A stretch of 64,000 nucleotides of DNA from Methylobacter sp. (GTDB lineage Bacteria; Pseudomonadota; Gammaproteobacteria; Methylococcales; Methylomonadaceae). The notes beneath the pieces are model-generated. The model ran no database searches. It was not told where the DNA came from and saw only the letters and a list, made by a program, of their open reading frames with translations. Shown in pieces: positions 1 to 64,000 of this stretch (positions are counted from its first letter, which is position 1; the number at the start of each line of letters is the position of its first letter). Both the position numbers and the translations under genes were made by a program. Location of the stretch: assembly GCA_026399025.1 (NCBI GenBank), contig JAPLRU010000093.1:50113-114112 (forward strand), written 5' to 3'.

Positions 1-2
1 AT

Positions 3-77
3 TGCCTGACCGCGGTGATCAACGATTTTCCTTACCCCAAATCAGCCCAAGCTGTTCGGTTAAGCCATCAATTTTAG
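3..77 (+). CDS. C-terminal tail of an upstream gene (partial)
   Basis: Frame 3 is open from the window edge to a TAG that ends 6 bases before the cyclase start, and reads LTAVINDFPYPKSAQAVRLSHQF. It could be the end of a gene co-transcribed with the cyclase. With only 24 codons visible the family cannot be named. The ORF listed at 2..229 is in another frame and is a shadow. Confidence 0.3.
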   Translation, partial: CLTAVINDFPYPKSAQAVRLSHQF

Positions 78-83
78 CAGCCG

Positions 84-2213
84 ATGCTCGAACCGCGACT
101 CATCAAGACCAAGCTGCTGCTGAATTTTATTTTGGTCGCCGCTTTAACCGGCATAGGCTTGGATTTCATCTTCGACAACAGTATCGATTACTGGGTTCAC
201 GATTCGGCTGTGGTCAGCCGGGCGCGTAATCAATGGAAATATGTCGCGGTGGTGCCGTTGGATGAAAAAGTACCGATCGATGTCTCGCGCGTTCAAGCCT
301 TGCCGCTGATTGCGCTGGCGACCGAACGTCTGGTGGCGGCCGGAGCTAAGGGCCTTTTTCTGGACGCCAGGGTGTCGAAGGAGCAAGAAGGCCGCATGCC
401 TTACGCGTCCTGCATCGAACCGAACGGCGAAGCCCGCTGGTCTATGCCGGAGTGCTCGGTCACCTCGGCCAAGCAATGCGAAGTTTTGAACAGCGCCGCC
501 GGCAATGCGCCGTTAAAAATGACCGAACAGGCGATTTCGCAATTCAGCATGGCGCCTTTTCCGGCCGGACAGGGCGATTTGCCGGATTTTTTGCTGTTTG
601 ATTTAGATACCTCCGCGCTTAATTCAGGCGCCGGGATCGAGGCCTCGGATCGTTTGCTGACACGCAACAGCTCGGTCGCGCGCTGGATCAATTTAAGCGA
701 CAATCATGCCGTTTTAAGGCTTGCGGCATCGGTCGATGCGGATGCGTTGCGCGCCTCCTTGGCGGATAAAATCCAAAACGAACGTTGCGGTAACGGCTTC
801 CCCTGCCGGCGCATTCGTTTAAGCAAACCGCTTTATGAAGTGCAAAGCAGCGGCGAGCGGCTGTTTTTGCCGTTAAGCGCATTGGCGTCCTGCGACCCGG
901 ACACGGCCCTTAGAACAGCCGCCTTGGCCAAAGACAAAGCCATTATCTTTCAAGTCACCACCCCTACCGAAACCACCGACACCGTCATCACGCCGATGAC
1001 CACGGCCTTTGCCGGGCCCAAACTGCTAACGCCCGGCGCCCAGTATCTCGCCGACGCGGTGGAAACATTACTAAACCGCGACTATCCGCGCAGGCCCGGC
1101 AAGATCGTCAGCACCCTGCTTTTTTTCCTGGTTGCGAGTATCAGCGTTCTGGCCGGCGCTTATTTAACGCAGCCGATGCTATGGCTGGTGGCGGGCTTAG
1201 TCTTTAGCCTGATGATTGCGCTGTGCTTTATTAATCCGCTATGGCAGCTTTGGCCGGTTAGCGCCGCCATGGGAGCATTTGTCGCCGGGGCTTTGCAAAC
1301 AACCGGAGCCCGTTTGATCATCGGCTTTCGGCAAGGAAAACTGGTCAGTCAATATATGCCGCAGCAAGTCCATGACATGCTGCTTAAATTAAAAGCCAAC
1401 GAAAGCTTTAAAAATACCGGTAGCCAAGTCGTGGTGCTGATGAGCGATCTCGAAGGCTACACCACGATAACCGGCATTTTGAAAGAACCCGAAAACCTGC
1501 TGAACCTGATGAACGACTACCTGAATGAAACCTCGTTGATCATGCAGGACAAATACCAAGGCTGGCTCGAAAGTTATATCGGCGATATGGTCTGCTATTA
1601 CTGGCCTTTTCTCGAAACCGAGCAAGAGCGAAGCTACCAAAACGCGCTGCATGCGGCATTGGAATTGAGTCTATTGCAACAAAGCTTTTTCGCCTCGGTG
1701 CCGGTGCGCTACGCCGATAAGCTTGAGCCCAAAGCCTTGGAAGAGATCAGTAAAACCATCAATGCCGGCATCGCCTTGACCTCCGGCTATGTGGTCATGG
1801 GCGATTTGGGCCCCAAGCGCGGCGTCAGGAAATTCGGCATACTCGGCGATCCGTTGAATCTGGTGTCAAGAATAGAAGGCTTGACCCGGATGTTCAACAC
1901 CGAGATTATCGTCACCGAGGAACTGGCAAAAACCGCAAAAAAACTCGACATCCCGGTCAGGCGCTTAGGCCTGATTTGCGTTAAAGGCCGAAACATTCCG
2001 GCCATGCTGTATGCCGTAGGCAATCGCGGGGATCGGCGGTTTAGCACCGACAATATAACCGCATGGGAGAATTGGCTGACGTCGATTGAACGGCAACGGG
2101 AAACGGTTTTGCCCTGCCCTGATATTTATCGGCAAGACAGAGCAACGCTGGAAAGTTGGCTTAAGCGGGGATTGTTGGACGAGCGGGGCGTATGGGGTTT
2201 GCAGGAAAAGTAA
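84..2213 (+). CDS. CHASE2-domain class III nucleotide cyclase
   Basis: Membrane-bound signal-transduction cyclase. One hydrophobic segment near residues 10-30 is followed by a long extracytoplasmic CHASE2-type sensor region to about residue 335. Closely spaced membrane helices follow (roughly 345-415), then a cytoplasmic class III catalytic domain. Both metal-binding aspartates are visible: D455 in SDLEGYT and D501 in YIGDM. The substrate-specifying position, usually D/E-Y/F-T in adenylate cyclases, reads RKFGILGDPLNLVSRIEG, so the canonical acidic residue and threonine are Lys and Gly. ATP versus GTP preference therefore cannot be called. The start follows the upstream stop by 6 nt and has no strong ribosome-binding site. 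The sensed signal is unknown. Confidence 0.85.
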   Translation: MLEPRLIKTKLLLNFILVAALTGIGLDFIFDNSIDYWVHDSAVVSRARNQWKYVAVVPLDEKVPIDVSRVQALPLIALATERLVAAGAKGLFLDARVSKEQEGRMPYASCIEPNGEARWSMPECSVTSAKQCEVLNSAAGNAPLKMTEQAISQFSMAPFPAGQGDLPDFLLFDLDTSALNSGAGIEASDRLLTRNSSVARWINLSDNHAVLRLAASVDADALRASLADKIQNERCGNGFPCRRIRLSKPLYEVQSSGERLFLPLSALASCDPDTALRTAALAKDKAIIFQVTTPTETTDTVITPMTTAFAGPKLLTPGAQYLADAVETLLNRDYPRRPGKIVSTLLFFLVASISVLAGAYLTQPMLWLVAGLVFSLMIALCFINPLWQLWPVSAAMGAFVAGALQTTGARLIIGFRQGKLVSQYMPQQVHDMLLKLKANESFKNTGSQVVVLMSDLEGYTTITGILKEPENLLNLMNDYLNETSLIMQDKYQGWLESYIGDMVCYYWPFLETEQERSYQNALHAALELSLLQQSFFASVPVRYADKLEPKALEEISKTINAGIALTSGYVVMGDLGPKRGVRKFGILGDPLNLVSRIEGLTRMFNTEIIVTEELAKTAKKLDIPVRRLGLICVKGRNIPAMLYAVGNRGDRRFSTDNITAWENWLTSIERQRETVLPCPDIYRQDRATLESWLKRGLLDERGVWGLQEK

Positions 2214-2273
2214 GCCAGGCTTGCCGTAAGCCCTTATTCAATTTTTGCTGCGCTCGGGGTGTTGAAGGCCATT

Positions 2274-2774
2274 TCAGTCCTTACGGTAACTAATATCGAC
2301 GACGATATAGCGAGTCTGTTTAAACGCGTTGTTAAGGATAACTTCATCGTCAAAGGTTTTTTTAAGCAACGCTTTCGCCAACGGCGAATCCAGGCTGATG
2401 TAGTGTTTTTTAGGATCGAGTTCATCGGCGCCGACGATGCGGTAGGTTAATTCCTCGCCGGTCTCATCTTCCAAAGTCACCCAAGCGCTGAAAAAAATCC
2501 GCTCCTGATCGTCAGGCGGTTGGGACACGACGTTAAGGGCGGGCAGCCGTTTTTGCAAATAATGGATGCGCCGGTCTATGCCGCGCAGCTCTTTTTTACG
2601 GTAGATATACTCGGCATTTTCCGAGCGGTCGCCTTCCGCGGCGGCGGCCGATAAAGCTTGGGTCACGTCCTTGCGTTTATCCCAGAGTTCCCTTAATTCA
2701 TGCTCCAGCGTTTGATAACCTTGTTGCGTAATGTAAGGGGATGACTTGGGGCTCGGCGGTCTCCAGCGCGACAT
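2274..2774 (-). CDS. greB: Transcription elongation factor GreB
   Basis: Rescues backtracked RNA polymerase by stimulating cleavage of the transcript 3' end. The 166-residue protein has the Gre layout: an N-terminal antiparallel coiled coil (about 15-90) with the acidic tip region AAAEGDRSENAEYIYRKKELR, then a C-terminal FKBP-like domain with IVGADELDPKKHYISLDSPLAKALL. The tip sequence and the length of the coiled coil fit GreB better than GreA. An AGGAAA lies about 9 nt before the ATG. It is a single gene, convergent with the cyclase. Confidence 0.93.
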   Translation of the reverse strand: MSRWRPPSPKSSPYITQQGYQTLEHELRELWDKRKDVTQALSAAAAEGDRSENAEYIYRKKELRGIDRRIHYLQKRLPALNVVSQPPDDQERIFFSAWVTLEDETGEELTYRIVGADELDPKKHYISLDSPLAKALLKKTFDDEVILNNAFKQTRYIVVDISYRKD

Positions 2775-2977
2775 GACTGATTTCCTGTAGAGAGTGTTGG
2801 GTTAATATTTCGTTTTATTTTTCGTTAAAGGCGTGTTGATTAGCCTAATGTTACCGGCAAGCGATTTTCGAAAAGTTGGGTAGGGCAGCGCGAAACCCAT
2901 AGCGTTGAGGCCGGTCATGATGGGCTTCGGCTACAGCCGCTACCATCCTATACAGTTAGCAAACCGCCAATGAATAT

Positions 2978-3295
2978 TCAGAAGCCGGTGAATAGAAAAT
3001 CAAGAGCGGCAATAATGTCATGGCGCCGGTCTCTTAGCGAACCGACTTTTTCACCGATAGATCGGACCGGAACGCCGGCCAGTTCTGCTGTAGACATAAA
3101 CACAGTGGTATTGCTTATTGTGAACTCAGGATTAAGATGCTTGATTGCTTTACCCATAGCCGAAGCGGCTAGGAGCGGTACGACTACGCGTGTTGAAAGG
3201 CTATCGAGCAAGTCGGCCTGTACATCAAGCAGATAAGGAATTGCTTGGTTCGTGGCCTTATTTGGATTTTCAAAGACATCGAACTGCGCCATCAA
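2978..3295 (-). CDS. ccdB: CcdB-family toxin
   Basis: Toxin of a type II toxin-antitoxin pair. CcdB proteins poison DNA gyrase. The 105-residue protein carries the family pattern: N-terminal FDVFENPN, the central YLLDVQADLLDSLSTRVVVPL, and C-terminal GSLRDRRHDIIAALDFLFTGF, close to the usual CcdB length of about 101. The start overlaps the ccdA stop by 4 nt (ATGA), which implies translational coupling. No truncation is visible, so the toxin is probably intact. Activity on gyrase is inferred from the family only. Confidence 0.92.
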   Translation of the reverse strand: MMAQFDVFENPNKATNQAIPYLLDVQADLLDSLSTRVVVPLLAASAMGKAIKHLNPEFTISNTTVFMSTAELAGVPVRSIGEKVGSLRDRRHDIIAALDFLFTGF

Positions 3296-3540
3296 AACTT
3301 CCTTAAACCGTCGCTGAACACGCCGTCTGTTTCAATGCGTCGATTGTAAGTTTCAATGGCTTCGCGATTTTCCTCGCGCCATTCCCTACGTTTTTCTTCC
3401 AGCAACATTTCGACAAGACCTTGTTCTAACACTTTGGAAAGATTGATGTGATGATCTTTTGCCTGTTGAAGCAGGTCGCTGTTGATACTGAGATTTGTAG
3501 ATTTTTTCGAGGCATGAGTGTCATAGAAACTTTCTTGCAT
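3292..3540 (-). CDS. ccdA: CcdA-family antitoxin
   Basis: Antitoxin partner of CcdB: a ribbon-helix-helix DNA-binding N-terminus (KKSTNLSINSDLLQQAKDHHINLSKVLEQGL) and an unstructured C-terminal tail (NREAIETYNRRIETDGVFSDGLRKF) that wraps the toxin. The ORF track starts upstream at 3615, but the homologous region begins at MQESFYDTHASKK. I therefore place the start at 3540, giving 82 aa, close to the F-plasmid CcdA length of 72. The first gene of the operon; autoregulation by the CcdAB complex is expected from the family. Confidence 0.88.
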   Translation of the reverse strand: MQESFYDTHASKKSTNLSINSDLLQQAKDHHINLSKVLEQGLVEMLLEEKRREWREENREAIETYNRRIETDGVFSDGLRKF

Positions 3541-3741
3541 GATGCTTACCCTATACGGATTTACGAGGCTCATATAGTGACAACCGGAATGCGCATTAGC
3601 AAGAGGTTTTAACACTCTGTCTCCGGACTTTGGCTATTTAATATCGCTATAAACGGCGGAGGACGATTGGCAGCCAACTTAATTCATTTCCCAGCCACCG
3701 GGTGCGCACCTACTTGGCTCAAGGAAGAAATTAAAGGTAAT

Positions 3742-4173
3742 TTAAACGCCCGTCGATTCCAACCAATCCCTGCACTCGGCCAAGGTCATAATCGGCGGCG
3801 TATGAAAATTTGATTTAATCTCAAGAATATCGGCATCGCCCGTCACCAATGCTTCAGCCCGGCCAACGACAGCAAGAATTAAAAACATCCGATCCGCTGT
3901 GTCGCGAATTATCGGTAAGCCCTCGGGAACTTGCTCAATCACTACCGTTTCCGCATAAGGCAAAAAATCCGCAAGCAACAAGCGCTGCTCAGCCTCACTG
4001 AGTTTGAATTTGGGATAGGCCAACACGCGAATCAACTCGTTTACCGTGTCTTTACTTGCCAACGGAATAATCTGTGCATTTTGCCAACTATGCCGCAGCC
4101 ACGCCATTTTTTGCTGAGAAAATAACAACGCCGAAATCACGCAATTAGTATCCAACACAACCCGTCGACTCAT
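3742..4173 (-). CDS. PIN-domain toxin (PF13470-like)
   Basis: Putative ribonuclease toxin of a type II module. The PIN fold is seen from the N-terminal VVLDTNCVISALLFSQQ (first catalytic Asp), the central TVNELIRVLAYPKFKL (acidic residue), and the distal DTADRMFLILAVVGRAEALVTGDADIL with clustered acids. The 143 aa length fits the family of putative toxin-antitoxin PIN proteins. It overlaps the preceding antitoxin gene by 4 nt. The RNA target is unknown. Confidence 0.85.
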   Translation of the reverse strand: MSRRVVLDTNCVISALLFSQQKMAWLRHSWQNAQIIPLASKDTVNELIRVLAYPKFKLSEAEQRLLLADFLPYAETVVIEQVPEGLPIIRDTADRMFLILAVVGRAEALVTGDADILEIKSNFHTPPIMTLAECRDWLESTGV

Positions 4174-4391
4174 TCGCGCCTTGCCCAGGCAATCGCATCA
4201 TTCACATCCCGCTCATCAATACCCAAGGCTTCCAACTTAGCCCGAACGGCATCCGCTTGCTGAATTCGAACGGGCGTCAGAACAATTCGCCCAGATTCCA
4301 CCGCTACATCATAATATTCAGCCTTGCCTACCGACTGCACCACCGATTTAGGCAAGGTTAATTGGTTTTTACTGGTTAATTTCGCTAACAT
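4170..4391 (-). CDS. AbrB/SpoVT-type antitoxin
   Basis: Swapped-hairpin AbrB-type DNA-binding antitoxin: LAKLTSKNQLTLPKSVVQSVGKAEYYDVAVESGRIVLTPV is the typical double-psi hairpin. A helical tail binds the PIN toxin. The ORF track starts 4 codons upstream, but a strong GGAGG lies 6 nt before the ATG at 4391 and would fall inside the longer version. I therefore chose MLAKLTS as the start (73 aa). First gene of the pair, followed by the PIN toxin with a 4-nt overlap. Confidence 0.88.
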   Translation of the reverse strand: MLAKLTSKNQLTLPKSVVQSVGKAEYYDVAVESGRIVLTPVRIQQADAVRAKLEALGIDERDVNDAIAWARRE

Positions 4392-4483
4392 GCAAACCTC
4401 CAAAGTAAGGAAGTAAGATTATATGCCGACAAGGAGAGTGCGTGTTGCTTTTTGATAGGTCATTTCAGGCAATGCTTTTGAAC

Positions 4484-5185
4484 TCATTCCCCACCCGCCA
4501 ATCGATAGCCCACGCCCGCTTCGGTCAGCAAATAACGCGGCTGAGCCGGATCGGCTTCAAGCTTCCGGCGCAACTGCCCCATATAAATCCGCACATAATG
4601 GGCATGTTCCACGTAAGCGGGCCCCCACACATCCAGCAATAATTGCCGATGCGTCAGCACTTTTCCGGCATGATGAATTAACACAGTCAGCAGCCGATAT
4701 TCAATAGGCGTCAAATGAATTTCCCGGTCGCCGATATGCACGCTACGCCGGGATAAATCGACCTGCAAATCACCGACGCTAAACAGCGTTTCAACGCCGT
4801 CCCCGGCCAGCCGGGCGGCGTGGCGCAGCGATACGCGGATGCGCGCCAGCAGCTCGCCGATGCTGAACGGTTTGGTCAGATAATCGTCCGCTCCGGCATC
4901 CAGCGCGGCAATCTTGTTGCTTTCCTGGCTTCGGGCCGACAGCACGATAATCGGCACCGCCGACCATTGACGAACCTTTTCGATCACCGTGATACCGTCC
5001 ATACCCGGCAAGCCTAGGTCGAGAATGACCAATTCCGGTTTGCGCGTGCCGATTTCCACCACGCCCCGTTCGCCGCTCAGCGCTTCAATCACCTGAAAGC
5101 CATGCACAGTCAAGCTGGTGCGCAAAAAGCGTTGGATTTGCGGGTCATCTTCGATAACCACAATGACGGCTTTGGCGCTATTCAT
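4484..5185 (-). CDS. kdpE: KdpE response regulator
   Basis: OmpR/PhoB-type response regulator for potassium limitation. The receiver domain (about 1-120) has the acidic pocket IEDD, the phospho-acceptor D56 in LVILDLGLPGMDG and the conserved Lys in DDYLTKPFS. The C-terminal winged helix (about 135-230) ends RRKLEADPAQPRYLLTEAGVGYRL, the KdpE signature. Its ATG overlaps the end of kdpD by 8 nt, so the pair is co-translated. Expected target: the kdpF promoter at about 16.0 kb. A paralogue lies at 22232-22936. Confidence 0.95.
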   Translation of the reverse strand: MNSAKAVIVVIEDDPQIQRFLRTSLTVHGFQVIEALSGERGVVEIGTRKPELVILDLGLPGMDGITVIEKVRQWSAVPIIVLSARSQESNKIAALDAGADDYLTKPFSIGELLARIRVSLRHAARLAGDGVETLFSVGDLQVDLSRRSVHIGDREIHLTPIEYRLLTVLIHHAGKVLTHRQLLLDVWGPAYVEHAHYVRIYMGQLRRKLEADPAQPRYLLTEAGVGYRLAGGE

Positions 5186-7922
5186 TCGGCAATGGCTCCG
5201 CGACCAGTTGCGGCGGCGTTTCGTCTACCGGCAGCAGAAAAAAGAATTGCGCGCCGCCGCCTTGCCGATTGGCGACGCCGATAACACCACCATGCGCGAT
5301 AATGATCGCCTTGCAAATAGCCAGGCCCAGACCGACGCCGCTTTGCGTGCCTTCCCGGTGCAAGCGGTAAAACTTGTCGAACAGTTTTTCCTCTTCTCCG
5401 GTCGGTATGCCGGGGCCGCGATCGGCCACCGTTATTTTGAGCATATGGTCGGAGAGTTCGGCGATGATGTCGATGGGACTGCCCGGCGGCGTATATTTGC
5501 AGGCATTTTCCAACAAATTAACCAGCACCTGTTCGATCAGCACCGCATCAATCCGCAGCCAACAAAGCTCATCCGGCAGCTTGGCGTTAATAGTACGACC
5601 TTTCAGCCGCTTCTGCATTCTGGTCAAAGTTCCGCCGATAATTTCGTCGAGCAGATACCATTGCCGGTTCAGCGAAGCCTGTCCCGCATCCAGACGCGCC
5701 ATGTCCAGAATATTATTGGTCAGGTTCGACATCCGTAATGCTTCGTCATAAATGGTCAGACTCAACTCTTGCCGATCTTGAGCGGCGAGTTGCGCGTCTT
5801 CTTCGACCAAGGCGCTGGCCGCGCCGACAATGGAGGCCAATGGCGTGCGCAAATCATGGGAAATCGCGCTGAGCAAGGAATTGCGCAAGCTCTCGGACTC
5901 CATGCGCAACTGGGTTTGCTGCGCTTCATCGGCGAAACGCACCCGTTCAAGGGTTTGGGCAATCTGGCTGATAAAGGTGTCCAACAATCGACGCTGTTCG
6001 GGTAAAAACACCCGGCGCAGATTGGCGGCGCGCAACACCAGTACACCGATCGCGCCACGAAAACCGGATATAGGAAAAAACACCGCGTCGGCACCGGGCA
6101 AGGTGTCGGTGCCTTGTCCGGCTATCTGGGCGTGATCGAAAACCCATTGCGCCACGCTAAGGTCGCAATTGCGCAAGGATGCCGGAACCGGCGGATCTAA
6201 AGGGTAGACTATCCGGCCGTCATCATCGGGAAACAGCAAGACGTTGGCGCCGCCGAACTCATCCTGAATATGCCGTGCGGCGACTCTGGCGGTTTCCGCC
6301 ACGGTGCGGCTGGTCGCCAGATTTTCACTCAGCGCATACAGCACATTGGCGCGCCGTTCCCGGTGCGAGGCAACTTTCGCCTGAGAGCGCATATTGCTGG
6401 TCAGATGGCTGATGATCAATCCCACCAGCAGCATAATAATAAAGGTCACCAAATACTGGGCATCCGCAACCGCAAAGGTATGCACCGGATTGACAAACAA
6501 AAAATCGAACGCGGCAACGCTCAGAACAGAAGTTAAAACCGAGGCTTCGCGGCCGAAGCGGGCGGCCATAAAAACCACGCCCAATAAATAAACCATGACC
6601 AGATTAGCCAATTCGAATTTTCCGGACATAATCCAGGCAAGCAAACTGGTGCCTCCGGTCATGCCCACCGCCCAGCCCCAATTTAACCAACGCCGCTTGG
6701 CGCGTCCCCAGGGATAATTGGCGCGCAATACCTTTGCGCCCGGCATTTCTTTAGCGGCTTTTTGCTCCGCGAGACCTTCGCCGCGCGGACTACCCAGCAA
6801 ATAGACATTAATATTATGCGCTTCGGTGATCAAGGTATCGACGACCGAACCCAGCATCCAGCGTCGCCAACCCCGGCGACGAGGTTTGCCCAATACGATT
6901 TTGGTAACGTTACGGCTTTTGGCGAAACTCAGGATTTCCTTGCTCATGTCCGGACCCGACAAAGTCACCGTTTCGGCGCCCAGCTGTTCGGCAAAACGCA
7001 GCACCCGCAGCACCTCGTCGCGACGCTCAGCAGGCAGGCGTTGCAACTCCGGCGTTTCCACGTAGGTCACAATCCAGTGTGCATGAAGGCTGGTCGCGAG
7101 GCGCTTGGCCGCGCGCACCAGCCGCTCGGCAATCGCATTAGGCCCGATGCAAACCAATATCCGGTCGCCGACCTGCCAAACGTCACGTATCGAATGATCG
7201 TCCCGGTAGTTTTGCATTTGCGCATCGACCCGGTCGGCGGTCAGACGTAAGGATAATTCGCGCAACGCAATCAGATTGCCTTTGCGGAAGAAATTGCCCA
7301 TTGCCCGTTCCGCCTGTTGCGGCACATACACTTTGCCTTCCTTGAGCCGCAGCAATAATTCATCGGGCGGTAAATCGATCAGTTCGACTTCATCCGCCAG
7401 CTCGAATACCGTATCCGGCACCGTTTCCCTAACCTGCACCCCGGTCACTTGACTGACATCGTCGTTGAGACTTTCCAAATGCTGAACGTTCAACGTGCTG
7501 TAAACATCGATACCGGCATTCAATAATTCCTCTACATCCTGCCAGCGTTTGGGGTGACGGCAACCGACCGCGTTGCTGTGCGCCAACTCGTCGACCAAAA
7601 CCAGGGACGGGCGGCGTTTCAGCGTACCGTCCAGATCGAACTCGCGCTGCACCGTACCCCGATGTTTCACCAGCTTGGGCGGCAGCACATCGAGGCCTTG
7701 CAATACCGCGACGGTTTCTTTACGGTCATGGGTTTCCACCAAGCCGACCACCACATCGACGCCCTCAGCCCGTTTGGCTTTGGCGGCAAGCAACATCGCG
7801 TAAGTTTTGCCGACACCGGCGGCCGCGCCGAAAAAGACTTTGAGTCGTCCGCGTCGTCGCTGGTTTTCTTCGCGTTCGACGCGGGCAAGCAGTGCGTCGG
7901 GGTCGGGTCTGGTATCGGTCAT
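5178..7922 (-). CDS. kdpD: KdpD sensor histidine kinase
   Basis: Membrane sensor kinase for K+ limitation and osmotic stress. At 914 aa it is full length. Domains: the KdpD N-terminal domain with the P-loop GAAAGVGKTYAML (about 32-44); a USP-like domain (about 250-370); four membrane helices (about 405-500); a GAF-like region (about 520-640); HisKA with ISHDLRTPLASI (His near 689); and HATPase motifs NLLENACKYTPPG, DRGPGIP and GVGLGLAICKA. It is separated from the gene before it (the four-helix-bundle protein) by a palindromic repeat, so it may also be transcribed independently. It overlaps kdpE by 8 nt. Confidence 0.96.
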   Translation of the reverse strand: MTDTRPDPDALLARVEREENQRRRGRLKVFFGAAAGVGKTYAMLLAAKAKRAEGVDVVVGLVETHDRKETVAVLQGLDVLPPKLVKHRGTVQREFDLDGTLKRRPSLVLVDELAHSNAVGCRHPKRWQDVEELLNAGIDVYSTLNVQHLESLNDDVSQVTGVQVRETVPDTVFELADEVELIDLPPDELLLRLKEGKVYVPQQAERAMGNFFRKGNLIALRELSLRLTADRVDAQMQNYRDDHSIRDVWQVGDRILVCIGPNAIAERLVRAAKRLATSLHAHWIVTYVETPELQRLPAERRDEVLRVLRFAEQLGAETVTLSGPDMSKEILSFAKSRNVTKIVLGKPRRRGWRRWMLGSVVDTLITEAHNINVYLLGSPRGEGLAEQKAAKEMPGAKVLRANYPWGRAKRRWLNWGWAVGMTGGTSLLAWIMSGKFELANLVMVYLLGVVFMAARFGREASVLTSVLSVAAFDFLFVNPVHTFAVADAQYLVTFIIMLLVGLIISHLTSNMRSQAKVASHRERRANVLYALSENLATSRTVAETARVAARHIQDEFGGANVLLFPDDDGRIVYPLDPPVPASLRNCDLSVAQWVFDHAQIAGQGTDTLPGADAVFFPISGFRGAIGVLVLRAANLRRVFLPEQRRLLDTFISQIAQTLERVRFADEAQQTQLRMESESLRNSLLSAISHDLRTPLASIVGAASALVEEDAQLAAQDRQELSLTIYDEALRMSNLTNNILDMARLDAGQASLNRQWYLLDEIIGGTLTRMQKRLKGRTINAKLPDELCWLRIDAVLIEQVLVNLLENACKYTPPGSPIDIIAELSDHMLKITVADRGPGIPTGEEEKLFDKFYRLHREGTQSGVGLGLAICKAIIIAHGGVIGVANRQGGGAQFFFLLPVDETPPQLVAEPLPNE

Positions 7923-7952
7923 GCGTGAATCCGGTTGTTGCTAAAATTTTAT

Positions 7953-8050
7953 CGTTCCCGCGCGCCGCGTGGGAATGCGGTGGTAGACGCTCCGGCGTCC
8001 CGCAACGCTGGAGCGTTGCAAACTGAATTCCCACGCCGGAGCGTGGGAAC
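7953..8050. repeat. REP-like GC palindrome, family A
   Basis: Outer arms CGTTCCCGCGCGCCGCGTGGGAAT and ATTCCCACGCCGGAGCGTGGGAAC are nearly complementary, with an internal pair GCAACGCTGGAGCGTTGC. The same family recurs at 11728-11831, 42363-42505 and 55618-55720. It fills the gap between kdpD and the preceding gene. Confidence 0.85.
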
Positions 8051-8105
8051 TATAAAAACCTGGAAACGCCTGCCCTGCCTAGCGTCTCGTTGCCTGAAGG
8101 CTTCT

Positions 8106-9041
8106 CTATCGGGTCGCTTTAAACTGCCGGGTTTGCACTGTCTCCTGAAGAGTGGCGAGGTTCTCCCGGCATTGTGAAGAGATTAACTCTTTTTTTCCCA
8201 ATGACAATTCGGCTGATTTGATATTGGTATTCATCAGGGAAAGCCTTAACACCTCATCAGTCAGCTTCATGAATTGTTCGTATGCTGTCCCGGCATTGTT
8301 CAGATCCTCACTGTCCTTTAAATCAGTCATATTACGAAGCGCTCCTAGAGCCTCTCGGACTGATTGGTCATAAGACTTGATGCTTAGCTCGATTTTATCC
8401 ATTTCTTGATCGTTCACTTCTTCAATATGAAGCGGATGAAGAGCAAATATTTTCAGAGCGGAAGTGAGCGCCTGATACGAGAGCATAACGCTGGTGTTGC
8501 ACCGGTTGTTGCCTGTATTTCGATGAATAAGACGATTCAAGCTCTGTTCAAAACGCTCCATTTCCTGCGCGCCTTGAGTGGCGGAGAGCTTTTGCGCTTT
8601 AAGATTAGTGTTCTGGGTTGCAAGAGCCAGAATGGTGTCGTCTAATTTTCTAAATTGTGACCAGCAAACAGTAAAGTTATTCAGAACCTCCAGCTCCCGC
8701 GGAAATTTCTCCTGTTGGATGATGGACTCGACTTCCTTTCGCCGGTTTTCTACCTCATCGGCAGCATGACGGGCCCGGACTGCAAAGTTTTCCGATGCCT
8801 CATCCGTAGTGGCGAGCACCGCGTTCTTCTCTGCCTCAATGGCTTCAAGAAGGTGAATCCTCATCGTTGTAAGCAAATCCATTTTTTTAAACTCCGACTC
8901 GATCGGATTGGTGCTCCCTCTATAGTCGCCAAACAGGGTGACGGTTCCCATGAAAGTTAAAGTCAAAACCCATGCCAACAGAGCAAAAGTCAGTACCCAT
9001 GGCAAGAAAATATACAATCTTCCCGTTGTTTTTTGTTCCAT
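8106..9041 (-). CDS. Membrane-anchored four-helix-bundle (MCP-sensor-like) protein in the kdp locus
   Basis: 311 aa. One transmembrane helix near residues 12-38 precedes an all-helical region with heptad-like patterns (for example KMDLLTTMRIHLLEAIEAEKNAVLATTDEASENFAVRARHAADEVENRRKEVESIIQ). It resembles the ligand-binding four-helix bundle of chemoreceptors, apparently duplicated, but there is no HAMP, kinase or signalling domain. AGAGG lies 8 nt before the ATG. It sits between kdpC and kdpD on the same strand. That position suggests a periplasmic accessory or sensor that works with KdpD (inference). No precise family name can be given. Confidence 0.7.
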   Translation of the reverse strand: MEQKTTGRLYIFLPWVLTFALLAWVLTLTFMGTVTLFGDYRGSTNPIESEFKKMDLLTTMRIHLLEAIEAEKNAVLATTDEASENFAVRARHAADEVENRRKEVESIIQQEKFPRELEVLNNFTVCWSQFRKLDDTILALATQNTNLKAQKLSATQGAQEMERFEQSLNRLIHRNTGNNRCNTSVMLSYQALTSALKIFALHPLHIEEVNDQEMDKIELSIKSYDQSVREALGALRNMTDLKDSEDLNNAGTAYEQFMKLTDEVLRLSLMNTNIKSAELSLGKKELISSQCRENLATLQETVQTRQFKATR

Positions 9042-9126
9042 ACTTCAGCCTCTCGTCTTTGTTAGGTATAGAGCCCGGAATCATATAGCCACGTAATTAG
9101 GGATAAGGGATGTCGCCGGAAATCAG

Positions 9127-9702
9127 TTATTTGAGAAGCTGATCCAATGCCAGATTCAATTCCAGCACATTGACCCGAGGCTCACCCAATATTCCCCATT
9201 GCCGGCCTTGTGTATAACGCTCAACCAACTCAGTCACGCTGTCCGGCGACATCTGTCTGGCCTTGGCGACACGGCTGACTTGATAAGCGGCGGCGGCAGG
9301 GCTGATATGAGGATCGAGCCCGCTGGCCGAGGCGGTCACCAAATCCACCGGTACCGCTTCCGAGTGAGTAGGATCGGCATCACGTAAGGCTTTGATCCGC
9401 GCTTGAACTGCGTCGATCAAAGCAGGATTGGTCGGCCCTTGATTGGAACCGCTGGAGGCTCCGCCGTTATAAGCAGCGGGCGAAGTTGCCGAAGGCCGTC
9501 CCCAAAAATATTCGGGGCGGCTGAATGTTTGACCGATTAATTCGGAACCGAGCGGTTGCTCGTTACTGCCGAGCAAACTGCCGTTTGCCTGAGTGGGGAA
9601 TGCGATTTGCGCGATCAACGTGACCGCTAAGGGATAAGCAATACCGGTCAATGCAGTTAAGCACAAGAGTAGGATGAATGCGGGTTTGACTGTAGTTTGC
9701 AT
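9127..9702 (-). CDS. kdpC: KdpC, potassium-transporting ATPase C subunit
   Basis: Single-span KdpC subunit of the KdpFABC K+ pump. One N-terminal helix ([28 protein letters not shown]) is followed by the conserved [22 protein letters not shown], the [10 protein letters not shown] segment, [30 protein letters not shown] and the C-terminal [16 protein letters not shown]. The ORF track starts 33 codons upstream. I place the start at MQTTVKPAF (191 aa, the family's usual length) with AGGA 8-9 nt upstream. Unusually, about 2.1 kb of foreign sequence separates it from kdpB. Confidence 0.93.
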
Positions 9703-9880
9703 AAATAATTCCTGTAGTTTTAGTTTGATAGGATCTGCCAATGTTTTGTTTCCAGACTCCGGCAGTTGGAAAAGTTTGAGTATTTCCGAACACATTTTCA
9801 CGCGAAGCGATTATTTTGCGCCGGTCGCCAAACTCAGCTTTCGCTGTCTCGGAAAGCTAGAGCTTGGAAGCAAGCAGAAC

Positions 9881-10087
9881 CTACTTCAAAATATTGCTGC
9901 GTAGCGATTGCCAAACGCTGCTATCGATTTCCCGCGCCAAATCGTCGGCTTGTTCTTGGGTTAACCGGCTGCTTTGATTCAGCGCCGTCGACTCGATGTA
10001 ATCCAGAACATTAGTCAATGCGGTTTGCGTCATTGAATGCTTGGGGATACGGATTACAATATCCTGGTCATCTAAGGTCATCTTCAT
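9881..10087 (-). CDS. Small third gene of the vapBC-like operon
   Basis: 68 aa, MKMTLDDQDIVIRIPKHSMTQTALTNVLDYIESTALNQSS and so on. The ATG at 10087 overlaps the vapC stop by 4 nt (ATGA), so it is translationally coupled to the toxin. It is acidic and probably helical. Its RLTQEQADDLAREIDSSVWQSLR tail looks like the toxin-wrapping tail of an antitoxin, but no known antitoxin fold can be recognised. A second antitoxin or a transcriptional co-regulator are both possible. Confidence 0.55.
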   Translation of the reverse strand: MKMTLDDQDIVIRIPKHSMTQTALTNVLDYIESTALNQSSRLTQEQADDLAREIDSSVWQSLRSNILK

Positions 10088-10482
10088 AGATTTAACCAAT
10101 CCTCAAGCAGTAAATCCGGGACTCGGATAAATTCTTTGGTGTTATGGCTCACTAAAGTCACGCGATTGGCTCTGGCGGTTGCGGCAATCAAAAGGTCATT
10201 AGCCCCAATCGGTTTGCCTGTTTTCGTTAGCAAAGCCCGGATTTCACCGTAATGTGTTACCGCATTGTCATCAAAAGGCGCGCTTGGCAGCTCGGCGAAA
10301 AATTCTTTTAATAAGGCCTGATTGGCCGTTATCCGTTCGCTTTTGCATGCGCCAAACCAGAGTTCCGCTTTTACTATCGAGCAGAGCATTAACTTTTCCA
10401 TGCCTACCGTTCTTATTTTGGCGATAACCGCTGGATTATTTTTCAGGAAAGCAATGCAAGTGTTGGTGTCTAATAAATACAT
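10084..10482 (-). CDS. vapC: VapC-type PIN-domain toxin
   Basis: Site-specific RNase toxin of the VapC type. The start YLLDTNTCIAFLKNN has the first catalytic Asp and the TNTC signature. SIVKAELWFGACKSE carries the conserved Glu. GANDLLIAATARANRVTLVSHNTKEF has the distal acids, and VPDLLLEDW closes the fold. I start at MYLLDTN (132 aa), whose ATG overlaps the upstream antitoxin stop as TAATG. The ORF track begins 3 codons earlier. It is coupled to the 68-aa gene downstream. Confidence 0.9.
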   Translation of the reverse strand: MYLLDTNTCIAFLKNNPAVIAKIRTVGMEKLMLCSIVKAELWFGACKSERITANQALLKEFFAELPSAPFDDNAVTHYGEIRALLTKTGKPIGANDLLIAATARANRVTLVSHNTKEFIRVPDLLLEDWLNL

Positions 10483-10706
10483 TATTGCCACTCTTCCCGA
10501 ATTTCCGGCAACAGTGTGTCTAACTCCGGAAAATCGGGAATCGCTCCGGCGAAACGTTGGATAAACGCTTCGGTATCGGGTTTCTTAAAACTGTCTTCCA
10601 CAGGCAGAACGATGATTTCAGCTTGTTGGTAATGTTTAAATTCGGACGGTAATTTGACGGTCATCACATCACCCTCTATAGATTGGATTTGTCTTAATGC
10701 GATCAT
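10482..10706 (-). CDS. vapB: VapB-like antitoxin
   Basis: 74 aa. An N-terminal strand-rich region (IQSIEGDVMTVKLPSEFKHYQQAEIIVLPVED) resembles a swapped-hairpin DNA-binding antitoxin. A helical C-terminal tail (TEAFIQRFAGAIPDFPELDTLLPEIREEW) is likely to bind the toxin. AGGAAA lies 8 nt before the ATG. First gene of a three-gene operon with vapC (TAATG overlap). The class is inferred from context and layout, because sequence motifs are weak. Confidence 0.75.
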   Translation of the reverse strand: MIALRQIQSIEGDVMTVKLPSEFKHYQQAEIIVLPVEDSFKKPDTEAFIQRFAGAIPDFPELDTLLPEIREEWQ

Positions 10707-10778
10707 TTTTATTTCCTATGAACCTAGAGCTTGGGGAACGGGCCGGACAGGGCAATATGCTCTGCCCGGCTTCGGCTT

Positions 10779-11519
10779 TCATATGTTGATATTTATATCT
10801 ATATGATTGTTTTTTAGCCATAAATTCAGGGCATTGTTGAATTCTTTGTAAACTATAATTGCATCTGACAATTTAAGATGGCTACTTCCGTAAGGAACTC
10901 TAAGTGGCTTCTTATCTAGACTCTCTTTTTTGGAACCCTTCTCCAAAACAAACTGCTTTTCCAGTGCAATAGAGTCATCATTAAACCAATTCTTAGAATA
11001 ATCGCTTGCCACAAAGTAACTTGCCGTGTCCAGTTTATTTAGTATTTGAAATAGCTCTTTTGGAAAAAAGGGGTTATGGATAATTTCATTGTTCAACTCA
11101 TTGAAGAAATGAGGGTGTTCATAGTCGGGAGGAAAATGTTTCACTATATAGCGATCTTCCTTTGCGATATCCTCAAGAGATTTATAATTTCTGGCTGAAA
11201 AGCAAATAAGACTTCCCATTAGCACTTTCCCATCTCGCGAAATAACGGTGAAGCCAGCGTTAGGATTTTTTTGAATATGTTCCAATAAGCTAGTAATTAG
11301 CTTAAATTGTTCCTTTAGTACCTCATTCTCTAACCGGCTTTTCTGCCATTGAGTGGATGATATATATAGTCCTATTAATGTGATAATTATTGCTAAGAAA
11401 CCAACAATTGGCATTAATAGCTTGTCTGGAATATGGCAAGACAAATACAAATATATAACGAATGAAGCAATGGCAATAGTTAGAGCTAGTAATAGCAATA
11501 TAAAATTATTTATTTTCAT
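10779..11519 (-). CDS. Hypothetical two-TM membrane protein, AT-rich
   Basis: 246 aa, not recognised. Two N-terminal membrane helices (about 6-28 and 34-56) precede a short coiled stretch (WQKSRLENEVLKEQFKLITSLLEHIQKN) and a soluble domain of about 170 residues starting FTVISRDGKVLMGSLICFSARNYKSL. The gene is clearly more AT-rich and more Lys/Asn/Ile-rich than its neighbours, which points to recent acquisition. It sits in the block that separates kdpB from kdpC, next to the vapBC-like operon. No function can be assigned. Confidence 0.6.
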   Translation of the reverse strand: MKINNFILLLLALTIAIASFVIYLYLSCHIPDKLLMPIVGFLAIIITLIGLYISSTQWQKSRLENEVLKEQFKLITSLLEHIQKNPNAGFTVISRDGKVLMGSLICFSARNYKSLEDIAKEDRYIVKHFPPDYEHPHFFNELNNEIIHNPFFPKELFQILNKLDTASYFVASDYSKNWFNDDSIALEKQFVLEKGSKKESLDKKPLRVPYGSSHLKLSDAIIVYKEFNNALNLWLKNNHIDININI

Positions 11520-11612
11520 TTTTTCTCAGCTTGAAACGCCATTGCGCTCTTAACGTTACGGACATCTAAATTAGTACATTGTAAATTTCACAAAGTATGT
11601 GATTCATGCTTC

Positions 11613-11723
11613 TCACACTCCCCCCCCCAACCCCAGATCAATCAACTTAATCCCAATAAACGGCACAATAACCCGACCGCCACCGTAAACCAACAGATTA
11701 TTGCGCAGCAATGTCTCTGCATT
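11613..11723 (-). pseudogene. Duplicated 3' end of kdpB
   Basis: On the minus strand this reads [36 protein letters not shown]-stop. It almost repeats the true KdpB C-terminus [35 protein letters not shown] at 11848-11953. The DNA is about 90% identical, with several differences silent and the reading frame kept. It is a gene fragment, not a gene. The two copies flank palindrome 11728-11831. Confidence 0.85.
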
Positions 11724-11727
11724 CGCT

Positions 11728-11831
11728 CGTTCCCAAGCTCCAGCTTGGGAATGCAGTCTTGGAAGCTCCAGCTTCCCGGCTCGCGAAGCTGGAGCTTCGC
11801 TAACTGGGTTCCCAAGCCGGAGCTTGGGAAC
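11728..11831. repeat. REP-like palindrome, family A variant
   Basis: CGTTCCCAAGCTCCAGCTTGGGAATGC at one end and TTCCCAAGCCGGAGCTTGGGAACC at the other form nested hairpins. It differs from the other family A copies by AAGCTCCAGCTT in place of ACGCTCCGGCGT. It lies between the true kdpB end and its duplicated fragment. Confidence 0.8.
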
Positions 11832-11847
11832 CAGCGCAATTTATAGT

Positions 11848-13922
11848 TCACAACACCCCCAACCCCATATCAATCAACTTAATCCCTATAAACGGCACAA
11901 TAACCCCGCCGCCACCGTAAACCAACAAGTTATTGCGCAGCAATGTCTCCGCATTTTGCGGCCGGTAAGTCACGCCTTTCAAAGCCAACGGAATCAACGC
12001 GACGATAATCAAGGCATTAAAAATAACCGCCGCAAGTATCGCGTTGTCCGGGCTGCTCAGTCCCATGATATTAAGCACGCCGAGTTCGGGATAAGTACTG
12101 GCGAACGCGGCCGGAATAATCGCGAAATACTTGGCTAAGTCATTCGCTAAGCTAAACGTGGTCAGCGCGCCGCGCGTCATCAGCATTTGTTTGCCGGTTT
12201 CAACAATTTCGATCAGCTTGGTCGGGTTGGAATCCAGATCGACCATGTTCCCGGCTTCCTTGGCCGCCTGCGTGCCCGAATTCATTGCCACCGCGACATC
12301 GGCTTGAGCCAAAGCGGGAGCATCGTTGGTGCCGTCGCCGGTCATCGCGACCAAACGGCCTTCGGCTTGTTGTTCACGGATCAATTTAAGTTTGGCTTCC
12401 GGCGTCGCCTCGGCCAAAAAGTCGTCGACGCCCGCTTCCGCCGCAATCGCCGCTGCGGTCAAACGGTTATCACCGGTAATCATGATGGTTTTAATGCCCA
12501 TATTGCGCAATTCGACAAAGCGCTCCTTAATGCCGCCCTTGACCGTATCTTTCAGTTCGATAACGCCCAACACCTGCCCATTGTCGACCACCAACAAAGG
12601 TGTGCTGCCCCGGCGCGCGACAATATCGGCAATGCGCATCGCTTCCTCGGGAAATTTTGCACCCAGGCTTTCCACATAGCCGCGTATCGCATCGACAGCG
12701 CCTTTACGAATTTGGCGTTCGCCGATATTGACGCCGCTCATCCGGGTTTGCGCGCTAAAAGCGACAAAGGTGGCATCCAAGTCATGAATATTACGTTCCC
12801 GGATCGCAAACTTCTGTTTGGCTAGAATAATGATGCTGCGACCTTCCGGCGTTTCGTCAGCCAACGTCGCCAGTTGCGCGGCATCGGCCAATTCTTTTTC
12901 GCTGATCAAACCGATCGGGAAAAAATCCGAGGCTTGACGGTTACCCAAGGTAATCGTGCCGGTTTTGTCCAGCAGCAACACATCCACATCGCCCGCCGCT
13001 TCAATGGCTTTACCCGAGGTGGCAATCACGTTTTTCTGCATCATCCGGCCGATACCGGCAACACCGATAGCGGACAGCAAAGCGCCGATGGTGGTAGGAA
13101 TCAGGCAGACCAGCAACGCCACCAGCACGGTAATCGACACCGGCGTACCGGCTTTGGCGACTTCCACGCCGTAGATGGAAAACGGCAACAAGGTCACGGT
13201 AGTCAACAGAAAAATCAGCGTCAATGCGACCAGTAAAATAGTCAGCGCGATTTCATTAGGCGTTTTTTGCCGCGTTGCGCTTTCGACCATCGCAATCATC
13301 CGATCCAGGAAAGCTTCGCCGGGATTGACCACAACCCGCGCCACCAGCCAGTGGGACAGGACCCGCGTACCGCCGGTGATCGGCCGGTGATCGAACTGAA
13401 ATCGCCGCCCGATTCGCGAATGACCGGCGCGCTTTCGCCGGTAATCGCGCTTTCATCGACGCTGGCGGCGCCTTCGATGACTTCACCGTCGGCGGGCACA
13501 AAGTCGCCCGCTTCAATCAGCACGATGTCGCCACGCCGTAACGAGGTGCTGGCGACTTTAGCGTAATCGGTGCTGTAACGCGGTTCATCCAGCTTCTTCG
13601 CCATGATGTCGCGCTTGGCGCTACGCAATGATGCCGCTTGCGCCTTGCTGCGGCCTTCGGCAACACTTTCGGCGAAGTTGGCAAACAACACCGTGAACCA
13701 CAGCCAAAAAGTCACCGCGAACATAAAGCCTGTTGAGGTCGAGTCACCGGATAGCAGCGCCGAAACCCACAGTCCGGTGGTCAGCAAACTGCCGATATAG
13801 ACCACGAACATCACCGGGTTTTTCCATTGTTGTTGAGGCGCCAGTTTACGTAAGGCATCGCCCGATGCATCCCATAGGATCCGGCGGCTAAATAGCTGTT
13901 GTGTATGACTTTGTGTGTTCAT
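11848..13922 (-). pseudogene. kdpB: KdpB, K+-transporting P-type ATPase B subunit, frameshifted
   Basis: Catalytic P-type ATPase of KdpFABC, here split into two ORFs: 13296-13922 (N-terminal part) and 11848-13344 (C-terminal part). The N-terminal ORF carries helices and the actuator TGES motif and stays in frame to about residue 180 (DFSSITG). The C-terminal ORF has the phosphorylation motif [12 protein letters not shown] and [16 protein letters not shown]. Between them an 11-bp tandem duplication shifts the frame. Removing one unit gives a continuous 687-aa protein, the expected length. As written, no functional KdpB is made. Sequencing or assembly error, or a reversible slippage switch, are alternatives. 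Confidence 0.9.
13372..13393. repeat. Perfect 11-bp tandem duplication in kdpB
   Basis: Two adjacent copies of gccggtgatcg (plus strand). A single copy restores the kdpB frame as [27 protein letters not shown]. The unit is not a multiple of three, so gain or loss of one copy switches the frame. Confidence 0.95.
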
Positions 13923-13964
13923 TGATTATTTCTCACTTTGCTTTAATTTGTATTCATCGCGAGC

Positions 13965-14020
13965 GTAGGGCGTGCCGTGCGCGCCTTCAGCACCCCAAAG
14001 GCGCGCACGGCACGCCCTAC
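13965..14020. repeat. Perfect 23-bp inverted repeat between kdpA and kdpB
   Basis: GTAGGGCGTGCCGTGCGCGCC(TT) and its exact complement are separated by 10 nt. The transcript would form a very stable hairpin inside the kdp operon, which may act as an mRNA processing or attenuation element between kdpA and kdpB. Confidence 0.9.
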
Positions 14021-14049
14021 CATGACCCCGTTTATGTCCCATTAGTCCC

Positions 14050-14169
14050 GTAGGCCGGAATAAGCCGGTTCGAGCGGCAGCGAGAACTGGCGTTTCCGGC
14101 AAACACTTTCCAAATTCGCCGGAAACGCCACCTCGCGCTACGCGCTTGGGTGGCCTTATTCCGGCCTAC
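14050..14169. repeat. Long palindromic repeat, family B
   Basis: Starts GTAGGCCGGAATAAGCC and ends GGCCTTATTCCGGCCTAC, with inner arms GGCGTTTCCGGC and GCCGGAAACGCC. Related copies are at 19532-19651 and 35471-35653. The kdpA stop codon TAG lies inside this element. Confidence 0.9.
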
Positions 14170-15908
14170 GGAGCTGCATTCATGATTAAATGCTCGACCA
14201 CCGGACCTAAAGCCAAGGCGGGCACGAAGGTCAATGCGCCGACCAAAATCACAGTGCCGATCAGCAGCATCACAAACAACGGCGTATGCGTCGGTAAAGT
14301 GCCGACGGTGGTTGGCACCGTCTTTTTTGCCGCAAAGGAACCGGCAATCGCGAGTACCGGAATAATGATGCCATAGCGCCCGAACAGCATCGTGAAACCC
14401 AAAATCGTGTTATAAAACGGAGCATTGGCGCTAAGCCCGCCAAACGCGCTGCCGTTGTTGCCCGCAGCCGATGAAAATGCGTAAAGAATTTCGCTAAAAC
14501 CGTGCGCGCCGGGATTGGCGACCGCCGACTTGCCGACATCGACCATGACCGCCAACGCCGTTCCAGCCAAAATTAAGAAAGCCGGAATTAAAATAACGAT
14601 AGCCGACATTTTCATCTCGAAGGCTTCAATTTTTTTGCCGAGATACTCCGGCGTGCGGCCTATCATCAGACCGGCGATAAACACCGCGATCAGCGCAAAA
14701 ATCAGCATCCCGTAAAGACCGGAACCGACGCCGCCGAAAATAACTTCGCCTAACTGAATCAACCACATCGGGATCATGCCGCCCAGCGGCGTATAAGAAT
14801 CGTGCATCGAATTGACCGAACCGTTCGATGCCGCGGTCGTCGCCGTCGCCCAAATCACCGAATTGACGATGCCGAAACGCGTTTCCTTGCCTTCCATGTT
14901 GCCGCCGGACTGATCGATACTAATGCTTTGCTGAGCCCCAAGCGCGGACAGGGCCGGATTGCCGTTTTGCTCATAACCCACGGTAACGAATAACAAGCTG
15001 ACCAATACCAGCGTCATCGTCGACAAAATAGCCCAGCCCTGGCGGGTATCGCCGACCATGGTGCCGAAAGTGTGGCACAGCGCCGCCGGGATCAGTATCA
15101 GTAACAGCATTTCCAGGAAGTTGGCTACCGGTGTCGGGTTTTCGTAGGGATGCGCCGAGTTGGCGTTAAAAAAACCGCCGCCGTTGGTGCCCACTTGCTT
15201 AATCGCGATTTGCGAAGCCGCGGGTCCAACGGCCAAGGTTTGCGTCGCCGTTTCCGTTGCAGTGCTCGTTTGCTCAACTAACGGTACGGTATGGTAAGGT
15301 TTGAAGGTCTGCACCACGCCTTGCCCAACCAGCGCCACAGCTACCAGAAACGACAGCGGCAGCAGGATATACAAAGTGCCGCGGGTCAAATCCGCCCAGA
15401 AATTACCGATGCCGTCCGCATGAGTGCGCTGAAAACCGCGTATCAGCGCAACCAAAACCGCCATGCCGGTAGCGGCCGATAAGAAGTTTTGCACGCCGAG
15501 TCCCAGCATTTGAGTCAAATAACTCATCGTCGCTTCGCCGCTATAACCTTGCCAATTAGTGTTAGTCATAAAGCTGATCGCCGTGTTGAATGACGAATCG
15601 AGAGTGACATTGGCCATTTGTTGCGGATTTAAAGGCAGATAGGCTTGCAGCATTTGCAAGGCGAATACCGCCAGCCCGCCGAACAGATTAAACCAGAGCA
15701 GAGCGGCCGCGTAATTTTTCCAGCCCATTTCTTGTTCCGGGTTAACCCCGCTCAAACGATAAAACCCCGCTTCCAAGGGCCCCAGTATGCGCTTAAGCAA
15801 TAACGGGCGATTTTCATACACCGCCGCCATATAAACGCCCAATGGCTTTGCCAGCACCAACAGGACGACAAAATATAAAATGATTTGCAATAAGCCGTTC
15901 GTAGTCAT
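14166..15908 (-). CDS. kdpA: KdpA, K+-binding and translocating subunit
   Basis: Channel-like subunit of the KdpFABC pump. 580 aa with about ten hydrophobic helices. Selectivity-filter regions typical of the superfamily of K+ transporters are visible, including FMTNTNWQGYSGE, NGGGFFNANSAHPYENPT and AGNNGSAFGGL. The ATG shares one base with the kdpF stop (TAATG). The C-terminus is GPVVEHLIMNAAP, and its TAG stop is supplied by the family B repeat, so the last few residues may have been replaced. It is the second gene of the operon. Confidence 0.96.
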   Translation of the reverse strand: MTTNGLLQIILYFVVLLVLAKPLGVYMAAVYENRPLLLKRILGPLEAGFYRLSGVNPEQEMGWKNYAAALLWFNLFGGLAVFALQMLQAYLPLNPQQMANVTLDSSFNTAISFMTNTNWQGYSGEATMSYLTQMLGLGVQNFLSAATGMAVLVALIRGFQRTHADGIGNFWADLTRGTLYILLPLSFLVAVALVGQGVVQTFKPYHTVPLVEQTSTATETATQTLAVGPAASQIAIKQVGTNGGGFFNANSAHPYENPTPVANFLEMLLLILIPAALCHTFGTMVGDTRQGWAILSTMTLVLVSLLFVTVGYEQNGNPALSALGAQQSISIDQSGGNMEGKETRFGIVNSVIWATATTAASNGSVNSMHDSYTPLGGMIPMWLIQLGEVIFGGVGSGLYGMLIFALIAVFIAGLMIGRTPEYLGKKIEAFEMKMSAIVILIPAFLILAGTALAVMVDVGKSAVANPGAHGFSEILYAFSSAAGNNGSAFGGLSANAPFYNTILGFTMLFGRYGIIIPVLAIAGSFAAKKTVPTTVGTLPTHTPLFVMLLIGTVILVGALTFVPALALGPVVEHLIMNAAP

Positions 15909-15997
15909 TAAAACTTCTCCGGATAAAATAACGCCACCAGCAAATAAATGAATAAAGCGCCTGCGAGCAAGCCGCTCAAGCTGTAGATAAAGGTCAT
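15908..15997 (-). CDS. kdpF: KdpF, small membrane subunit
   Basis: Too short for the ORF track. The minus strand reads MTFIYSLSGLLAGALFIYLLVALFYPEKF (29 aa), a single membrane helix with the KdpF-type ending PEKF. GAGG lies 6 nt before the ATG, and the stop overlaps the kdpA start as TAATG. KdpF stabilises the KdpFABC complex. It is the first gene of the operon, so the kdp promoter should lie just upstream of 15997. Confidence 0.92.
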   Translation of the reverse strand: MTFIYSLSGLLAGALFIYLLVALFYPEKF

Positions 15998-16586
15998 GGT
16001 TACCTCTTTTTTATGAATGTATCGAATGGTTAATGTAACGCTGTCGTTATAAAAAAACTGTAAAAATCGCTGGGAATGTTACCGCCTCTTAGGTTATCGA
16101 AACTATTGTCAAATTCGGCTGCTTGCTTTCGCTACGAGGCAGGAGTCGAGTATTCCCAGAAGCGATAGTCATGTGTTTTCAGGCGGTTTGCGGACTAAAA
16201 AATGCAGGCTTTCCGACATCGCGTTGCCTACAGGATCTAGGTACTTAGGAACGCGCATGAAATAACTTGAGCATTTGATTCTCCTCAGCCCTCTCCAGCA
16301 GGAGAGGGAGCCGGTTGCCGAAGTTATTTCACGCACGCTCCTTAGCGTGAGCGGGAAGCGGAAGCTGCGAGTCATTGCGAGAAAAGATCGGTTAGGCTCG
16401 GGAAGTCTTATAGAATAATCGAAGCCCCAAAGTATCGCCTGTTTGCAAGCCAACACGATGAATTTTTCGTGCCCCTATCAAAACACCCAATCCGCTCCTA
16501 TTGTGACGCTGTACGAGTCCTTATAACCGCAATTATTGCGCTAAAGCCATAAATAACTTAAGTGTGCGCCATTTCGAGGTCGCGAT
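15998..16586. other. Intergenic region upstream of kdpF, with a palindromic element
   Basis: It should hold the kdpF promoter near 16000-16080; no operator could be identified by eye. At 16248-16341 a REP-like element has outer arms GGAACGCGCATGAAATAACTT and AAGTTATTTCACGCACGCTCC around an inner CCCTCTCC-AGCA-GGAGAGGG hairpin. The 95-aa ORF at 16169-16456 reads across this element and is not believed. Confidence 0.6.
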
Positions 16587-17069
16587 CTATCGGTCTGCGT
16601 CCGATAATAACCGCTTCTCCAACGCTTCCATACGCCTATGCAGCCGGGCCAACTCGTCGAGAATCTTAGCTTCTCCCGTTTGAACGCGACCGTCTTCCTG
16701 TTCGCTTTGGCTTATATCCCTCCCTAAAGCATGAATATTTCTGCCGATCAGGGCCACCGAAACCACGGCGGTGAATAAGGAGAACAATACCAGCCCAAAC
16801 AAAATCAATCCCGTTGCCAGCAAACGCCCGAAAAAGGAGACCGGGACCACATCGCCAAAACCCACATGAGTCATCGTCACCCAAGCGGACCAAATACCGT
16901 CGAAGGGCGATTTGATATTGGGATCAATCAGGAAAAGCAGCAGTCCGACAACCAAGGTTACCAAGGCCGCAAGCAAGACCAGATAGGTCAGATGCTTGGA
17001 CCTGAAGAGATCACCCCTGAGGCTGTTTCCCCATTGAAGCGCATTATGACATTCGGTTAACCAATACAT
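16587..17069 (-). CDS. Two-TM potassium channel (Ion_trans_2)
   Basis: 160 aa. Helix 1 (about 28-48), a pore loop with the filter THVGFGDV (residues 67-74) and helix 2 (about 80-108) make a KcsA-like pore. A C-terminal helical tail (GEAKILDELARLHRRMEALEKRLL) probably forms a tetrameric coiled coil. The filter is the VGFGD variant of TVGYGD. There is no RCK or cyclic-nucleotide domain. AAGGAC lies about 7 nt before the ATG. It lies upstream of the kdp operon on the same strand and fits a local K+ homeostasis theme. Confidence 0.88.
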   Translation of the reverse strand: MYWLTECHNALQWGNSLRGDLFRSKHLTYLVLLAALVTLVVGLLLFLIDPNIKSPFDGIWSAWVTMTHVGFGDVVPVSFFGRLLATGLILFGLVLFSLFTAVVSVALIGRNIHALGRDISQSEQEDGRVQTGEAKILDELARLHRRMEALEKRLLSDADR

Positions 17070-17169
17070 ATATTTTGTCCTTCTCTAATTTGTTACTCGA
17101 TTAATTGCAATATCAAATCATCCGCTCGGCATCGGCAGAGACCGATCCCAGCCAATCTGTTGAAGCACA

Positions 17170-17520
17170 TCAGAATGACTCAATGACTTTTCCGGTTGCC
17201 AAGTCGCACAACATAAACCACTCCAAACCGTCATGTCCTTGTATCTGGAATCGCACCATAAAATCTCCGTGCCGATGCTGCATTCGTTGTTTCTCAATCA
17301 GCCCCGGATGCAAACGCAACGTCTCCCGTTTACACGGTTCGATATTGACCTTGCTGGGCGGCAATGCGTAACGGTCGTTAATATTCGTATCCGCACTATC
17401 GGCCGTTGCGGACTTCACCCCGGATAGAGCATCTGCTGAATGAGCTAGGTTTGAAAATGCAGCTTGAATCATAAGACTTAACATTAAGATCAAAACTTTT
17501 TTAATAAACTTGTTATTCAT
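17170..17520 (-). CDS. Small secreted hypothetical protein
   Basis: 116 aa with an N-terminal signal peptide (KKVLILMLSLMIQAAFSNLAHSADA; cleavage probably after AHS-A). The mature part has two Cys residues (EPCKRE and MLCDLATGK) that could form a disulphide, and a C-terminal strand pair MVRFQIQGHDGLEWFMLCDLATGKVI. I do not recognise the family. GAGAC lies upstream of the ATG. It is upstream of the K+ channel on the same strand with a 100-bp gap. Confidence 0.6.
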   Translation of the reverse strand: MNNKFIKKVLILMLSLMIQAAFSNLAHSADALSGVKSATADSADTNINDRYALPPSKVNIEPCKRETLRLHPGLIEKQRMQHRHGDFMVRFQIQGHDGLEWFMLCDLATGKVIESF

Positions 17521-18075
17521 GAAAGCGTCTCACAAAAACTTGTAGGAAATTCGCTTGAATTAATCCCGGCCCGATTGATGTTTTATATCGTTTAAGCAGA
17601 ACCGGTCATCAACCAATTGGTTACAAGATACAAAAAACGCTATAAAAAAGTCGTAAAAATTATTAACTTTTCCGGCTAATACGCTGTACGTCTGATTCGA
17701 TCGATAATTAATCCAATAATCACCGGCCTGATTTCAAATCATAGCCATCGATTGTGCTAATAAACGAAACGATCTATTTCTTATTAGTAAACGCGCCTTT
17801 ACGAAATCTTTATTTTGAAAAACTTACGATAAGTCGTCGTTGATACCCTATTGAAGGATTTACCGATGGACAATTCCTACCTTGCTTTATACCCGTTACT
17901 TCCTGTTTTGATCTTGCTTCGCTGAAAGGCTGGGAAGTTTTGAAGTTTCGTCCATGAACGCATTGAATAGTGGATTGCGCTATTTGATGGTGTTGAGAGG
18001 TTATCCATCTCCGCGTTGATTAATCCAGAGGATTTCAAAAGACATTCCAATATTTAGTTTCCAGGCGAGTTCAAA
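17521..18075. other. Intergenic region upstream of nhaD
   Basis: About 555 bp between divergent genes. It is AT-rich and has no ORF I trust. It should contain the promoters for nhaD and the small secreted protein. No riboswitch or operator is recognisable by eye. Confidence 0.4.
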
Positions 18076-19518
18076 ATGAAAAAATCTCCCCACCTCATCA
18101 ATATTCGTTATTTCTTTGTTTTGCTACTTCTGTTGCCTTCACTCGCTGTTGCAGAAGACGCGACGCAACAATTGGATTTAAAAGCCCATTTTGTCGGTTA
18201 TTTTGCTGTTGCAATAACAGTCCTTGCCTATGCCGTCGCAATGACCGAAGACCTGCACCAATTGAGTAAAGCAAAACCGATGGTATTAGGTTCGGCATTA
18301 ATCTGGCTTGCCATATTTGTCTTTTATAAAGTGGAATATGGGGCAGCAAAAAATGTCGCCGTCGCTTTCCAAAGTAATTTAACGGCTTATGCGGAGTTAT
18401 TTCTATTTATTACCGTGTCGATGACTTTTTTAAATGCGATGACCGAGCGGGGCATCTTTGACGCTTTGCGCATCGTACTAGCCAACAGGCAATACAGTTA
18501 CCGGCAATTATTTTGGATTACCGGGGTGTTAGCTTTTTTACTGTCCTTGGTCATCAGCAGTTTGACTGTCGGCTTGTTGATGGGATACATCATATTGGTG
18601 ATAGGGAAAGGCCGGCCTAAATTTGTCGGCCTGGCGGGCTTAAATACCGTTGTCGCCGCCAATGCCGGCGGTACCATGAGTCCTTTAGGCGGTATTTCCA
18701 CCTTCTTCGTTTGGCAACAAAATGCATTGCATTTCACTGAATTTTTTACCTTAACACTTCCCTGTATAGTGAACTTTTTAGTACCTGCGGCCATTATGTA
18801 TTTTTCGGTTAATAAGGAAACGCCCGCCTTTGCCAAAGAAACGCCGGTTTTAAAGCGCGGCAGCAAGCGGGTTATTTTTATATTTATGCTCACTTTCAGC
18901 ATGACCGTTTTATCGAATGTATTTCTTGATATGCCCGCGATAGCAGGCATGATGCTGGGTTTGGCGCTATTGCAATTCTTTGCTTACTATTTAACTAAAT
19001 CTGAAAAATTGAGTCATTTTTTAATACCGGAAACCCAAGAAACTATTGATTCGAAAAAAGGTTTCGATGTTTTCAAGTGTATTGCCGGTGTTGATTGGGA
19101 TACCTTGCTGTTTTTCTACGGCGCGATGATGATTGTCGGCGCACTGAGCTTTTTAGGTTATTTGGATGCGATGGCACATTATTTATTTACCGAAATCAGT
19201 CCCACGATAGCCAATATTTTGATTGGTTTGTCATCCTCGTCGATTGACAACGGCACCTTGATGTTTGCAGTGTTAAACATGCACCCCAACCTTCCCATCG
19301 GACAATGGTTGTTGTTAACCCTGACCTTGGGTGTCGGCGGTAGTCTGTTGGCTATTGGTTCGGCGCCCGCTCTGCATGTCTTGGGCTTAATGAAAGGCAA
19401 TATGAAAGAAGGCGAAGGCTATACCTTTACCCTGCATTTACGCTGGATGCCTGCCATTTTGTTAGGTTTTTTTGCCAGTATTGCAACGCTGTTTTTAATC
19501 AATGGCGGACAGTTTTAA
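18076..19518 (+). CDS. nhaD: NhaD-type Na+/H+ antiporter
   Basis: Inner-membrane antiporter of the ion transporter (IT) superfamily, expelling Na+ (or Li+) for protons. 480 aa with a cleavable or first hydrophobic segment (FFVLLLLLPSLAVAEDA) and about 12 membrane helices. Family motifs include AVAMTEDLHQLSKAKPM, LNTVVAANAGGTMSPLGGISTFFVWQ and GLSSSSIDNGTLMFAVLNM. Downstream lie a family B repeat, then apbE and a truncated KdpD/KdpE pair on the same strand, so the group may be co-regulated (inference). Confidence 0.93.
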   Translation: MKKSPHLINIRYFFVLLLLLPSLAVAEDATQQLDLKAHFVGYFAVAITVLAYAVAMTEDLHQLSKAKPMVLGSALIWLAIFVFYKVEYGAAKNVAVAFQSNLTAYAELFLFITVSMTFLNAMTERGIFDALRIVLANRQYSYRQLFWITGVLAFLLSLVISSLTVGLLMGYIILVIGKGRPKFVGLAGLNTVVAANAGGTMSPLGGISTFFVWQQNALHFTEFFTLTLPCIVNFLVPAAIMYFSVNKETPAFAKETPVLKRGSKRVIFIFMLTFSMTVLSNVFLDMPAIAGMMLGLALLQFFAYYLTKSEKLSHFLIPETQETIDSKKGFDVFKCIAGVDWDTLLFFYGAMMIVGALSFLGYLDAMAHYLFTEISPTIANILIGLSSSSIDNGTLMFAVLNMHPNLPIGQWLLLTLTLGVGGSLLAIGSAPALHVLGLMKGNMKEGEGYTFTLHLRWMPAILLGFFASIATLFLINGGQF

Positions 19519-19531
19519 TGTTTACACTGGC

Positions 19532-19651
19532 GTAGGCCGGAATAAGGCCATCCAAGCGCTGGCGCGAGGTGGCGTTTCCGGCGAATTTGGAAGGTGTTTT
19601 GCCGGAAACACCTGTTCTCGCTACCGCTCGAACCGGCTTATTCCGGCCTAC
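19532..19651. repeat. Long palindromic repeat, family B
   Basis: Begins GTAGGCCGGAATAAGG and ends CTTATTCCGGCCTAC, with inner GTTTCCGGC and GCCGGAAAC. It is in the opposite orientation to the 14050 copy. It fills the nhaD-apbE gap. The ORF-track start of apbE at 19569 lies inside it and is therefore rejected. Confidence 0.9.
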
Positions 19652-19679
19652 AGGAGAAGCTTTTTGGGGAGAAAATACG

Positions 19680-20690
19680 ATGAAAATAAGATGCTTTGCT
19701 CTATTGCTGATTGTCTTTGCCCTGCCAGGGTGCCGGAAGACGGCTCGCGAATCCGAGTTGTCAGGAGAGGCGCAGGGGACGACTTATCACATCAAGCTGG
19801 TTCCCGACAGTTCCTCAACATCGGTGGAGGAAATTCGCCGCCAAGTCTCGACGGCGCTGGCCGAGATCGACGCCCAACTATCCAATTACCGCGAGGACTC
19901 CGAGATTTCGCGCATTAACCGGCAGGAGAGAATCACTTGGTTACTGGTATCTAAAGAGATCGCCGAATTGCTGGACATCGCCCGGACGGTTTATGAGCAC
20001 TCGGACGGCTGTTATGACCTGACCGTGAAGCCTTTGTTCGATCTGTGGGGGTTTTCCCGTCATCAAAACCGGGTTCCTGCCCAGCACGAAATCGATGCGC
20101 TGTTACCCCATGTCGGTATGCGGCTTCTGGAAGTGGATGCGGTCAATCAACGCATCAGAAAGAAAGATCCCAAACTCAAGATCGACCTCTCGTCTATCGC
20201 GCAAGGTTACAGTGTGGGCGTGGTCGCCAAGCTTCTGGAAGCGTTGGGCGTCAACAATTATCTGGTCGAAATAGGCGGAGAAATGATGGTCAAAGGCCGC
20301 AAAGCCAACGGCGATGACTGGCGGGTTGCCGTCGAAACGCCGACGCCCTTCAGCCGAGCGGTTCAAAAAATCATTGATGTCCGGGAACAACAGGGTATTG
20401 CCATTATGACCGCAGGAACCTACCGGAATTTCTTCGAGGAAAACGGGCAAAGCTATTCCCATATCCTGAACCCCAAGACCGGGCGACCGGTGACTCATCG
20501 TCTGCACTCAGTCACAGTAATGCACGATGATCCGGCTTGGGCGGACGCTTGGGACACCGCCCTGCTTTGTGTGGGCGAACAGGAAGCGGCCCGCATCGCG
20601 GAGGCGGAACAGCTCAAAGTGCTGCTAATCTACGATGATGACAGTAAGCTCACTGAACACATGAGCAAAGCCTTTGCGGCTATGCAGTGA
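19680..20690 (+). CDS. apbE: FAD:protein FMN transferase (ApbE), lipoprotein
   Basis: Attaches FMN covalently to Thr in flavoproteins such as the Nqr/Rnf subunits. 336 aa from the ATG at 19680, preceded by GGGGAGA. The N-terminus MKIRCFALLLIVFALPGCRK is a lipoprotein signal (lipobox LPGC), so the enzyme is periplasmic and membrane-anchored. Conserved features are GTTYHIKL, LSNYREDSEISRIN, KIDLSSIAQGYSVG, VEIGGEMMVKG, IMTAGTYRNFF, SHILNPKTG and the metal-binding ADAWDTALLC. Its flavoprotein client is not in the window. It ends 4 nt before the sensor kinase gene. Confidence 0.93.
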   Translation: MKIRCFALLLIVFALPGCRKTARESELSGEAQGTTYHIKLVPDSSSTSVEEIRRQVSTALAEIDAQLSNYREDSEISRINRQERITWLLVSKEIAELLDIARTVYEHSDGCYDLTVKPLFDLWGFSRHQNRVPAQHEIDALLPHVGMRLLEVDAVNQRIRKKDPKLKIDLSSIAQGYSVGVVAKLLEALGVNNYLVEIGGEMMVKGRKANGDDWRVAVETPTPFSRAVQKIIDVREQQGIAIMTAGTYRNFFEENGQSYSHILNPKTGRPVTHRLHSVTVMHDDPAWADAWDTALLCVGEQEAARIAEAEQLKVLLIYDDDSKLTEHMSKAFAAMQ

Positions 20691-20694
20691 TTTT

Positions 20695-22245
20695 ATGAAT
20701 ATCGCAAAACTAGAAAAATCTTTCGACCGTCAGCGAAGCGAATTTCCCAAAATCTATTGGCTTTGGGGAATCGCATTTCCCTTGCTGTTAACGTTAATCG
20801 ACTGGCCGTTTCGAGATATGCTGACGCCCAGCAATATCCTGCTGGTATATTTGCTGGGCGTGTTTATCGTAGCCATCCGGCTCGGTCTTTGGCCGTCCAT
20901 TCTGGCATCGCTGACCAGTGCCGCTGCCTTCGCGTATTTTTTCGCGCCGCCGATTTTTTCTTTCGCCATTGCCGATCAGGAAAATTTGGTCGGGCTGGCG
21001 GTCATGCTGGTGGTCGGTGTGGTCACCAGCAATTTGGCGGAAGATGTCCGCCATCAAGCCCGGATTGCCGAACATCGGGAACGGCGGGTATCGGCTCTGT
21101 ACCGGTTAAGCAAGGAATTGACCGAAGCCTGCTCGGAAAAGGACATCATCGACATTGGCGTGCGCCATCTTCATATTGAATTTGGCGCACGCGCTATTTT
21201 GTTATTTCCCGACGGTAACGGCACATTGCATTATCCCGGCGACGCCCCTTTGGAGATCGTCGATTTAACAATGGCTCAGCACGTCTTTGATCAGGGACAG
21301 ATAGAGTATGACAGCACCGGCCCGGCTCTTTACCTGCCGCTCAACGATTCAACCGGAATCATGGGCGTGCTGGCACTTGAGTCGGTCAACGCCCAGCGAA
21401 TTCTCATTCCCGAACAACGCGAACTTTTAGGCGCTTTTATCAATCAAATCAGCCACGCTTTAAAAAGAGCCCGCTTAGCGGAACAGGCCAATGATGCAAC
21501 CGTGAAAATGCAAGCTGAAACCCTGCGTAACTCCCTGCTCAGCAGTATTTCCCATGACCTTAGAACCCCGCTGGCGACCATTGTCGGGGCTGCCGGCAGC
21601 TTGGAAACCGACGATGAGCGCTTGAGCAAAGACAGCAGAAGAAAGCTGGTCGGCGCGATCAGTCAAGAAGCCCAGCGCATGTCGGACCTGACCGTCAAAA
21701 TTCTGGAAATGGCGCGCTTGGAAGCCGGCGAAGTGATACTCAACCGGCAGTGGTACGCGGCGGAGGAGATTATCGGCAGCGCCTTGCATAGGCTCGACAA
21801 AACGCTGAAAAACCGGCAGGTCAATGTGCAGATGGCGGACAATCTCAAGTTGATTCATGTCGACGCCGTACTGTTGCAACAAGTCATGGTGAACTTGCTG
21901 GACAACGCCGACAAATACTCCCCGGCAGAACTGCCCATTGATATTTCCGTCGCAACCACGCCGTTCAGCCTGTCGATTACCGTCGCCGATCGGGGGCCGG
22001 GAATCCCCGAGAATTTTCAGCAACAGATTTTCGATAAGTTTTTCCGCATTCACGCGGAAAGCACGCAAAGCGGGGTTGGCCTGGGGCTGTCGATCTGCCG
22101 CGCCATCGTCGAAGCCCACGGCGGCGACCTTCAGGCAAGTAATCGCAACGGCGGCGGCACACTGTTCCAGCTGCACCTTCCTATACTGGAATGCCCGCCC
22201 ACCATAGCCCCCGAAGAAAAGGACCGATGCGATGGAAACGATTAA
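20695..22245 (+). CDS. KdpD-like sensor kinase lacking the N-terminal KdpD/USP domains
   Basis: 516 aa. It matches the C-terminal half of KdpD: four closely spaced membrane helices (about 20-110), the HRERRVSALYRLSKELTEA linker, a GAF-like region (about 145-260), HisKA with SISHDLRTPLATI (His287), and HATPase motifs NLLDNADKYSP, DRGPGIP and GVGLGLSICRA. The P-loop KdpD domain and USP domain of the full-length KdpD at 5178-7922 are absent. I use the ATG at 20695; the track's TTG start is 7 codons earlier. It overlaps its response regulator by 14 nt. The signal is unknown, but the nearby nhaD suggests ion or osmotic stress. Confidence 0.88.
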   Translation: MNIAKLEKSFDRQRSEFPKIYWLWGIAFPLLLTLIDWPFRDMLTPSNILLVYLLGVFIVAIRLGLWPSILASLTSAAAFAYFFAPPIFSFAIADQENLVGLAVMLVVGVVTSNLAEDVRHQARIAEHRERRVSALYRLSKELTEACSEKDIIDIGVRHLHIEFGARAILLFPDGNGTLHYPGDAPLEIVDLTMAQHVFDQGQIEYDSTGPALYLPLNDSTGIMGVLALESVNAQRILIPEQRELLGAFINQISHALKRARLAEQANDATVKMQAETLRNSLLSSISHDLRTPLATIVGAAGSLETDDERLSKDSRRKLVGAISQEAQRMSDLTVKILEMARLEAGEVILNRQWYAAEEIIGSALHRLDKTLKNRQVNVQMADNLKLIHVDAVLLQQVMVNLLDNADKYSPAELPIDISVATTPFSLSITVADRGPGIPENFQQQIFDKFFRIHAESTQSGVGLGLSICRAIVEAHGGDLQASNRNGGGTLFQLHLPILECPPTIAPEEKDRCDGND

Positions 22246-22936
22246 ACCTTTGCTGTTGCTTATTGAAGACGATCCGCAATTTAGGCTGCTGCTGAGCACT
22301 ACGCTGGAAAGCCGGGATTATCGCGTGCTTACCGCCGCGAGCGGCCGAGACGGCTTAGACGCAGCCCGCCACCGACAACCCAGTCTGCTGATTCTCGATT
22401 TGGGATTGCCCGATATTGACGGTCAACAAGTCATCCGCCACCTGCGGAGTTGCTCTGAATTGCCTATCATCGTGCTCTCGGCACGTGACCGGGAAAGCGA
22501 TATTACCCAAGCGCTGGACAACGGCGCCGACGATTACCTAACCAAACCGTTCAGCACCGCAGAACTGATGTCCCGCATTAAAGCCTTGCTCAGGCGCGTC
22601 GCCAAATTACCCGGCGGCGGTGCTCAGGAGTCTTTCCAGGTCGATGAGCTGAAAATAGAATTAACCCGGCGGCGGGTTTTTGTCGGCGAGCGGGAAGTTC
22701 ATTTGACGCCTATCGAATTCCGCTTGCTCAGCGTATTGGTGCGTAATGCCGGCTTTGTGGTGACGCACCGGCAATTGCTGAAAAAAGTCTGGGGAGCTTC
22801 TTATGTCGAACACAGCCACTACCTGCGAATTTACATGGGCCAGCTGCGGCATAAGATTGAAGCCGATCCGGCCCGTCCTCGTTATTTGCTGACAGAAGCG
22901 GGGGTTGGGTATCGGTTGAATACGGGAGAAAATTAG
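22232..22936 (+). CDS. KdpE-like response regulator, partner of the truncated kinase
   Basis: 234 aa OmpR/PhoB-type regulator. The receiver has IEDDPQ, phospho-acceptor D56 in LLILDLGLPDIDG and DDYLTKPFS. The winged helix ends RHKIEADPARPRYLLTEAGVGYRL, the same C-terminal signature as the KdpE at 4484-5185. It overlaps the kinase gene by 14 nt. Whether it binds the kdp promoter, the nhaD promoter or both cannot be told from the sequence. Confidence 0.9.
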   Translation: METIKPLLLLIEDDPQFRLLLSTTLESRDYRVLTAASGRDGLDAARHRQPSLLILDLGLPDIDGQQVIRHLRSCSELPIIVLSARDRESDITQALDNGADDYLTKPFSTAELMSRIKALLRRVAKLPGGGAQESFQVDELKIELTRRRVFVGEREVHLTPIEFRLLSVLVRNAGFVVTHRQLLKKVWGASYVEHSHYLRIYMGQLRHKIEADPARPRYLLTEAGVGYRLNTGEN

Positions 22937-22994
22937 CTGCTTTGCCTCGTTTCCATGCTCCGCTCGAAACGTTGTCTGCATAAAATCACGCCGA

Positions 22995-23627
22995 TTATCC
23001 CAGCATAGGAAAAACAGCCGCCAAGCCTTTAGTAATAAATTCCACCGCGATAGATAAAATAATCAGACCGAATACGCGGGTAATCACGTTCATGCCGGTA
23101 GTCCCGAGCCAATCGGCGATTTTTTCCGCCATCAGCAAACAGATCAGCACCAGCGCCGCCACCGTAGTAATAACGCAGCCGGCCAGAAAATCATGGTTCC
23201 AGGACGGGTTCAGGTTATGGTAGACAATCACGCTACTCATCGCGCCGGGACCGCTGAGCAGCGGAATTGCCATCGGCACCACCGCGATAGAGGCTTTATC
23301 GACCGACTCGGCCCGTTCTTCCGGGGTGTTTCGGGAACGGTCATGCGACGCTTTGAGCATCGAAATGCCCATTAACAAAATGACAATACCGCCCGCAATT
23401 TGGAATGAGGGAATTCCAATACCGAATAACTCCAGCATCGACTTGCCGCCTACCAATGAAAACAGCAGCACGGCACCTACCGACATCGCGCACACCCAGG
23501 CGATATGCTGCCGCTCCTCGGAACTTCGATGCTCGGTCAGGCTGATAAACAATGGAATAGCGCCGATAGGGTCCACCACAGACAGCAGCCCGGCCAGCAA
23601 TTTGATGAATTCGTCTAACTCCGTCAT
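22995..23627 (-). CDS. MarC-family membrane protein
   Basis: 210 aa with about six membrane helices. Family pattern: GLLSVVDPIGAIPLFISLTEHRS, GIGIPSFQIAGGIVILLMGISML, and VPMAIPLLSGPGAMSSVIVY. MarC/YhgN (UPF0056) proteins have no settled function and were once wrongly linked to multiple antibiotic resistance. The start follows the dapA stop by 2 nt, so the two genes form an operon, an uncommon pairing with no obvious functional link. Confidence 0.9.
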   Translation of the reverse strand: MTELDEFIKLLAGLLSVVDPIGAIPLFISLTEHRSSEERQHIAWVCAMSVGAVLLFSLVGGKSMLELFGIGIPSFQIAGGIVILLMGISMLKASHDRSRNTPEERAESVDKASIAVVPMAIPLLSGPGAMSSVIVYHNLNPSWNHDFLAGCVITTVAALVLICLLMAEKIADWLGTTGMNVITRVFGLIILSIAVEFITKGLAAVFPMLG

Positions 23628-23629
23628 CG

Positions 23630-24607
23630 TTATGCAGCGGCCGTGTCAACCATTTTGCTGAGGACTTCATCGTAACGGATATGATGTTCGGCAAGCTTGG
23701 CAAGCATCACCCGCAACGCGTGAACAAGCCTTGCCGCTTCGTCCTCCGATAAATCCACCAAGGGTTTCCGGCATGAGCCTACTTTCATACCGGCACGGTT
23801 CATCACCGATTTAATGGGCACCGGATTTGAGCCCGATTTCAGCAAGGCGCGGCAAAAACCATGAATAGCCTGCATGATAGTCCTGGACCGATTCAAATCC
23901 GAGTTCATGAAAGCGGCGACCAGTTCGTCCATCACTCGCGGCATAATGTTCGCCGCCACCGAAATCACACCGACACCGCCCACCGAAAGAACGGGCAAGG
24001 TCAGCGAATCATCGCCGGAAAACACCGAGAAAGGCCGGTCAAATTGGGCAGTCCGGTAAATAACCTCGGTAATTTGATCAAGGTCGCCGTTCGATGCTTT
24101 TAGCCCGACTATTGACGGACATTTTTCGCACAGCTCGATAATCAGGTCGGCGCCAAGATCGATGCCGGTGCGGCTGGGTATGTTATACAGAATCAGCGGT
24201 ATGCCCACTTTATCCAGTTCCTGAAAATGCGCGAGTATGCCTTCGGGGCTGGGCCGGTTGTAATAAGGCGTTACCACCAGGCAGGCATCGGCGCCCAGTT
24301 CGGCCGCGCGCTCGGTCAATCTAAGCGCTTCCCGCGTGCTGTTCGATCCGGTTCCGGGGATAATTTTGAGCGATGAATCACGGGCCGCCTCAATCGTTGT
24401 CGACAAGACCGCCTCCCATTCCTCTTTTAGCAGGGTCGGCGATTCGCCGGTTGTGCCGCAGGGTACAACTGCCGCGGTTTTGCTGTCGGTGTGCAGCTTG
24501 ACCAGCTCGGCGAGTTTTTCCCGGTCGACGGATTGGTCGGCAGCGTCGGTAAAGGGGGTAATCAACGCTGCAATAGAACCTTTCAATAATGTCATGGTAT
24601 TTTCCAT
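23630..24607 (-). CDS. dapA: DapA-family lyase (4-hydroxy-tetrahydrodipicolinate synthase-like)
   Basis: TIM-barrel Schiff-base aldolase. The expected reaction condenses pyruvate with aspartate semialdehyde in lysine/DAP synthesis. Visible motifs are PCGTTGESPTL, the VVTPYYNRPSPEGILAHF signature with the catalytic-triad Tyr, YNIPSRTG, and the Schiff-base Lys in IVGLKASNGDL. 325 aa is longer than the usual 290-300 because of a C-terminal helical extension. An alternative ATG four codons in (MTLLKGS, with GGA upstream) may be the real start. Other DapA-family activities cannot be excluded. Confidence 0.85.
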   Translation of the reverse strand: MENTMTLLKGSIAALITPFTDAADQSVDREKLAELVKLHTDSKTAAVVPCGTTGESPTLLKEEWEAVLSTTIEAARDSSLKIIPGTGSNSTREALRLTERAAELGADACLVVTPYYNRPSPEGILAHFQELDKVGIPLILYNIPSRTGIDLGADLIIELCEKCPSIVGLKASNGDLDQITEVIYRTAQFDRPFSVFSGDDSLTLPVLSVGGVGVISVAANIMPRVMDELVAAFMNSDLNRSRTIMQAIHGFCRALLKSGSNPVPIKSVMNRAGMKVGSCRKPLVDLSEDEAARLVHALRVMLAKLAEHHIRYDEVLSKMVDTAAA

Positions 24608-24633
24608 TCCGGATAAACGGAGAACACTACCGC

Positions 24634-24996
24634 TTAAATCATGCGTTCAGCGCAATCGGCAAGTATCTCCGCTTCACAGGAAGTCGCTTTAGAATCTCTG
24701 CTGATGTTTTTTGAAAAACAGGTTTGGTATTGGTTAAATCCCGCCTCCGAAATAAATACGACCTCAATGCCGGGAATGCCGCAGAGATATTTCAAAAGAC
24801 CCAGTGCAACACAGCCGGTCGATTTAATATAAATTCTCGGCTTGTTGCACCGGCTTTTTATGAACCTGGCAAGCTCATTAAGTCCATTTACCGTATTGTT
24901 GAATTGCTGTAAAAATACGGTTTTTCCCCCGCTGCGTTGTACCAGTCGCCATACGTTTTCATTATTATCAAGACCAAAATAGGATTGAACTGTCAT
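24634..24996 (-). pseudogene. Degenerate IS110-type transposase N-terminal fragment
   Basis: 120 aa. The order of elements matches the DEDD (RuvC-like) domain of IS110 transposases: a GLDNNENVWRLVQ start, QQFNNTVNGLNELARFI, then RIYIKSTGCVALGLLKYLCGIPGIEVVFISEAGFNQY, and a final stretch (SKATSCEAEILADCAERM) resembling the usual K-T-D-x-x-D-A-x-x-L-A-x-x-A-E-R-M. Catalytic acids are largely lost (GLDNN kept; KSTG for EATG, SKATSCEA for KTDxxDA). The C-terminal Ser domain is missing. Transposition-incompetent; a small leftover or a domesticated protein. Confidence 0.65.
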
Positions 24997-25195
24997 TGAA
25001 GTTTTTTCACCTTGTTGTTAAGACCAGGTCTATCTTATTTAACTGCCCGTAAAATTGATGTAAAGCGTTACGCTAAAGGTATAAAAATTTTATAAAAACA
25101 CATCGGGCAAAGTAAGAGGTCCACATAAATCAACGGGATATTCCGAACAGCCCCGTTCATGGCGACGGTCTAACTCAGCTGTATGTATTTTTGAA

Positions 25196-26185
25196 TTACA
25201 GCCAGCCTCTTCTTTTCAGGCGAAAATACAACAATACACTGCATAAGATCACACCGCCCACCACCGCCGGATAGCTGTATTCCCAATCCAATTCCGGCAT
25301 GTGTTTGAAGTTCATGCCGTACCAACTGAACACCATGGTCGGTATCGCCAGGATAGCTCCCCAACCGGCCAAGCCTTTGACGATTTCGTTCTGCCGCACC
25401 GATTCAAAGGTCAGATGCACCTGCATCGCCGCCACCAGCATTTCGCGCATACCCTGCATCGCCTGATCAATGCGTTTAATATGATCGGCAATATCGCGAA
25501 AATACACGCCGACATCTTTCGGAATGATTCCGCTATGAAAACGCATCAGCTCGTTGCAAATATCGATGACCGGGTTAATCGCGCTCTCCAGTTGCAACAA
25601 CTCGCGCTTTAGCTGGTAAAGGCCTTCTATGGTTTTCCGGCTGGGACGGTATTCGAATATCGCCGACTCCAATACATCGAAGCGCTGCTGCAAGCCGTCG
25701 ATAACCGGCACATAGTTATCGACGATAAAATCCATGATCGAGTACAACGCAAAGCCCGGACCTTTGGCTAATTGCTGCGGCATGGCTTCGCAACGCCCTC
25801 TGATTCTGCTGTGGCTGCGCGAAGCCCCGTGTCTGACCGTAACCAGAAAACGCGGACCCAGGAAAATATGGGTTTCGCCGAATTCAACTTGATCCTCCGC
25901 AAGATGGGCGGTATGCAACACCATGAACAGCGAGTCGCCGTATTCCTCGATCTTCGGGCGTTGATGGGCGGCGCAGGCGTCCTCGATCGCCAAATCATGC
26001 AGCCCGAATTCCTCCTGGATTTTGGCTAACAGCGTGTCATCGGCTTCGCGCAAACCCAGCCAGACAAAGGTATGCTCCTGTTTCAGCACTTCGCTGATGT
26101 CTTCGACGCTCACATCGCCGATACTGACGCCGTTTTGGTAGGCCACGCATCTCATGACCCTACTGTTGTTAATTTGCTCAGTCAA
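25196..26185 (-). CDS. corA: CorA-family divalent metal transporter
   Basis: Mg2+ (or Co2+/Ni2+) channel. 329 aa: an N-terminal alpha/beta cytoplasmic domain, long stalk helices (about 150-265), and two C-terminal membrane helices. The signature YGMNF closes the first helix (PTMVFSWYGMNFKHMPELD), and a basic tail (RLKRRGWL) ends the protein. It starts 12 nt after the lipoprotein gene, so the two are probably co-transcribed. Confidence 0.92.
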   Translation of the reverse strand: MTEQINNSRVMRCVAYQNGVSIGDVSVEDISEVLKQEHTFVWLGLREADDTLLAKIQEEFGLHDLAIEDACAAHQRPKIEEYGDSLFMVLHTAHLAEDQVEFGETHIFLGPRFLVTVRHGASRSHSRIRGRCEAMPQQLAKGPGFALYSIMDFIVDNYVPVIDGLQQRFDVLESAIFEYRPSRKTIEGLYQLKRELLQLESAINPVIDICNELMRFHSGIIPKDVGVYFRDIADHIKRIDQAMQGMREMLVAAMQVHLTFESVRQNEIVKGLAGWGAILAIPTMVFSWYGMNFKHMPELDWEYSYPAVVGGVILCSVLLYFRLKRRGWL

Positions 26186-26197
26186 AAGCCTCTCCTG

Positions 26198-27400
26198 TTA
26201 TTTGGCAATGGTAATGGTCGGCGCGCCTTGCTGCGCCAGATCGGTCATGGTCATTTGGAAAATTTGGCATAACAGCCGAAAGCCTTCGCGGTTCCATTGA
26301 TAACCGGGTTCAGCTTTGAGCGCGTAGTACCAATCGCCAAACTGTATACTCATATCGGCCGTTGCGGGCTCGTCATCGCTAACCGACAAAGCCAGGGTGT
26401 TCACCGGATTTTCATTGACATTAGGTGTGCGCGGGTGCTTGGCAACCGTATATTCCGGATCGTCACTGATGGATTGGCCGATAAAATTCAGTACATTATG
26501 AAAGCTGCGCAAGCGAAAAACCCCGTGTATCGGCCATTCGCCGCCCGGATGACCGGGCCGGATGTCGACACTGACATCATTAGCCGCGCCTTTATCCGCT
26601 TCCTCATGCAATTGAATGCGTTCCTCATTGCTTAGCGTTGTCGGATCGTAATTGGTCAACAGGATATGACCGCTCACCCGTTTAGTTAATGTCACCTGTT
26701 TACGCTCGGCGTGATATTCGACCTTGAATTCTTTTTGCAGCGTCGCTATTTGTTCCACCGTCAAGGCTTCGGACGGCACCGTCCAATGCCGGTCGAACAG
26801 CAACGGTTCGACAAACAATTTGCGTCCATCCTGGATTGACGACAAATGCAGCACGGCTTGCCGAAACAAGCGGTAGCCTTCGGTATCGCCGGGCTTGTTC
26901 AGATAAATGCCGCTCCGGCCGTTATCGTAAATGCGCAACTCACCGGCCAGCAGGCGGAGCAGCAAGTCCACATCGACGCCCTGCCGCAACAACATAGTCA
27001 GCTTGTTTTCCTGAAACGGTGTTAACAAACGGCGGGTAAATTCCTCGCCTTCGATCGGCACGATGCTGATGGTCGGGTTTTCCGAAATCGTGCCGCCAAA
27101 CACCGGCGTCAATAACGAACCGGTTTCGCCGGTAAAGGCCGGCGTCGCTCCGGCATTAAATTGAAAGTTAAAGGTCGCGGCAATATTGGAAACGCCGGTG
27201 AAATGCATGGGTTGATGCTGATGGGAGCGGGCAATATTTAACAGCAACTGTTTGGACAGAATATCCGTGGTTGCCTTGTCGTACTCGATGACTGCGCGAT
27301 CCAAAGCTATCGGCGAAAAGCAACCCTGCAAGCCGCATAAAATCAGTATCGTCAAGCCTCTTGCGTTGGCTTTAGTTATCGCTATCGAGAGAGTGAACAT
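26198..27400 (-). CDS. Hypothetical lipoprotein upstream of corA
   Basis: 400 aa. The N-terminus carries a hydrophobic segment ending in the lipobox CGLQGC, so the mature protein is probably membrane-anchored in the periplasm. The remainder is strand-rich with no motif I recognise (segments include LLNIARSHQHQPMHFTGVSNIAATFNFQFNAG and LAGELRIYDNGRSGIYLNK). The stop is 12 nt before corA. A role in envelope or ion physiology is guesswork. Confidence 0.7.
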   Translation of the reverse strand: MFTLSIAITKANARGLTILILCGLQGCFSPIALDRAVIEYDKATTDILSKQLLLNIARSHQHQPMHFTGVSNIAATFNFQFNAGATPAFTGETGSLLTPVFGGTISENPTISIVPIEGEEFTRRLLTPFQENKLTMLLRQGVDVDLLLRLLAGELRIYDNGRSGIYLNKPGDTEGYRLFRQAVLHLSSIQDGRKLFVEPLLFDRHWTVPSEALTVEQIATLQKEFKVEYHAERKQVTLTKRVSGHILLTNYDPTTLSNEERIQLHEEADKGAANDVSVDIRPGHPGGEWPIHGVFRLRSFHNVLNFIGQSISDDPEYTVAKHPRTPNVNENPVNTLALSVSDDEPATADMSIQFGDWYYALKAEPGYQWNREGFRLLCQIFQMTMTDLAQQGAPTITIAK

Positions 27401-27699
27401 CGTGCTGTTCCGGAATGGGCCGAAAAAAATTAAGTGTGCATTCTACAGGCAACGTGCATCGGAATCTTTAAAGAACTTGATTGATAATGATGTTATAGCC
27501 AATGGCAAAACCCGGCATCGGCGGCGAAAAATTCTTGTGCGGCGGCGGGCTGATGACGAAAAACGGATGAGCCATAGGCGTTTTTCGGTTTTACCCGATC
27601 CCCTCTTTTTAAGTTAAAATGACTGCCGATCAACATTGTTAACCCGTCCACACGTTTAAGTGCTCAATACAACCCATTGATAAAAAATGTTAAACGTTA

Positions 27700-27723
27700 C
27701 GGTCGGGGCGAATGCCCCGACCG
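27700..27723. terminator. Perfect 10-bp hairpin in the lipoprotein-cca gap
   Basis: CGGTCGGGGC-GAAT-GCCCCGACCG. There is no long T-tract, so it is either a weak terminator or a structural repeat. The surrounding gap (27401-27872, about 470 bp) holds the divergent promoters for the lipoprotein gene and cca. I see nothing else in it. Confidence 0.5.
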
Positions 27724-27872
27724 GCACCTGTTAACTTTCAATAGCATGGTTCTTAAGTTGGCGCGTATGCCCTTTGTAACCGGGCTCCGTTGCAAAATGT
27801 TCATGAATATCGATTTCACCCGGCTTATCCTGAGTCTTAACCGCAAACTTCGAGGCGCATTTGACTAACTCA

Positions 27873-29117
27873 ATGAAAATATACCTTGTCGGCGGTGCGG
27901 TGCGCGATCAATTACTGGGGCTTCCGGTCAAAGAACGCGACTGGGTGGTCATCGGCGAAACCCCGGAATCGATGGTTAAACAGGGCTTCAGGCCGGTGGG
28001 CAAGGATTTTCCGGTATTTTTGCATCCGCAAAGCCAAGAAGAATATGCGCTGGCCAGAACCGAAAGAAAAACCGCGCCGGGTTATAAGGGCTTTATCGTA
28101 CACGCATCGCCCGATGTCAGCCTGGAACAGGACTTGATCCGCCGCGACCTGACCATTAACGCGATGGCAATGACGCCGCAAGGGCAGTTGATTGATCCTT
28201 ACGGCGGTCAAAACGATCTCGAAAAGCGTATTTTTCGGCATATTTCTCCGGCATTTGCCGAAGATCCTGTGCGGATATTGCGTATCGCCCGCTTTGCCGC
28301 CCGCTATGCTCATCTCGGTTTTACCCTGGCCGAAGAAACGTTGGCATTGATGCGCTCGATGGTAACAGCGGGCGAAGTGGATTACCTGGTTCCCGAGCGC
28401 GTCTGGGCGGAACTGGTTAAGGCGCTGTCGGAAAAATCGCCCACTGCTTTTTTCTATGTCTTAAAAGAGTGCGCCGCGTTAGCTAAAATTTTCCCGGAAA
28501 TCGATTGTCTATTCGGCGTGCCGCAGCCGGAAAAACATCATCCGGAAATCGATACCGGGATTCATGCGCTGCTCTGTTTGGAGCAAGCGGCTTTGTTGTC
28601 GCCGAATCCCGAAGTCAGGTTTGCGGCCTTGGTTCATGATTTGGGCAAAGGTGTGTCGCCGAAGCAATATTGGCCGCATCATCACGGCCACGAAACTCAG
28701 GGATTACCTATTCTGGAACGGATGTGCACGCGTTTGCGCGTACCTAATTCGTTTAAAGCATTGGCTTTACAGGTCATGCGCTACCATACCCATTGCCACC
28801 GGGCTTTTGAATTACGCGCGTCAACCTTAACCGATATGCTGGCGGCATTGGGCGTCTACAAACCCACTCATAAACTATCGGAATTTTTACTGGCTTGCGA
28901 AGCGGACGCCAGAGGCCGAACCGGCTTTGAAAATATCCCCTATCCCCAGGCCGAACGGATAAGCGGGGCAGCCAAGGCGGCTGCGTCCATTGATACCTCG
29001 CCTGTGCTGAATAGCGAACTTAAAGGTGCGCAAATCGGCGAAGCGATACGCCGCCTACGCATTCAGGCTGTTTCGGAGTTTATTAAGGGTAATTGTTCAG
29101 CAAATGCCGAGGGATGA
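27873..29117 (+). CDS. cca: Multifunctional CCA tRNA nucleotidyltransferase
   Basis: Adds or repairs the CCA end of tRNAs. 414 aa: nucleotidyltransferase head (YLVGGAVRDQLLG, ERDWVVIGETPE, RRDLTINAMA), the template-binding RILRIARFAARYAHLGF helices, and a C-terminal HD domain (RFAALVHDLGKG, HHHGHETQGLPI) that gives the gammaproteobacterial enzyme phosphatase and phosphodiesterase activities. I use the ATG (MKIYLVGG). A TTG four codons upstream has a better-placed GAGG and is an alternative. Confidence 0.95.
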   Translation: MKIYLVGGAVRDQLLGLPVKERDWVVIGETPESMVKQGFRPVGKDFPVFLHPQSQEEYALARTERKTAPGYKGFIVHASPDVSLEQDLIRRDLTINAMAMTPQGQLIDPYGGQNDLEKRIFRHISPAFAEDPVRILRIARFAARYAHLGFTLAEETLALMRSMVTAGEVDYLVPERVWAELVKALSEKSPTAFFYVLKECAALAKIFPEIDCLFGVPQPEKHHPEIDTGIHALLCLEQAALLSPNPEVRFAALVHDLGKGVSPKQYWPHHHGHETQGLPILERMCTRLRVPNSFKALALQVMRYHTHCHRAFELRASTLTDMLAALGVYKPTHKLSEFLLACEADARGRTGFENIPYPQAERISGAAKAAASIDTSPVLNSELKGAQIGEAIRRLRIQAVSEFIKGNCSANAEG

Positions 29118-29168
29118 TACGGATTGGATAAGGCTCTCAAGGTTGTTAGATACGACAGTCTCGGAGCG

Positions 29169-29383
29169 CTTGCTCGTTCCCAAGCTGGAGAGACTGTGAA
29201 AGTATTATCAAAATGAGTTTAAAAACCTATTCACCACGAAGGCACGAAGATCACGAAGGAAAAATAATTGTTTAAACTCAATACATTGAAAACTTCGTGT
29301 CCTTCGTGCCTTCGTGGTGAATGCTTTTGATTTTATTTAAAAACGAATACTTTCACAGTCTCTGGAGCCTGGGAACGAGCAAG
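29169..29383. repeat. Nested 215-bp inverted repeat between convergent genes
   Basis: Outer arms of 38 nt (CTTGCTCGTTCCCAAGCTGG at 29169 and its near complement ending at 29383) enclose an inner 21-nt perfect pair ATTCACCACGAAGGCACGAAG / CTTCGTGCCTTCGTGGTGAAT. It lies between the ends of cca and the DUF5765-like gene and could terminate transcription from both sides. The inner motif is related to the hairpin at 62637-62677. Confidence 0.85.
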
Positions 29384-29430
29384 ACGTTGTCCTTCGCGGT
29401 GAAAATTTTGACGTCGATAAAACTCAAAAA

Positions 29431-30186
29431 CTACAGCGCATCGCCAATATATTTTTTATAAAAAGGCCATGTCTTAACATGCAGATATTTTCTGATCGGG
29501 GTTTTAATAACCGATACGCACAGCGCGATAGAGAACAAGCACCAAACCGCTGAATATTCGTTGGGGTCGGTCGTGGTAATGTCCGAAATAAACGGCCCGA
29601 TTAAATAATGGAAAGCCACGAAACGCCAGGAACCGTATATTACCGGCAAATAAAATGCGACCAGGATATAAGTAAACGCATGTAAACCCCAGTTAAAGCC
29701 GAACAACCAGCCGACAGGGTCCGACATCAGGCCGTTCAACGGCATTTGCCAGGCGATATGCCAAGAACCGGAAGTGGAACAGACACTCGGCCCGCAGAAA
29801 CCTTCGATGCCGATGTTGCAAGAACCCGCCCAACCGAAAGGGTACATTTTCATCAGCATGAACACCGTGCCGACTGCACACAGCGTATAAACCGTGGTGC
29901 GTATTTTGAGCTTGACGCTTTCGGGAATGAAATACATCGCCACCATGTTGACGAAAAACGGCTGGAACGAAACATGCAAATAGCCCAGCATCGTGAGTAT
30001 CTGGTTGCTTGGATTGTCACACATATCGATATAGACATAAGTGACCGCCTGCAACAATTCCATTAAGGCAAAATAAGTTAACGGAATCCAGAGTTCTTTC
30101 GATTCCCCTTGTTTAAGCGCAACATAAGCTGCGGTACTAAGACCTGCGACGGCTAAAACACCGGACGCTTCACCACTCCAACACAT
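29431..30186 (-). CDS. DUF5765-like polytopic membrane protein, copy 1
   Basis: 251 aa with about seven hydrophobic helices. It begins MCWSGEASGVLAVAGLSTAAYVALKQGE. Conserved blocks shared with the paralogue at 61869-62606 are CSTSGSWHIAWQ, NPSNQ, GYLHVSFQPFFVN, MYFIPE and VKTPIRKYLHVKTWPF. The family name is from memory. No catalytic motif is evident, but conserved Cys (MCWS, DMCDNPS, CSTS), His and Trp residues could bind a metal or haem. Function unknown. Confidence 0.75.
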   Translation of the reverse strand: MCWSGEASGVLAVAGLSTAAYVALKQGESKELWIPLTYFALMELLQAVTYVYIDMCDNPSNQILTMLGYLHVSFQPFFVNMVAMYFIPESVKLKIRTTVYTLCAVGTVFMLMKMYPFGWAGSCNIGIEGFCGPSVCSTSGSWHIAWQMPLNGLMSDPVGWLFGFNWGLHAFTYILVAFYLPVIYGSWRFVAFHYLIGPFISDITTTDPNEYSAVWCLFSIALCVSVIKTPIRKYLHVKTWPFYKKYIGDAL

Positions 30187-30749
30187 ATAACTGACCTTTT
30201 CTAAATTATTAAATACCGCTTTCCCACGATCCTACCCGGTGAGACAGCAGCAATGTTTTATTTGGCTATGCGGATGATTGGAAGGGTATATTTCTATTGA
30301 AAACTCAAAGGTAATATCGACAGCCAACACAGTTATAGCCTTGTTTTTATAAGCCGCCGACAGGAACATCAGGTGATCAAGACAAACGGTTGCAACCCTC
30401 CTATTGTATTACAATTAAGCGGAAATTGAGAAAGGCTAATCCATCCACTGAAACCGTTTGGTAAAGCTTCACCGCAGCGCTGAATATTTAAACAGAACCG
30501 ACTCCGTGGTTTATAAAATCGAAAAACAGCCAAAGCAAACGTCGGCTTTTTCCGGAACCGAAGCATTGGAACAAGAGTAAAGAAGGACGGATAGACCCCA
30601 TATGCCCATACCGACGCTTTCCGACTGGAAACTATCGGTAAAGCCAAGTATCCTGCCTCCTTTAATCTTTTGTCATACCGACGTCACAATGAGACGGTTT
30701 AATACCAAAAGTTAATTTCCCCTATAAAACCAACCTGAATATATAAGTT
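30187..30749. other. Intergenic region upstream of xfp
   Basis: About 560 bp between divergent genes. The minus-strand 92-aa ORF (30369-30647) has no coding support. Several short inverted repeats are visible (for example CCGACGCTTTCCGACTGGAAACTATCGGT), but no riboswitch class could be recognised. It must hold the promoters for xfp-ackA and the DUF5765-like gene. Confidence 0.4.
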
Positions 30750-33122
30750 ATGACGACCCAACCGACTCAATTATCCCAACAAGAAATCGGCAAAATTGAT
30801 GCCTACTGGCGCGCCTGCAACTACCTTGCCGCGGGCATGATTTATCTGCGCGATAATCCGCTACTGCGCGAGCCGCTGAAGTTGGAACATGTAAAAAACC
30901 GTTTGCTGGGCCACTGGGGTGCAAGTCCCGGCCTCTCTTTTACTTATATTCACCTGAACCGCTTAATTAACAAATACGATCTGGACGCCATCTTTCTGGC
31001 CGGTCCGGGACATGGCGCGCCCGGCGTACTCGGTCCGGTCTACTTGGAAAGCACTTACAGCGAAATTTACCCGAATAAGAGCGAAGACGAACAAGGCATG
31101 CGCCAGTTCTTCAAAGAATTCTCCTTCCCCGGCGGTATCGGCAGCCACTGTACGCCGGAAACGCCGGGCTCGATCCATGAAGGCGGCGAACTCGGCTACA
31201 GCGTTTCGCATGCGTTCGGCGCCGCTTACGATAATCCCGATTTGATTGTTGCGGTGATGGTCGGCGACGGCGAATCCGAAACCGCCCCGCTGGCGACGTC
31301 CTGGCATTCCAACAAATTCCTGAACCCGATCCGCGACGGCGCGGTATTGCCGATCCTGCATCTGAACGGCTACAAAATCAACAACCCGACCATCCTGTCG
31401 CGGATCTCGCATGAAGAATTGGAAAACCTGTTCAAAGGCTACGGCTGGACGCCTCATTTTGTCGAAGGCAGCGACCCGGACACGATGCATCAAGCCATGG
31501 CGGCGACCATGGAACACTGCGTACTGGAAATCCGCCGCATTCAACAGGAAGCGCGCAGCAGCGGCCGACCGGTTCGTCCTTACTGGCCGATGATCGTGTT
31601 GCGCAGCCCCAAAGGTTGGACCGGACCGAAACAAGTCGACGGTAAAAAAGTGGAAGGTTTCTGGCGCGCCCACCAAGTGCCGCTGGGCAATGTACGCGAT
31701 ACTCCGGCGCATTTCGAGCAGTTGGAACAATGGCTGCGCAGTTACAGGCCGGAAGAACTGTTCAACCACAACGGCCGTTTGATGCCCGATCTCAAAATTC
31801 TTGCACCGCAGGGTGCGCGGCGTATGAGCGCCAACCCTCACGCCAACGGCGGCCTGTTGCGCAAAGCCTTGCATATGCCGGATTGTCGCGACTATGCGGT
31901 TGCCGTAACCAAACCGGGCACTACCAGCGCGGAAAACACCCGTCCGCTGGGTAAATTCCTGCGCGACATTATGAGTTTGAACATGAACAATTTCCGCGTG
32001 TTCGGCCCCGATGAAAACAGCTCGAACAAGCTGGACGATATTTATGAAGTCAGCAAGAAAACCTGGCTGGCCGATTACCTGCCGGAAGATGAGGGCGGCG
32101 GCGAACTGTCGCCGGACGGCCGGGTCATGGAAATGCTGTCCGAACACACGCTGGAAGGCTGGTTGGAAGGTTATTTACTGACCGGCCGCCACGGTTTCTT
32201 TTCCACTTACGAAGCGTTCGTGCATGTCATCGATTCGATGTTCAACCAACATGCCAAATGGCTGGCGATGTCCAAAGAAGTTCCTTGGCGCGCGCCGGTA
32301 TCGTCGCTGAACCTGCTGATTACCTCGACGGTATGGCGTCAGGATCACAACGGTTTTACCCATCAAGACCCCGGCTTTCTCGACGTCGTGGTCAACAAAA
32401 GCCCGGAAGTGACGCGCATTTATCTGCCGCCCGATGTGAATTGTTTGCTGTCGGTGGCCGATCATTGTTTAAAGAGCACCAATTACATTAATGTGATCGT
32501 TTGCGACAAACAAAAGCATCTGCAATTTTTGGACATGGACGCCGCGATTAAACATTGCACCAAGGGTATCGGTATCTGGAGCTGGGCGAGTAACGATCAA
32601 GGCGTCGAGCCGGATTTGGTCATCGCCAGTGCGGGCGACATTCCGACCAAGGAAGCGTTGGCCGCTGTCGTATTGCTGCGCGAGAATTTCCCCGAACTCA
32701 AGATTCGTTTCATCAACGTGGTTGACCTGTACAAGCTGACGCCGGACAGCGAACATCCGCACGGTTTATCGGACAAGGATTTCGACAGCCTGTTCACATT
32801 GGACAAACCGGTTCTGTTTAACTTCCACGGCTATCCCTGGTTGATCCATCGCTTGGCTTATCGCCGCAACAATCATAAAAACCTGCATGTGCGCGGCTAT
32901 AAAGAAAAAGGCAGCATCAATACGCCGTTGGAATTGGCGATCCAGAACGAGATCGACCGTTTTAGTTTGGTGATCGATGCGATTAACCGTATTCCGGCGT
33001 TGAGCGTGGCAGGTGCGCATGTGAAAGAAAGTATGCGCGACCGCCAAATCGATTGCCGCAATTACGCTTACGAGCACGGTACCGATTTGCCCGAAGTCGA
33101 TAACTGGGTATGGCCGTATTGA
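30750..33122 (+). CDS. xfp: Phosphoketolase (xylulose-5-P / fructose-6-P)
   Basis: Thiamine-diphosphate enzyme that cleaves xylulose 5-phosphate or fructose 6-phosphate to acetyl phosphate plus a sugar phosphate. 790 aa, the usual length. Signature motifs are [70 protein letters not shown] and [13 protein letters not shown]. The downstream ackA overlaps by 13 nt, so the acetyl phosphate made here is turned into acetate with ATP. In methanotrophs this bypass feeds C2 units from the ribulose monophosphate cycle. No strong Shine-Dalgarno is seen. Confidence 0.97.
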
Positions 33123-34177
33123 AGCGCTCGGTTTTAACGATCAACAGCGGCTCGTCTTCGCTCAAGGCGAGCCTGTTTTCCGCCGAGGGCACGCGGCGTA
33201 ATTTTCGTTATGAGCATGTGCGCGACCAACAGCAAGCCTTCGATCAACTGCTGCACGATTTGGCCGGTGAAATGCCGGAACGGGTCGGCCATCGCTTTGT
33301 TCATGGCGGCGATATCAGCGACCCGGCAAGACCAATTGATGACGCCGAGCATTCCCGGCTGAAACAGCTGGTGCATCTTGCCCCGCTGCATTTGCCCGGT
33401 AATCTGCTGGGGCTGGATTTATGCCTGCAACACTTCGATGCGCCGCAAGTCGCCTGCTTCGACACCGCTTTTCATGCGACCATGCCCGAGCTGGCTAAAC
33501 GGCTGCCGATTCCGAATGAACTGGGTTTTCGCCGTTTCGGCTTTCATGGGCTTAATTACGCTTATATCGCCGGAATGCTGGAAGGGATTTTAGGCGAGAC
33601 GGCTTATCGAAAAGTGGTCGTCGCCCACTTGGGCAGCGGCGCCAGTCTTTGCCTGATGGAAAAGCTGAAATCGGTGGACACCACGATGGGTTATACCCCG
33701 GCGGGCGGCATCCCGATGGGCACCCGAAGCGGCGACCTCGATCCCGGCGTAATGCTGGAGTTGGCGAAGCGCTACACCCCCGAAAAATTGAGCGACGTGG
33801 TGTTTCATCAAATGGGGCTGATGGCCTTGTCCGCCGGTGAAAGCTCGGAAATGGATGAGCTTGTTTGCAGCCGGAGCGAACAGGCCGAATTCGCGGTCGA
33901 CTATTTTTGCCGTCAAGTGCGAGCGGCCATTGGCGGCTTTGCGGCCAAGGCGGGCGGTATCGATGCACTGGTTTTTACCGGCGGCATCGGTGAGCATTCA
34001 GCCGAAGTCCGGGAAAAAATCTGCGCTCCTCTGGGGTTTCTTGGCTTTGCGTTGGATCGGCTTGCCAACGATGCGGGCAATAGTGAAATCGGCCTTGTTG
34101 GTCATAAGCCGGTGCTGATTGTTCCGGCTGACGAGGAAGTGATGATTCGCAATCTTTGCCTGAGTGTTTGTCGGTAA
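33110..34177 (+). CDS. ackA: Acetate kinase
   Basis: Converts acetyl phosphate plus ADP to acetate plus ATP. Motifs: N-terminal [66 protein letters not shown] and [19 protein letters not shown]. 355 aa is shorter than the usual 400, as seen in xfp-linked kinases. Its ATG lies inside the end of xfp (13-nt overlap), implying coupled translation and a dedicated phosphoketolase-acetate kinase pathway. Confidence 0.96.
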
Positions 34178-34274
34178 ATTCCGCCTACCAATCCCCGTCT
34201 TACAGCGTTTTCATTCGGATCTAATCCTGAACCTTACAGCACAAGGTTCAGGGAGCGATTACCGTAGATCGCCT

Positions 34275-34384
34275 AACATAAAACCTCAACATGTCCTGAG
34301 TAACGCCATAGCGCAGTAGATGCACTGAACCGCATCAATCGAAGACGGCGCGAGCGGTGCGGTTCGTTCCTCACCGCACCGGCC
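34275..34384. repeat. 110-bp repeat, copy 1
   Basis: AACATAAAACCTCAACATGTCC through GGTGCGGTTCGTTCCTCACCGCACC. About 85-90% identical to 36542-36655 apart from a small indel, and part of it recurs at 35319-35342. It ends in a short hairpin GGTGCGG...CCGCACC. The last codons and stop of the lyase-like gene fall inside it. The rest of the ackA-lyase gap (34178-34274) shows nothing. Confidence 0.8.
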
Positions 34385-35210
34385 CTAATTTGATATTCGC
34401 AAATCGGGCGCTTACATCCTGCATCGAAATCGAATCATATTCACGGTAAATTCCAGCCTTAAACCGCATATATTCCCATTCGCTATGCCAAATGTCGATA
34501 TTTGGGTTTGCGTAATATTTAATTATTTTTCCATCGGCATGTCTTTTCAGGGTAAATTTTAAAGCGCCTTGGTCTGACCATCTGGCTTTTAAAATAACTT
34601 GAACCCAGCGCCCTATTAATTTGGAGGCTTTAACCGATACCAGGGGAACGTTGTCGAAATTGCCGTCATCATCTGCGCTATTGAGTTCGACAGTAGGAAC
34701 ACCCTGTCTGTAATAAAGACTTAAGCGAATTCTGGGTTGCTTTTCTTTTTCTCCGCTTAAATTTTCAGCTTTGGCTTGAAAAAGATGGGTAAAACTATCC
34801 GTAGGCTGAAAACCGTCATCAAGCTTTAACAAAAAGCTCCATGTTGTTTCTTGTCCGGCGATTTTTACGGCTAATGGCGATGCTTTATCGACTTTTATCT
34901 CAGTGCGAGCTCTTTGCGCTGTGTCGGTAACGCAATCTTTATCGTCCCCATGCGAGACGATTTCGAACACCTGTTTTCTTAGGTCGTTATCATAAACGCT
35001 GGTAATGTGTTTTTCAGGTGATTCAAGATGGGAACAACTATCCGCTACATCCTTAGTGGCCGTCGCGCCGAAAACCGAGTTAATCGTGGTGTACGGGTCT
35101 TCATGGGTGGCATTTAATATCTTCGATACGGGGGCTGAATCCGCATTTGATGCTAAGCAGGCAAAAACTAAAACGCTTGGATAAATCAGGAGCTTTTTGA
35201 TGTTTAGCAT
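34371..35210 (-). CDS. Secreted polysaccharide-lyase-like protein
   Basis: 279 aa with a signal peptide (LLIYPSVLVFACLASNADSA). The mature part looks like a concanavalin-type jelly-roll polysaccharide lyase: RARTEIKVDKAS, TWSFLLKLDDGFQPTDSFTHLFQAK, RIRLSLYYRQG, the WVQVILKARWSDQGALKFTL strand set and KAGIYREYDSISMQDVSARFANIKLGPV. The pattern resembles glucuronan or heparinase-I-like lyases, but the catalytic residues cannot be assigned with certainty. The last residues (PVR) and TGA come from the 110-bp repeat. Stand-alone gene at the edge of the accessory region. Confidence 0.6.
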   Translation of the reverse strand: MLNIKKLLIYPSVLVFACLASNADSAPVSKILNATHEDPYTTINSVFGATATKDVADSCSHLESPEKHITSVYDNDLRKQVFEIVSHGDDKDCVTDTAQRARTEIKVDKASPLAVKIAGQETTWSFLLKLDDGFQPTDSFTHLFQAKAENLSGEKEKQPRIRLSLYYRQGVPTVELNSADDDGNFDNVPLVSVKASKLIGRWVQVILKARWSDQGALKFTLKRHADGKIIKYYANPNIDIWHSEWEYMRFKAGIYREYDSISMQDVSARFANIKLGPVR

Positions 35211-35339
35211 GGGTCAGTACCGTTGTTTATGTCAAAAGGGCGTCGGAAACAGCTTAGTAATGAGCAAAATGCGCTTATCAAAAACGTTTGCTGATTTGAA
35301 TTTTCATTACGACAAGCTAAGACGGCGCGAACGGTGCGG

Positions 35340-35419
35340 TTTCTAAAAATCGTCTCATCGACATGACAGCACCTTTGTCTGTTTCTTTTTGCGGACGTGG
35401 TCTGTGAAAGACAACTTTG
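35340..35419 (-). pseudogene. hicA remnant (duplicated 3' end)
   Basis: On the minus strand it reads VVFHRPRPQKETDKGAVMSMRRFLE, nearly identical to the intact HicA C-terminus at 36127-36204, with only a few base differences. It is joined at one side to a fragment of the 110-bp repeat (35319-35342), suggesting a past recombination between repeat copies. There is no start and no N-terminal part. Confidence 0.85.
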
Positions 35420-35470
35420 CACTGGTTGCCAAGCTGGAGCTCTCATCGTTATACACATCTCGCTGTAGCT

Positions 35471-35653
35471 GTAGGCCGGAATAAGCCTGTACGCGCTTTA
35501 GCGCAGGACAGGCGTTGCCTACAGGGATGTAGGCAAGGGGCGTGAGCAGGAGCGGAAGCTTTTCCGGCATTCCGAGACTCAAAAGCGCCGGAAACGCCCA
35601 CGCCGGCTATCGCCGGGCGGGCTTACTTGTGCCCTGTGGGTATTCCGGTCTAC
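35471..35653. repeat. Long palindromic repeat, family B (longer variant)
   Basis: Begins GTAGGCCGGAATAAGCC and ends GGTATTCCGGTCTAC, with internal CGGAAACGCC and TTTTCCGG. It is about 183 bp, longer and more degenerate than the copies at 14050 and 19532. Together with the hicA remnant it occupies most of the gap between the lyase-like gene and hicB. Nothing else is seen there. Confidence 0.75.
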
Positions 35654-35772
35654 ATCAGGTCTTGAACAGACTTGTGTATAAAGACGAGAGCTGGAGCTTG
35701 AAAACGAGCGCCCCCACCGTCGCGCGTTCGATTCATAAATAGTATGCGGTGTGCCCCTGCCCGGCTATCGCG

Positions 35773-36108
35773 TTACCGTATTTTGTAAGCCTTAATTTCA
35801 TCAATTAAGGCTTTTTCGACAAAGGAATCAACCGACAATTTTAACTTTTTCGCCATCACTGCAACTTCTCGATGAAGGCTTGGCGATAAGTTCAAGTTAA
35901 ACTTTCCTGAATAAGGTGTTTCAGGAGCAACACCGTCTTCTGCACACCACGCCAGATAGTCATCAATTGAGTCACAAAATGCCTGTTCAATTTCATCAAC
36001 CGATTTCCCTTGAAAAGTGATGACGGTTTTTATATTGATGACATCGCCATGAAATAATTTTGCCTGGTCATCATATTCAACCATGCCAATATAGCCTTTA
36101 TATTCCAT
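35773..36108 (-). CDS. hicB: HicB antitoxin
   Basis: 111 aa. The partial RNase H-like HicB fold is seen at MEYKGYIGMVEYDDQAKLFHGDVINIKTVITFQGKSVDEIEQAFCDSIDDYLAWC. It is followed by an Arc-type ribbon-helix-helix tail (GKFNLNLSPSLHREVAVMAKKLKLSVDSFVEKALIDEI). It neutralises HicA and represses the operon. AGGAG lies 9 nt before the ATG. It overlaps hicA by 11 nt. Confidence 0.93.
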   Translation of the reverse strand: MEYKGYIGMVEYDDQAKLFHGDVINIKTVITFQGKSVDEIEQAFCDSIDDYLAWCAEDGVAPETPYSGKFNLNLSPSLHREVAVMAKKLKLSVDSFVEKALIDEIKAYKIR

Positions 36109-36361
36109 CTTTATTGACTCCTGCGTTTTCTAAAAATCGTCTCATTGACATGACAGCACCTTTGTCTGTTTCTTTTTGCGGATGTGGTCTGTGAAAGACA
36201 GCTTTTTCTGTATTGAGTTTAATTCTAACCCGTGAGCCGTTTCCTTCCGAAATTTCTGCACCCAATGCAATGAGCAAGCTTTCAATTTCTGTCCAAGCAA
36301 TATTTGAGGACGCGGGACTTTTGAATATTTCGGCGAATGTTTTGCGCTGCTTTGAGTTCAT
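36098..36361 (-). CDS. hicA: HicA mRNA interferase toxin
   Basis: Small double-stranded-RNA-binding-like RNase toxin. From the ATG at 36361 (87 aa, GGA 7 nt upstream): ferredoxin-type IAWTEIESLLIALGAEISEGNGSRVRIKLNTEKAVFHRPHPQKETDKGAVMSMRRFLENAG. The conserved GSR and the catalytic-type His in FHRPHP are present. The track start 12 codons upstream is less likely. The 3' third is duplicated as a remnant at 35340-35419. Confidence 0.92.
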   Translation of the reverse strand: MNSKQRKTFAEIFKSPASSNIAWTEIESLLIALGAEISEGNGSRVRIKLNTEKAVFHRPHPQKETDKGAVMSMRRFLENAGVNKDGI

Positions 36362-36541
36362 GATTTTCCAATTCTTTGTTTCAAGTTCGGGAAACATGAC
36401 TGACAGTCCTTCAATGGACTGGCAGTTATTGGTTTAGTGTTTAAAAAAGCGATTGCCGTAAAGCGTTATTTTTTGCTATCGCGCCATTAATGATTTCAAG
36501 TATTCGTACCGTTAAATAATCATCACCGCCAAACCAGCTCG

Positions 36542-36655
36542 AACATAAAACCTCAACATGTCCCGAGTAACGCCATAGCGCAGTAGATGTGGTGAACGCA
36601 GTGAACCGGATCAATTGAGGATAGCGCGAACGGTGCGATTTGTTCCTCACCGCCC
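36542..36655. repeat. 110-bp repeat, copy 2
   Basis: AACATAAAACCTCAACATGTCCCGAG and so on, the counterpart of 34275-34384. The two full copies are in direct orientation and bracket the lyase-like gene, the hicA remnant and hicAB. The rest of the gap between hicA and the GAP1 gene (36362-36793) holds only a possible gene scrap on the minus strand (SWFGGDDYLTVRILEIINGAIAKNNALRQSLF), not recognisable. Confidence 0.8.
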
Positions 36656-36793
36656 CTTGCATCTTTAAAGCACTTTAATAGTGTGGATTGTACGAGATGA
36701 TTTTCGTAAACGATATTAAATCTGGATTGGAGAATATGCGAATTTTCAATTCGTTGACCAATACCTCTACTCTGTTTGAAGTATGGTTGTAAT

Positions 36794-39250
36794 TTACTGC
36801 TTCCATAGTGATTTTTGATATTTTTCAACGATCAAAATTCGCATAACCTCTATTAAATCTCGATTGTGAGGAAATGTATTTTTCAATTCGTTTGCCAAGG
36901 AACCTAGTCCGCCTTCCAACTTACCATTTTGGGCTAAGTTGGCAGCTGCCTGCCAGCGACTTGCTGGTGTACCTTCGGCCTTTAAATCCTTACGTTTTCC
37001 ACCAGCACGCTCCCAAATCTCATCCAGTTCATCAGGAGCGAGATCAGCACCTAGTTCAGCAACTCGCTGTACAAGACTTTCTGTTATGTTTGGGACATAA
37101 CTATTATTTCCAGCTTTAAACGATAATTTAATACGTTGCCACATAGTAAGTAGTTCCTGGCAGGCAGTCGCTGCTGGTAGTAGTTCGGGTATTGATTCTG
37201 ACAGATCATAGATTTTTTCTGCCGCCTTCTTCCATCCTCTATCGGACACGGTTTTTCCGATTGTTGTCACAACAGTTGATTGCCAGTCTATTCGCGTTGA
37301 AGAGGAGAGACAGCGAATTAAATCTTGCTCATTTAACGATGCTTTCGCTGACAACAGAACTGCAAAAACTTTAATCGACGGATGTGTTTCGCGTAATCGC
37401 TTGAGCAGCTCCTCAGCCAGTTGAGGTTCAAGGTTTGCAATCATCAGTCCTGCATTACACTTTCCTATTAAAACATCGGCAACCAAGGGAAGTAATGCGG
37501 CGCAACTGCCAGATTTCAATACAGTCCACAACTGCGCCCTGCCAGAATGATTGAAAGCAATATTCGCCAAGTCTTTTGCCAACGAAGCGATAAGTCCCGG
37601 CGGCTCTTGTTCTCCAGCCAGTACGGTATCCAAGAGTTTAGAACCCAGTATTTCAGGTTTGGCTTTCGTCGGCCAATAATCTCCACCTGCGGCGATATGT
37701 GCTGCCCATAATTCCCGCCAAGCGGCATGGCTAACATCCAAATCTTGCAATAACTGCGGCTCTCGCACTGTACGTTGTGCGACCAATTGAATCAATTGAT
37801 TATCAGGCGTTGAAATGACTTCGTCGATGACATCGCGGCCTGATAAATGCTCAACTAAGTATTTCAGCCCAGCGAGCATGTTGCCTGCAAATTGCCGCTG
37901 TAAACGAAAAGCCTCTGCTGGCGAAAATGCTTTCATTACCGTCCATGCGTGCAAACGCGGCCATTGACGCACCAGAGTTTGCGCTTGAAGCTGTCTTAGC
38001 GCAGTTTCAGATAATGATGTTTCAGTAGAAACATCAAGCAGGCTGTCTTCAACTATTTCACTAAAAGGAAGAATGCCGTTGAGTATCTCAGCGCAGTTAG
38101 GCAAGCCCAGCCAGTTGAGCGCAGACTTGGCCCACTGTTTATCAGGGTTAGCTAATCCGTCAGATAGTGCTTTTCGCACTGATCGTTGCCACCATGTTTG
38201 GGCTTGATTTTCTCCTAAGCCTGTGAGTAGTTGCTGTGCTTCATTCACTGATAAACAAGTAGCTTGGCAACTCACCCACATTATAAGCGCTGCTTCGGGA
38301 AGACTTTCAATGGGTAAAGATCTGGGATCCAGATTCTTAAGCAAGAACACGAAATTAGGTTGCGCCTCACTGAAACCATCATTCAGCGTCTGTAGCGCTT
38401 CAGTTTTTAAAATCGTTGCAACATCTGGAGTGGATGCTAGAACGGTCAAAGTTCGCAATAACTCAAGGGCGTTTTGCGCCTTGGAACACTCGCGCAACTT
38501 ATCCAAACGATCCGCAGCACGAGCCACAGTGCTAAGCTTTTTCAAATCACTGGAAATGGAATTGCAGGCTTTTAAAACCTCATTAAAAGTCGCATCGTCA
38601 GCACCCATCAGCCCAAGGGCGGCCCGGCTTATTGGCTTTACACCCGAATTAACGTGAACCACCGAAAAACCCGACCATTCAGGCAAGCGTTGCGCGGGTA
38701 CGCAAAAAAGCAAAGGCGGCGCGACCGACTCGCCACTTTGAGGCGGACTTACTGCCACCCGCGCAGAAAAATCGCACCGTGCCTCAGGCCACAGCCGCGG
38801 CCAAAGGTCGGCGATAATGCCCGCCCAGGAAGCCAAATCCGCGACAACCGGAGGCCGTTTAGATTCCGACGACACCAAGGCTTCCGCCACCGCACCTAAT
38901 AATTCGGGAGAGGTAGCGGCAATGCTTTCCAGACCGGATAGCGATGACAGCACAGGACGCAAGTCAGTCACAGCGCCAATCTTATCCAAGCGCCACAAAG
39001 CAACCTCACTGCGTACCATGCCGGCCCGGCTAACCGTATCATCGGGGACTGTCCACCAAAGCGCCCACCAATCTCCTACCGCGCCACAGCCCAACGAAGG
39101 CCACCAGCGTTCTCCCGGCGAATGATAGCCCGGCGGCTTGTCGGTTAAGCTCAATAACTCAGGTGGTAAAGAACCCGGTTGACCGGCCCATTCCAGCAAG
39201 CCATGACTGTTATCCTTGGCGCCGTACCGCGCTCTTAGCGGCGGAGTCAC
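36794..39250 (-). CDS. GAP1-like GTPase-associated protein with C-terminal EAD1
   Basis: Last gene of the GTPase-centred conflict system. I place the start at GTG 39250, which overlaps the DO-GTPase1 stop as GTGA; the track start is 24 codons upstream. 818 aa. The N-terminal region (LRARYGAKDNSHGLLEWAGQPG and SRAGMVRSEVALWRLDKIG) matches my memory of the GAP1-N1 domain. A long, helical, Trp/Leu-rich middle follows (about 200-720). The C-terminus (about 725-815) is an EAD1-type adaptor: LDEIWERAGGKRKDL, WQAAANLAQNGKLEGGL, FPHNRDL. The same pattern ends the phosphorylase at 42523-43842. Likely role: scaffold or regulator linking the GTPases to the effector (inference). Confidence 0.75.
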   Translation of the reverse strand: MTPPLRARYGAKDNSHGLLEWAGQPGSLPPELLSLTDKPPGYHSPGERWWPSLGCGAVGDWWALWWTVPDDTVSRAGMVRSEVALWRLDKIGAVTDLRPVLSSLSGLESIAATSPELLGAVAEALVSSESKRPPVVADLASWAGIIADLWPRLWPEARCDFSARVAVSPPQSGESVAPPLLFCVPAQRLPEWSGFSVVHVNSGVKPISRAALGLMGADDATFNEVLKACNSISSDLKKLSTVARAADRLDKLRECSKAQNALELLRTLTVLASTPDVATILKTEALQTLNDGFSEAQPNFVFLLKNLDPRSLPIESLPEAALIMWVSCQATCLSVNEAQQLLTGLGENQAQTWWQRSVRKALSDGLANPDKQWAKSALNWLGLPNCAEILNGILPFSEIVEDSLLDVSTETSLSETALRQLQAQTLVRQWPRLHAWTVMKAFSPAEAFRLQRQFAGNMLAGLKYLVEHLSGRDVIDEVISTPDNQLIQLVAQRTVREPQLLQDLDVSHAAWRELWAAHIAAGGDYWPTKAKPEILGSKLLDTVLAGEQEPPGLIASLAKDLANIAFNHSGRAQLWTVLKSGSCAALLPLVADVLIGKCNAGLMIANLEPQLAEELLKRLRETHPSIKVFAVLLSAKASLNEQDLIRCLSSSTRIDWQSTVVTTIGKTVSDRGWKKAAEKIYDLSESIPELLPAATACQELLTMWQRIKLSFKAGNNSYVPNITESLVQRVAELGADLAPDELDEIWERAGGKRKDLKAEGTPASRWQAAANLAQNGKLEGGLGSLANELKNTFPHNRDLIEVMRILIVEKYQKSLWKQ

Positions 39251-40083
39251 TCTGCCCCCAACAGCCAAGCCAGCGGACGGCTTAAGTCGGAATCTTTTTG
39301 TCCGTCGGGCGTGACGATCCAACCCTGATGTTCAGGCCCTTGATTGATGAAATTTTCATCATCGCTGCTTGCTTCCAAAAGACGGCCTAATGCGGACAGC
39401 CCCCAGATGCTCCTGGCATCAGGCGTCCAAAGGCTGTCAATAAAAGCGGCGACCAACGGCAGGTGTTTAGCCAGCACTTGATCGGGCAGCAGATCATCTG
39501 CGGTCACTTCATCGTAGCAGGACAAAAGCACAGCAAGGCGCGGCTGTTCACGGCGCGACACCGTACCCACGCCAGCCACATGCAGCAAAATCTGCAACAA
39601 CTCTACCCAGCGGGCATTAGCATCCCAAGCACCTGCCCGTGCCGTCGTGCCATTGCCATCGTCTGAACGCTTCGCAAGTTCAGCCAGCGCATCGGGATAA
39701 GTCGTTTCTTTCCTGAGTCGAATTAGCAGCAGCCAACCTTCAGCCTGACGCAGTTGTGTTCGCCAGTTTTCTGCCACTTGACGCTCTGTAAATACCGTTT
39801 GCAATTGTTCGCCGCCGTAATCGGGCCAGCGCAAATCCAGCATATGGCCGCGTTTATCCTTAAGCGGTAATAACACATCAGTCCATGTACCCACTGAGGT
39901 ATGGCTGGCGGCATTACCGTTTTCCAAGCAATGCAGTACTTCTTCCAAGGCGCTGAGGTCGGCGGGCGTGTCGCGCAGTTCCAGTAAGCCGGGATTTCGC
40001 AGCAAGCGTCCGTAAAGCTGCCCGGCATAGTGGGTTTTTCCGCTGTACGATCCGCCGAGCAAAACAATTTCAGGCGTGTGCAT
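39247..40083 (-). CDS. Double-GTPase-system GTPase 1 (DO-GTPase1-like)
   Basis: 278 aa from the ATG at 40083, chosen because GAGG lies 6 nt upstream; the track start is 7 codons earlier. P-loop IVLLGGSYSGKTHYAGQLYGRLL (residues about 6-28), switch/Walker B region LDLRWPDYGGEQLQTVF, and a strand LAVLLSCYDEVTADDL in the G4 position, where NKxD is replaced. No membrane segment. It overlaps DO-GTPase2 by 14 nt and GAP1 by 4 nt, so stoichiometric production is likely. The name follows the Pfam double-GTPase families and is from memory. Confidence 0.75.
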   Translation of the reverse strand: MHTPEIVLLGGSYSGKTHYAGQLYGRLLRNPGLLELRDTPADLSALEEVLHCLENGNAASHTSVGTWTDVLLPLKDKRGHMLDLRWPDYGGEQLQTVFTERQVAENWRTQLRQAEGWLLLIRLRKETTYPDALAELAKRSDDGNGTTARAGAWDANARWVELLQILLHVAGVGTVSRREQPRLAVLLSCYDEVTADDLLPDQVLAKHLPLVAAFIDSLWTPDARSIWGLSALGRLLEASSDDENFINQGPEHQGWIVTPDGQKDSDLSRPLAWLLGAE

Positions 40084-41035
40084 GATGACCTCGGAATGCG
40101 GCAAAAGGGTGTTGATGGAGAATAGGTTCGACGATGCGGCAGGCTTGCGGCGCTGTCCATGCAGGGCAAAGCACAGCCTCCAATGCCTTGGTCAAGGAAT
40201 CCGGTTGATTGGTGCTGGAACTGACCTCGAACGCATGAGGTATTTGTTTTGCCAATCCTTGCACAATGGCGGCACGGATGTCCGCGTTAGGTTCAACATC
40301 GTCTTTCGCCCACACAAATGCCGTTGGACGGTTAGCCACATGGTTGCTTAAACGTTCCAAAAGTTGGCGCAACTCGTTTCGGGCCGTGCCGCGTTTCGGA
40401 TTGGAGTCGGCAAGCCGCTTACAATCGGCAAAGACCAAAAATGCATCCGCGTTGCGTACCAGCCAGCGCGCGCCTTCCGCCTCGGGCGCATCTTCCTTGA
40501 CTGCCCAGCGGGTAAACCATTCTCCCGGCGCATCGGTCAGCAGCACATCCCTAAATTCGCCTGCGGTATTACGTAAGGCAAAATGCAGCAAGCCCGGTAC
40601 TCGGCTGGTGCCGCGCGGCGTGTGCGGCGGGAATGACGGCGGACGAGCGGCATCGTCAAAACGTGTCCATGCAGCTAAAGATTCCCATGCGCCCAGGGTT
40701 CGGGAACCGGCAAAACGCGCATTGGCAAGCGACTCGCCCTGCAACAGCTGCAAATAGTTGCCGGTTAACAGCGTGGTTTTGCCTGTATCGTGCGCGCCCA
40801 GTACACCGATCAAAATAGTTCGTCCGCGTGGGCTTAAATTGGCAATGTCGGCCAGGCCTAACGCGCTGCCCGACCACGGCACACGGGCTGATGTTGAAGC
40901 AGGGATTACGGTGTCGGCTTCCGTTTTGGGCGTTGTTGCCGACCACGAGGCGCATTGCGTATGTTCCATTTCGCCCAAGTGGCAGGTCTCGCCTTCATGA
41001 ACGAAACAGTTTTGATTTGTACAACGTTCACTCAT
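40070..41035 (-). CDS. Double-GTPase-system GTPase 2 with N-terminal Cys cluster (DO-GTPase2-like)
   Basis: 321 aa from the ATG at 41035, chosen because GGAGAG lies 5 nt upstream. The N-terminus MSERCTNQNCFVHEGETCHLGEMEHTQC is a small Cys/His cluster that probably binds zinc. The GTPase core follows: G1 LIGVLGAHDTGKTTLLTGNYL, G3 LLTDAPGEWFTRW, and a G4-like strand TAFVWAKDDVEP. It overlaps the GASH-like gene by 8 nt and DO-GTPase1 by 14 nt. Paired, divergent GTPases encoded side by side are the hallmark of this system class. Nucleotide hydrolysis is inferred. Confidence 0.75.
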   Translation of the reverse strand: MSERCTNQNCFVHEGETCHLGEMEHTQCASWSATTPKTEADTVIPASTSARVPWSGSALGLADIANLSPRGRTILIGVLGAHDTGKTTLLTGNYLQLLQGESLANARFAGSRTLGAWESLAAWTRFDDAARPPSFPPHTPRGTSRVPGLLHFALRNTAGEFRDVLLTDAPGEWFTRWAVKEDAPEAEGARWLVRNADAFLVFADCKRLADSNPKRGTARNELRQLLERLSNHVANRPTAFVWAKDDVEPNADIRAAIVQGLAKQIPHAFEVSSSTNQPDSLTKALEAVLCPAWTAPQACRIVEPILHQHPFAAFRGHHAHA

Positions 41036-42341
41036 GAAGCTCTCCAGCCAGTTGCACCGCTTGTTCTTGGCGGAATAAAGCCTGGGCAAACTGGGGCAAA
41101 CTCATTTCAAACTCGCCGCTTGCGCCGACGCGGTTGAGTGCATCTGCAAAATCTTGCGTCTTGCCGGTCAAGACTAAAACCGCCGCATCGCGCAAACTCA
41201 AACGGCCTGTGTCGGGTGGCGCGGTGAGTGTCTCCAACCAGTCTTTGGAAAGTTGCTGACGCGCTTGGTCGAGTTCTTCGAGTAAGGTTTGTAAGCTGAT
41301 TTTTTGATTAAAACTTGCTTCAGACAGTCGGTTCACTGCTTCGGCAAGCAAATAGCCAACGCTGGCGGGGGTCGGCTTGGCCACCTCGTTGAGCAGGTCA
41401 ACTGTCATCACCATAGAGGCAATGGCAGGGGTGAGTTCACGATAACTGCAACGTAACGAAGACGAGTAAAGCGCTTCCGACCACCACAGGGCATTTAGGC
41501 GGATTTGCTCGGCTTGCTGGGTTCGTTGTACCCAGTCTTGTTGAAGAGCTAATGTTTCATTCAGTAATCCGGTAAAGTCAGTTAGACAGGCTTGTACCTG
41601 CTGGTTTACATCTGACTGGGATTTACCTAATTTAATGGCTAAAGCATCCAGTTCATCGGCAAGCAATTGTTGCATTCTTGGCGCAAACTGGTAAGACCAC
41701 TGATGGCCTACGTTCGGCCAATGAGGATTTGGATCGTCCATCGTTTGGCTCTGTGCGTTATGCGGCCCAGCCGCTCTTTCCACCTTTTGTAATAACGCAG
41801 CCCTATTAACTTTGGGTGATTCAAGTTTTGTGATTTTTGGCAACTGTAATTCCCCAACAGTTGTTTGCTCGGCCTCATCAGCAGTCAACGCAAGACCCGC
41901 CAGCGCCTTCTCTTCCGCGCGCCCTGCCCACGCCTCCAACATACTCCGTACCACCGCCTCTTCCCTGCCCAACTTTAACAACGGCAAAGTATCCGCCGCC
42001 GTCAGCCACAAAATAGCCGCGTTGTTGTCCTCTTCCGCCACTTGATTACAAGCATCCAACAAAATAGCCCTGAGCAAATTGACCGGCATATCGGGAAACA
42101 CCGAACGCACCGCTTTCCATTCCGCCACCAAGGCTTGTTCGGCTTGGACAATAATGGGATCGTCCTCAGCTATATCCGCAGCCAGCCCCACCAGAATAGC
42201 CCGAATCAATAGCAACGGCTGTTCGCGGAGTTGTTGAGCGACGGTTTTAGCGGCTTGCTCGATTTTTGAAAAACGCTCGTCATCACCGTTAAGGTTTTCG
42301 ATAAGGCCAGCGTTTAACAGCCCGGTTAGTAATTCAGTCAT
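41028..42341 (-). CDS. All-helical GTPase-associated protein (GASH-like)
   Basis: 437 aa from MTELLTGLLNAGLIENL at 42341, preceded by GGAG; the track start 58 codons upstream reads through the palindromic repeat and is rejected. The sequence is almost entirely predicted helix, with an N-terminal block FSKIEQAAKTVAQQLREQPLLLIRAILVGLAADI, a middle linker (about 200-250), and a C-terminal half rich in Leu/Ala heptads. It has no enzymatic motif. It resembles the family that Pfam/NCBI call GTPase-associated system helical domain (GASH); this is from memory. Expected to bind the two GTPases encoded immediately downstream. Confidence 0.65.
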   Translation of the reverse strand: MTELLTGLLNAGLIENLNGDDERFSKIEQAAKTVAQQLREQPLLLIRAILVGLAADIAEDDPIIVQAEQALVAEWKAVRSVFPDMPVNLLRAILLDACNQVAEEDNNAAILWLTAADTLPLLKLGREEAVVRSMLEAWAGRAEEKALAGLALTADEAEQTTVGELQLPKITKLESPKVNRAALLQKVERAAGPHNAQSQTMDDPNPHWPNVGHQWSYQFAPRMQQLLADELDALAIKLGKSQSDVNQQVQACLTDFTGLLNETLALQQDWVQRTQQAEQIRLNALWWSEALYSSSLRCSYRELTPAIASMVMTVDLLNEVAKPTPASVGYLLAEAVNRLSEASFNQKISLQTLLEELDQARQQLSKDWLETLTAPPDTGRLSLRDAAVLVLTGKTQDFADALNRVGASGEFEMSLPQFAQALFRQEQAVQLAGELHE

Positions 42342-42362
42342 GCAAATCTCCAAAAAACAATT

Positions 42363-42505
42363 GTCATCGTTCCCACGCTCCGGCGTGGGAATGCAGGCAG
42401 CAACGCTCCAGCGTTGCGGGGCTACAGCCGCAGCTGAAGCATTTGTATACGGGACGCTGGAGCGTCCATGACGGCATTCCCACGCCGGAGCGTGGGAACG
42501 ATGAC
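42363..42505. repeat. REP-like palindrome, family A, inside the GTPase system
   Basis: GTCATCGTTCCCACGCTCCGGCGTGGGAATGC and its complement at the far end form near-perfect 32-nt arms, with an inner GGAGCGT pair. It separates the phosphorylase effector gene from the GTPase core genes and may decouple their expression or stabilise one mRNA segment. Confidence 0.9.
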
Positions 42506-42522
42506 GGTCAGTCAAGTCGGCC

Positions 42523-43842
42523 TTATTTATTCAAAAGGCCGAGGTAGCGTAAAAGCACATCATTATTAGGAAAGTCGTCCAATGCGGCTTGCACTATCAT
42601 TTCGGGACGCGCCAGAGCCCCTTGCATATTCCGTTGCCAAAGTCGTTGCCAGAGATCAAAAGGTCTTGAATTATTTTCAACATCACGGGCTTTGCCGCCT
42701 GCACGTTGCCATAAAGCGCGGGCATCCCGTACATCGGGATATTCTTCTGCGAGAACTGCAAGTAGATCGCGTGGCAGATTCAAATCTATTGCTTCGGTTG
42801 AGGTGCTTGTATAGGGCGCGGGGCTGGTCATGGCATTATCGGCACAATCAGACAACAAGTCGGCGGATTTTCTGAGTAACGCAAGCAAACATTCTGCCGC
42901 CGCTCTGGCGGCAAACTCCCTGTAACGATTATCTTTAAATGAGTCGCCATAGTCCGATACACCTTTTGCGACTAAAACAGGTATGTTATGAATTTCTCCT
43001 AACGCGCCCAACGCGCTTGCTTCCATTTCGATGCCAAGGACTTTACGCATAGACTCTGCAAGATGAGGAAAGATACTTTCATTTTCGCTAACAGCTGCTC
43101 CCGTCGCCATAGGTGCGACATGAATATTGAAATCAGGTGGCGAGGAAGGATTGCCGTGATAGAGCAAGTTTAATTCTTCAGCTCGTTGTTGTCCCGCAGC
43201 CGTTAACGTTAAAGGTTTTTCCAACCATTTACGCTGCCAAAGACGCGGCAGGACATCGCTCCAGTTCGGGCAAGCGGTATCACAATCGGCGTGTTGACTT
43301 GGATCTTCCCCAGCAAGAGCCCTAAGCAAAACCCAGTCTTCTTGCTGTTCTAACGATAATGCCGGACGTAAACTTAACCATGATGTGTTTAGCGCAGGGA
43401 CAGACACATGCTGCATCCGTTGCACCCAAGTTGACGACGGACGATATTGAAGTTGGTCGCCTTGAAATCGTTCTTGACCATCTTCTACCGTCAACTTGCC
43501 CGCATCATAAGACCAGAGCCGTTCGGCGAAAATTACATCGCCTAAAGCCACTTTACCTCGACGCCCTGCGCAAATGCCGCTCATTGCGATACAACGCGCC
43601 GGTTGATCATGGATGAGTTTACTTGCAGTAGCTTGAGCCTGCTCTCGCCCCATATAACTGGCGTGTGTTGCCCGAATACTTAACGTACTTCCCGACGAGG
43701 TGGTGAAACGAGCATCGGCTATCATCCAGCCGCTGTCTAGCGGATGTTCTTGCCAATCTGTCTGAAGGCCATCGGCGACTTTAAGGACTTGGTCGTACTC
43801 ATCTTTTAATGCGCAAATCAGTAATATATCGACATTAGCCAT
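42523..43842 (-). CDS. Nucleoside phosphorylase-EAD1 fusion, putative effector
   Basis: 439 aa. Residues 1-330 are a PNP/UDP-phosphorylase or MTA/SAH-nucleosidase fold: ICALKDEYDQV at the start, AMSGICAGRRGKVALGDVIFAERLWSYDAGK (about 86-116), the ribose-binding ME in GIEMEASALG (M273-E274) and the catalytic Asp in KGVSDYGD (D297). The core is interrupted by a helical, winged-helix-like insert (about 140-230, containing LWQRKWLEKPLTLTAAGQQRAEEL). Residues 355-439 are an EAD1 domain: ALWQRAGGKARDV, LWQRNMQGAL, FPNNDVLLRYL. All key residues are intact, so it is probably active on a nucleoside or nucleotide. First gene of the system. Confidence 0.82.
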   Translation of the reverse strand: MANVDILLICALKDEYDQVLKVADGLQTDWQEHPLDSGWMIADARFTTSSGSTLSIRATHASYMGREQAQATASKLIHDQPARCIAMSGICAGRRGKVALGDVIFAERLWSYDAGKLTVEDGQERFQGDQLQYRPSSTWVQRMQHVSVPALNTSWLSLRPALSLEQQEDWVLLRALAGEDPSQHADCDTACPNWSDVLPRLWQRKWLEKPLTLTAAGQQRAEELNLLYHGNPSSPPDFNIHVAPMATGAAVSENESIFPHLAESMRKVLGIEMEASALGALGEIHNIPVLVAKGVSDYGDSFKDNRYREFAARAAAECLLALLRKSADLLSDCADNAMTSPAPYTSTSTEAIDLNLPRDLLAVLAEEYPDVRDARALWQRAGGKARDVENNSRPFDLWQRLWQRNMQGALARPEMIVQAALDDFPNNDVLLRYLGLLNK

Positions 43843-43904
43843 AGCGTTTTAGTTCTGTGTTATCAAAGGTGAGTAGTTACCATTTTCTAAGATCATTAGC
43901 TTTT

Positions 43905-46568
43905 TCAAGCCGATTTGTAGATCAAGCTCTTACTCGCCACTTCATAAACATCTTTAGAAATTGCCTCAGTGTTCATAATCCGTTCCAGCTGAGTTTTCAT
44001 CAAGGCCTGTCTACCTTCATCATATCTGCGCCATCCTGTTAATGCACCGACCATGCGTGAGGCAATCTGCGGATTCAAGGTGTTCAGTTCGATAATTCGG
44101 TCGGCAAGAAATCGATAACCTTGCCCGTTGGCGGCATGGAAATGCAACGGGTTTGACTGGCTGAACGCGCCTATCAATGACCTGACGCGGTTTGGATTTT
44201 TTAAGTCAAACGCAGGATGATTCATTAACGCTTGCACGGTCGCAAAGGTATCGGGCATGCTGCTGGAAGCCTGCAACGCAAACCATTTGTCGATAACCAA
44301 GGCTTCCGCTTGCCATTGGCGATAAAAACTGTCCAGACATTGCTGTTTGGCGGGATGCGGATTGTTGACGATAACCGTTAACGCGGCCATTTGATCGGTC
44401 ATGTTTTTGGCGCTGTTAAATTGCAGTTGCGTCAGTTGGTGAATGTCTCTGTTTTCAAGTTTGCCTAGGTAACTTAAGCAGGTGTTTTTAATGCGTCTGC
44501 GGCCAATCGCGCCGGCATCGAATTTTCCGGATTCATCGCGATGATTGTTCCGGTATAAAGTCTGGAAGTGGTTTTGCAGTTGTTCGGCCAAGGTCAGCAT
44601 TACAAATTCACGGGCCGTATGGATGGCTTCGACATCGACAAGCTGCATTTGTTCGGCCAGATAGGTTTCCGAGGGCAGGTTTAACAATAAAGAAAAATAC
44701 GACAGGTCGTCCCACGGCTGTTCCAGAACTTGCTTAAAGGCGTTAATCATGATCGGATTGACCTGCATGTCCCGGCCGTTTTGCAGGTCGGCAACTAATC
44801 CCATAATAATCTGCCCGGCCAGTTGCTGCCCGGCTTCCCAGCGATTAAACGTATCTTTGTCGTAACTTAATAAAAACGCCAGTTCATCCGGACTGCGCTC
44901 CATCACCAGTTTAACCGGCGCGGAGAAGCCTCTTAAGATCGAAACGACCGGCTGTTCCGCTAGGTTTTCAAAGGTAAATAATTGCTCGGCCTCAGTCAGT
45001 TGCAGAATGACTTCGTCGCGGGCTTGATTGCTGCCCTGCAATTGACATGGCGCGACAGCACCGGTTTTATCGATTAAACCGACCGTTACAGGGATGTGCA
45101 AGGGTTCTTTATGCGCTTGTCCCGGCGTTGGCGGGCAGCTTTGGCTTAGGCTTAAGGATAGGGTTTGCGCCGCTGGATTGTAGTGTTGCTTAACGGTTAT
45201 TACCGGTGTTCCGGCCTGCGCATACCAGCGGCGGAATTGAGTCAAGTCAATGTCATTAGCCGCTTCCATCGCGTTGACGAAATCCTCGCAAGTCACCGCT
45301 TGACCGTCATGACGCTCAAAATATAAATCGCTGCCTTTGCGGAAACCTTCCGCACCCACCAAGGTATGAATCATGCGCACCACTTCCGCGCCTTTTTCAT
45401 ACACGGTCAAGGTGTAAAAGTTGTTGATTTCGATGTAGGCTTCGGGGCGTACCGGATGCGCCAACGGACCGGCGTCTTCGGCAAACTGGCGGGTGCGCAA
45501 CATATTGACGTCTTCGATACGCTTAACCGCTTTGGAAGTGCGGTCGCCGGTAAATTCCTGATCGCGGAATACGGTAAAGCCTTCTTTTAAACTGAGCTGG
45601 AACCAATCCCGGCAGGTGATACGATTGCCGGTCCAGTTATGGAAATATTCATGGCCGATAACGGCTTCAATCGATTCATAATCGGAATCGGTTGCGGTAT
45701 CGGGCCGCGCCAATACGAATTTGGTATTAAAGACATTAAGACCTTTGTTTTCCATTGCGCCCATGTTGAAGTGGCCTACCGCGACGATCATGTACAGATC
45801 CAGGTCGTATTCTCGGCCGTAGACGTGTTCATCCCAGCGCATCGCGTTTTTTAACGATTCCATGGCGTGCTCGCATTTGTCCCTATCGTGTTTTTCGACA
45901 AAAATTTGCAGGTCGATGTCTCGGCCGGATTGCGTAGTAAAGCGGTCTGCGATGCATTCGAGTTGCCCTGCAACCAATGCGAACAGATAACACGGCTTGT
46001 TGAACGGATCTTCCCAGGTCACCCAGTGGCGGTTGTCGGGCAATTCGCCTTCAGCGATTTTATTGCCGTTGGATAATAAAACCGGGTAACGGTCTTTGTC
46101 CCCGACCAAGGTTGTGGTGAACAGAGTCATCACATCGGGGCGGTCCAGGAAATAGGTGATTTTCCTGAAGCCTTCCGCCTCGCATTGGGTACACAACATA
46201 CCGTTGGATAAATACAGCCCTTCCAGCGCGGTATTGGCTTTCGGGTTAATGATGTTTTCGATGGTCAGCACAAAGCGTTGCTGCTGAGGAACCGTGTTAA
46301 TGATCAAGGCATCATGGGTTTGCAGGTATTGATCTTTGGTTAAGTCGTTGCCGTCATCCAGATTAAGGCGGATCAGCTGTAGGCTTTCGCCCGATAGGAT
46401 CAGTGTGCTGTCTGTTGACAGGCTGGCGGGGTTACGGCTCAGGGTGAGTCGCGAAATCACCCGTGTGTTTTCGTCATCCAGCGCAAAATTCAAGGCGACA
46501 CTGTGAATCAGGTATTCAGGTACCGTGTAATCTTTGAGATAAATGGTTTGTGGATTAGGGTCGCGCAT
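43905..46568 (-). CDS. pepN: Aminopeptidase N
   Basis: M1-family zinc aminopeptidase, cytosolic. 887 aa from MRDPNPQTIYLKDY at 46568, chosen because homology begins here and the ATG shares a base with the upstream DUF423 stop (TAATG). The substrate-binding GAMEN motif is in GHFNMGAMENKGLN. The zinc site is HEYFHNW with the downstream Glu in LSLKEGFTVFRDQEF. It is the last gene of the moaB-DUF423-pepN operon. The ORF track's 975-aa version is too long by 88 codons. Confidence 0.96.
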   Translation of the reverse strand: MRDPNPQTIYLKDYTVPEYLIHSVALNFALDDENTRVISRLTLSRNPASLSTDSTLILSGESLQLIRLNLDDGNDLTKDQYLQTHDALIINTVPQQQRFVLTIENIINPKANTALEGLYLSNGMLCTQCEAEGFRKITYFLDRPDVMTLFTTTLVGDKDRYPVLLSNGNKIAEGELPDNRHWVTWEDPFNKPCYLFALVAGQLECIADRFTTQSGRDIDLQIFVEKHDRDKCEHAMESLKNAMRWDEHVYGREYDLDLYMIVAVGHFNMGAMENKGLNVFNTKFVLARPDTATDSDYESIEAVIGHEYFHNWTGNRITCRDWFQLSLKEGFTVFRDQEFTGDRTSKAVKRIEDVNMLRTRQFAEDAGPLAHPVRPEAYIEINNFYTLTVYEKGAEVVRMIHTLVGAEGFRKGSDLYFERHDGQAVTCEDFVNAMEAANDIDLTQFRRWYAQAGTPVITVKQHYNPAAQTLSLSLSQSCPPTPGQAHKEPLHIPVTVGLIDKTGAVAPCQLQGSNQARDEVILQLTEAEQLFTFENLAEQPVVSILRGFSAPVKLVMERSPDELAFLLSYDKDTFNRWEAGQQLAGQIIMGLVADLQNGRDMQVNPIMINAFKQVLEQPWDDLSYFSLLLNLPSETYLAEQMQLVDVEAIHTAREFVMLTLAEQLQNHFQTLYRNNHRDESGKFDAGAIGRRRIKNTCLSYLGKLENRDIHQLTQLQFNSAKNMTDQMAALTVIVNNPHPAKQQCLDSFYRQWQAEALVIDKWFALQASSSMPDTFATVQALMNHPAFDLKNPNRVRSLIGAFSQSNPLHFHAANGQGYRFLADRIIELNTLNPQIASRMVGALTGWRRYDEGRQALMKTQLERIMNTEAISKDVYEVASKSLIYKSA

Positions 46569-46975
46569 TATTTGTACCTGCTGTAGTGGTCGGAAGACCG
46601 GGTGTTTGAAACGGCGAACACAGCGATTAATAACCAAGCTGTTAAAAAACAAACGCCGCCGATAGGGGTGATCATGCCTAGCCAGGTATGATTGAGTAGC
46701 GCCAAAGCATATAAGCTGCCGGAAAACAGCAGGATGCCTGCGAACATCAAGCATCCGGCCCAGTGCAGTAATTTGGAGTTGGAGGCTTGCCGGTGGATCA
46801 GCGCGACGCCGACTAAGCCCAGCGCATGCCACATCTGATAAGTGACGCCGGTTTGGTAGACGGCCAGCATCTCCGGGCTGATGACGGTTTTTAAGCCGTG
46901 AGCGCCGAATGCGCCCATGCCGACGCCGGTTAATGCGCTTAATGAGCCCAGCAGTAAAAAATTCGGCTTCATCAT
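46568..46975 (-). CDS. DUF423 membrane protein (YgdD-like)
   Basis: 135 aa with four membrane helices. The N-terminal LLLGSLSALTGVGMGAFGAHGLK and the middle YQTGVTYQMWHALGLVGVAL are family hallmarks, as is ITPIGGVCFLTAWLL. Function unknown across the family. The ATG overlaps the moaB stop (ATGA), and the stop overlaps the pepN start (TAATG), so it is tightly embedded in an operon. Confidence 0.9.
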   Translation of the reverse strand: MMKPNFLLLGSLSALTGVGMGAFGAHGLKTVISPEMLAVYQTGVTYQMWHALGLVGVALIHRQASNSKLLHWAGCLMFAGILLFSGSLYALALLNHTWLGMITPIGGVCFLTAWLLIAVFAVSNTRSSDHYSRYK

Positions 46976-47493
46976 TTTTCCATCAGTCTGGGCATTAGCT
47001 GCACCAGATTACAGGGACGGGTACGATGATCCAATTGATCTTTGATCAGTGCGTCCCAAGCGGTGCGGCAGGCTCCCGATGAGCCGGGCAGGCAAAAAAT
47101 ATAGGTCGCATTGGCAACGCCGGCAATCGCTCTGGATTGGATGGTTGAGGTTTTAATATCTTCATAGGACAGCATTCTGAATATTTCGCCGAAACCGTCC
47201 AGCATTTTATCCAGCAGCGGGGCAACCGCTTCGGGTGTGCCGTCCCGGCCGGTTACGCCGGTGCCGCCGGTGCAGATGACGACATTAACGGTGTCCGCGG
47301 CAATCCAACTGGAAACGGCGGCCCTGATTTGATAAATATTATCAGGCACTATTTTCTTTTCGATGACGTAATGCCCCGCGTCGCTTGCACGTTCCATCAG
47401 CGTTTTGCCCGATACGTCATCGGCATCGCTGCGGCTGTCGGAAACGACCAGAATGGCGATATTTAAAGGAATGAAGTCTCTATCTGTAGTCAT
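46972..47493 (-). CDS. moaB: Molybdenum cofactor biosynthesis protein B
   Basis: MoaB/MogA-type fold that adenylylates molybdopterin. 173 aa with [23 protein letters not shown], the [17 protein letters not shown] loop, [23 protein letters not shown] and [14 protein letters not shown]. First gene of the operon with DUF423 and pepN. No other molybdopterin genes are in the window. Confidence 0.95.
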
Positions 47494-47509
47494 GTTTTAA
47501 GAAAGATTC

Positions 47510-47606
47510 AAGGTTCAAGGTTCAAGGTTCAAGGTCAAAGGTCAAAGGTCAAAGGTCAAAGGTTCAAAAGCATACTCCTTGTGCCTTGAACCTTTGGTCT
47601 TTCGCC
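47510..47606. repeat. Heptamer repeat array with a facing hairpin arm
   Basis: About eight head-to-tail 7-mers (AAGGTTC shifting to AAGGTCA) from 47510 to 47568, followed by CCTTGAACCTTTGGTCTTTCGCC, which can pair back with them. It lies between the degQ-like stop and moaB start. A related but irregular structure is at 51065-51117. Confidence 0.75.
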
Positions 47607-47609
47607 TAA

Positions 47610-48977
47610 TTACTTTAACACAACAAAGAAGCCTTCTTGTCCCCGCTGAATATTAATCAGCAAAGGGCTATTCGGATCGACGACCTGCTTTAATTCCTCG
47701 ATATTACGAACGCGATAGCGGTTTGCCGACACAATAACGTCGCCGGGACGCAGGCCGGCGCGCCATGCGTCGGATGTTGTGTCGATTTTTTCAATTAAAA
47801 CGCCCTCAATTTGGACTTTTAGCGATGTGCTTAATAACGCACCCTGTAGGCCGTGGTGCAGTTGACTCCCTGATAGTTGCGGCAGCTCCTGTTTACCGAT
47901 CGTGGCGGTAACCTGTCTTTTTTCAGTGCCTCGGAAATATTCAAGCTCAACATTCTCGCCGATTTGCATCATGCCGACGATATTACGGATGTCATGGCTG
48001 TTTTTAATGGATCGCCCATTGGCGGAAACAATAATGTCGCCCGGCTCCAGCCCTGCTTTCGCGGCGGGTGAATTGCTTTCAATCCGGCTGATCGCCGCAC
48101 CTTGTATATTTTTTAAATTAAACGCTTTGACCAGTTCGGGCGTCAGATCCTGTGTCGTTATGCCCAACAAGCCGCGCCGAACCTCGCCGTGTTTGACCAG
48201 TGACTCTTTGATCGTCATCACCATATTGGAGGGGATCGCAAAACCGATACCGACATTGCCGCCGGTGGGTGCGAGAATCGCGGTATTCATGCCGACTAGC
48301 TCGCCGTTCAGATTAACCAACGCGCCGCCTGAATTACCGGGATTAATCGACGCATCGGTCTGGATAAAATCCTCGTAGCCTTCTATGCCAAGACCGGAAC
48401 GGCCCAAGGCGCTGACGATGCCCGATGTTACGGTTTGTCCTAAGCCGAACGGATTGCCGATAGCGACCACAAAATCGCCGACTTTCAGTTGGCTGGAATC
48501 GGCAATCGGCAACATGGTTAAGTTATCGGCCGGAATCCGGATAATAGCGACATCCGCTTCGGGGTCGGTACCGATTAATTTAGCGGCAAGCTGGCGGCCG
48601 TCATTCAAGGTCACCGTGATGGTGTCGGCTTTATCGATAACATGGTTGTTGGTCAGAACCAAACCTTGCTTGCTGTCAATAATAACGCCGGAACCCAGGC
48701 TGTTTCTTTGTTGCCGCCGCAGTTGCCGGTCGGGGATATTAAAAAATTGGCGAAAAACCGGATCCTGCATCAGCGGGTTGTCGTTAACGGTGATATTGGT
48801 CGAGGTTGAGATGTTGACCACCGCCGGCATGCTGCGCTCAAGCATCGGAGCCAGGGAGGGTAACGCCCGCCCTTCCGCATAAGCCGGCAAACCGGCTTGC
48901 GCAGCCGTTGTTAGGCAAAAATTAAGGGATAACAGAGATATCAATAACAGCTGTTTTACAGATTCAGTATTTACCAT
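47610..48977 (-). CDS. degQ: Deg/HtrA-family periplasmic serine protease
   Basis: 455 aa from MVNTESVKQ at 48977, with GGA 7 nt upstream; the track start is 10 codons longer. Signal peptide through TTAAQA. Trypsin-like domain with triad H112 (TNNHVID), D142 (ADVAII) and S216 (NPGNSGGAL). Two PDZ domains follow (about 255-350 and 365-455). The short Q-linker fits DegQ/DegS-like family members better than long DegP. Role: degradation or chaperoning of misfolded envelope proteins. It is divergent from the cNMP/rhodanese gene. Confidence 0.92.
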   Translation of the reverse strand: MVNTESVKQLLLISLLSLNFCLTTAAQAGLPAYAEGRALPSLAPMLERSMPAVVNISTSTNITVNDNPLMQDPVFRQFFNIPDRQLRRQQRNSLGSGVIIDSKQGLVLTNNHVIDKADTITVTLNDGRQLAAKLIGTDPEADVAIIRIPADNLTMLPIADSSQLKVGDFVVAIGNPFGLGQTVTSGIVSALGRSGLGIEGYEDFIQTDASINPGNSGGALVNLNGELVGMNTAILAPTGGNVGIGFAIPSNMVMTIKESLVKHGEVRRGLLGITTQDLTPELVKAFNLKNIQGAAISRIESNSPAAKAGLEPGDIIVSANGRSIKNSHDIRNIVGMMQIGENVELEYFRGTEKRQVTATIGKQELPQLSGSQLHHGLQGALLSTSLKVQIEGVLIEKIDTTSDAWRAGLRPGDVIVSANRYRVRNIEELKQVVDPNSPLLINIQRGQEGFFVVLK

Positions 48978-49113
48978 GGTTTTTTCCAGTGAGTGTGAAA
49001 CAAGCAATAGCTGACAATATATGTGTAAAAATGTTTAATACAAGGTGTGTTAAAGTAGTTTTTTTAAAAAATCAACACTGTCATTTAACCGTTATCTTGC
49101 TTAGAATATTCAA

Positions 49114-50466
49114 ATGGCTATAGACGTCAATTCCGAAGACGGGCTGATTATTCGAAAGCTCATCCCGCTCGCAACATTGCCGGGGACTCGTTTTAATGCG
49201 CTATGCGCAGAAATGACCGTTGAAGAAGTTCAAGACGGTTTTTTGTTTAAAAAGGGCGATGTCACTGCCCAGCTGATTTACCTGATAAATGGCGAGGTGA
49301 CTCTTCAAGCCGCCGGACTGGTGGTTGAGGTGATTGCCGCGAACAGTGATTCCGCCCGGTTTGCGCTGGCGCACCAGATCCCCAGAAAAATCGATGCAGT
49401 CGCGAACGGAAGGGTGCGTTTTTTGCGGCTGAATAATGATAGTGTTAATAATCCCCCCTCCCTTGCTTATAAAGAGGACAGCAGCCACATGGTCATTGAC
49501 GAGACTGAAGGCGATCCGAATGACTGGATGACAGCGTTATTAAGGTCGCCTATTTTTCAACGTCTCCCCCCCGCGAACTTACAAAAAATCTTAATGAGCC
49601 TGGAATCCGTTCATTATAAAAAAGGTGAAATCATTTTAGAGCAAGGCGGCACCGGGGATTATTACTATCTGATTAAAAATGGGCAATGCGTGTTAACGCG
49701 TAAACCTTCACCGAATGCCAAAGAAATTAAATTAGCCCAGTTGGCAAACGGCGATACTTTTGGCGAAGACGCTTTGCTTTCGGGCGCGCCCAGAAATGTA
49801 ACCATTACCGCGCTGACGGACATTGTGTTATTGCGCCTGGACAAAAAACAATTTATCTCTTTAATCAAAGAGCCTTCCTTAAAGTTTGTCGATTATGCAG
49901 GGATGCAAGAGGCGGTAAAAAAGGGAGCGATTCTGCTGGATGTCCGCTCGCAGGATGACTATGAGGACCAGCATCTTGACGGCAGTATCAATACGCCTTT
50001 TTTCTATTTAAGAATGCAGCTTAAAACATTCAGTCATGACAAGCCGGTCGTTGTCGTGTGTCAGGATGGCAAGACCAGCGAAGCCGCCGCGTTTTTATTG
50101 CTCAGAAATAAGATTGGGGCAATGATTTTAAAAGGCGGCATGGACAGCATTGCGCCCAAGCCGGAGGTAAAGCCCGATCAGGAGAATACCGCGCCTTTTG
50201 CCGACAATGCGAGCCTGCAAAGCCTTCATCGGGAAAATGAGCAAATGCATCCGGTCGGCGTTTCCACCGGGCTTTTAGAAGAGCAAATAAAAGCGCTTAA
50301 ATTGGAAAATGCAACGCTCAACAATACTAACAAACAGCTTCATGATAAATGCATGAAACTGGAATTCGATAAGCAACATGCTGAAAAGCAATGCCGGATA
50401 TTGCACAAACAAATGGAAAAGTTAACCCAGGTGCTGGATAAACTAAAAGGCGGGGGCGTCGGCTGA
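49114..50466 (+). CDS. Cyclic-nucleotide-binding, rhodanese and coiled-coil fusion protein
   Basis: 450 aa. Residues about 20-110 are a degenerate cNMP-like barrel (KKGDVTAQLIYLINGEVTLQ). Residues about 140-255 are a clearer CAP-ED domain (GEIILEQGGTGDYYYLIKNGQCVLTRK, NGDTFGEDALLSGAPRNVTITA). A rhodanese domain follows (about 262-345; ILLDVRSQDDYEDQHLDGSINTPF, active Cys in VVVCQDGKTSEA). The C-terminal 70 residues are coiled coil (EEQIKALKLENATLNNTNKQLHDKCMKLEFDK). There is no HTH, so it is a signalling adaptor, not a CRP-type transcription factor. It may link cyclic nucleotides to sulfur or redox signals (inference). Confidence 0.85.
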   Translation: MAIDVNSEDGLIIRKLIPLATLPGTRFNALCAEMTVEEVQDGFLFKKGDVTAQLIYLINGEVTLQAAGLVVEVIAANSDSARFALAHQIPRKIDAVANGRVRFLRLNNDSVNNPPSLAYKEDSSHMVIDETEGDPNDWMTALLRSPIFQRLPPANLQKILMSLESVHYKKGEIILEQGGTGDYYYLIKNGQCVLTRKPSPNAKEIKLAQLANGDTFGEDALLSGAPRNVTITALTDIVLLRLDKKQFISLIKEPSLKFVDYAGMQEAVKKGAILLDVRSQDDYEDQHLDGSINTPFFYLRMQLKTFSHDKPVVVVCQDGKTSEAAAFLLLRNKIGAMILKGGMDSIAPKPEVKPDQENTAPFADNASLQSLHRENEQMHPVGVSTGLLEEQIKALKLENATLNNTNKQLHDKCMKLEFDKQHAEKQCRILHKQMEKLTQVLDKLKGGGVG

Positions 50467-50554
50467 ATATAGTAGCGGCAACGTGACCCGACAGCTCGGG
50501 TTACGTTGCGCTCGGCTTGCGCTCAGAGCGCGCAAACCGAAAATAAGCTTTAAA

Positions 50555-50710
50555 TTATTTAATTTTGGCTTCTTTGTAAATCACATGTTTACGGACCACG
50601 GGATCAAATTTTTTGATCTCCATTTTTTCGGGCATAGTCCGTTTGTTTTTTGTGGTGGTATAAAAGTGCCCGGTGCCTTCGGTTGAAATCAATTTAATTT
50701 TATCGCGCAT
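50555..50710 (-). CDS. rpmG: Ribosomal protein bL33
   Basis: Missing from the ORF track because it is short. The minus strand reads [51 protein letters not shown] (51 aa), a full-length Cys-free bL33. It starts 12 bp after the rpmB stop, the usual rpmB-rpmG operon. TAAGAGGAT upstream of the ATG supplies the Shine-Dalgarno. Confidence 0.97.
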
Positions 50711-50722
50711 TTTTCTATCCTC

Positions 50723-50959
50723 TTAAGAGATGTCGCCGGCTTTACGCAGATCGGCAAGAACGGCATCAATGCCTCTCTTGTCGATAATACGCATGGCTTT
50801 AGTGGAAATTCTGAGGCGAACCCAGCGGTTTTCGCTTTCTACCCAGAATCTGTGGTGTTGCAAATTCGGACAAAAGCGTCTTTTAGTTCTGTTGTTAGCG
50901 TGTGAAACGTTGTTACCTGTAACGGGACGCTTTCCTGTTACTTGACATACTCTGGACAT
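50723..50959 (-). CDS. rpmB: Ribosomal protein bL28
   Basis: 78 aa: [39 protein letters not shown] and the C-terminal [27 protein letters not shown] are typical bL28. First gene of the rpmB-rpmG operon. Component of the large ribosomal subunit. Confidence 0.98.
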
Positions 50960-51064
50960 GATTAACCCCTAATGCGTGTCTAAATTCAAAAGTTAGCCGA
51001 GCTTTATACCAAAAAATCTTTTCAAGGTAAATAACAATCTATAAAATAAGACGAAAGGTGAAGA

Positions 51065-51117
51065 GCGAAAGGCAAAGGGCGCAACGGTTTTTTAACCTTT
51101 AGCCCGTTGCCTTTCGC
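51065..51117. repeat. Hairpin upstream of gshB
   Basis: GCGAAAGGCAAAGGGC pairs with GCCCGTTGCCTTTCGC (one mismatch) around a T-rich loop. Divergent genes rpmB and gshB flank it, so it is not a simple terminator. Its AAAGG-rich flanks resemble the array at 47510-47606. Confidence 0.65.
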
Positions 51118-51149
51118 CTTTTGTCCACCGTAATCATCAGGAAAAAATA

Positions 51150-52130
51150 ATGCCTATTAAACTCGGCGTGGTCATGGATTCCATCGCCCATATCAACATC
51201 AAAAAAGACACCAGTTTCGCCATGTTACTCGAAGCTCAGGCCAGAGGCTGGGAGTTGCATTATATGGAACTCAACGATCTGTTCCTGAGAAACGGCAGGG
51301 CTTATGCCAGAACGCGGACAATTAAAGTTCAGCGGGATGAAAAAAGCTGGTACGCATTTACGGCGGAGCAGGATATTTCGCTGGACGAACTGGATGTGAT
51401 CATGATGCGTAAGGACCCGCCGTTCGACCAAGAATACATTTATGCAACTTATTTGTTGGAACGTGCCGAAAGCATGGGCGTTTATGTCATCAACAAACCG
51501 CAGTCGCTACGAGATGCCAATGAAAAACTTTTTACCGCATGGTTTCCGCAATGTTGCGCGGAAACCTTGGTTGCCAGAGAGCCCGCCAGAATCAGGGAGT
51601 TCTTGCTGGAACAGGGCGAAATTATTTTAAAGCCGCTGGACGGCATGGGCGGCACTTCTATTTTCCATTTGCGTCAAGGCGATCCGAACCTTAGCGTCAT
51701 CCTGGAAACCATGACTCAATACAACAGCCGCTATGTGATGGCGCAAAAGTATCTGCCGCAAATTATAGACGGCGATAAACGTATTTTGCTGGTTAATGGC
51801 GAAGTCATTCCGTATGCTTTAGCGCGCATTCCCGCCCAAGGCGAAACTCGCGGTAATCTGGCGGCGGGCGGGCGCGCCGAAGGCCGACCATTAACCGAAC
51901 GCGACCGCTGGATTGCCAATCAAGTCGGCCCAACCTTGCGGGAAAAAGGCCTGGTTTTTGTCGGTATCGATGTGATCGGCGATACGCTGACCGAAATCAA
52001 TGTCACCAGCCCTACCTGCGTTCAGGAGCTGGATCGCCAGTTTGGACTGAATATTTGCGCCCAACTCATGGATCATATTGAAACCACTCTGACTGCACGG
52101 CTTGCGGCGCGCACCGTCGATGGCGATTAA
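51150..52130 (+). CDS. gshB: Glutathione synthetase
   Basis: ATP-grasp ligase joining gamma-glutamylcysteine and glycine. 326 aa: LGVVMDSIAHINIKKDTSFAMLLEAQ, MRKDPPFDQEYIYATYLLE, NKPQSLRDANEKLFTAWFP, ILKPLDGMGGTSIF, NLAAGGRAE and VTSPTCVQELDR. The stop shares one base with the next ATG (TAATG). First gene of the gshB-tonB-yqgE-ruvX-pyrR operon, a common gammaproteobacterial order. Confidence 0.97.
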   Translation: MPIKLGVVMDSIAHINIKKDTSFAMLLEAQARGWELHYMELNDLFLRNGRAYARTRTIKVQRDEKSWYAFTAEQDISLDELDVIMMRKDPPFDQEYIYATYLLERAESMGVYVINKPQSLRDANEKLFTAWFPQCCAETLVAREPARIREFLLEQGEIILKPLDGMGGTSIFHLRQGDPNLSVILETMTQYNSRYVMAQKYLPQIIDGDKRILLVNGEVIPYALARIPAQGETRGNLAAGGRAEGRPLTERDRWIANQVGPTLREKGLVFVGIDVIGDTLTEINVTSPTCVQELDRQFGLNICAQLMDHIETTLTARLAARTVDGD

Positions 52131-53011
52131 TGAGAACAGATCGGCTAATGTTTGATCCGCCTGCACCGCTATCAAGTAACGACTCATTACTGATAGCCTT
52201 ATTTCTGGCTGCGGTTATTCATGTTGCGGTGGGTTTGGGGATTAATTTTACCCTGCCGCAACATGAGCACATCAGCCGGTCAATCGACATTACTTTGGTT
52301 AATGCCCCGGTAAAAAAAGCGCCGGAAAAGACAACAGCATTGGCTCAGGAAGACCAGTTAGCTTCGGGCGAACACAACAAAAAACCGGAACCGCCGCCGC
52401 AAAAACAGCCTAGCCCAGGTAATAGCCCAACTAAACAGATAAAAAAGAGCGCGCCGGAGCATAGCGAAGCCAAACCGGCCAAAAAATTGATTACCCAGAA
52501 TACAGCGGAAAAAAAGATTGTGACTACCGACAAAACGGGGTCGGGGTATCATACTGAAAAGCCGCATCCTCAATTATCGGCGGAAATGCTCCAGCAACAA
52601 ATTACGCAATTGGGCACCGAAATCAGGCTCAACCAGCAAAGCGCCGAACAAGCCAAGATAAAATTTGTCGACTCGGTCAGCGCCCATAAATATGTCGCCG
52701 CCCAATACATGAAAGACTGGGAAGATAAGGTGGAGCGCACCGGCAATCTTAATTACCCGGAAGTGGCGGCCAAGAAAAATTTTTCCGGCACGTTAACCAT
52801 GGATGTCGGCATTAAAGCGGACGGCAGCATTTACAGCATACGCATCAACCAGTCCTCGGGAAATCCGGCCTTGGATGAAGCGGCTAAACATATTGTCCGC
52901 ATGAGTGCGCCTTTTGCTCCCTTACCCGGCGATTTGCTGAAAGAACTCGATGTTCTGGTGATTACCCGGGTTTGGAAATTCTCCGATGAATCAGGCATGA
53001 CCTCGCGATAA
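52130..53011 (+). CDS. TonB-family energy transducer
   Basis: 293 aa. One N-terminal membrane helix (LLIALFLAAVIHVAVGLGINF) with the His typical of TonB (VIHV), a Pro/Lys-rich periplasmic spacer (KKPEPPPQKQPSPGNSPTKQIKKSAP), and a C-terminal TonB domain (GTLTMDVGIKADGSIYSIRINQSSGNPALDEAAKHIVRMSAPFAPLP). It couples inner-membrane proton motive force to outer-membrane transport. The position between gshB and yqgE is conserved in gammaproteobacteria. Confidence 0.9.
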   Translation: MRTDRLMFDPPAPLSSNDSLLIALFLAAVIHVAVGLGINFTLPQHEHISRSIDITLVNAPVKKAPEKTTALAQEDQLASGEHNKKPEPPPQKQPSPGNSPTKQIKKSAPEHSEAKPAKKLITQNTAEKKIVTTDKTGSGYHTEKPHPQLSAEMLQQQITQLGTEIRLNQQSAEQAKIKFVDSVSAHKYVAAQYMKDWEDKVERTGNLNYPEVAAKKNFSGTLTMDVGIKADGSIYSIRINQSSGNPALDEAAKHIVRMSAPFAPLPGDLLKELDVLVITRVWKFSDESGMTSR

Positions 53012-53051
53012 ACAGTTGCTTAAGCCGCCATAACCTTTGATACTAAGACCT

Positions 53052-53615
53052 ATGAACCAAGCTACTTACTTAAATAACCAGTTTATTATCGCCATGCCCA
53101 CTCTGGCCGATCCTAACTTTTTTCACACCGTTGCCTATTTGTGCCAGCATAATGAAGACGGCGCTTTAGGCATTGTCATTAACAGGCCGATGGACATGAA
53201 GCTGGGCGAAATTTTCAAGCAAATGGAAATCAACGTGACTTCGCTCGCTTCAACTGAAGTCCCTGTTTTCGCCGGCGGTCCGGTGCAACAAGAGCGCGGC
53301 TTCGTGGTGCATACGGCGGGTGGCGATTGGCATGCGACCATGGCGATTTCAGAGACGCTGTCACTGACCACGTCCCGCGATGTGCTTGAAGCCATTGCCG
53401 TCGGCGAAGGCCCCGAGCAGTATCTGATCGCTTTGGGCTATGCCGGCTGGGGCGCGGGACAATTGGAAAAAGAAATCATGGATAATGCTTGGCTCAATAC
53501 CCCCTGCGGTGAGCAGGTTTTGTTCGACACCCCCGTTAATTTGCGCTGGAGCGCGGCGGCCAACCAGATCGGTATTGATATTAACCAGCTGACCGCTCCG
53601 GCAGGACATGGTTAA
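53052..53615 (+). CDS. YqgE/AlgH family protein
   Basis: 187 aa from MNQATYLNNQFIIAMPTLADPNF; the track start is a TTG five codons earlier. Family hallmarks are FHTVAYLCQHNEDGALGIVINRP, VFAGGPVQQERGFVVH and LIALGYAGWGAGQLEKEI. Function poorly defined (AlgH was linked to alginate regulation in Pseudomonas). It overlaps ruvX by 8 nt. Confidence 0.94.
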   Translation: MNQATYLNNQFIIAMPTLADPNFFHTVAYLCQHNEDGALGIVINRPMDMKLGEIFKQMEINVTSLASTEVPVFAGGPVQQERGFVVHTAGGDWHATMAISETLSLTTSRDVLEAIAVGEGPEQYLIALGYAGWGAGQLEKEIMDNAWLNTPCGEQVLFDTPVNLRWSAAANQIGIDINQLTAPAGHG

Positions 53616-54072
53616 GCACGATCCGTTACAAGCTAAAGCCACTACCGATACCTACTTGGGTTTTGACTTCGGCAACAAAAAAATAGGCGTGGCCGTCGGT
53701 CAATCGACCACCACCAGCGCAAGTCCGCTACAAACCATCCGTTCGATCAATCAAAATCCCAACTGGGAAATCATCGGCAAGCTGATACAAGAATGGCGCC
53801 CGGCCGGTTTAGTCGTCGGTATATCCAAACAGGCCGATGGCTCGGACAACCCTATAACACCTCGCATGTTAAAATTTTGCAGGCAGTTGGAAGGGCGTTA
53901 TCAACTGCCTGTTTTTCAACAAGACGAAACTTTGTCGACCTTTGAGGCCAAGCAAATGTTGTTCGATGAAGTCAGCGTCAGTGCAAGCAAGCTTTGGCAA
54001 GTGCAAGACCAACTCGCCGCCCAACTTATCTTGCAAACCTGGCTCAACGACCGTATCAAAAGGACTATTTAA
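53608..54072 (+). CDS. ruvX: Putative Holliday-junction resolvase / pre-16S rRNA nuclease YqgF
   Basis: RNase H-like fold: YLGFDFGNKKIGVAVGQ with the first catalytic Asp, GLVVGISKQADGSDNP, and the C-terminal FQQDETLSTFEAKQML plus VQDQLAAQLILQTWL acids. 154 aa, about the usual length. Best understood as the nuclease that finishes 16S rRNA 5' maturation. It overlaps yqgE by 8 nt and abuts pyrR directly. Confidence 0.94.
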   Translation: MVKHDPLQAKATTDTYLGFDFGNKKIGVAVGQSTTTSASPLQTIRSINQNPNWEIIGKLIQEWRPAGLVVGISKQADGSDNPITPRMLKFCRQLEGRYQLPVFQQDETLSTFEAKQMLFDEVSVSASKLWQVQDQLAAQLILQTWLNDRIKRTI

Positions 54073-54585
54073 GTGTTAGAAATTTCCGAATTACTCAATA
54101 ACCTGGAAGCCGAGTTAAAGCGTGTTATCGATCAGAGGCAATTGGTTAATCCGATCATGATCGGTATTCGCACCGGCGGCGTCTGGATCGCCGAGCACAT
54201 GCATCGGCGTTTAAATATCGGCGAGCCCTTGGGGCTGCTGGACATTTCTTTTTATCGGGATGATTTTTCGCAAATCGGGGTCAGTCCCAATGTCAAACCC
54301 AGCCAGCTGCCGACCCACATTGACGGCCGTAATATCATCTTGATTGACGATGTTTTTTACACAGGCCGCACAACGCGCGCCGCGCTGAATGAAATTTTCG
54401 ATTACGGTCGGCCGAATCAGGTGGTTCTGGCGGTATTGATAGAACGCGACGGCCGGCAAATTCCGCTGCGACCCGATTGCGTCGGCGCCGCTATTACCTT
54501 AACCGCGGGGCAGCGAATCAATTTGACCGGACCGGAACCTTTGGCTATTTCTTTGCAAACTGTTGATGTGCCGCATAAGCCATGA
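54073..54585 (+). CDS. pyrR: Bifunctional PyrR regulator / uracil phosphoribosyltransferase
   Basis: 170 aa with a GTG start immediately after the ruvX stop. PRPP-binding motif IILIDDVFYTGRTTRAALNEI, and typical PyrR segments IGIRTGGVWIAEHMHRRL and LDISFYRDDFS. In this lineage the protein may regulate pyr genes or simply salvage uracil. No pyrB or pyrC follows in the window, and ubiA comes next on the opposite strand. Confidence 0.95.
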   Translation: MLEISELLNNLEAELKRVIDQRQLVNPIMIGIRTGGVWIAEHMHRRLNIGEPLGLLDISFYRDDFSQIGVSPNVKPSQLPTHIDGRNIILIDDVFYTGRTTRAALNEIFDYGRPNQVVLAVLIERDGRQIPLRPDCVGAAITLTAGQRINLTGPEPLAISLQTVDVPHKP

Positions 54586-54675
54586 TTGATGAGAGAGGCT
54601 TCAAGGCTTGCTCCGGAAGCGGTCTGTAATACAGTTCTATTGACTGAACAACCACACCGGCGGGCGATTGTTCAG

Positions 54676-55548
54676 TCAGCGCAGCCAATAATCCACCGCC
54701 AAGCCTGCAAAGACGGCCAAGCCGAACCAGTTACTGTTTAAAAAGGCCTTGAAACAAAGCGCTTTTTCCCGGTGAAAAATCAATTTTTGTTGATAAACCG
54801 ACAAGCCCGCCGCGATTAAAACACCGCCGTAATAAGGCCAACCGGCATGAGCCATCTGCCCTACGACCATCAGCAGGCCGATGATGACGAGCTGCAAACC
54901 GGCCATAATGTGACGGTCGTAAGCACCGAACAGTATAGCGGTTGATTTAACGCCTATTTTTAAATCGTCATCCTTATCAACCATCGCATACATGGTGTCA
55001 TAAACCAATGCCCATAGCACCACGGCTAAGTACATCACCCAGGCTACCGGCGGGATGGCGTTTATCTGCGCGGAAAAAGCCATCGGCACCGCCCAGCCGA
55101 AAGCAATGCCCAAATAGGCTTGCGGCAACTGGGTGTAACGCTTCATAAACGGGTAACTGGCCGCCAGGAATGCGGCTATAAACGACAGCATGATGGTGTA
55201 GATATTCAGCAACAGCACCAAGCAAAAAGCGCATAAACACAGAACTGCAAAAAGGATCAGCGCTTCCTTGGGCTTAACCTTGCCGGCGGCGATAGGCCGT
55301 TGTTTGGTGCGTTGCACATGAGGGTCGAAATCACGGTCGGCATAATCGTTAATTACGCAACCGGCCGCCCTCATCAAAACGACGCCCAGACAAAACACAG
55401 TCAAAATCAGCCCGTCCGGTTTGCCGTCGCCGGCGACCCACAGCGCCCATAATGCCGGCCATAATAAAATCAGGATGCCGATAGGCTTATCGAAGCGCGC
55501 CAACAACCAATATTGCTTAATTCGATCCTTTGCATTGTCTATAACCAT
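54676..55548 (-). CDS. ubiA: 4-hydroxybenzoate polyprenyltransferase
   Basis: Inner-membrane prenyltransferase of ubiquinone synthesis. About nine helices, with the two Asp-rich motifs [15 protein letters not shown] and [17 protein letters not shown] start at [24 protein letters not shown] (290 aa), which matches the usual UbiA N-terminus and has GGTAG 8 nt upstream. The track's longer form adds 18 residues. A family A palindrome lies just upstream. Confidence 0.93.
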
Positions 55549-55617
55549 GGCCGCTACCGTTTCCAAAGCGTAATTTATTAAAAACGCCATTATAGAGCCC
55601 AAAGTGAATAAAGCGAC

Positions 55618-55720
55618 ATCGTTCCCACGCTCCGGCGTGGGAATGCCGAAGTACCGCTCTAGCGGTACGGGACGCAGGAGCGTCCCTCACTGCATTCCCA
55701 CGCCGGAGCGCGGGAACGAT
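55618..55720. repeat. REP-like palindrome, family A
   Basis: ATCGTTCCCACGCTCCGGCGTGGGAATGC at one end and GCATTCCCACGCCGGAGCGCGGGAACGAT at the other, with inner GTACCGCT-CTAGCGGTAC and GGACGC-AGGAGCGTCC hairpins. It occupies the ubiA-DUF2782 divergent gap (55549-56025). The remainder of that gap shows only presumed promoters. Confidence 0.9.
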
Positions 55721-56025
55721 AGCAGACCCTCTCCAGACTTTGCGTCGCTATATTAATTCTGGGCTCTATATAGCTTTTTGGTTGCTGCCCGGTATTTAGA
55801 AAATAGAGCGCGGATGGTTATGATTAATGCGGATTTTTGATGGCTTATCCGTGTTTATCACGATCATCTGTGGAATAGCCGAGTCGCTACGAAAAAACCA
55901 AAGTGCGCGCCGTTAACAAGAAATACACTGAGGCATCGACAAGCCGCAGCACCGATTTTAGTTAAGCAAGCCGGTACAAACTGTAATAAGATAGCCGCAG
56001 TTTTTATTTTAATAAGAGTTACTTT

Positions 56026-56361
56026 ATGCGACGTTTTCTCCTACTGAGTTTACTGGCCTTTCCGGTCTATGCCGTCGATGAGCAACCGCCAGAGCTTGAA
56101 GCCGTGCCGGAGGCGCCGGAACCGCCTTTGCCGATACAAAACGGCGAAACCATGGAGCCCGACATTACCATTATCCGTAAAGGTAAAGACACCATTCAGG
56201 AATATCGCCGCAGCGGCAGGCTTTATATGATCAAAGTCATACCGGCGGTCGGTCCGCCTTATTATTTTATCGACACCAATGGCGACGGCAAAATGGATGT
56301 GCGCCGCAGCGATCTGGACAGGGATTCCGATATTAATATGTGGAAATTGCTGGAATGGTAA
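56026..56361 (+). CDS. DUF2782 periplasmic protein
   Basis: 111 aa with a signal peptide (MRRFLLLSLLAFPVYAVD). The conserved block EPDITIIRKGKDTIQEYRRSGRLYMIKVIPAVGPPYYFIDTNGDGKMD is the DUF2782 hallmark. It is commonly found just upstream of thrB in gammaproteobacteria. Function unknown. The thrB GTG lies 14 nt after its stop. Confidence 0.9.
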   Translation: MRRFLLLSLLAFPVYAVDEQPPELEAVPEAPEPPLPIQNGETMEPDITIIRKGKDTIQEYRRSGRLYMIKVIPAVGPPYYFIDTNGDGKMDVRRSDLDRDSDINMWKLLEW

Positions 56362-56375
56362 ACGCTTAAACTTCC

Positions 56376-57344
56376 GTGTCGGTATTTACTCGCATCACAC
56401 GCCCGCAACTCGATCAATTCTTTAGCGCTTACAACCTCGGTGAAGTCGTCGGTTTTGAAGGCATAACGGACGGCATAGACAACACCAATTATTCGGTCAG
56501 CACGACGCAAGGCGGTTTTATTCTGACCTTGTTCGAGTCGCTGACGACCGATGAGTTGCCGCATTTTGTAAAACTGTTGTCGCATCTGGATAAAAACAAG
56601 CTGCCTTGCCCCTCTCCTCAAAGCGACCGGCAAGGAAAATCGTTGCGTCAGCTGAACGGCAAACCGGCTGCGGTGTTCGCGCGGTTATCCGGGGCATCGA
56701 CGACAACGCCATCGGTTTTGCAGTGCCGGGAAATCGGTTTGCAACTGGCCGCTTTGCATCGCTGCACGCAAGGCTATGTTTTTCCGATAAAAAACGGCAA
56801 TGATTTAAGCTGGTGCGGAACGGTACTTAATAAAATCAGCGACTATTTATCAGCAACAGACCGCCGCTTGATTGATGACGAGCTGGCTTTTCAAGCGGAA
56901 AACGGCCAGGCTAATTTGCCGTCAGGCGTTATTCATGCCGACCTGTTTCGGGATAATGTGTTATTTGTCGATGGGCGGCTCAGCGGTTTGCTGGATTTTT
57001 ACAGCGCCTGCACCGATGTTTTGCTGTTTGACATTGCGGTAACGGCTAATGATTGGTGCTGCGATAACGGGGTGGTTAACACTGAAAAACTTACCGCGTT
57101 GTTAGCCGCTTATGAAAGCCTGAGACCCTTGGAGCCGCAGGAAAAACGCCAGTGGCCGATTATGCTCAGGGCGGCGGCGTTGCGTTTTTGGCTGTCGCGC
57201 TTGGAGCATCAGTGCTATCCCCGTCCCGGCGAAATAACGCAGCAAAAGGATCCTCTGTTTTTTCGGCGGATATTACTGCAACACCGGCAACAGACTTATC
57301 TATCGGGTAACGAAAATATTTTTAACCTTAGGAGCATCGCATGA
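56376..57344 (+). CDS. thrB: Homoserine kinase (APH-fold ThrB)
   Basis: Phosphorylates homoserine in threonine synthesis. 322 aa with a GTG start. Protein-kinase-like/APH fold: VGFEGITDGIDNTNYSVSTTQGGFILTLFE, the catalytic loop GVIHADLFRDNVLFVDG (Brenner-type HxDxxxxN) and GLLDFYSACTDVLLFDIAVTANDWC. This is the type found in pseudomonads and methanotrophs, unrelated to the GHMP-type ThrB of E. coli. It overlaps sirB2 by 4 nt. Confidence 0.94.
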   Translation: MSVFTRITRPQLDQFFSAYNLGEVVGFEGITDGIDNTNYSVSTTQGGFILTLFESLTTDELPHFVKLLSHLDKNKLPCPSPQSDRQGKSLRQLNGKPAAVFARLSGASTTTPSVLQCREIGLQLAALHRCTQGYVFPIKNGNDLSWCGTVLNKISDYLSATDRRLIDDELAFQAENGQANLPSGVIHADLFRDNVLFVDGRLSGLLDFYSACTDVLLFDIAVTANDWCCDNGVVNTEKLTALLAAYESLRPLEPQEKRQWPIMLRAAALRFWLSRLEHQCYPRPGEITQQKDPLFFRRILLQHRQQTYLSGNENIFNLRSIA

Positions 57345-57703
57345 TTAAGTTTTTTCACCTCATCTTTATTTTATTGTCCATCTCCAGTTTTGTCGGCCGG
57401 GTTTATCTGGCCGAAAAGCGTCCGGAAATGCTGGAGCAAAAATGGATCAAAATCGGCCCGCATATCATCAACAGCTTGTTGTTGCTGACCGGCTTTGCCT
57501 TGGTTTTTCAAGGTTCCTGGTTGTCAGGCGAATACGGCTGGATTGTCGCTAAACTCATCGCTTTGCTGGGATATGTCGGCTTGGGCATTGTGGCGATCAA
57601 GCGTCAGGGCGAACTGCGCTGGAAAGCTTTTGCGGGCGCTATAGCTTGCTTTGTTTACATCATAACCGTAGCGGTCAGCAAAAATATATTCATCTTCTTT
57701 TAG
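57341..57703 (+). CDS. SirB2-family membrane protein
   Basis: 120 aa with four membrane helices: FFHLIFILLSISSFVGRVYLAEKRPE, IGPHIINSLLLLTGFALVF, and a C-terminal AFAGAIACFVYIITVAVSK. It matches the SirB (invasion regulator) family by pattern, but its role is unknown. Its ATG overlaps the thrB stop (ATGA). Confidence 0.88.
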   Translation: MIKFFHLIFILLSISSFVGRVYLAEKRPEMLEQKWIKIGPHIINSLLLLTGFALVFQGSWLSGEYGWIVAKLIALLGYVGLGIVAIKRQGELRWKAFAGAIACFVYIITVAVSKNIFIFF

Positions 57704-57719
57704 CCGCCAAAAAGCGCGC

Positions 57720-58544
57720 TTACAAAACAAACTCAATGCCACTGATGTGTTGATCCAGCCAATATAAAACGTCCTTGCCTTGATGAAACTCGGTTTCATC
57801 GAAGTCAAGGGCTTGGTTGTGACTTAAGATTGCCCAGCGGGACAGTCGGCTTTTTAACTGTCCCTGTTCGCTGACCGTAAAATGATAGCGTTGTGTCAGT
57901 TGTTTAATCAGTTGGAGTTCAGGCGCCGTTATCGTTCTCGCCAAACGGCTTAATTCCGCCAACACTATTTCAATCGTTGCAACATGAGCGCCCATCAATA
58001 AAGCCACCTGCTTGGCTTCTATATTTTCGGCAGACGATGATTCATTATCCGAAATAACTTTCAGGCATTGGATTAATTCACCTGACGAAAACCGTGCCGC
58101 AGTTTCATAAAAGGCAGACGCTTCCATGTCGTAAACGCAGTCCGGAGCGTAGTTAAGTTGCGGCTTCGATACGGTGTGAAGACTTGCGGTGGGACAAGGC
58201 GGTTTGAAAACCAGCGGCGGATAATAGCTTTTGCCGACATCAACGTCGGTGATTTTGTCGATTAAAAACAACGTGCCCAAATCGTGATTTTGATGACCGG
58301 CAATACCGATATTGATCAGCACCGGATGTTCAACCGAAGCAAACAGCGCCTGAGAGTAAGCGACTCCGGCAGCCATCGCGTTTTTCCCCAGTCCGGTTAC
58401 CGTCAGGCATAGTTCCTGATTAAAATACAACGCAAACGGCTGAATCGTCGTGGCTTTTTTTAAACGGAAATACTCGACCAACGGCTTGGCCTCGCAAGGC
58501 AGGGCGGCGTAGATAAAAATCCGGCAAGGGCTTTGTCGATTCAT
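57720..58544 (-). CDS. Nucleoside phosphorylase-fold protein
   Basis: 274 aa. PNP-fold features: FIYAALPCEAKPLVEYF at the start, VTGLGKNAMAAGVAYSQAL, LINIGIAGHQNHDLGTLFLIDKI, DMEASAFYETA (ME motif) and CLKVISDNESS (Asp of the ISD motif). The C-terminal 80 residues are an extra helical region ending WLDQHISGIEFVL that ordinary MTA/SAH nucleosidases lack. No EAD1 is seen. The substrate is unknown; hopanoid-associated phosphorylases are another PNP-fold group to consider. Convergent with sirB2. Confidence 0.75.
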   Translation of the reverse strand: MNRQSPCRIFIYAALPCEAKPLVEYFRLKKATTIQPFALYFNQELCLTVTGLGKNAMAAGVAYSQALFASVEHPVLINIGIAGHQNHDLGTLFLIDKITDVDVGKSYYPPLVFKPPCPTASLHTVSKPQLNYAPDCVYDMEASAFYETAARFSSGELIQCLKVISDNESSSAENIEAKQVALLMGAHVATIEIVLAELSRLARTITAPELQLIKQLTQRYHFTVSEQGQLKSRLSRWAILSHNQALDFDETEFHQGKDVLYWLDQHISGIEFVL

Positions 58545-58596
58545 AAAACGAAATGCCGCGTAGGCTAAAACGGCACTGTTTTTGTAGCGATAGTGT

Positions 58597-59574
58597 TTAT
58601 TTCTTGTCCTGCATCACATGAAAAGCGTCGGCATAAATATCGGCTATTGAGGCGCCTTTCATAAACGCCATTCTTTTGCTCTGATTGACCATTTCAGGAT
58701 GTCCGCACAGAAAAACCCGCCATCCCTTTAAAGTCTCTATCGACGATAAAGCAATATCATGGGCGCGGCCTTTAACATGATCCGATTCACTAGCGTCTCC
58801 TGAAACACAGGACGTGTAGTGAAAATTATCGAACTCTGCGGCGAGTTCGCGCATTTCCTCAACAAAATACAGGCCGTTAAGGTCGCGGCTACCGTGATAT
58901 AAATGGATAGGACCTGAATGGTCCTGGGCCAAAGCGTCGGCAAGAATACCGTAAAGCGGGGCCAGACCGCTGCCGGTTCCAATCAACATTAAAGGTTGCT
59001 CGGCGCGTCCGGACAGATAATGACACGATCCCTGCGCTTCCGAGAGCGTTAACTGAGCGCCCGGCTCCAATTCATCATGCACCCAGCTGCTGAATTGACC
59101 GTTCGGTAAGCGGCGAATATGAAATTCCAGAATGTTGTCATTCTTGGGAATATTCGCAATCGAATAACTGCGGGTTAAGCCGTCGGCTCGTTTTAAATTA
59201 ACAAACTGACCGGCGAAAAAATTAAACGGCGTTTGGTATTCTAAAACCAAGCGGATGATGTCGGGCGTCAACCGCTGTTTTTTGATAACACCGGCTTCAA
59301 TCGAAGCGCCTTGTTGATTGGGCAAGGCGACGGTCATATTCCGCTCGGGACGGCAAACGCAAGCCAGAAAGTATTTCTGCTTTTGCAGCGTATCTTTAAG
59401 GCCGACTTGGGCCGAAGCAGGTGGAGAATTATCAAGACTGCGCATTAAGCAGGCTTGGCAAAGGCCTTGACGGCAACCGTTAGGCACCTTTACATTTTCC
59501 CTTAACAAAGTTTCCAACACCGTCTCATCGGGTTGACAGGAAAATGTTGATTCGCCGATAGTTATGCTTCGCAT
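58597..59574 (-). CDS. 2Fe-2S ferredoxin / FAD / NAD(P)H oxidoreductase
   Basis: 325 aa from the ATG at 59574, with AGGTGG upstream; the track's GTG start is 3 codons earlier. Plant-type 2Fe-2S domain (about 1-90; GCRQGLCQACLM plus CVC). FAD domain with TRSYSIANIP. NAD(P) domain with LIGTGSGLAPLYGIL and FLCGHPEMV. Layout as in benzoate, phenol and methane monooxygenase reductases. It lies 21 nt after the truncated haemoglobin gene, so it is a likely electron donor for it. Confidence 0.9.
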   Translation of the reverse strand: MRSITIGESTFSCQPDETVLETLLRENVKVPNGCRQGLCQACLMRSLDNSPPASAQVGLKDTLQKQKYFLACVCRPERNMTVALPNQQGASIEAGVIKKQRLTPDIIRLVLEYQTPFNFFAGQFVNLKRADGLTRSYSIANIPKNDNILEFHIRRLPNGQFSSWVHDELEPGAQLTLSEAQGSCHYLSGRAEQPLMLIGTGSGLAPLYGILADALAQDHSGPIHLYHGSRDLNGLYFVEEMRELAAEFDNFHYTSCVSGDASESDHVKGRAHDIALSSIETLKGWRVFLCGHPEMVNQSKRMAFMKGASIADIYADAFHVMQDKK

Positions 59575-59595
59575 GGTCTCCACCTGGTATTTCAG

Positions 59596-59994
59596 TTATT
59601 TGCCGAGTACGTCGTTGCGGGTGCTTTCCGCAATGGCTGCCGCTTGGCCGATCAGTTCCGCCGGTACATTGAGTTCGGTTAATGTTGCGCCCAGATGCTC
59701 CATGACCGCATCAAAGTGGCTTGCATTCAAACCCATTTTCACTAAACGCGCATGAGCATTGCGCATATCTTGGCCGTTGTAATTATTTGGACCGCCAAAT
59801 GCCATGGTCAAAAAGGCCTTTTGCTTGGCGGCTTGTTTTTCCATATCGGAATTGTCGAAAAAACGGTTAATACGGTAATCCCCCAGGACTTTGCGGTAGA
59901 AAATGTCTACCGCAGCATTAACAGCCGCTTCGCCGCCTAATTTTTCATAGAGTGTTTGATCCGGGCTTGCAGTTGTTTCTTGTGATTCGCTCAT
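59596..59994 (-). CDS. glbN: Group 1 truncated haemoglobin
   Basis: 132 aa 2-on-2 globin. LYEKLGGEAAVNAAVDIFYRKVL includes the B10 Tyr (Y33), followed by RFF and the proximal His in MRNAHARLVKMGLNASHFDAVMEHL (H81). The first 11 residues are an extra polar tail. Family members oxidise nitric oxide or bind O2. GGAG lies 7 nt before the ATG. It shares a transcript with the downstream reductase and is divergent from a SufR-like regulator. Confidence 0.93.
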   Translation of the reverse strand: MSESQETTASPDQTLYEKLGGEAAVNAAVDIFYRKVLGDYRINRFFDNSDMEKQAAKQKAFLTMAFGGPNNYNGQDMRNAHARLVKMGLNASHFDAVMEHLGATLTELNVPAELIGQAAAIAESTRNDVLGK

Positions 59995-60011
59995 CGTTGT
60001 CTCCAGTATGT

Positions 60012-60025
60012 AGAATAATTATTCT
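60012..60025. promoter_or_regulatory. Perfect 14-bp palindrome AGAATAATTATTCT
   Basis: It lies 17 bp upstream of the haemoglobin ATG, in the leader. It is an AT-rich dyad that could be an operator, vaguely Fur-like but not a good 7-1-7 match. No binding protein can be assigned. Confidence 0.45.
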
Positions 60026-60107
60026 TATTTTAAGCATAATTTGCTCGGCGCGAAGTGTATAACAACAGACGGATTTATGCTATATAAAACTTTTACAAGT
60101 TATAAGT

Positions 60108-60128
60108 GTCATAATAAAGTATTATGAC
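60108..60128. promoter_or_regulatory. Perfect 9-3-9 inverted repeat, candidate operator
   Basis: GTCATAATA-AAG-TATTATGAC, centred about 45 bp upstream of the regulator ATG and about 123 bp upstream of the haemoglobin ATG. Position and symmetry fit the operator of the dimeric SufR-like regulator, able to control both directions. Nothing else in the intergenic region has this symmetry. Confidence 0.65.
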
Positions 60129-60163
60129 CTTTGCGTCGTTAACAAAAAGTCATAAGGAACAGG

Positions 60164-60802
60164 ATGAACCCGTTAATACTTCAAAAAATAAGCCCTCGCC
60201 AACATCAGATACTTGAACATTTGTTGGCGAACCGGAATGGCTTGAGTGTTGATGAACTGGCGAAAGCGCTGGATATTTCAAGAACCGGCGTGCAACAGCA
60301 CTTCGTTGTTCTGGAACGGGACGGCTACATTAAAAAAAGCACCTTCAATAAAACGGCCGGGCGTCCGGTGACCATTTACGTTATCACCGACCAAGGCCAT
60401 AACTATTTCCCGAAACAATACGCCTGGTTTTCAGAATTAATTGTTAACGACTTGCTGCAGGAAATCGGCCCCGAACGCTTTAAAGCCTATCTGCAAAAGT
60501 TGGCCGGCAAGCTGGCGGCACAGCTGCGTGACAAAGTCGATGGAAAGAATTTAAATCAACGCGTTAAGGCCTTGGCCTCGATCATGACCGATCTGGGCTT
60601 TCAAATAAAAGTAGAGTGGGAGCCGGGCACTGAAAATGTGAATATTCAGGCTTGTAATTGCATTTATCACGATTTGGCGCAGAAACATCACGAGATCTGC
60701 GAGTTCGATTTGGCGCTGATGTCGTCATTGCTGGACAAAGAGGTTGAACAATTAAGCTGCATGGCTAAGGGCGATTGCAACTGTCGCTTTAATATCAAAT
60801 AG
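60164..60802 (+). CDS. SufR-like winged-helix regulator with C-terminal Cys cluster
   Basis: 212 aa. N-terminal winged helix (PRQHQILEHLLANRNGLSVDELAKALDISRTGVQQHFVVLERDGYIKKS, with the AGRPVTIYVITDQG wing). The C-terminal Cys set C164/C166, C179, C199, C205/C207 sits in CNCIYHDLAQKHHEICEFDLALMSSLLDKEVEQLSCMAKGDCNC, the order seen in the [4Fe-4S] repressor SufR. Likely a cluster-dependent sensor of iron, O2 or NO. Its stop overlaps the end of the convergent glycosyltransferase by 8 nt. No suf genes are nearby; the likely target is the divergent haemoglobin-reductase operon. Confidence 0.85.
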   Translation: MNPLILQKISPRQHQILEHLLANRNGLSVDELAKALDISRTGVQQHFVVLERDGYIKKSTFNKTAGRPVTIYVITDQGHNYFPKQYAWFSELIVNDLLQEIGPERFKAYLQKLAGKLAAQLRDKVDGKNLNQRVKALASIMTDLGFQIKVEWEPGTENVNIQACNCIYHDLAQKHHEICEFDLALMSSLLDKEVEQLSCMAKGDCNCRFNIK

Positions 60803-61625
60803 TCTCTACTGCATAGCGCTTGATGAGCTGCCGGTAATAGTCGGCTTCGTCGATTTTACCCCGTTTAGTCAAACCGTTAAGGTAGATGCCGGCCTTTTTT
60901 ACCAGCATAGTGACCGCCGCCTGCCGGTTGTGCTCGGACAATCGACCGGCATCAATGATTTTTTGCAAGGCGCCGATCCGAAACCGGTCCATGCCCCAAA
61001 ATGCCGAAGATAACTGGTCTTCATGACCGCCGTATTTGTTTATCTGCGCTTGTGCAAGCAATAGAACCGGATAATCGGCGGTGATCCTGAGCCACAAATC
61101 ATAGTCCTCGCAAGCAGGCAGCCGAGGATCGAACACGCCTACGGCTGTCAATACCGACCGATGAATCAACACCGTGGACGGCGACATCGCGCATAACGGC
61201 AAACAATCGGCGAATATCCAGCCGCCGGTTTTAGCGTATTTTTTGGGAACATTAACTTGGGTTCCGTGGCGTATCCAGTTTTCTTCGGTGTGACAAACCT
61301 TGTATTGAGGCCTGGCCGTCAACGCCGCCTTCTGCTTAGCCAGTTTTTCGGGCAGCCACTCATCGTCGGAATCCAGAAACGCCAGCCACTCGCCGGATGT
61401 TTGCGCTATGCCCAGATTGCGCGCCGCACTGACGCCGAGGTTTTGTTGATAGCAATAATTTACCTGAGGAAATTCACGGCGGATCATGCTGCCGGTGCCG
61501 TCGGTCGAACCGTCATCGACGACCACAATTTCAGCGGCCGATAAGGTTTGCGCATCGACCGACAACAGCGCCCGTTTTAACAGCTCGCGGCGATTGTAAC
61601 TGGGGATAACAACGGAAATATTTAT
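60795..61625 (-). CDS. Family 2 glycosyltransferase with an apparent ATA start
   Basis: GT-A fold sugar transferase. IVVVDDGSTDGTG, LGVSAARNLGIAQTSGEWLAFLDSDDEWLPEKL (DxD-type) and CEDYDLWLRITADYPVLLL are clear. The track starts at TTG 61565, which lacks the first strand. The frame stays open upstream and encodes NISVVIPSYNRRELLKRALL, the essential start of a GT2. The natural start codon position reads ATA at 61625, with GAGG 7 nt upstream, and no ATG, GTG or TTG precedes it before a TAG. Either ATA is used, or the ATG was lost and the gene is poorly expressed. The partner sugar is unknown. Confidence 0.8.
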   Translation of the reverse strand: MNISVVIPSYNRRELLKRALLSVDAQTLSAAEIVVVDDGSTDGTGSMIRREFPQVNYCYQQNLGVSAARNLGIAQTSGEWLAFLDSDDEWLPEKLAKQKAALTARPQYKVCHTEENWIRHGTQVNVPKKYAKTGGWIFADCLPLCAMSPSTVLIHRSVLTAVGVFDPRLPACEDYDLWLRITADYPVLLLAQAQINKYGGHEDQLSSAFWGMDRFRIGALQKIIDAGRLSEHNRQAAVTMLVKKAGIYLNGLTKRGKIDEADYYRQLIKRYAVETI

Positions 61626-61868
61626 AAAATAACCTCGCTAAAATAAAACTGAACATAATCCACCAGGATTGGGCGAATGCAAAAAATGCGTAAACCCTAT
61701 AAACCCGGTATTTCGTGATCGAATGAAAACAAAAAAACCAGTGATTGGTGACCGCTTCTAAGCTAAACTCGACCGTTTTTTTAATAATTACCCCTTTTAT
61801 TAAGCGGGATCATCCCTAAAACCAACGGTCTGATCGGCATTCAGACTTTACCAACTCACGGAAAAATC

Positions 61869-62606
61869 ATGTGCTGGAGCGGAGAAGCATCAACTGTATT
61901 AGCGACTATCGGATTATCGAGCACCGCTTATTTTTATTATAAAAAAGAACCGGCTCCGCTTTGTTATGCGTTGGGCTTTTTTTCGTTAATGGAAGCCTTG
62001 CAGGCCTACACCTACACGGTAATCGACGACTGTTCCAATCCCGGCAATCAGGTGGCGACTTTGTTGGGCTATATCCATATCGCCTTTCAGCCGTTTTTTG
62101 TCAACGCGGTGTCGATGTATTTTATCCCCGAAAAAGTCAGGGACAAGATTGCCGCATCGGTTTATTTTATTTGCCTGGTGACGACGGTTTGCTTATTGAT
62201 ACGCCTGTATCCGTTTGAATGGGCGCCGTTCTGTTACGAAGTTAAAACCCGGTTTATCCTGTATGCCGAATCGTTCAACGTGCCGTTTTGCGGCAGGCGG
62301 ATTTGCTCTACGTCCGGCGATTGGCATATTGCCTGGGAGATCCCGGCGACCGCAAACTTGGTGTTGTTCAATATGTATGTTGTCGCGGCATTCATCATGC
62401 CTATTTTCTACGGTTCCTGGAAAATGACCACTTATCATATTATTACCGGACCGCTGCCGGCTTGGCTGAGCACCACCAATCCCAACGAATGGGCCGCGGT
62501 TTGGTGCTTGTATTCAATCGGTTTATTGCTGTTGCTGGTCAAAACGCCGATACGCAATTATTTGCATGTGCGCAGCTGGTTTTGGTGGAAGTACCTGAAA
62601 GCCTAA
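61869..62606 (+). CDS. DUF5765-like polytopic membrane protein, copy 2
   Basis: 245 aa paralogue of 29431-30186. It begins MCWSGEASTVLATIGLSSTAYFYYKKE and shares CSNPGNQ, GYIHIAFQPFFVN, MYFIPE, ICSTSGDWHIAWEIP and VKTPIRNYLHVRSWFWW. It has about seven membrane helices. It differs by an extra Cys-bearing loop (CYEVKTRFILYAESFNVPFCGRRICSTSG). The 240-bp gap upstream (61626-61868) shows only a presumed promoter. Function unknown. Confidence 0.75.
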   Translation: MCWSGEASTVLATIGLSSTAYFYYKKEPAPLCYALGFFSLMEALQAYTYTVIDDCSNPGNQVATLLGYIHIAFQPFFVNAVSMYFIPEKVRDKIAASVYFICLVTTVCLLIRLYPFEWAPFCYEVKTRFILYAESFNVPFCGRRICSTSGDWHIAWEIPATANLVLFNMYVVAAFIMPIFYGSWKMTTYHIITGPLPAWLSTTNPNEWAAVWCLYSIGLLLLLVKTPIRNYLHVRSWFWWKYLKA

Positions 62607-62636
62607 TAAAGGCAACATGCGTAATTTAGAAGATGA

Positions 62637-62677
62637 TCACCACGAAGAAATAAAAAACTCGTGTTTCTTCGTGGTGA
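62637..62677. terminator. Perfect 14-bp hairpin between convergent genes
   Basis: TCACCACGAAGAAA and TTTCTTCGTGGTGA with a 13-nt loop, followed by ATAAAAAACG. A bidirectional terminator for the DUF5765-like gene and the methyltransferase. The CACCACGAAG core recurs in the repeat after the other paralogue (29229-29322). Confidence 0.75.
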
Positions 62678-62725
62678 ATAAAAAACGTTAACCATCCAAA
62701 ATGTCGCCAACGGATAACGACAAAC

Positions 62726-63391
62726 TCATAGCCGATAGCAAAACAGTTTTGTCCTGCGCCGGTCTTCAATCTGTACTACTGATTCCGGCTCCCACTCCGG
62801 TACCGGAAAAGATGAAGAAATAAATAAACTTCCGGGCCGCATTTCATTCCTGACTTTCTCGCCCAACTCCGCCATGACCGCCGGAGACAGAAAGGCGAAT
62901 ACCACATCATAACGACCCAGCTCACAGCCCCATAAACTGACGCGTTTTACCTTTGTATTGGACAATTTGCGGCAGCGCCAAGCCGTGACCAACCACGGCA
63001 GCGGTGCATATTCCCAAGCATCCACCACCAAGGAGCGTTGCCGCGCCAGCGGCACTGCGACCGAGCCGACGCCCGCCCCCAAATCGGCGAATACCTCGGC
63101 ATTTTCCTGATCGACAATGGCTTTTACCGTATCGGCTACCGCCGAAGAAGATAAAAACAGCGGCACATCGCCTTTAACCGTGCCCCAAAACACCAGCGCC
63201 AGTAGCAGCACGGCCGATAAATACAACCAGGAAGGCAAGTGCAACGTCAACATGGCGATTGCGGCGGGCAGAAACAGTAAATGAATCGGAAGCCACCAGT
63301 ACGGCTGGCGTAAAAGGCCGGAGCACAAAGCCGCCGCCATGCCTTGCACCAGCACTAAACGCCAGGCGCCATGAAATAACGCAGGCATCAT
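62726..63391 (-). CDS. Membrane-anchored class I methyltransferase-like protein
   Basis: 221 aa in the track version. The N-terminal half has three or four hydrophobic segments (about 10-85). The soluble part has a SAM-binding start VFADLGAGVGSVAVPLAR, an acidic strand-2 end (VVDAWEYAPLP) and GRYDVVFAFLSP. The frame stays open upstream for about 30 codons reading KLKIPGPRTLLKALAAQALGLTLTFAFAR, which looks coding but lacks ATG, GTG or TTG. The true start may be a CTG or ATT near 63477. The substrate is unknown. Confidence 0.7.
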   Translation of the reverse strand: MMPALFHGAWRLVLVQGMAAALCSGLLRQPYWWLPIHLLFLPAAIAMLTLHLPSWLYLSAVLLLALVFWGTVKGDVPLFLSSSAVADTVKAIVDQENAEVFADLGAGVGSVAVPLARQRSLVVDAWEYAPLPWLVTAWRCRKLSNTKVKRVSLWGCELGRYDVVFAFLSPAVMAELGEKVRNEMRPGSLFISSSFPVPEWEPESVVQIEDRRRTKLFCYRL

Positions 63392-63476
63392 CCGAGCGAA
63401 GGCGAAGGTGAGGGTTAAGCCCAGCGCTTGTGCGGCAAGCGCTTTGAGTAATGTTCTCGGGCCGGGAATTTTCAGT

Positions 63477-63776
63477 TTAATTTTTAGGCGGGTTCGGCTT
63501 GGCCGTAGACGTATCGGGCACCGGAACAGGAACTGGCGCGGTAGAAGGGTCCATGATTTTGGATACGGTTTCTTTAGACGCCTTTTCTTCTAAAACTCTT
63601 TGCCGGTTGCCTTCGCCGTAAAGCGTCGCGGACACCATAAACAAAACGGTCGATATAATCAAAACTAAAAAGCGGTCCGGTTTTTTTAAAAAGAATAAAG
63701 GCCATTTGGGCTTAATCATTCCGACGATAAAAAAAAGCAGGGTCCAGATCCCTGTGTGAAAAGCGGCGTTTATCAT
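63477..63776 (-). CDS. Small two-TM membrane protein
   Basis: 99 aa. Two hydrophobic helices (about 3-20 and 36-52) separated by a basic loop KPKWPLFFLKKPDR, then a Pro/Val-rich tail (STAPVPVPVPDTSTAKPNPPKN) likely exposed outside. Not recognised. The stop touches the possible extended start of the methyltransferase gene, suggesting a two-gene operon. Confidence 0.55.
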   Translation of the reverse strand: MINAAFHTGIWTLLFFIVGMIKPKWPLFFLKKPDRFLVLIISTVLFMVSATLYGEGNRQRVLEEKASKETVSKIMDPSTAPVPVPVPDTSTAKPNPPKN

Positions 63777-64000
63777 GACTATAATTACTCGTTAACTTAC
63801 ATTTAGATAGATTTATATTATTATGAGTTGCGCGGCTGTTTGCAACACGCCACACTGCTATTTTAACGGGTTTACTTTCATTGTTGGCATTGCTTTTTTT
63901 CAGACGACCGGTAAAACAGGCGTTATAAGCCGTTGAAGGTCGCCCCATCCATACCGAAAAGCGCTCATCTATAGCGTTTTTTGCATAAAAATTAGGAGGT
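63777..64000. other. Window edge with a strong Shine-Dalgarno
   Basis: No gene is supported here; the 78-aa minus-strand ORF (63712-63948) is not credible. The last bases TTAGGAGGT are an excellent plus-strand ribosome-binding site, so a gene almost certainly begins just beyond the window. Confidence 0.5.

Follow-up and report, generated by a model that had tools for sequence, protein, structure and literature searches.

GTPase-centric conflict systems of the GAP1-N1 type were predicted computationally in 2020 by Kaur, Burroughs, Iyer and Aravind (PMC7159879), and this description already included PNPase effectors together with the presence of EAD1 on both the GAP1 protein and the effector. 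These systems constitute a predicted class of bacterial immunity, and our full-text search of the open-access literature found no experimental test of any of them, in agreement with the first-pass annotation of the locus described below, whose author knew of no experimental characterisation of such a gene set. Regarding PNP effectors, the one of Detocs has been reported to convert ATP into adenine and ribose-5'-triphosphate (PMC11249213; PMC10952713).

Here, we describe an operon from the methanotroph Methylobacter sp. that had been likened to the computationally described double-GTPase/GAP1 systems. The likeness is borne out, as all the sequence-testable defining features of the GAP1-N1 type were found, with a PNP effector of the kind already listed in 2020, and by its domain content the locus can be assigned to the GAP1-N1 type of Kaur et al. 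2020 (PMC7159879).

Organization and motifs of the Methylobacter operon

In the window, i.e. the whole stretch of 64,000 nucleotides that was analysed, five co-directional open reading frames occupy positions 36794-43842 of the minus strand and encode, in this order, PNP-EAD1, GASH, DO-GTPase2, DO-GTPase1 and GAP1-N1-EAD1. All five had been placed there by the first-pass annotation, and the families that it named (GAP1, DO-GTPase1/2, GASH, EAD1 and PNP_UDP_1) were matched without exception in a Pfam search. The features of the locus and of its immediate vicinity are the following:

42523..43842, minus strand: PNP-superfamily nucleosidase effector, 439 aa; PNP domain at about 1-325, C-terminal EAD1 at about 359-432 (Pfam PNP_UDP_1, 1.4e-11; EAD1, 9e-5)
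42363..42505, no strand: palindromic repeat element between the PNP and GASH genes; 52-nt arms, 90% complementary
41028..42341, minus strand: GASH, 437 aa, ATG at 42341 (Pfam GASH, 1.8e-111)
40070..41035, minus strand: DO-GTPase2 with N-terminal zinc ribbon, 321 aa (Pfam, 4.1e-73); four invariant Cys, P-loop, DAPGE and KxD
39247..40083, minus strand: DO-GTPase1, 278 aa (Pfam, 2e-84); P-loop, YGGEQ and CxDE conserved
36794..39250, minus strand: GAP1-N1 with C-terminal EAD1, 818 aa, GTG at 39250 (Pfam GAP1-N1, 3.8e-26; EAD1, 2.1e-5)
35773..36397, minus strand: hicA-hicB toxin-antitoxin pair, a neighbour outside the system (HicA, 1.4e-12; HicB, 1.6e-16)

Gene starts were chosen by homologue support (GASH, 42341; DO-GTPase2, 41035; DO-GTPase1, 40083; GAP1, GTG at 39250), and with these starts the overlaps of 8, 14 and 4 nt initially given for the last four genes are exact; the longest GASH open reading frame begins upstream of the retained ATG, at 42515. 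The core motif of the palindromic repeat is present in seven copies in the window and, in Methylomonas LW13, the spacing between the PNP and GASH genes is only about 13 nt. With this recurring inverted repeat and hicAB lying just downstream of the operon, it is fair to call the setting repeat- and toxin-rich. No RNA family was found in the window, the scanned parts of which gave no additional defence cluster either.

Both GTPases possess the P-loops first noticed in the sequence (GAHDTGKTT and GGSYSGKTH), and the GTPase singled out for its Cys cluster is DO-GTPase2, whose four invariant cysteines correspond to the zinc ribbon described by Kaur et al. (PMC7159879). The G4 motifs are altered, as had been remarked, but alignments of DO-GTPase2 and DO-GTPase1 with their relatives rule out that this is a peculiarity of the Methylobacter locus. 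It is instead a family-wide trait: all aligned relatives have [A/T/S]KxD in DO-GTPase2 and [S/T]C[W/Y]D in DO-GTPase1, and the guanine-contacting Asp of G4 is invariant (D264 and D198, respectively). A DxxGE motif is also found in both enzymes (DAPGE in DO-GTPase2, DYGGE in DO-GTPase1), the Glu of which, judging by motif position, would occupy the place of Gln61 in Ras; a conserved Glu was likewise remarked by Kaur et al. (PMC7159879).

AlphaFold models were obtained from alignments from which rows of plasmid and phage records had been left out. GASH is predicted to be almost wholly helical (pLDDT 93), with one helix of about 78 residues, as expected for the all-helical GASH-like protein originally proposed and in line with its Pfam match. 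For GAP1 (pLDDT 92.5), a beta domain is predicted at the N-terminus, together with a long alpha-solenoid and the helical bundle of EAD1. At E <= 0.001, GASH has no structural relative in the PDB, and the structure search with GAP1 gave generic alpha-solenoid matches only, including importins bound to Ran, none of them at this threshold. By sequence, no convincing solved relative was found for DO-GTPase2, GASH or GAP1.

A conserved core with exchanged effectors

Through DO-GTPase1, we gathered 80 loci of named genomes which, together with the plasmid, phage and Methylobacter loci, form a set of 87. GASH, DO-GTPase2 and GAP1 are each present in 86 of these 87 loci, a co-occurrence that is conditional on DO-GTPase1 and in which the SV96 genome (G019) is counted twice; the order is GASH-DO2-DO1-GAP1 and the absences include breaks at contig ends. 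Far from being mostly alone and outside defence contexts, homologues are hence found with the core and in mobile or defence-like settings. The EAD1-bearing partners are diverse and comprise a 53-member BLAST-linked cluster (Pfam identifies its member L009 as a caspase), 18 PNP, two trypsin-like proteins, one TIR/SEFIR, one TIR, one calcineurin phosphoesterase and two unclassified proteins. The core GASH-DO2-DO1-GAP1 is conserved and the effector is swapped. Loci of the branch around the Methylobacter system have their effector upstream of GASH, in a slot where PNP, TIR and phosphoesterase alternate, and elsewhere the effector is usually found downstream of GAP1.

The system is rare, sporadic and mobile. 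GAP1-N1 is present in 3 of 61 relatives, DO-GTPase1 is above the cut-off in 5 of the 398 genomes of the phylum and GASH has no other occurrence among 370 genomes of the class. The closest copy, in M. tundripaludum (DO1, 95%; PNP, 83%), occupies a different chromosomal place and its GASH gene is interrupted by a transposase-like open reading frame. The operon genes are under purifying selection, dN/dS between the two Methylobacter copies ranging from 0.11 to 0.27 for the four testable genes (0.16 for PNP). As the PNP fold is mostly metabolic, one might regard the locus as a housekeeping operon for nucleoside salvage equipped with regulatory GTPases. Such a function accords poorly with the few genomes harbouring the system, with the different locations in the two Methylobacter genomes and with an effector that is swapped for proteases, TIR or a phosphoesterase; because effectors are exchanged and the distribution is patchy, a housekeeping role is largely excluded and we consider it highly improbable.

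Regarding mobility, DO-GTPase1 was found on 22 plasmids, 16 of which are conjugative, and a version of the system that has a PNP effector adjoins the integrase of a Leptospira phage; a set of viral contigs scanned with DO-GTPase1 gave no match. The flanking genes of different loci are unrelated to one another; among them are integrases, transposases and resolvases as well as some known or candidate defence genes, which is at most suggestive of a 'defence island'. A simple insertion with a corresponding empty site was ruled out in Methylobacter: in relatives, pepN is directly followed by a pteridine-reductase-like gene which is here on another contig (C132), so that the boundary of the locus reflects a rearrangement and no insertion ends are claimed. 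These plasmid and phage copies, the mobility genes of the flanks and the adjacent hicAB of Methylobacter would also fit an operon protecting a mobile element or governing rivalry between elements, as in plasmid addiction or in competition among plasmids or prophages, rather than acting against lytic phages. However, mobility is common to defence systems and does not discriminate between these explanations, while the effector repertoire overlaps that of known anti-phage effectors; we judge such a role in the service of mobile elements to be quite unlikely.

Identity of the PNP effector

In the 17 PNP proteins that were aligned, E15, M273-E274 and S296-D297 are invariant, and we take E15, E274 and D297 to be the counterparts of E12, E174 and D197 of MTA/SAH nucleosidase (general acid, ribose-binding Glu and catalytic Asp, respectively). 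The PNP domain matches PADLOC PDC-M60C (4.4e-43), which is also matched (2e-103 and 2e-174) by receiver-PNP proteins encoded in three- to four-gene operons of Klebsiella and E. coli plasmids. By their gene layout these operons are presumably Detocs-like, their Detocs identity resting on architecture. In phmmer comparisons, the Methylobacter PNP domain reaches about 102 bits with the receiver-PNP proteins and at most 18 bits with the other PNPs compared, including those of downstream-effector GAP1-N1 loci and of its own genome. Similarly, it is placed with the receiver-PNP proteins in the tree (99/97), where branches are long. By these comparisons, the Methylobacter enzyme appears to group with the Detocs-like type, apart from MTAN and from the other GAP1-N1 PNPs compared, and would belong to the PNP type for which ATP destruction is most probable. 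Since it is near the Detocs-like PNPs and far from the other GAP1-N1 PNPs, PNPs seem to have been acquired more than once by GAP1-N1 systems. The effector has no receiver domain according to Pfam, and its operon partners are GTPases.

A rival explanation, which retains both the system and its role in defence, is that the PNP makes or destroys another nucleotide (a signal, an NAD-like or a SAM-derived molecule) and does not deplete ATP. The generation of a messenger through base removal has indeed been proposed for PNPases by Kaur et al. (PMC7159879). Moreover, an insert of about 70-80 residues (about 160-230) is specific to the Methylobacter PNP clade; the Detocs-like proteins compared lack it, and the enzyme could have another substrate. 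The best NCBIfam match of the PNP domain also points in this direction, being MTA/SAH nucleosidase, at 52.1 bits and far under the 169-bit cut-off. By contrast, the closest relatives compared outside GAP1-N1 systems are the receiver-PNP proteins of Detocs-like operons, and neither SLATT nor any other messenger-gated partner was seen among the scanned neighbours of the locus. Action on another nucleotide is in our opinion rather unlikely, and cleavage of ATP or dATP is the activity that we favour.

From possible EAD1 coupling to a proposed GTPase-licensed nucleosidase

Only two copies of EAD1 were found in the 5.2 Mb genome, both in the operon, on GAP1 and on the PNP protein; the latter copy scores 23.3 bits in the protein scan, just below the Pfam curated cut-off of 24.2, and 27.7 bits, above this cut-off, in the six-frame scan. 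That the two copies are especially alike was ruled out. Indeed, they are 24% identical, rank 38 of 76 and resemble each other no more than they resemble EAD1s of other loci, and homotypic pairing therefore receives no support from their similarity; across the set, just 3 of 76 loci have the EAD1 of their own GAP1 ranking first for the effector EAD1. Beyond the DO-GTPase1 distance, the EAD1 distances of effectors covary with those of GAP1 (partial r 0.56, p 0.001, by a test known as lenient). Direct fusions provide an independent link between GAP1 and the effector: the GAP1 proteins of L098-L100 and L104, all from Bacteroidota, are longer and devoid of EAD1, and in L098, the one of these loci that was run against Pfam, PNP is fused directly to GAP1, in lieu of a link through EAD1, as is a CHAT protease in L039.

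We favour, with moderate confidence, the interpretation of the locus as a GTPase-centric conflict system of the GAP1-N1 type, with a probable (d)ATP-cleaving nucleosidase as its effector. In the resting state, the two DO-GTPases, probably as a heterodimer, would together with GASH and the alpha-solenoid of GAP1 keep the system inactive. GAP1 and/or GASH would sense a cue of infection that flips the state of the GTPases, following which GAP1 would recruit the PNP protein through an EAD1-EAD1 contact. Oligomerisation would then turn on the nucleosidase, and the removal of adenine from ATP, dATP or a related nucleotide would halt both phage replication and the cell. It is in this form that we infer an anti-phage function for the Methylobacter operon, along with the sensing step, the order of the GTPases, the EAD1 contact and the substrate.

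A bolder proposal, to which we give slightly less than an even chance, is that the locus encodes a GTP-gated immune ATP nucleosidase, in which two paired, paralogous GTPases, with the alpha-solenoid GAP1 and GASH as sensor or scaffold, control a Detocs-type PNP via EAD1, and that it is the first defence system of this sort. If this is true, the Detocs-type PNP has moved between phosphotransfer and GTPase systems; our comparisons suggest an immune PNP effector type common to two-component and GTPase-based systems. This kind of system was already known computationally; what our analysis adds is the specific and testable prediction of a GTPase-licensed (d)ATP cleavage. Moreover, as the locus is complete, the enzyme motifs are intact and relatives of the effector have a known and easily measured activity, it is a good case for asking whether GTPase switches run bacterial immunity.

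Finally, the locus can be set against the known enzymes and systems which it most resembles. With the MTAN of nucleotide salvage, its PNP has in common the fold and the positions of the catalytic Glu and Asp, but it differs by a score far below the family cut-off, by its insert and EAD1 and by its location inside a conflict operon. With the Detocs and Cap17-type immune ATP nucleosidases, it shares a homologous PNP domain, the same catalytic motifs and probably (d)ATP cleavage; whereas the Detocs effector has a receiver domain and a histidine-kinase partner, the Methylobacter locus has EAD1 and a GTPase core, and no phosphotransfer. The operon of the Leptospira phage vb_LkmZ_Bejolso9-LE1 (KF114878) likewise combines GASH-DO2-DO1-GAP1 with a PNP-EAD1 effector but, unlike in Methylobacter, this PNP is of another type, lies downstream of GAP1 and is encoded beside a phage integrase. 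As in the GAP1-N1 type at large, the Methylobacter operon contains two DO-GTPases (one with a zinc ribbon), a GAP1-N1 protein downstream of them, GASH and not FNIII, and an exchangeable effector; EAD1 is borne by this effector and by GAP1. In this type, neighbouring EAD copies are often, though not necessarily, most similar to each other, a tendency that the Methylobacter pair does not follow. In contrast to the systems of Kaur et al., which have the effector downstream of GAP1, the clade of the Methylobacter locus has it upstream of GASH, and its PNP appears to be of the Detocs-like type.

Genomic setting of the GAP1-N1 system

Eight Methylobacter relatives have a pteridine-reductase-like gene after pepN. 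In the source genome (G000) this gene lies on a separate contig (G000:C132:34876-35601), and its place after pepN (window 43905-46832) is taken by the GAP1-N1 system. Directly downstream of the system stands a toxin-antitoxin-type pair:

35773-36397, hicAB pair

At a distance of 787 nt, an 84-nt segment (window 35335-35418) is 95% identical to part of hicA and is a remnant of this gene. The stretch carrying hicAB and a polysaccharide-lyase-like gene has on both sides direct repeats of roughly 110 nt (window 34275-34380 and 36542-36656; 83-93% identical), a possible footprint of duplication or integration. A palindromic repeat with the core GTTCCCACGCTCCGGCGTGGGAA is also present in seven copies in the window at ≤3 mismatches, against 0 expected, and one such element lies within the operon, in the PNP/GASH interval (first line):

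42363-42505, palindromic repeat
55621-55717, palindromic repeat
11729-11831, palindromic repeat
8028-8050, palindromic repeat

Other PNP-domain proteins of the genome

The second PNP_UDP_1 protein of the window (57720-58544; 7.7e-8) is probably metabolic. Elsewhere in the genome, a PNP-domain protein (L131, G000:C78:58675-59277), followed by a long open frame, reported as 1309 aa, which looks like a NACHT-type NTPase, is likely another PNP immune protein. On a further contig, at L130 (G000:C24:104560-105258), a 619-aa open frame, in which no EAD1 was detected, has an N-terminal PNP domain similar to the PNP effectors located downstream of GAP1 in other GAP1-N1 loci.

Related loci in other genomes

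In the M. tundripaludum SV96 copy of the system, GASH is split by a transposase-like ORF of 452 aa (L011:2560-3918), and this copy is thus probably inactive. A complete GASH-DO2-DO1-GAP1-PNP operon (DO2 and DO1, DO-GTPase2 and DO-GTPase1) is found in a Leptospira phage record (L008, KF114878.1 13374-19959), where it is adjoined by a phage integrase.
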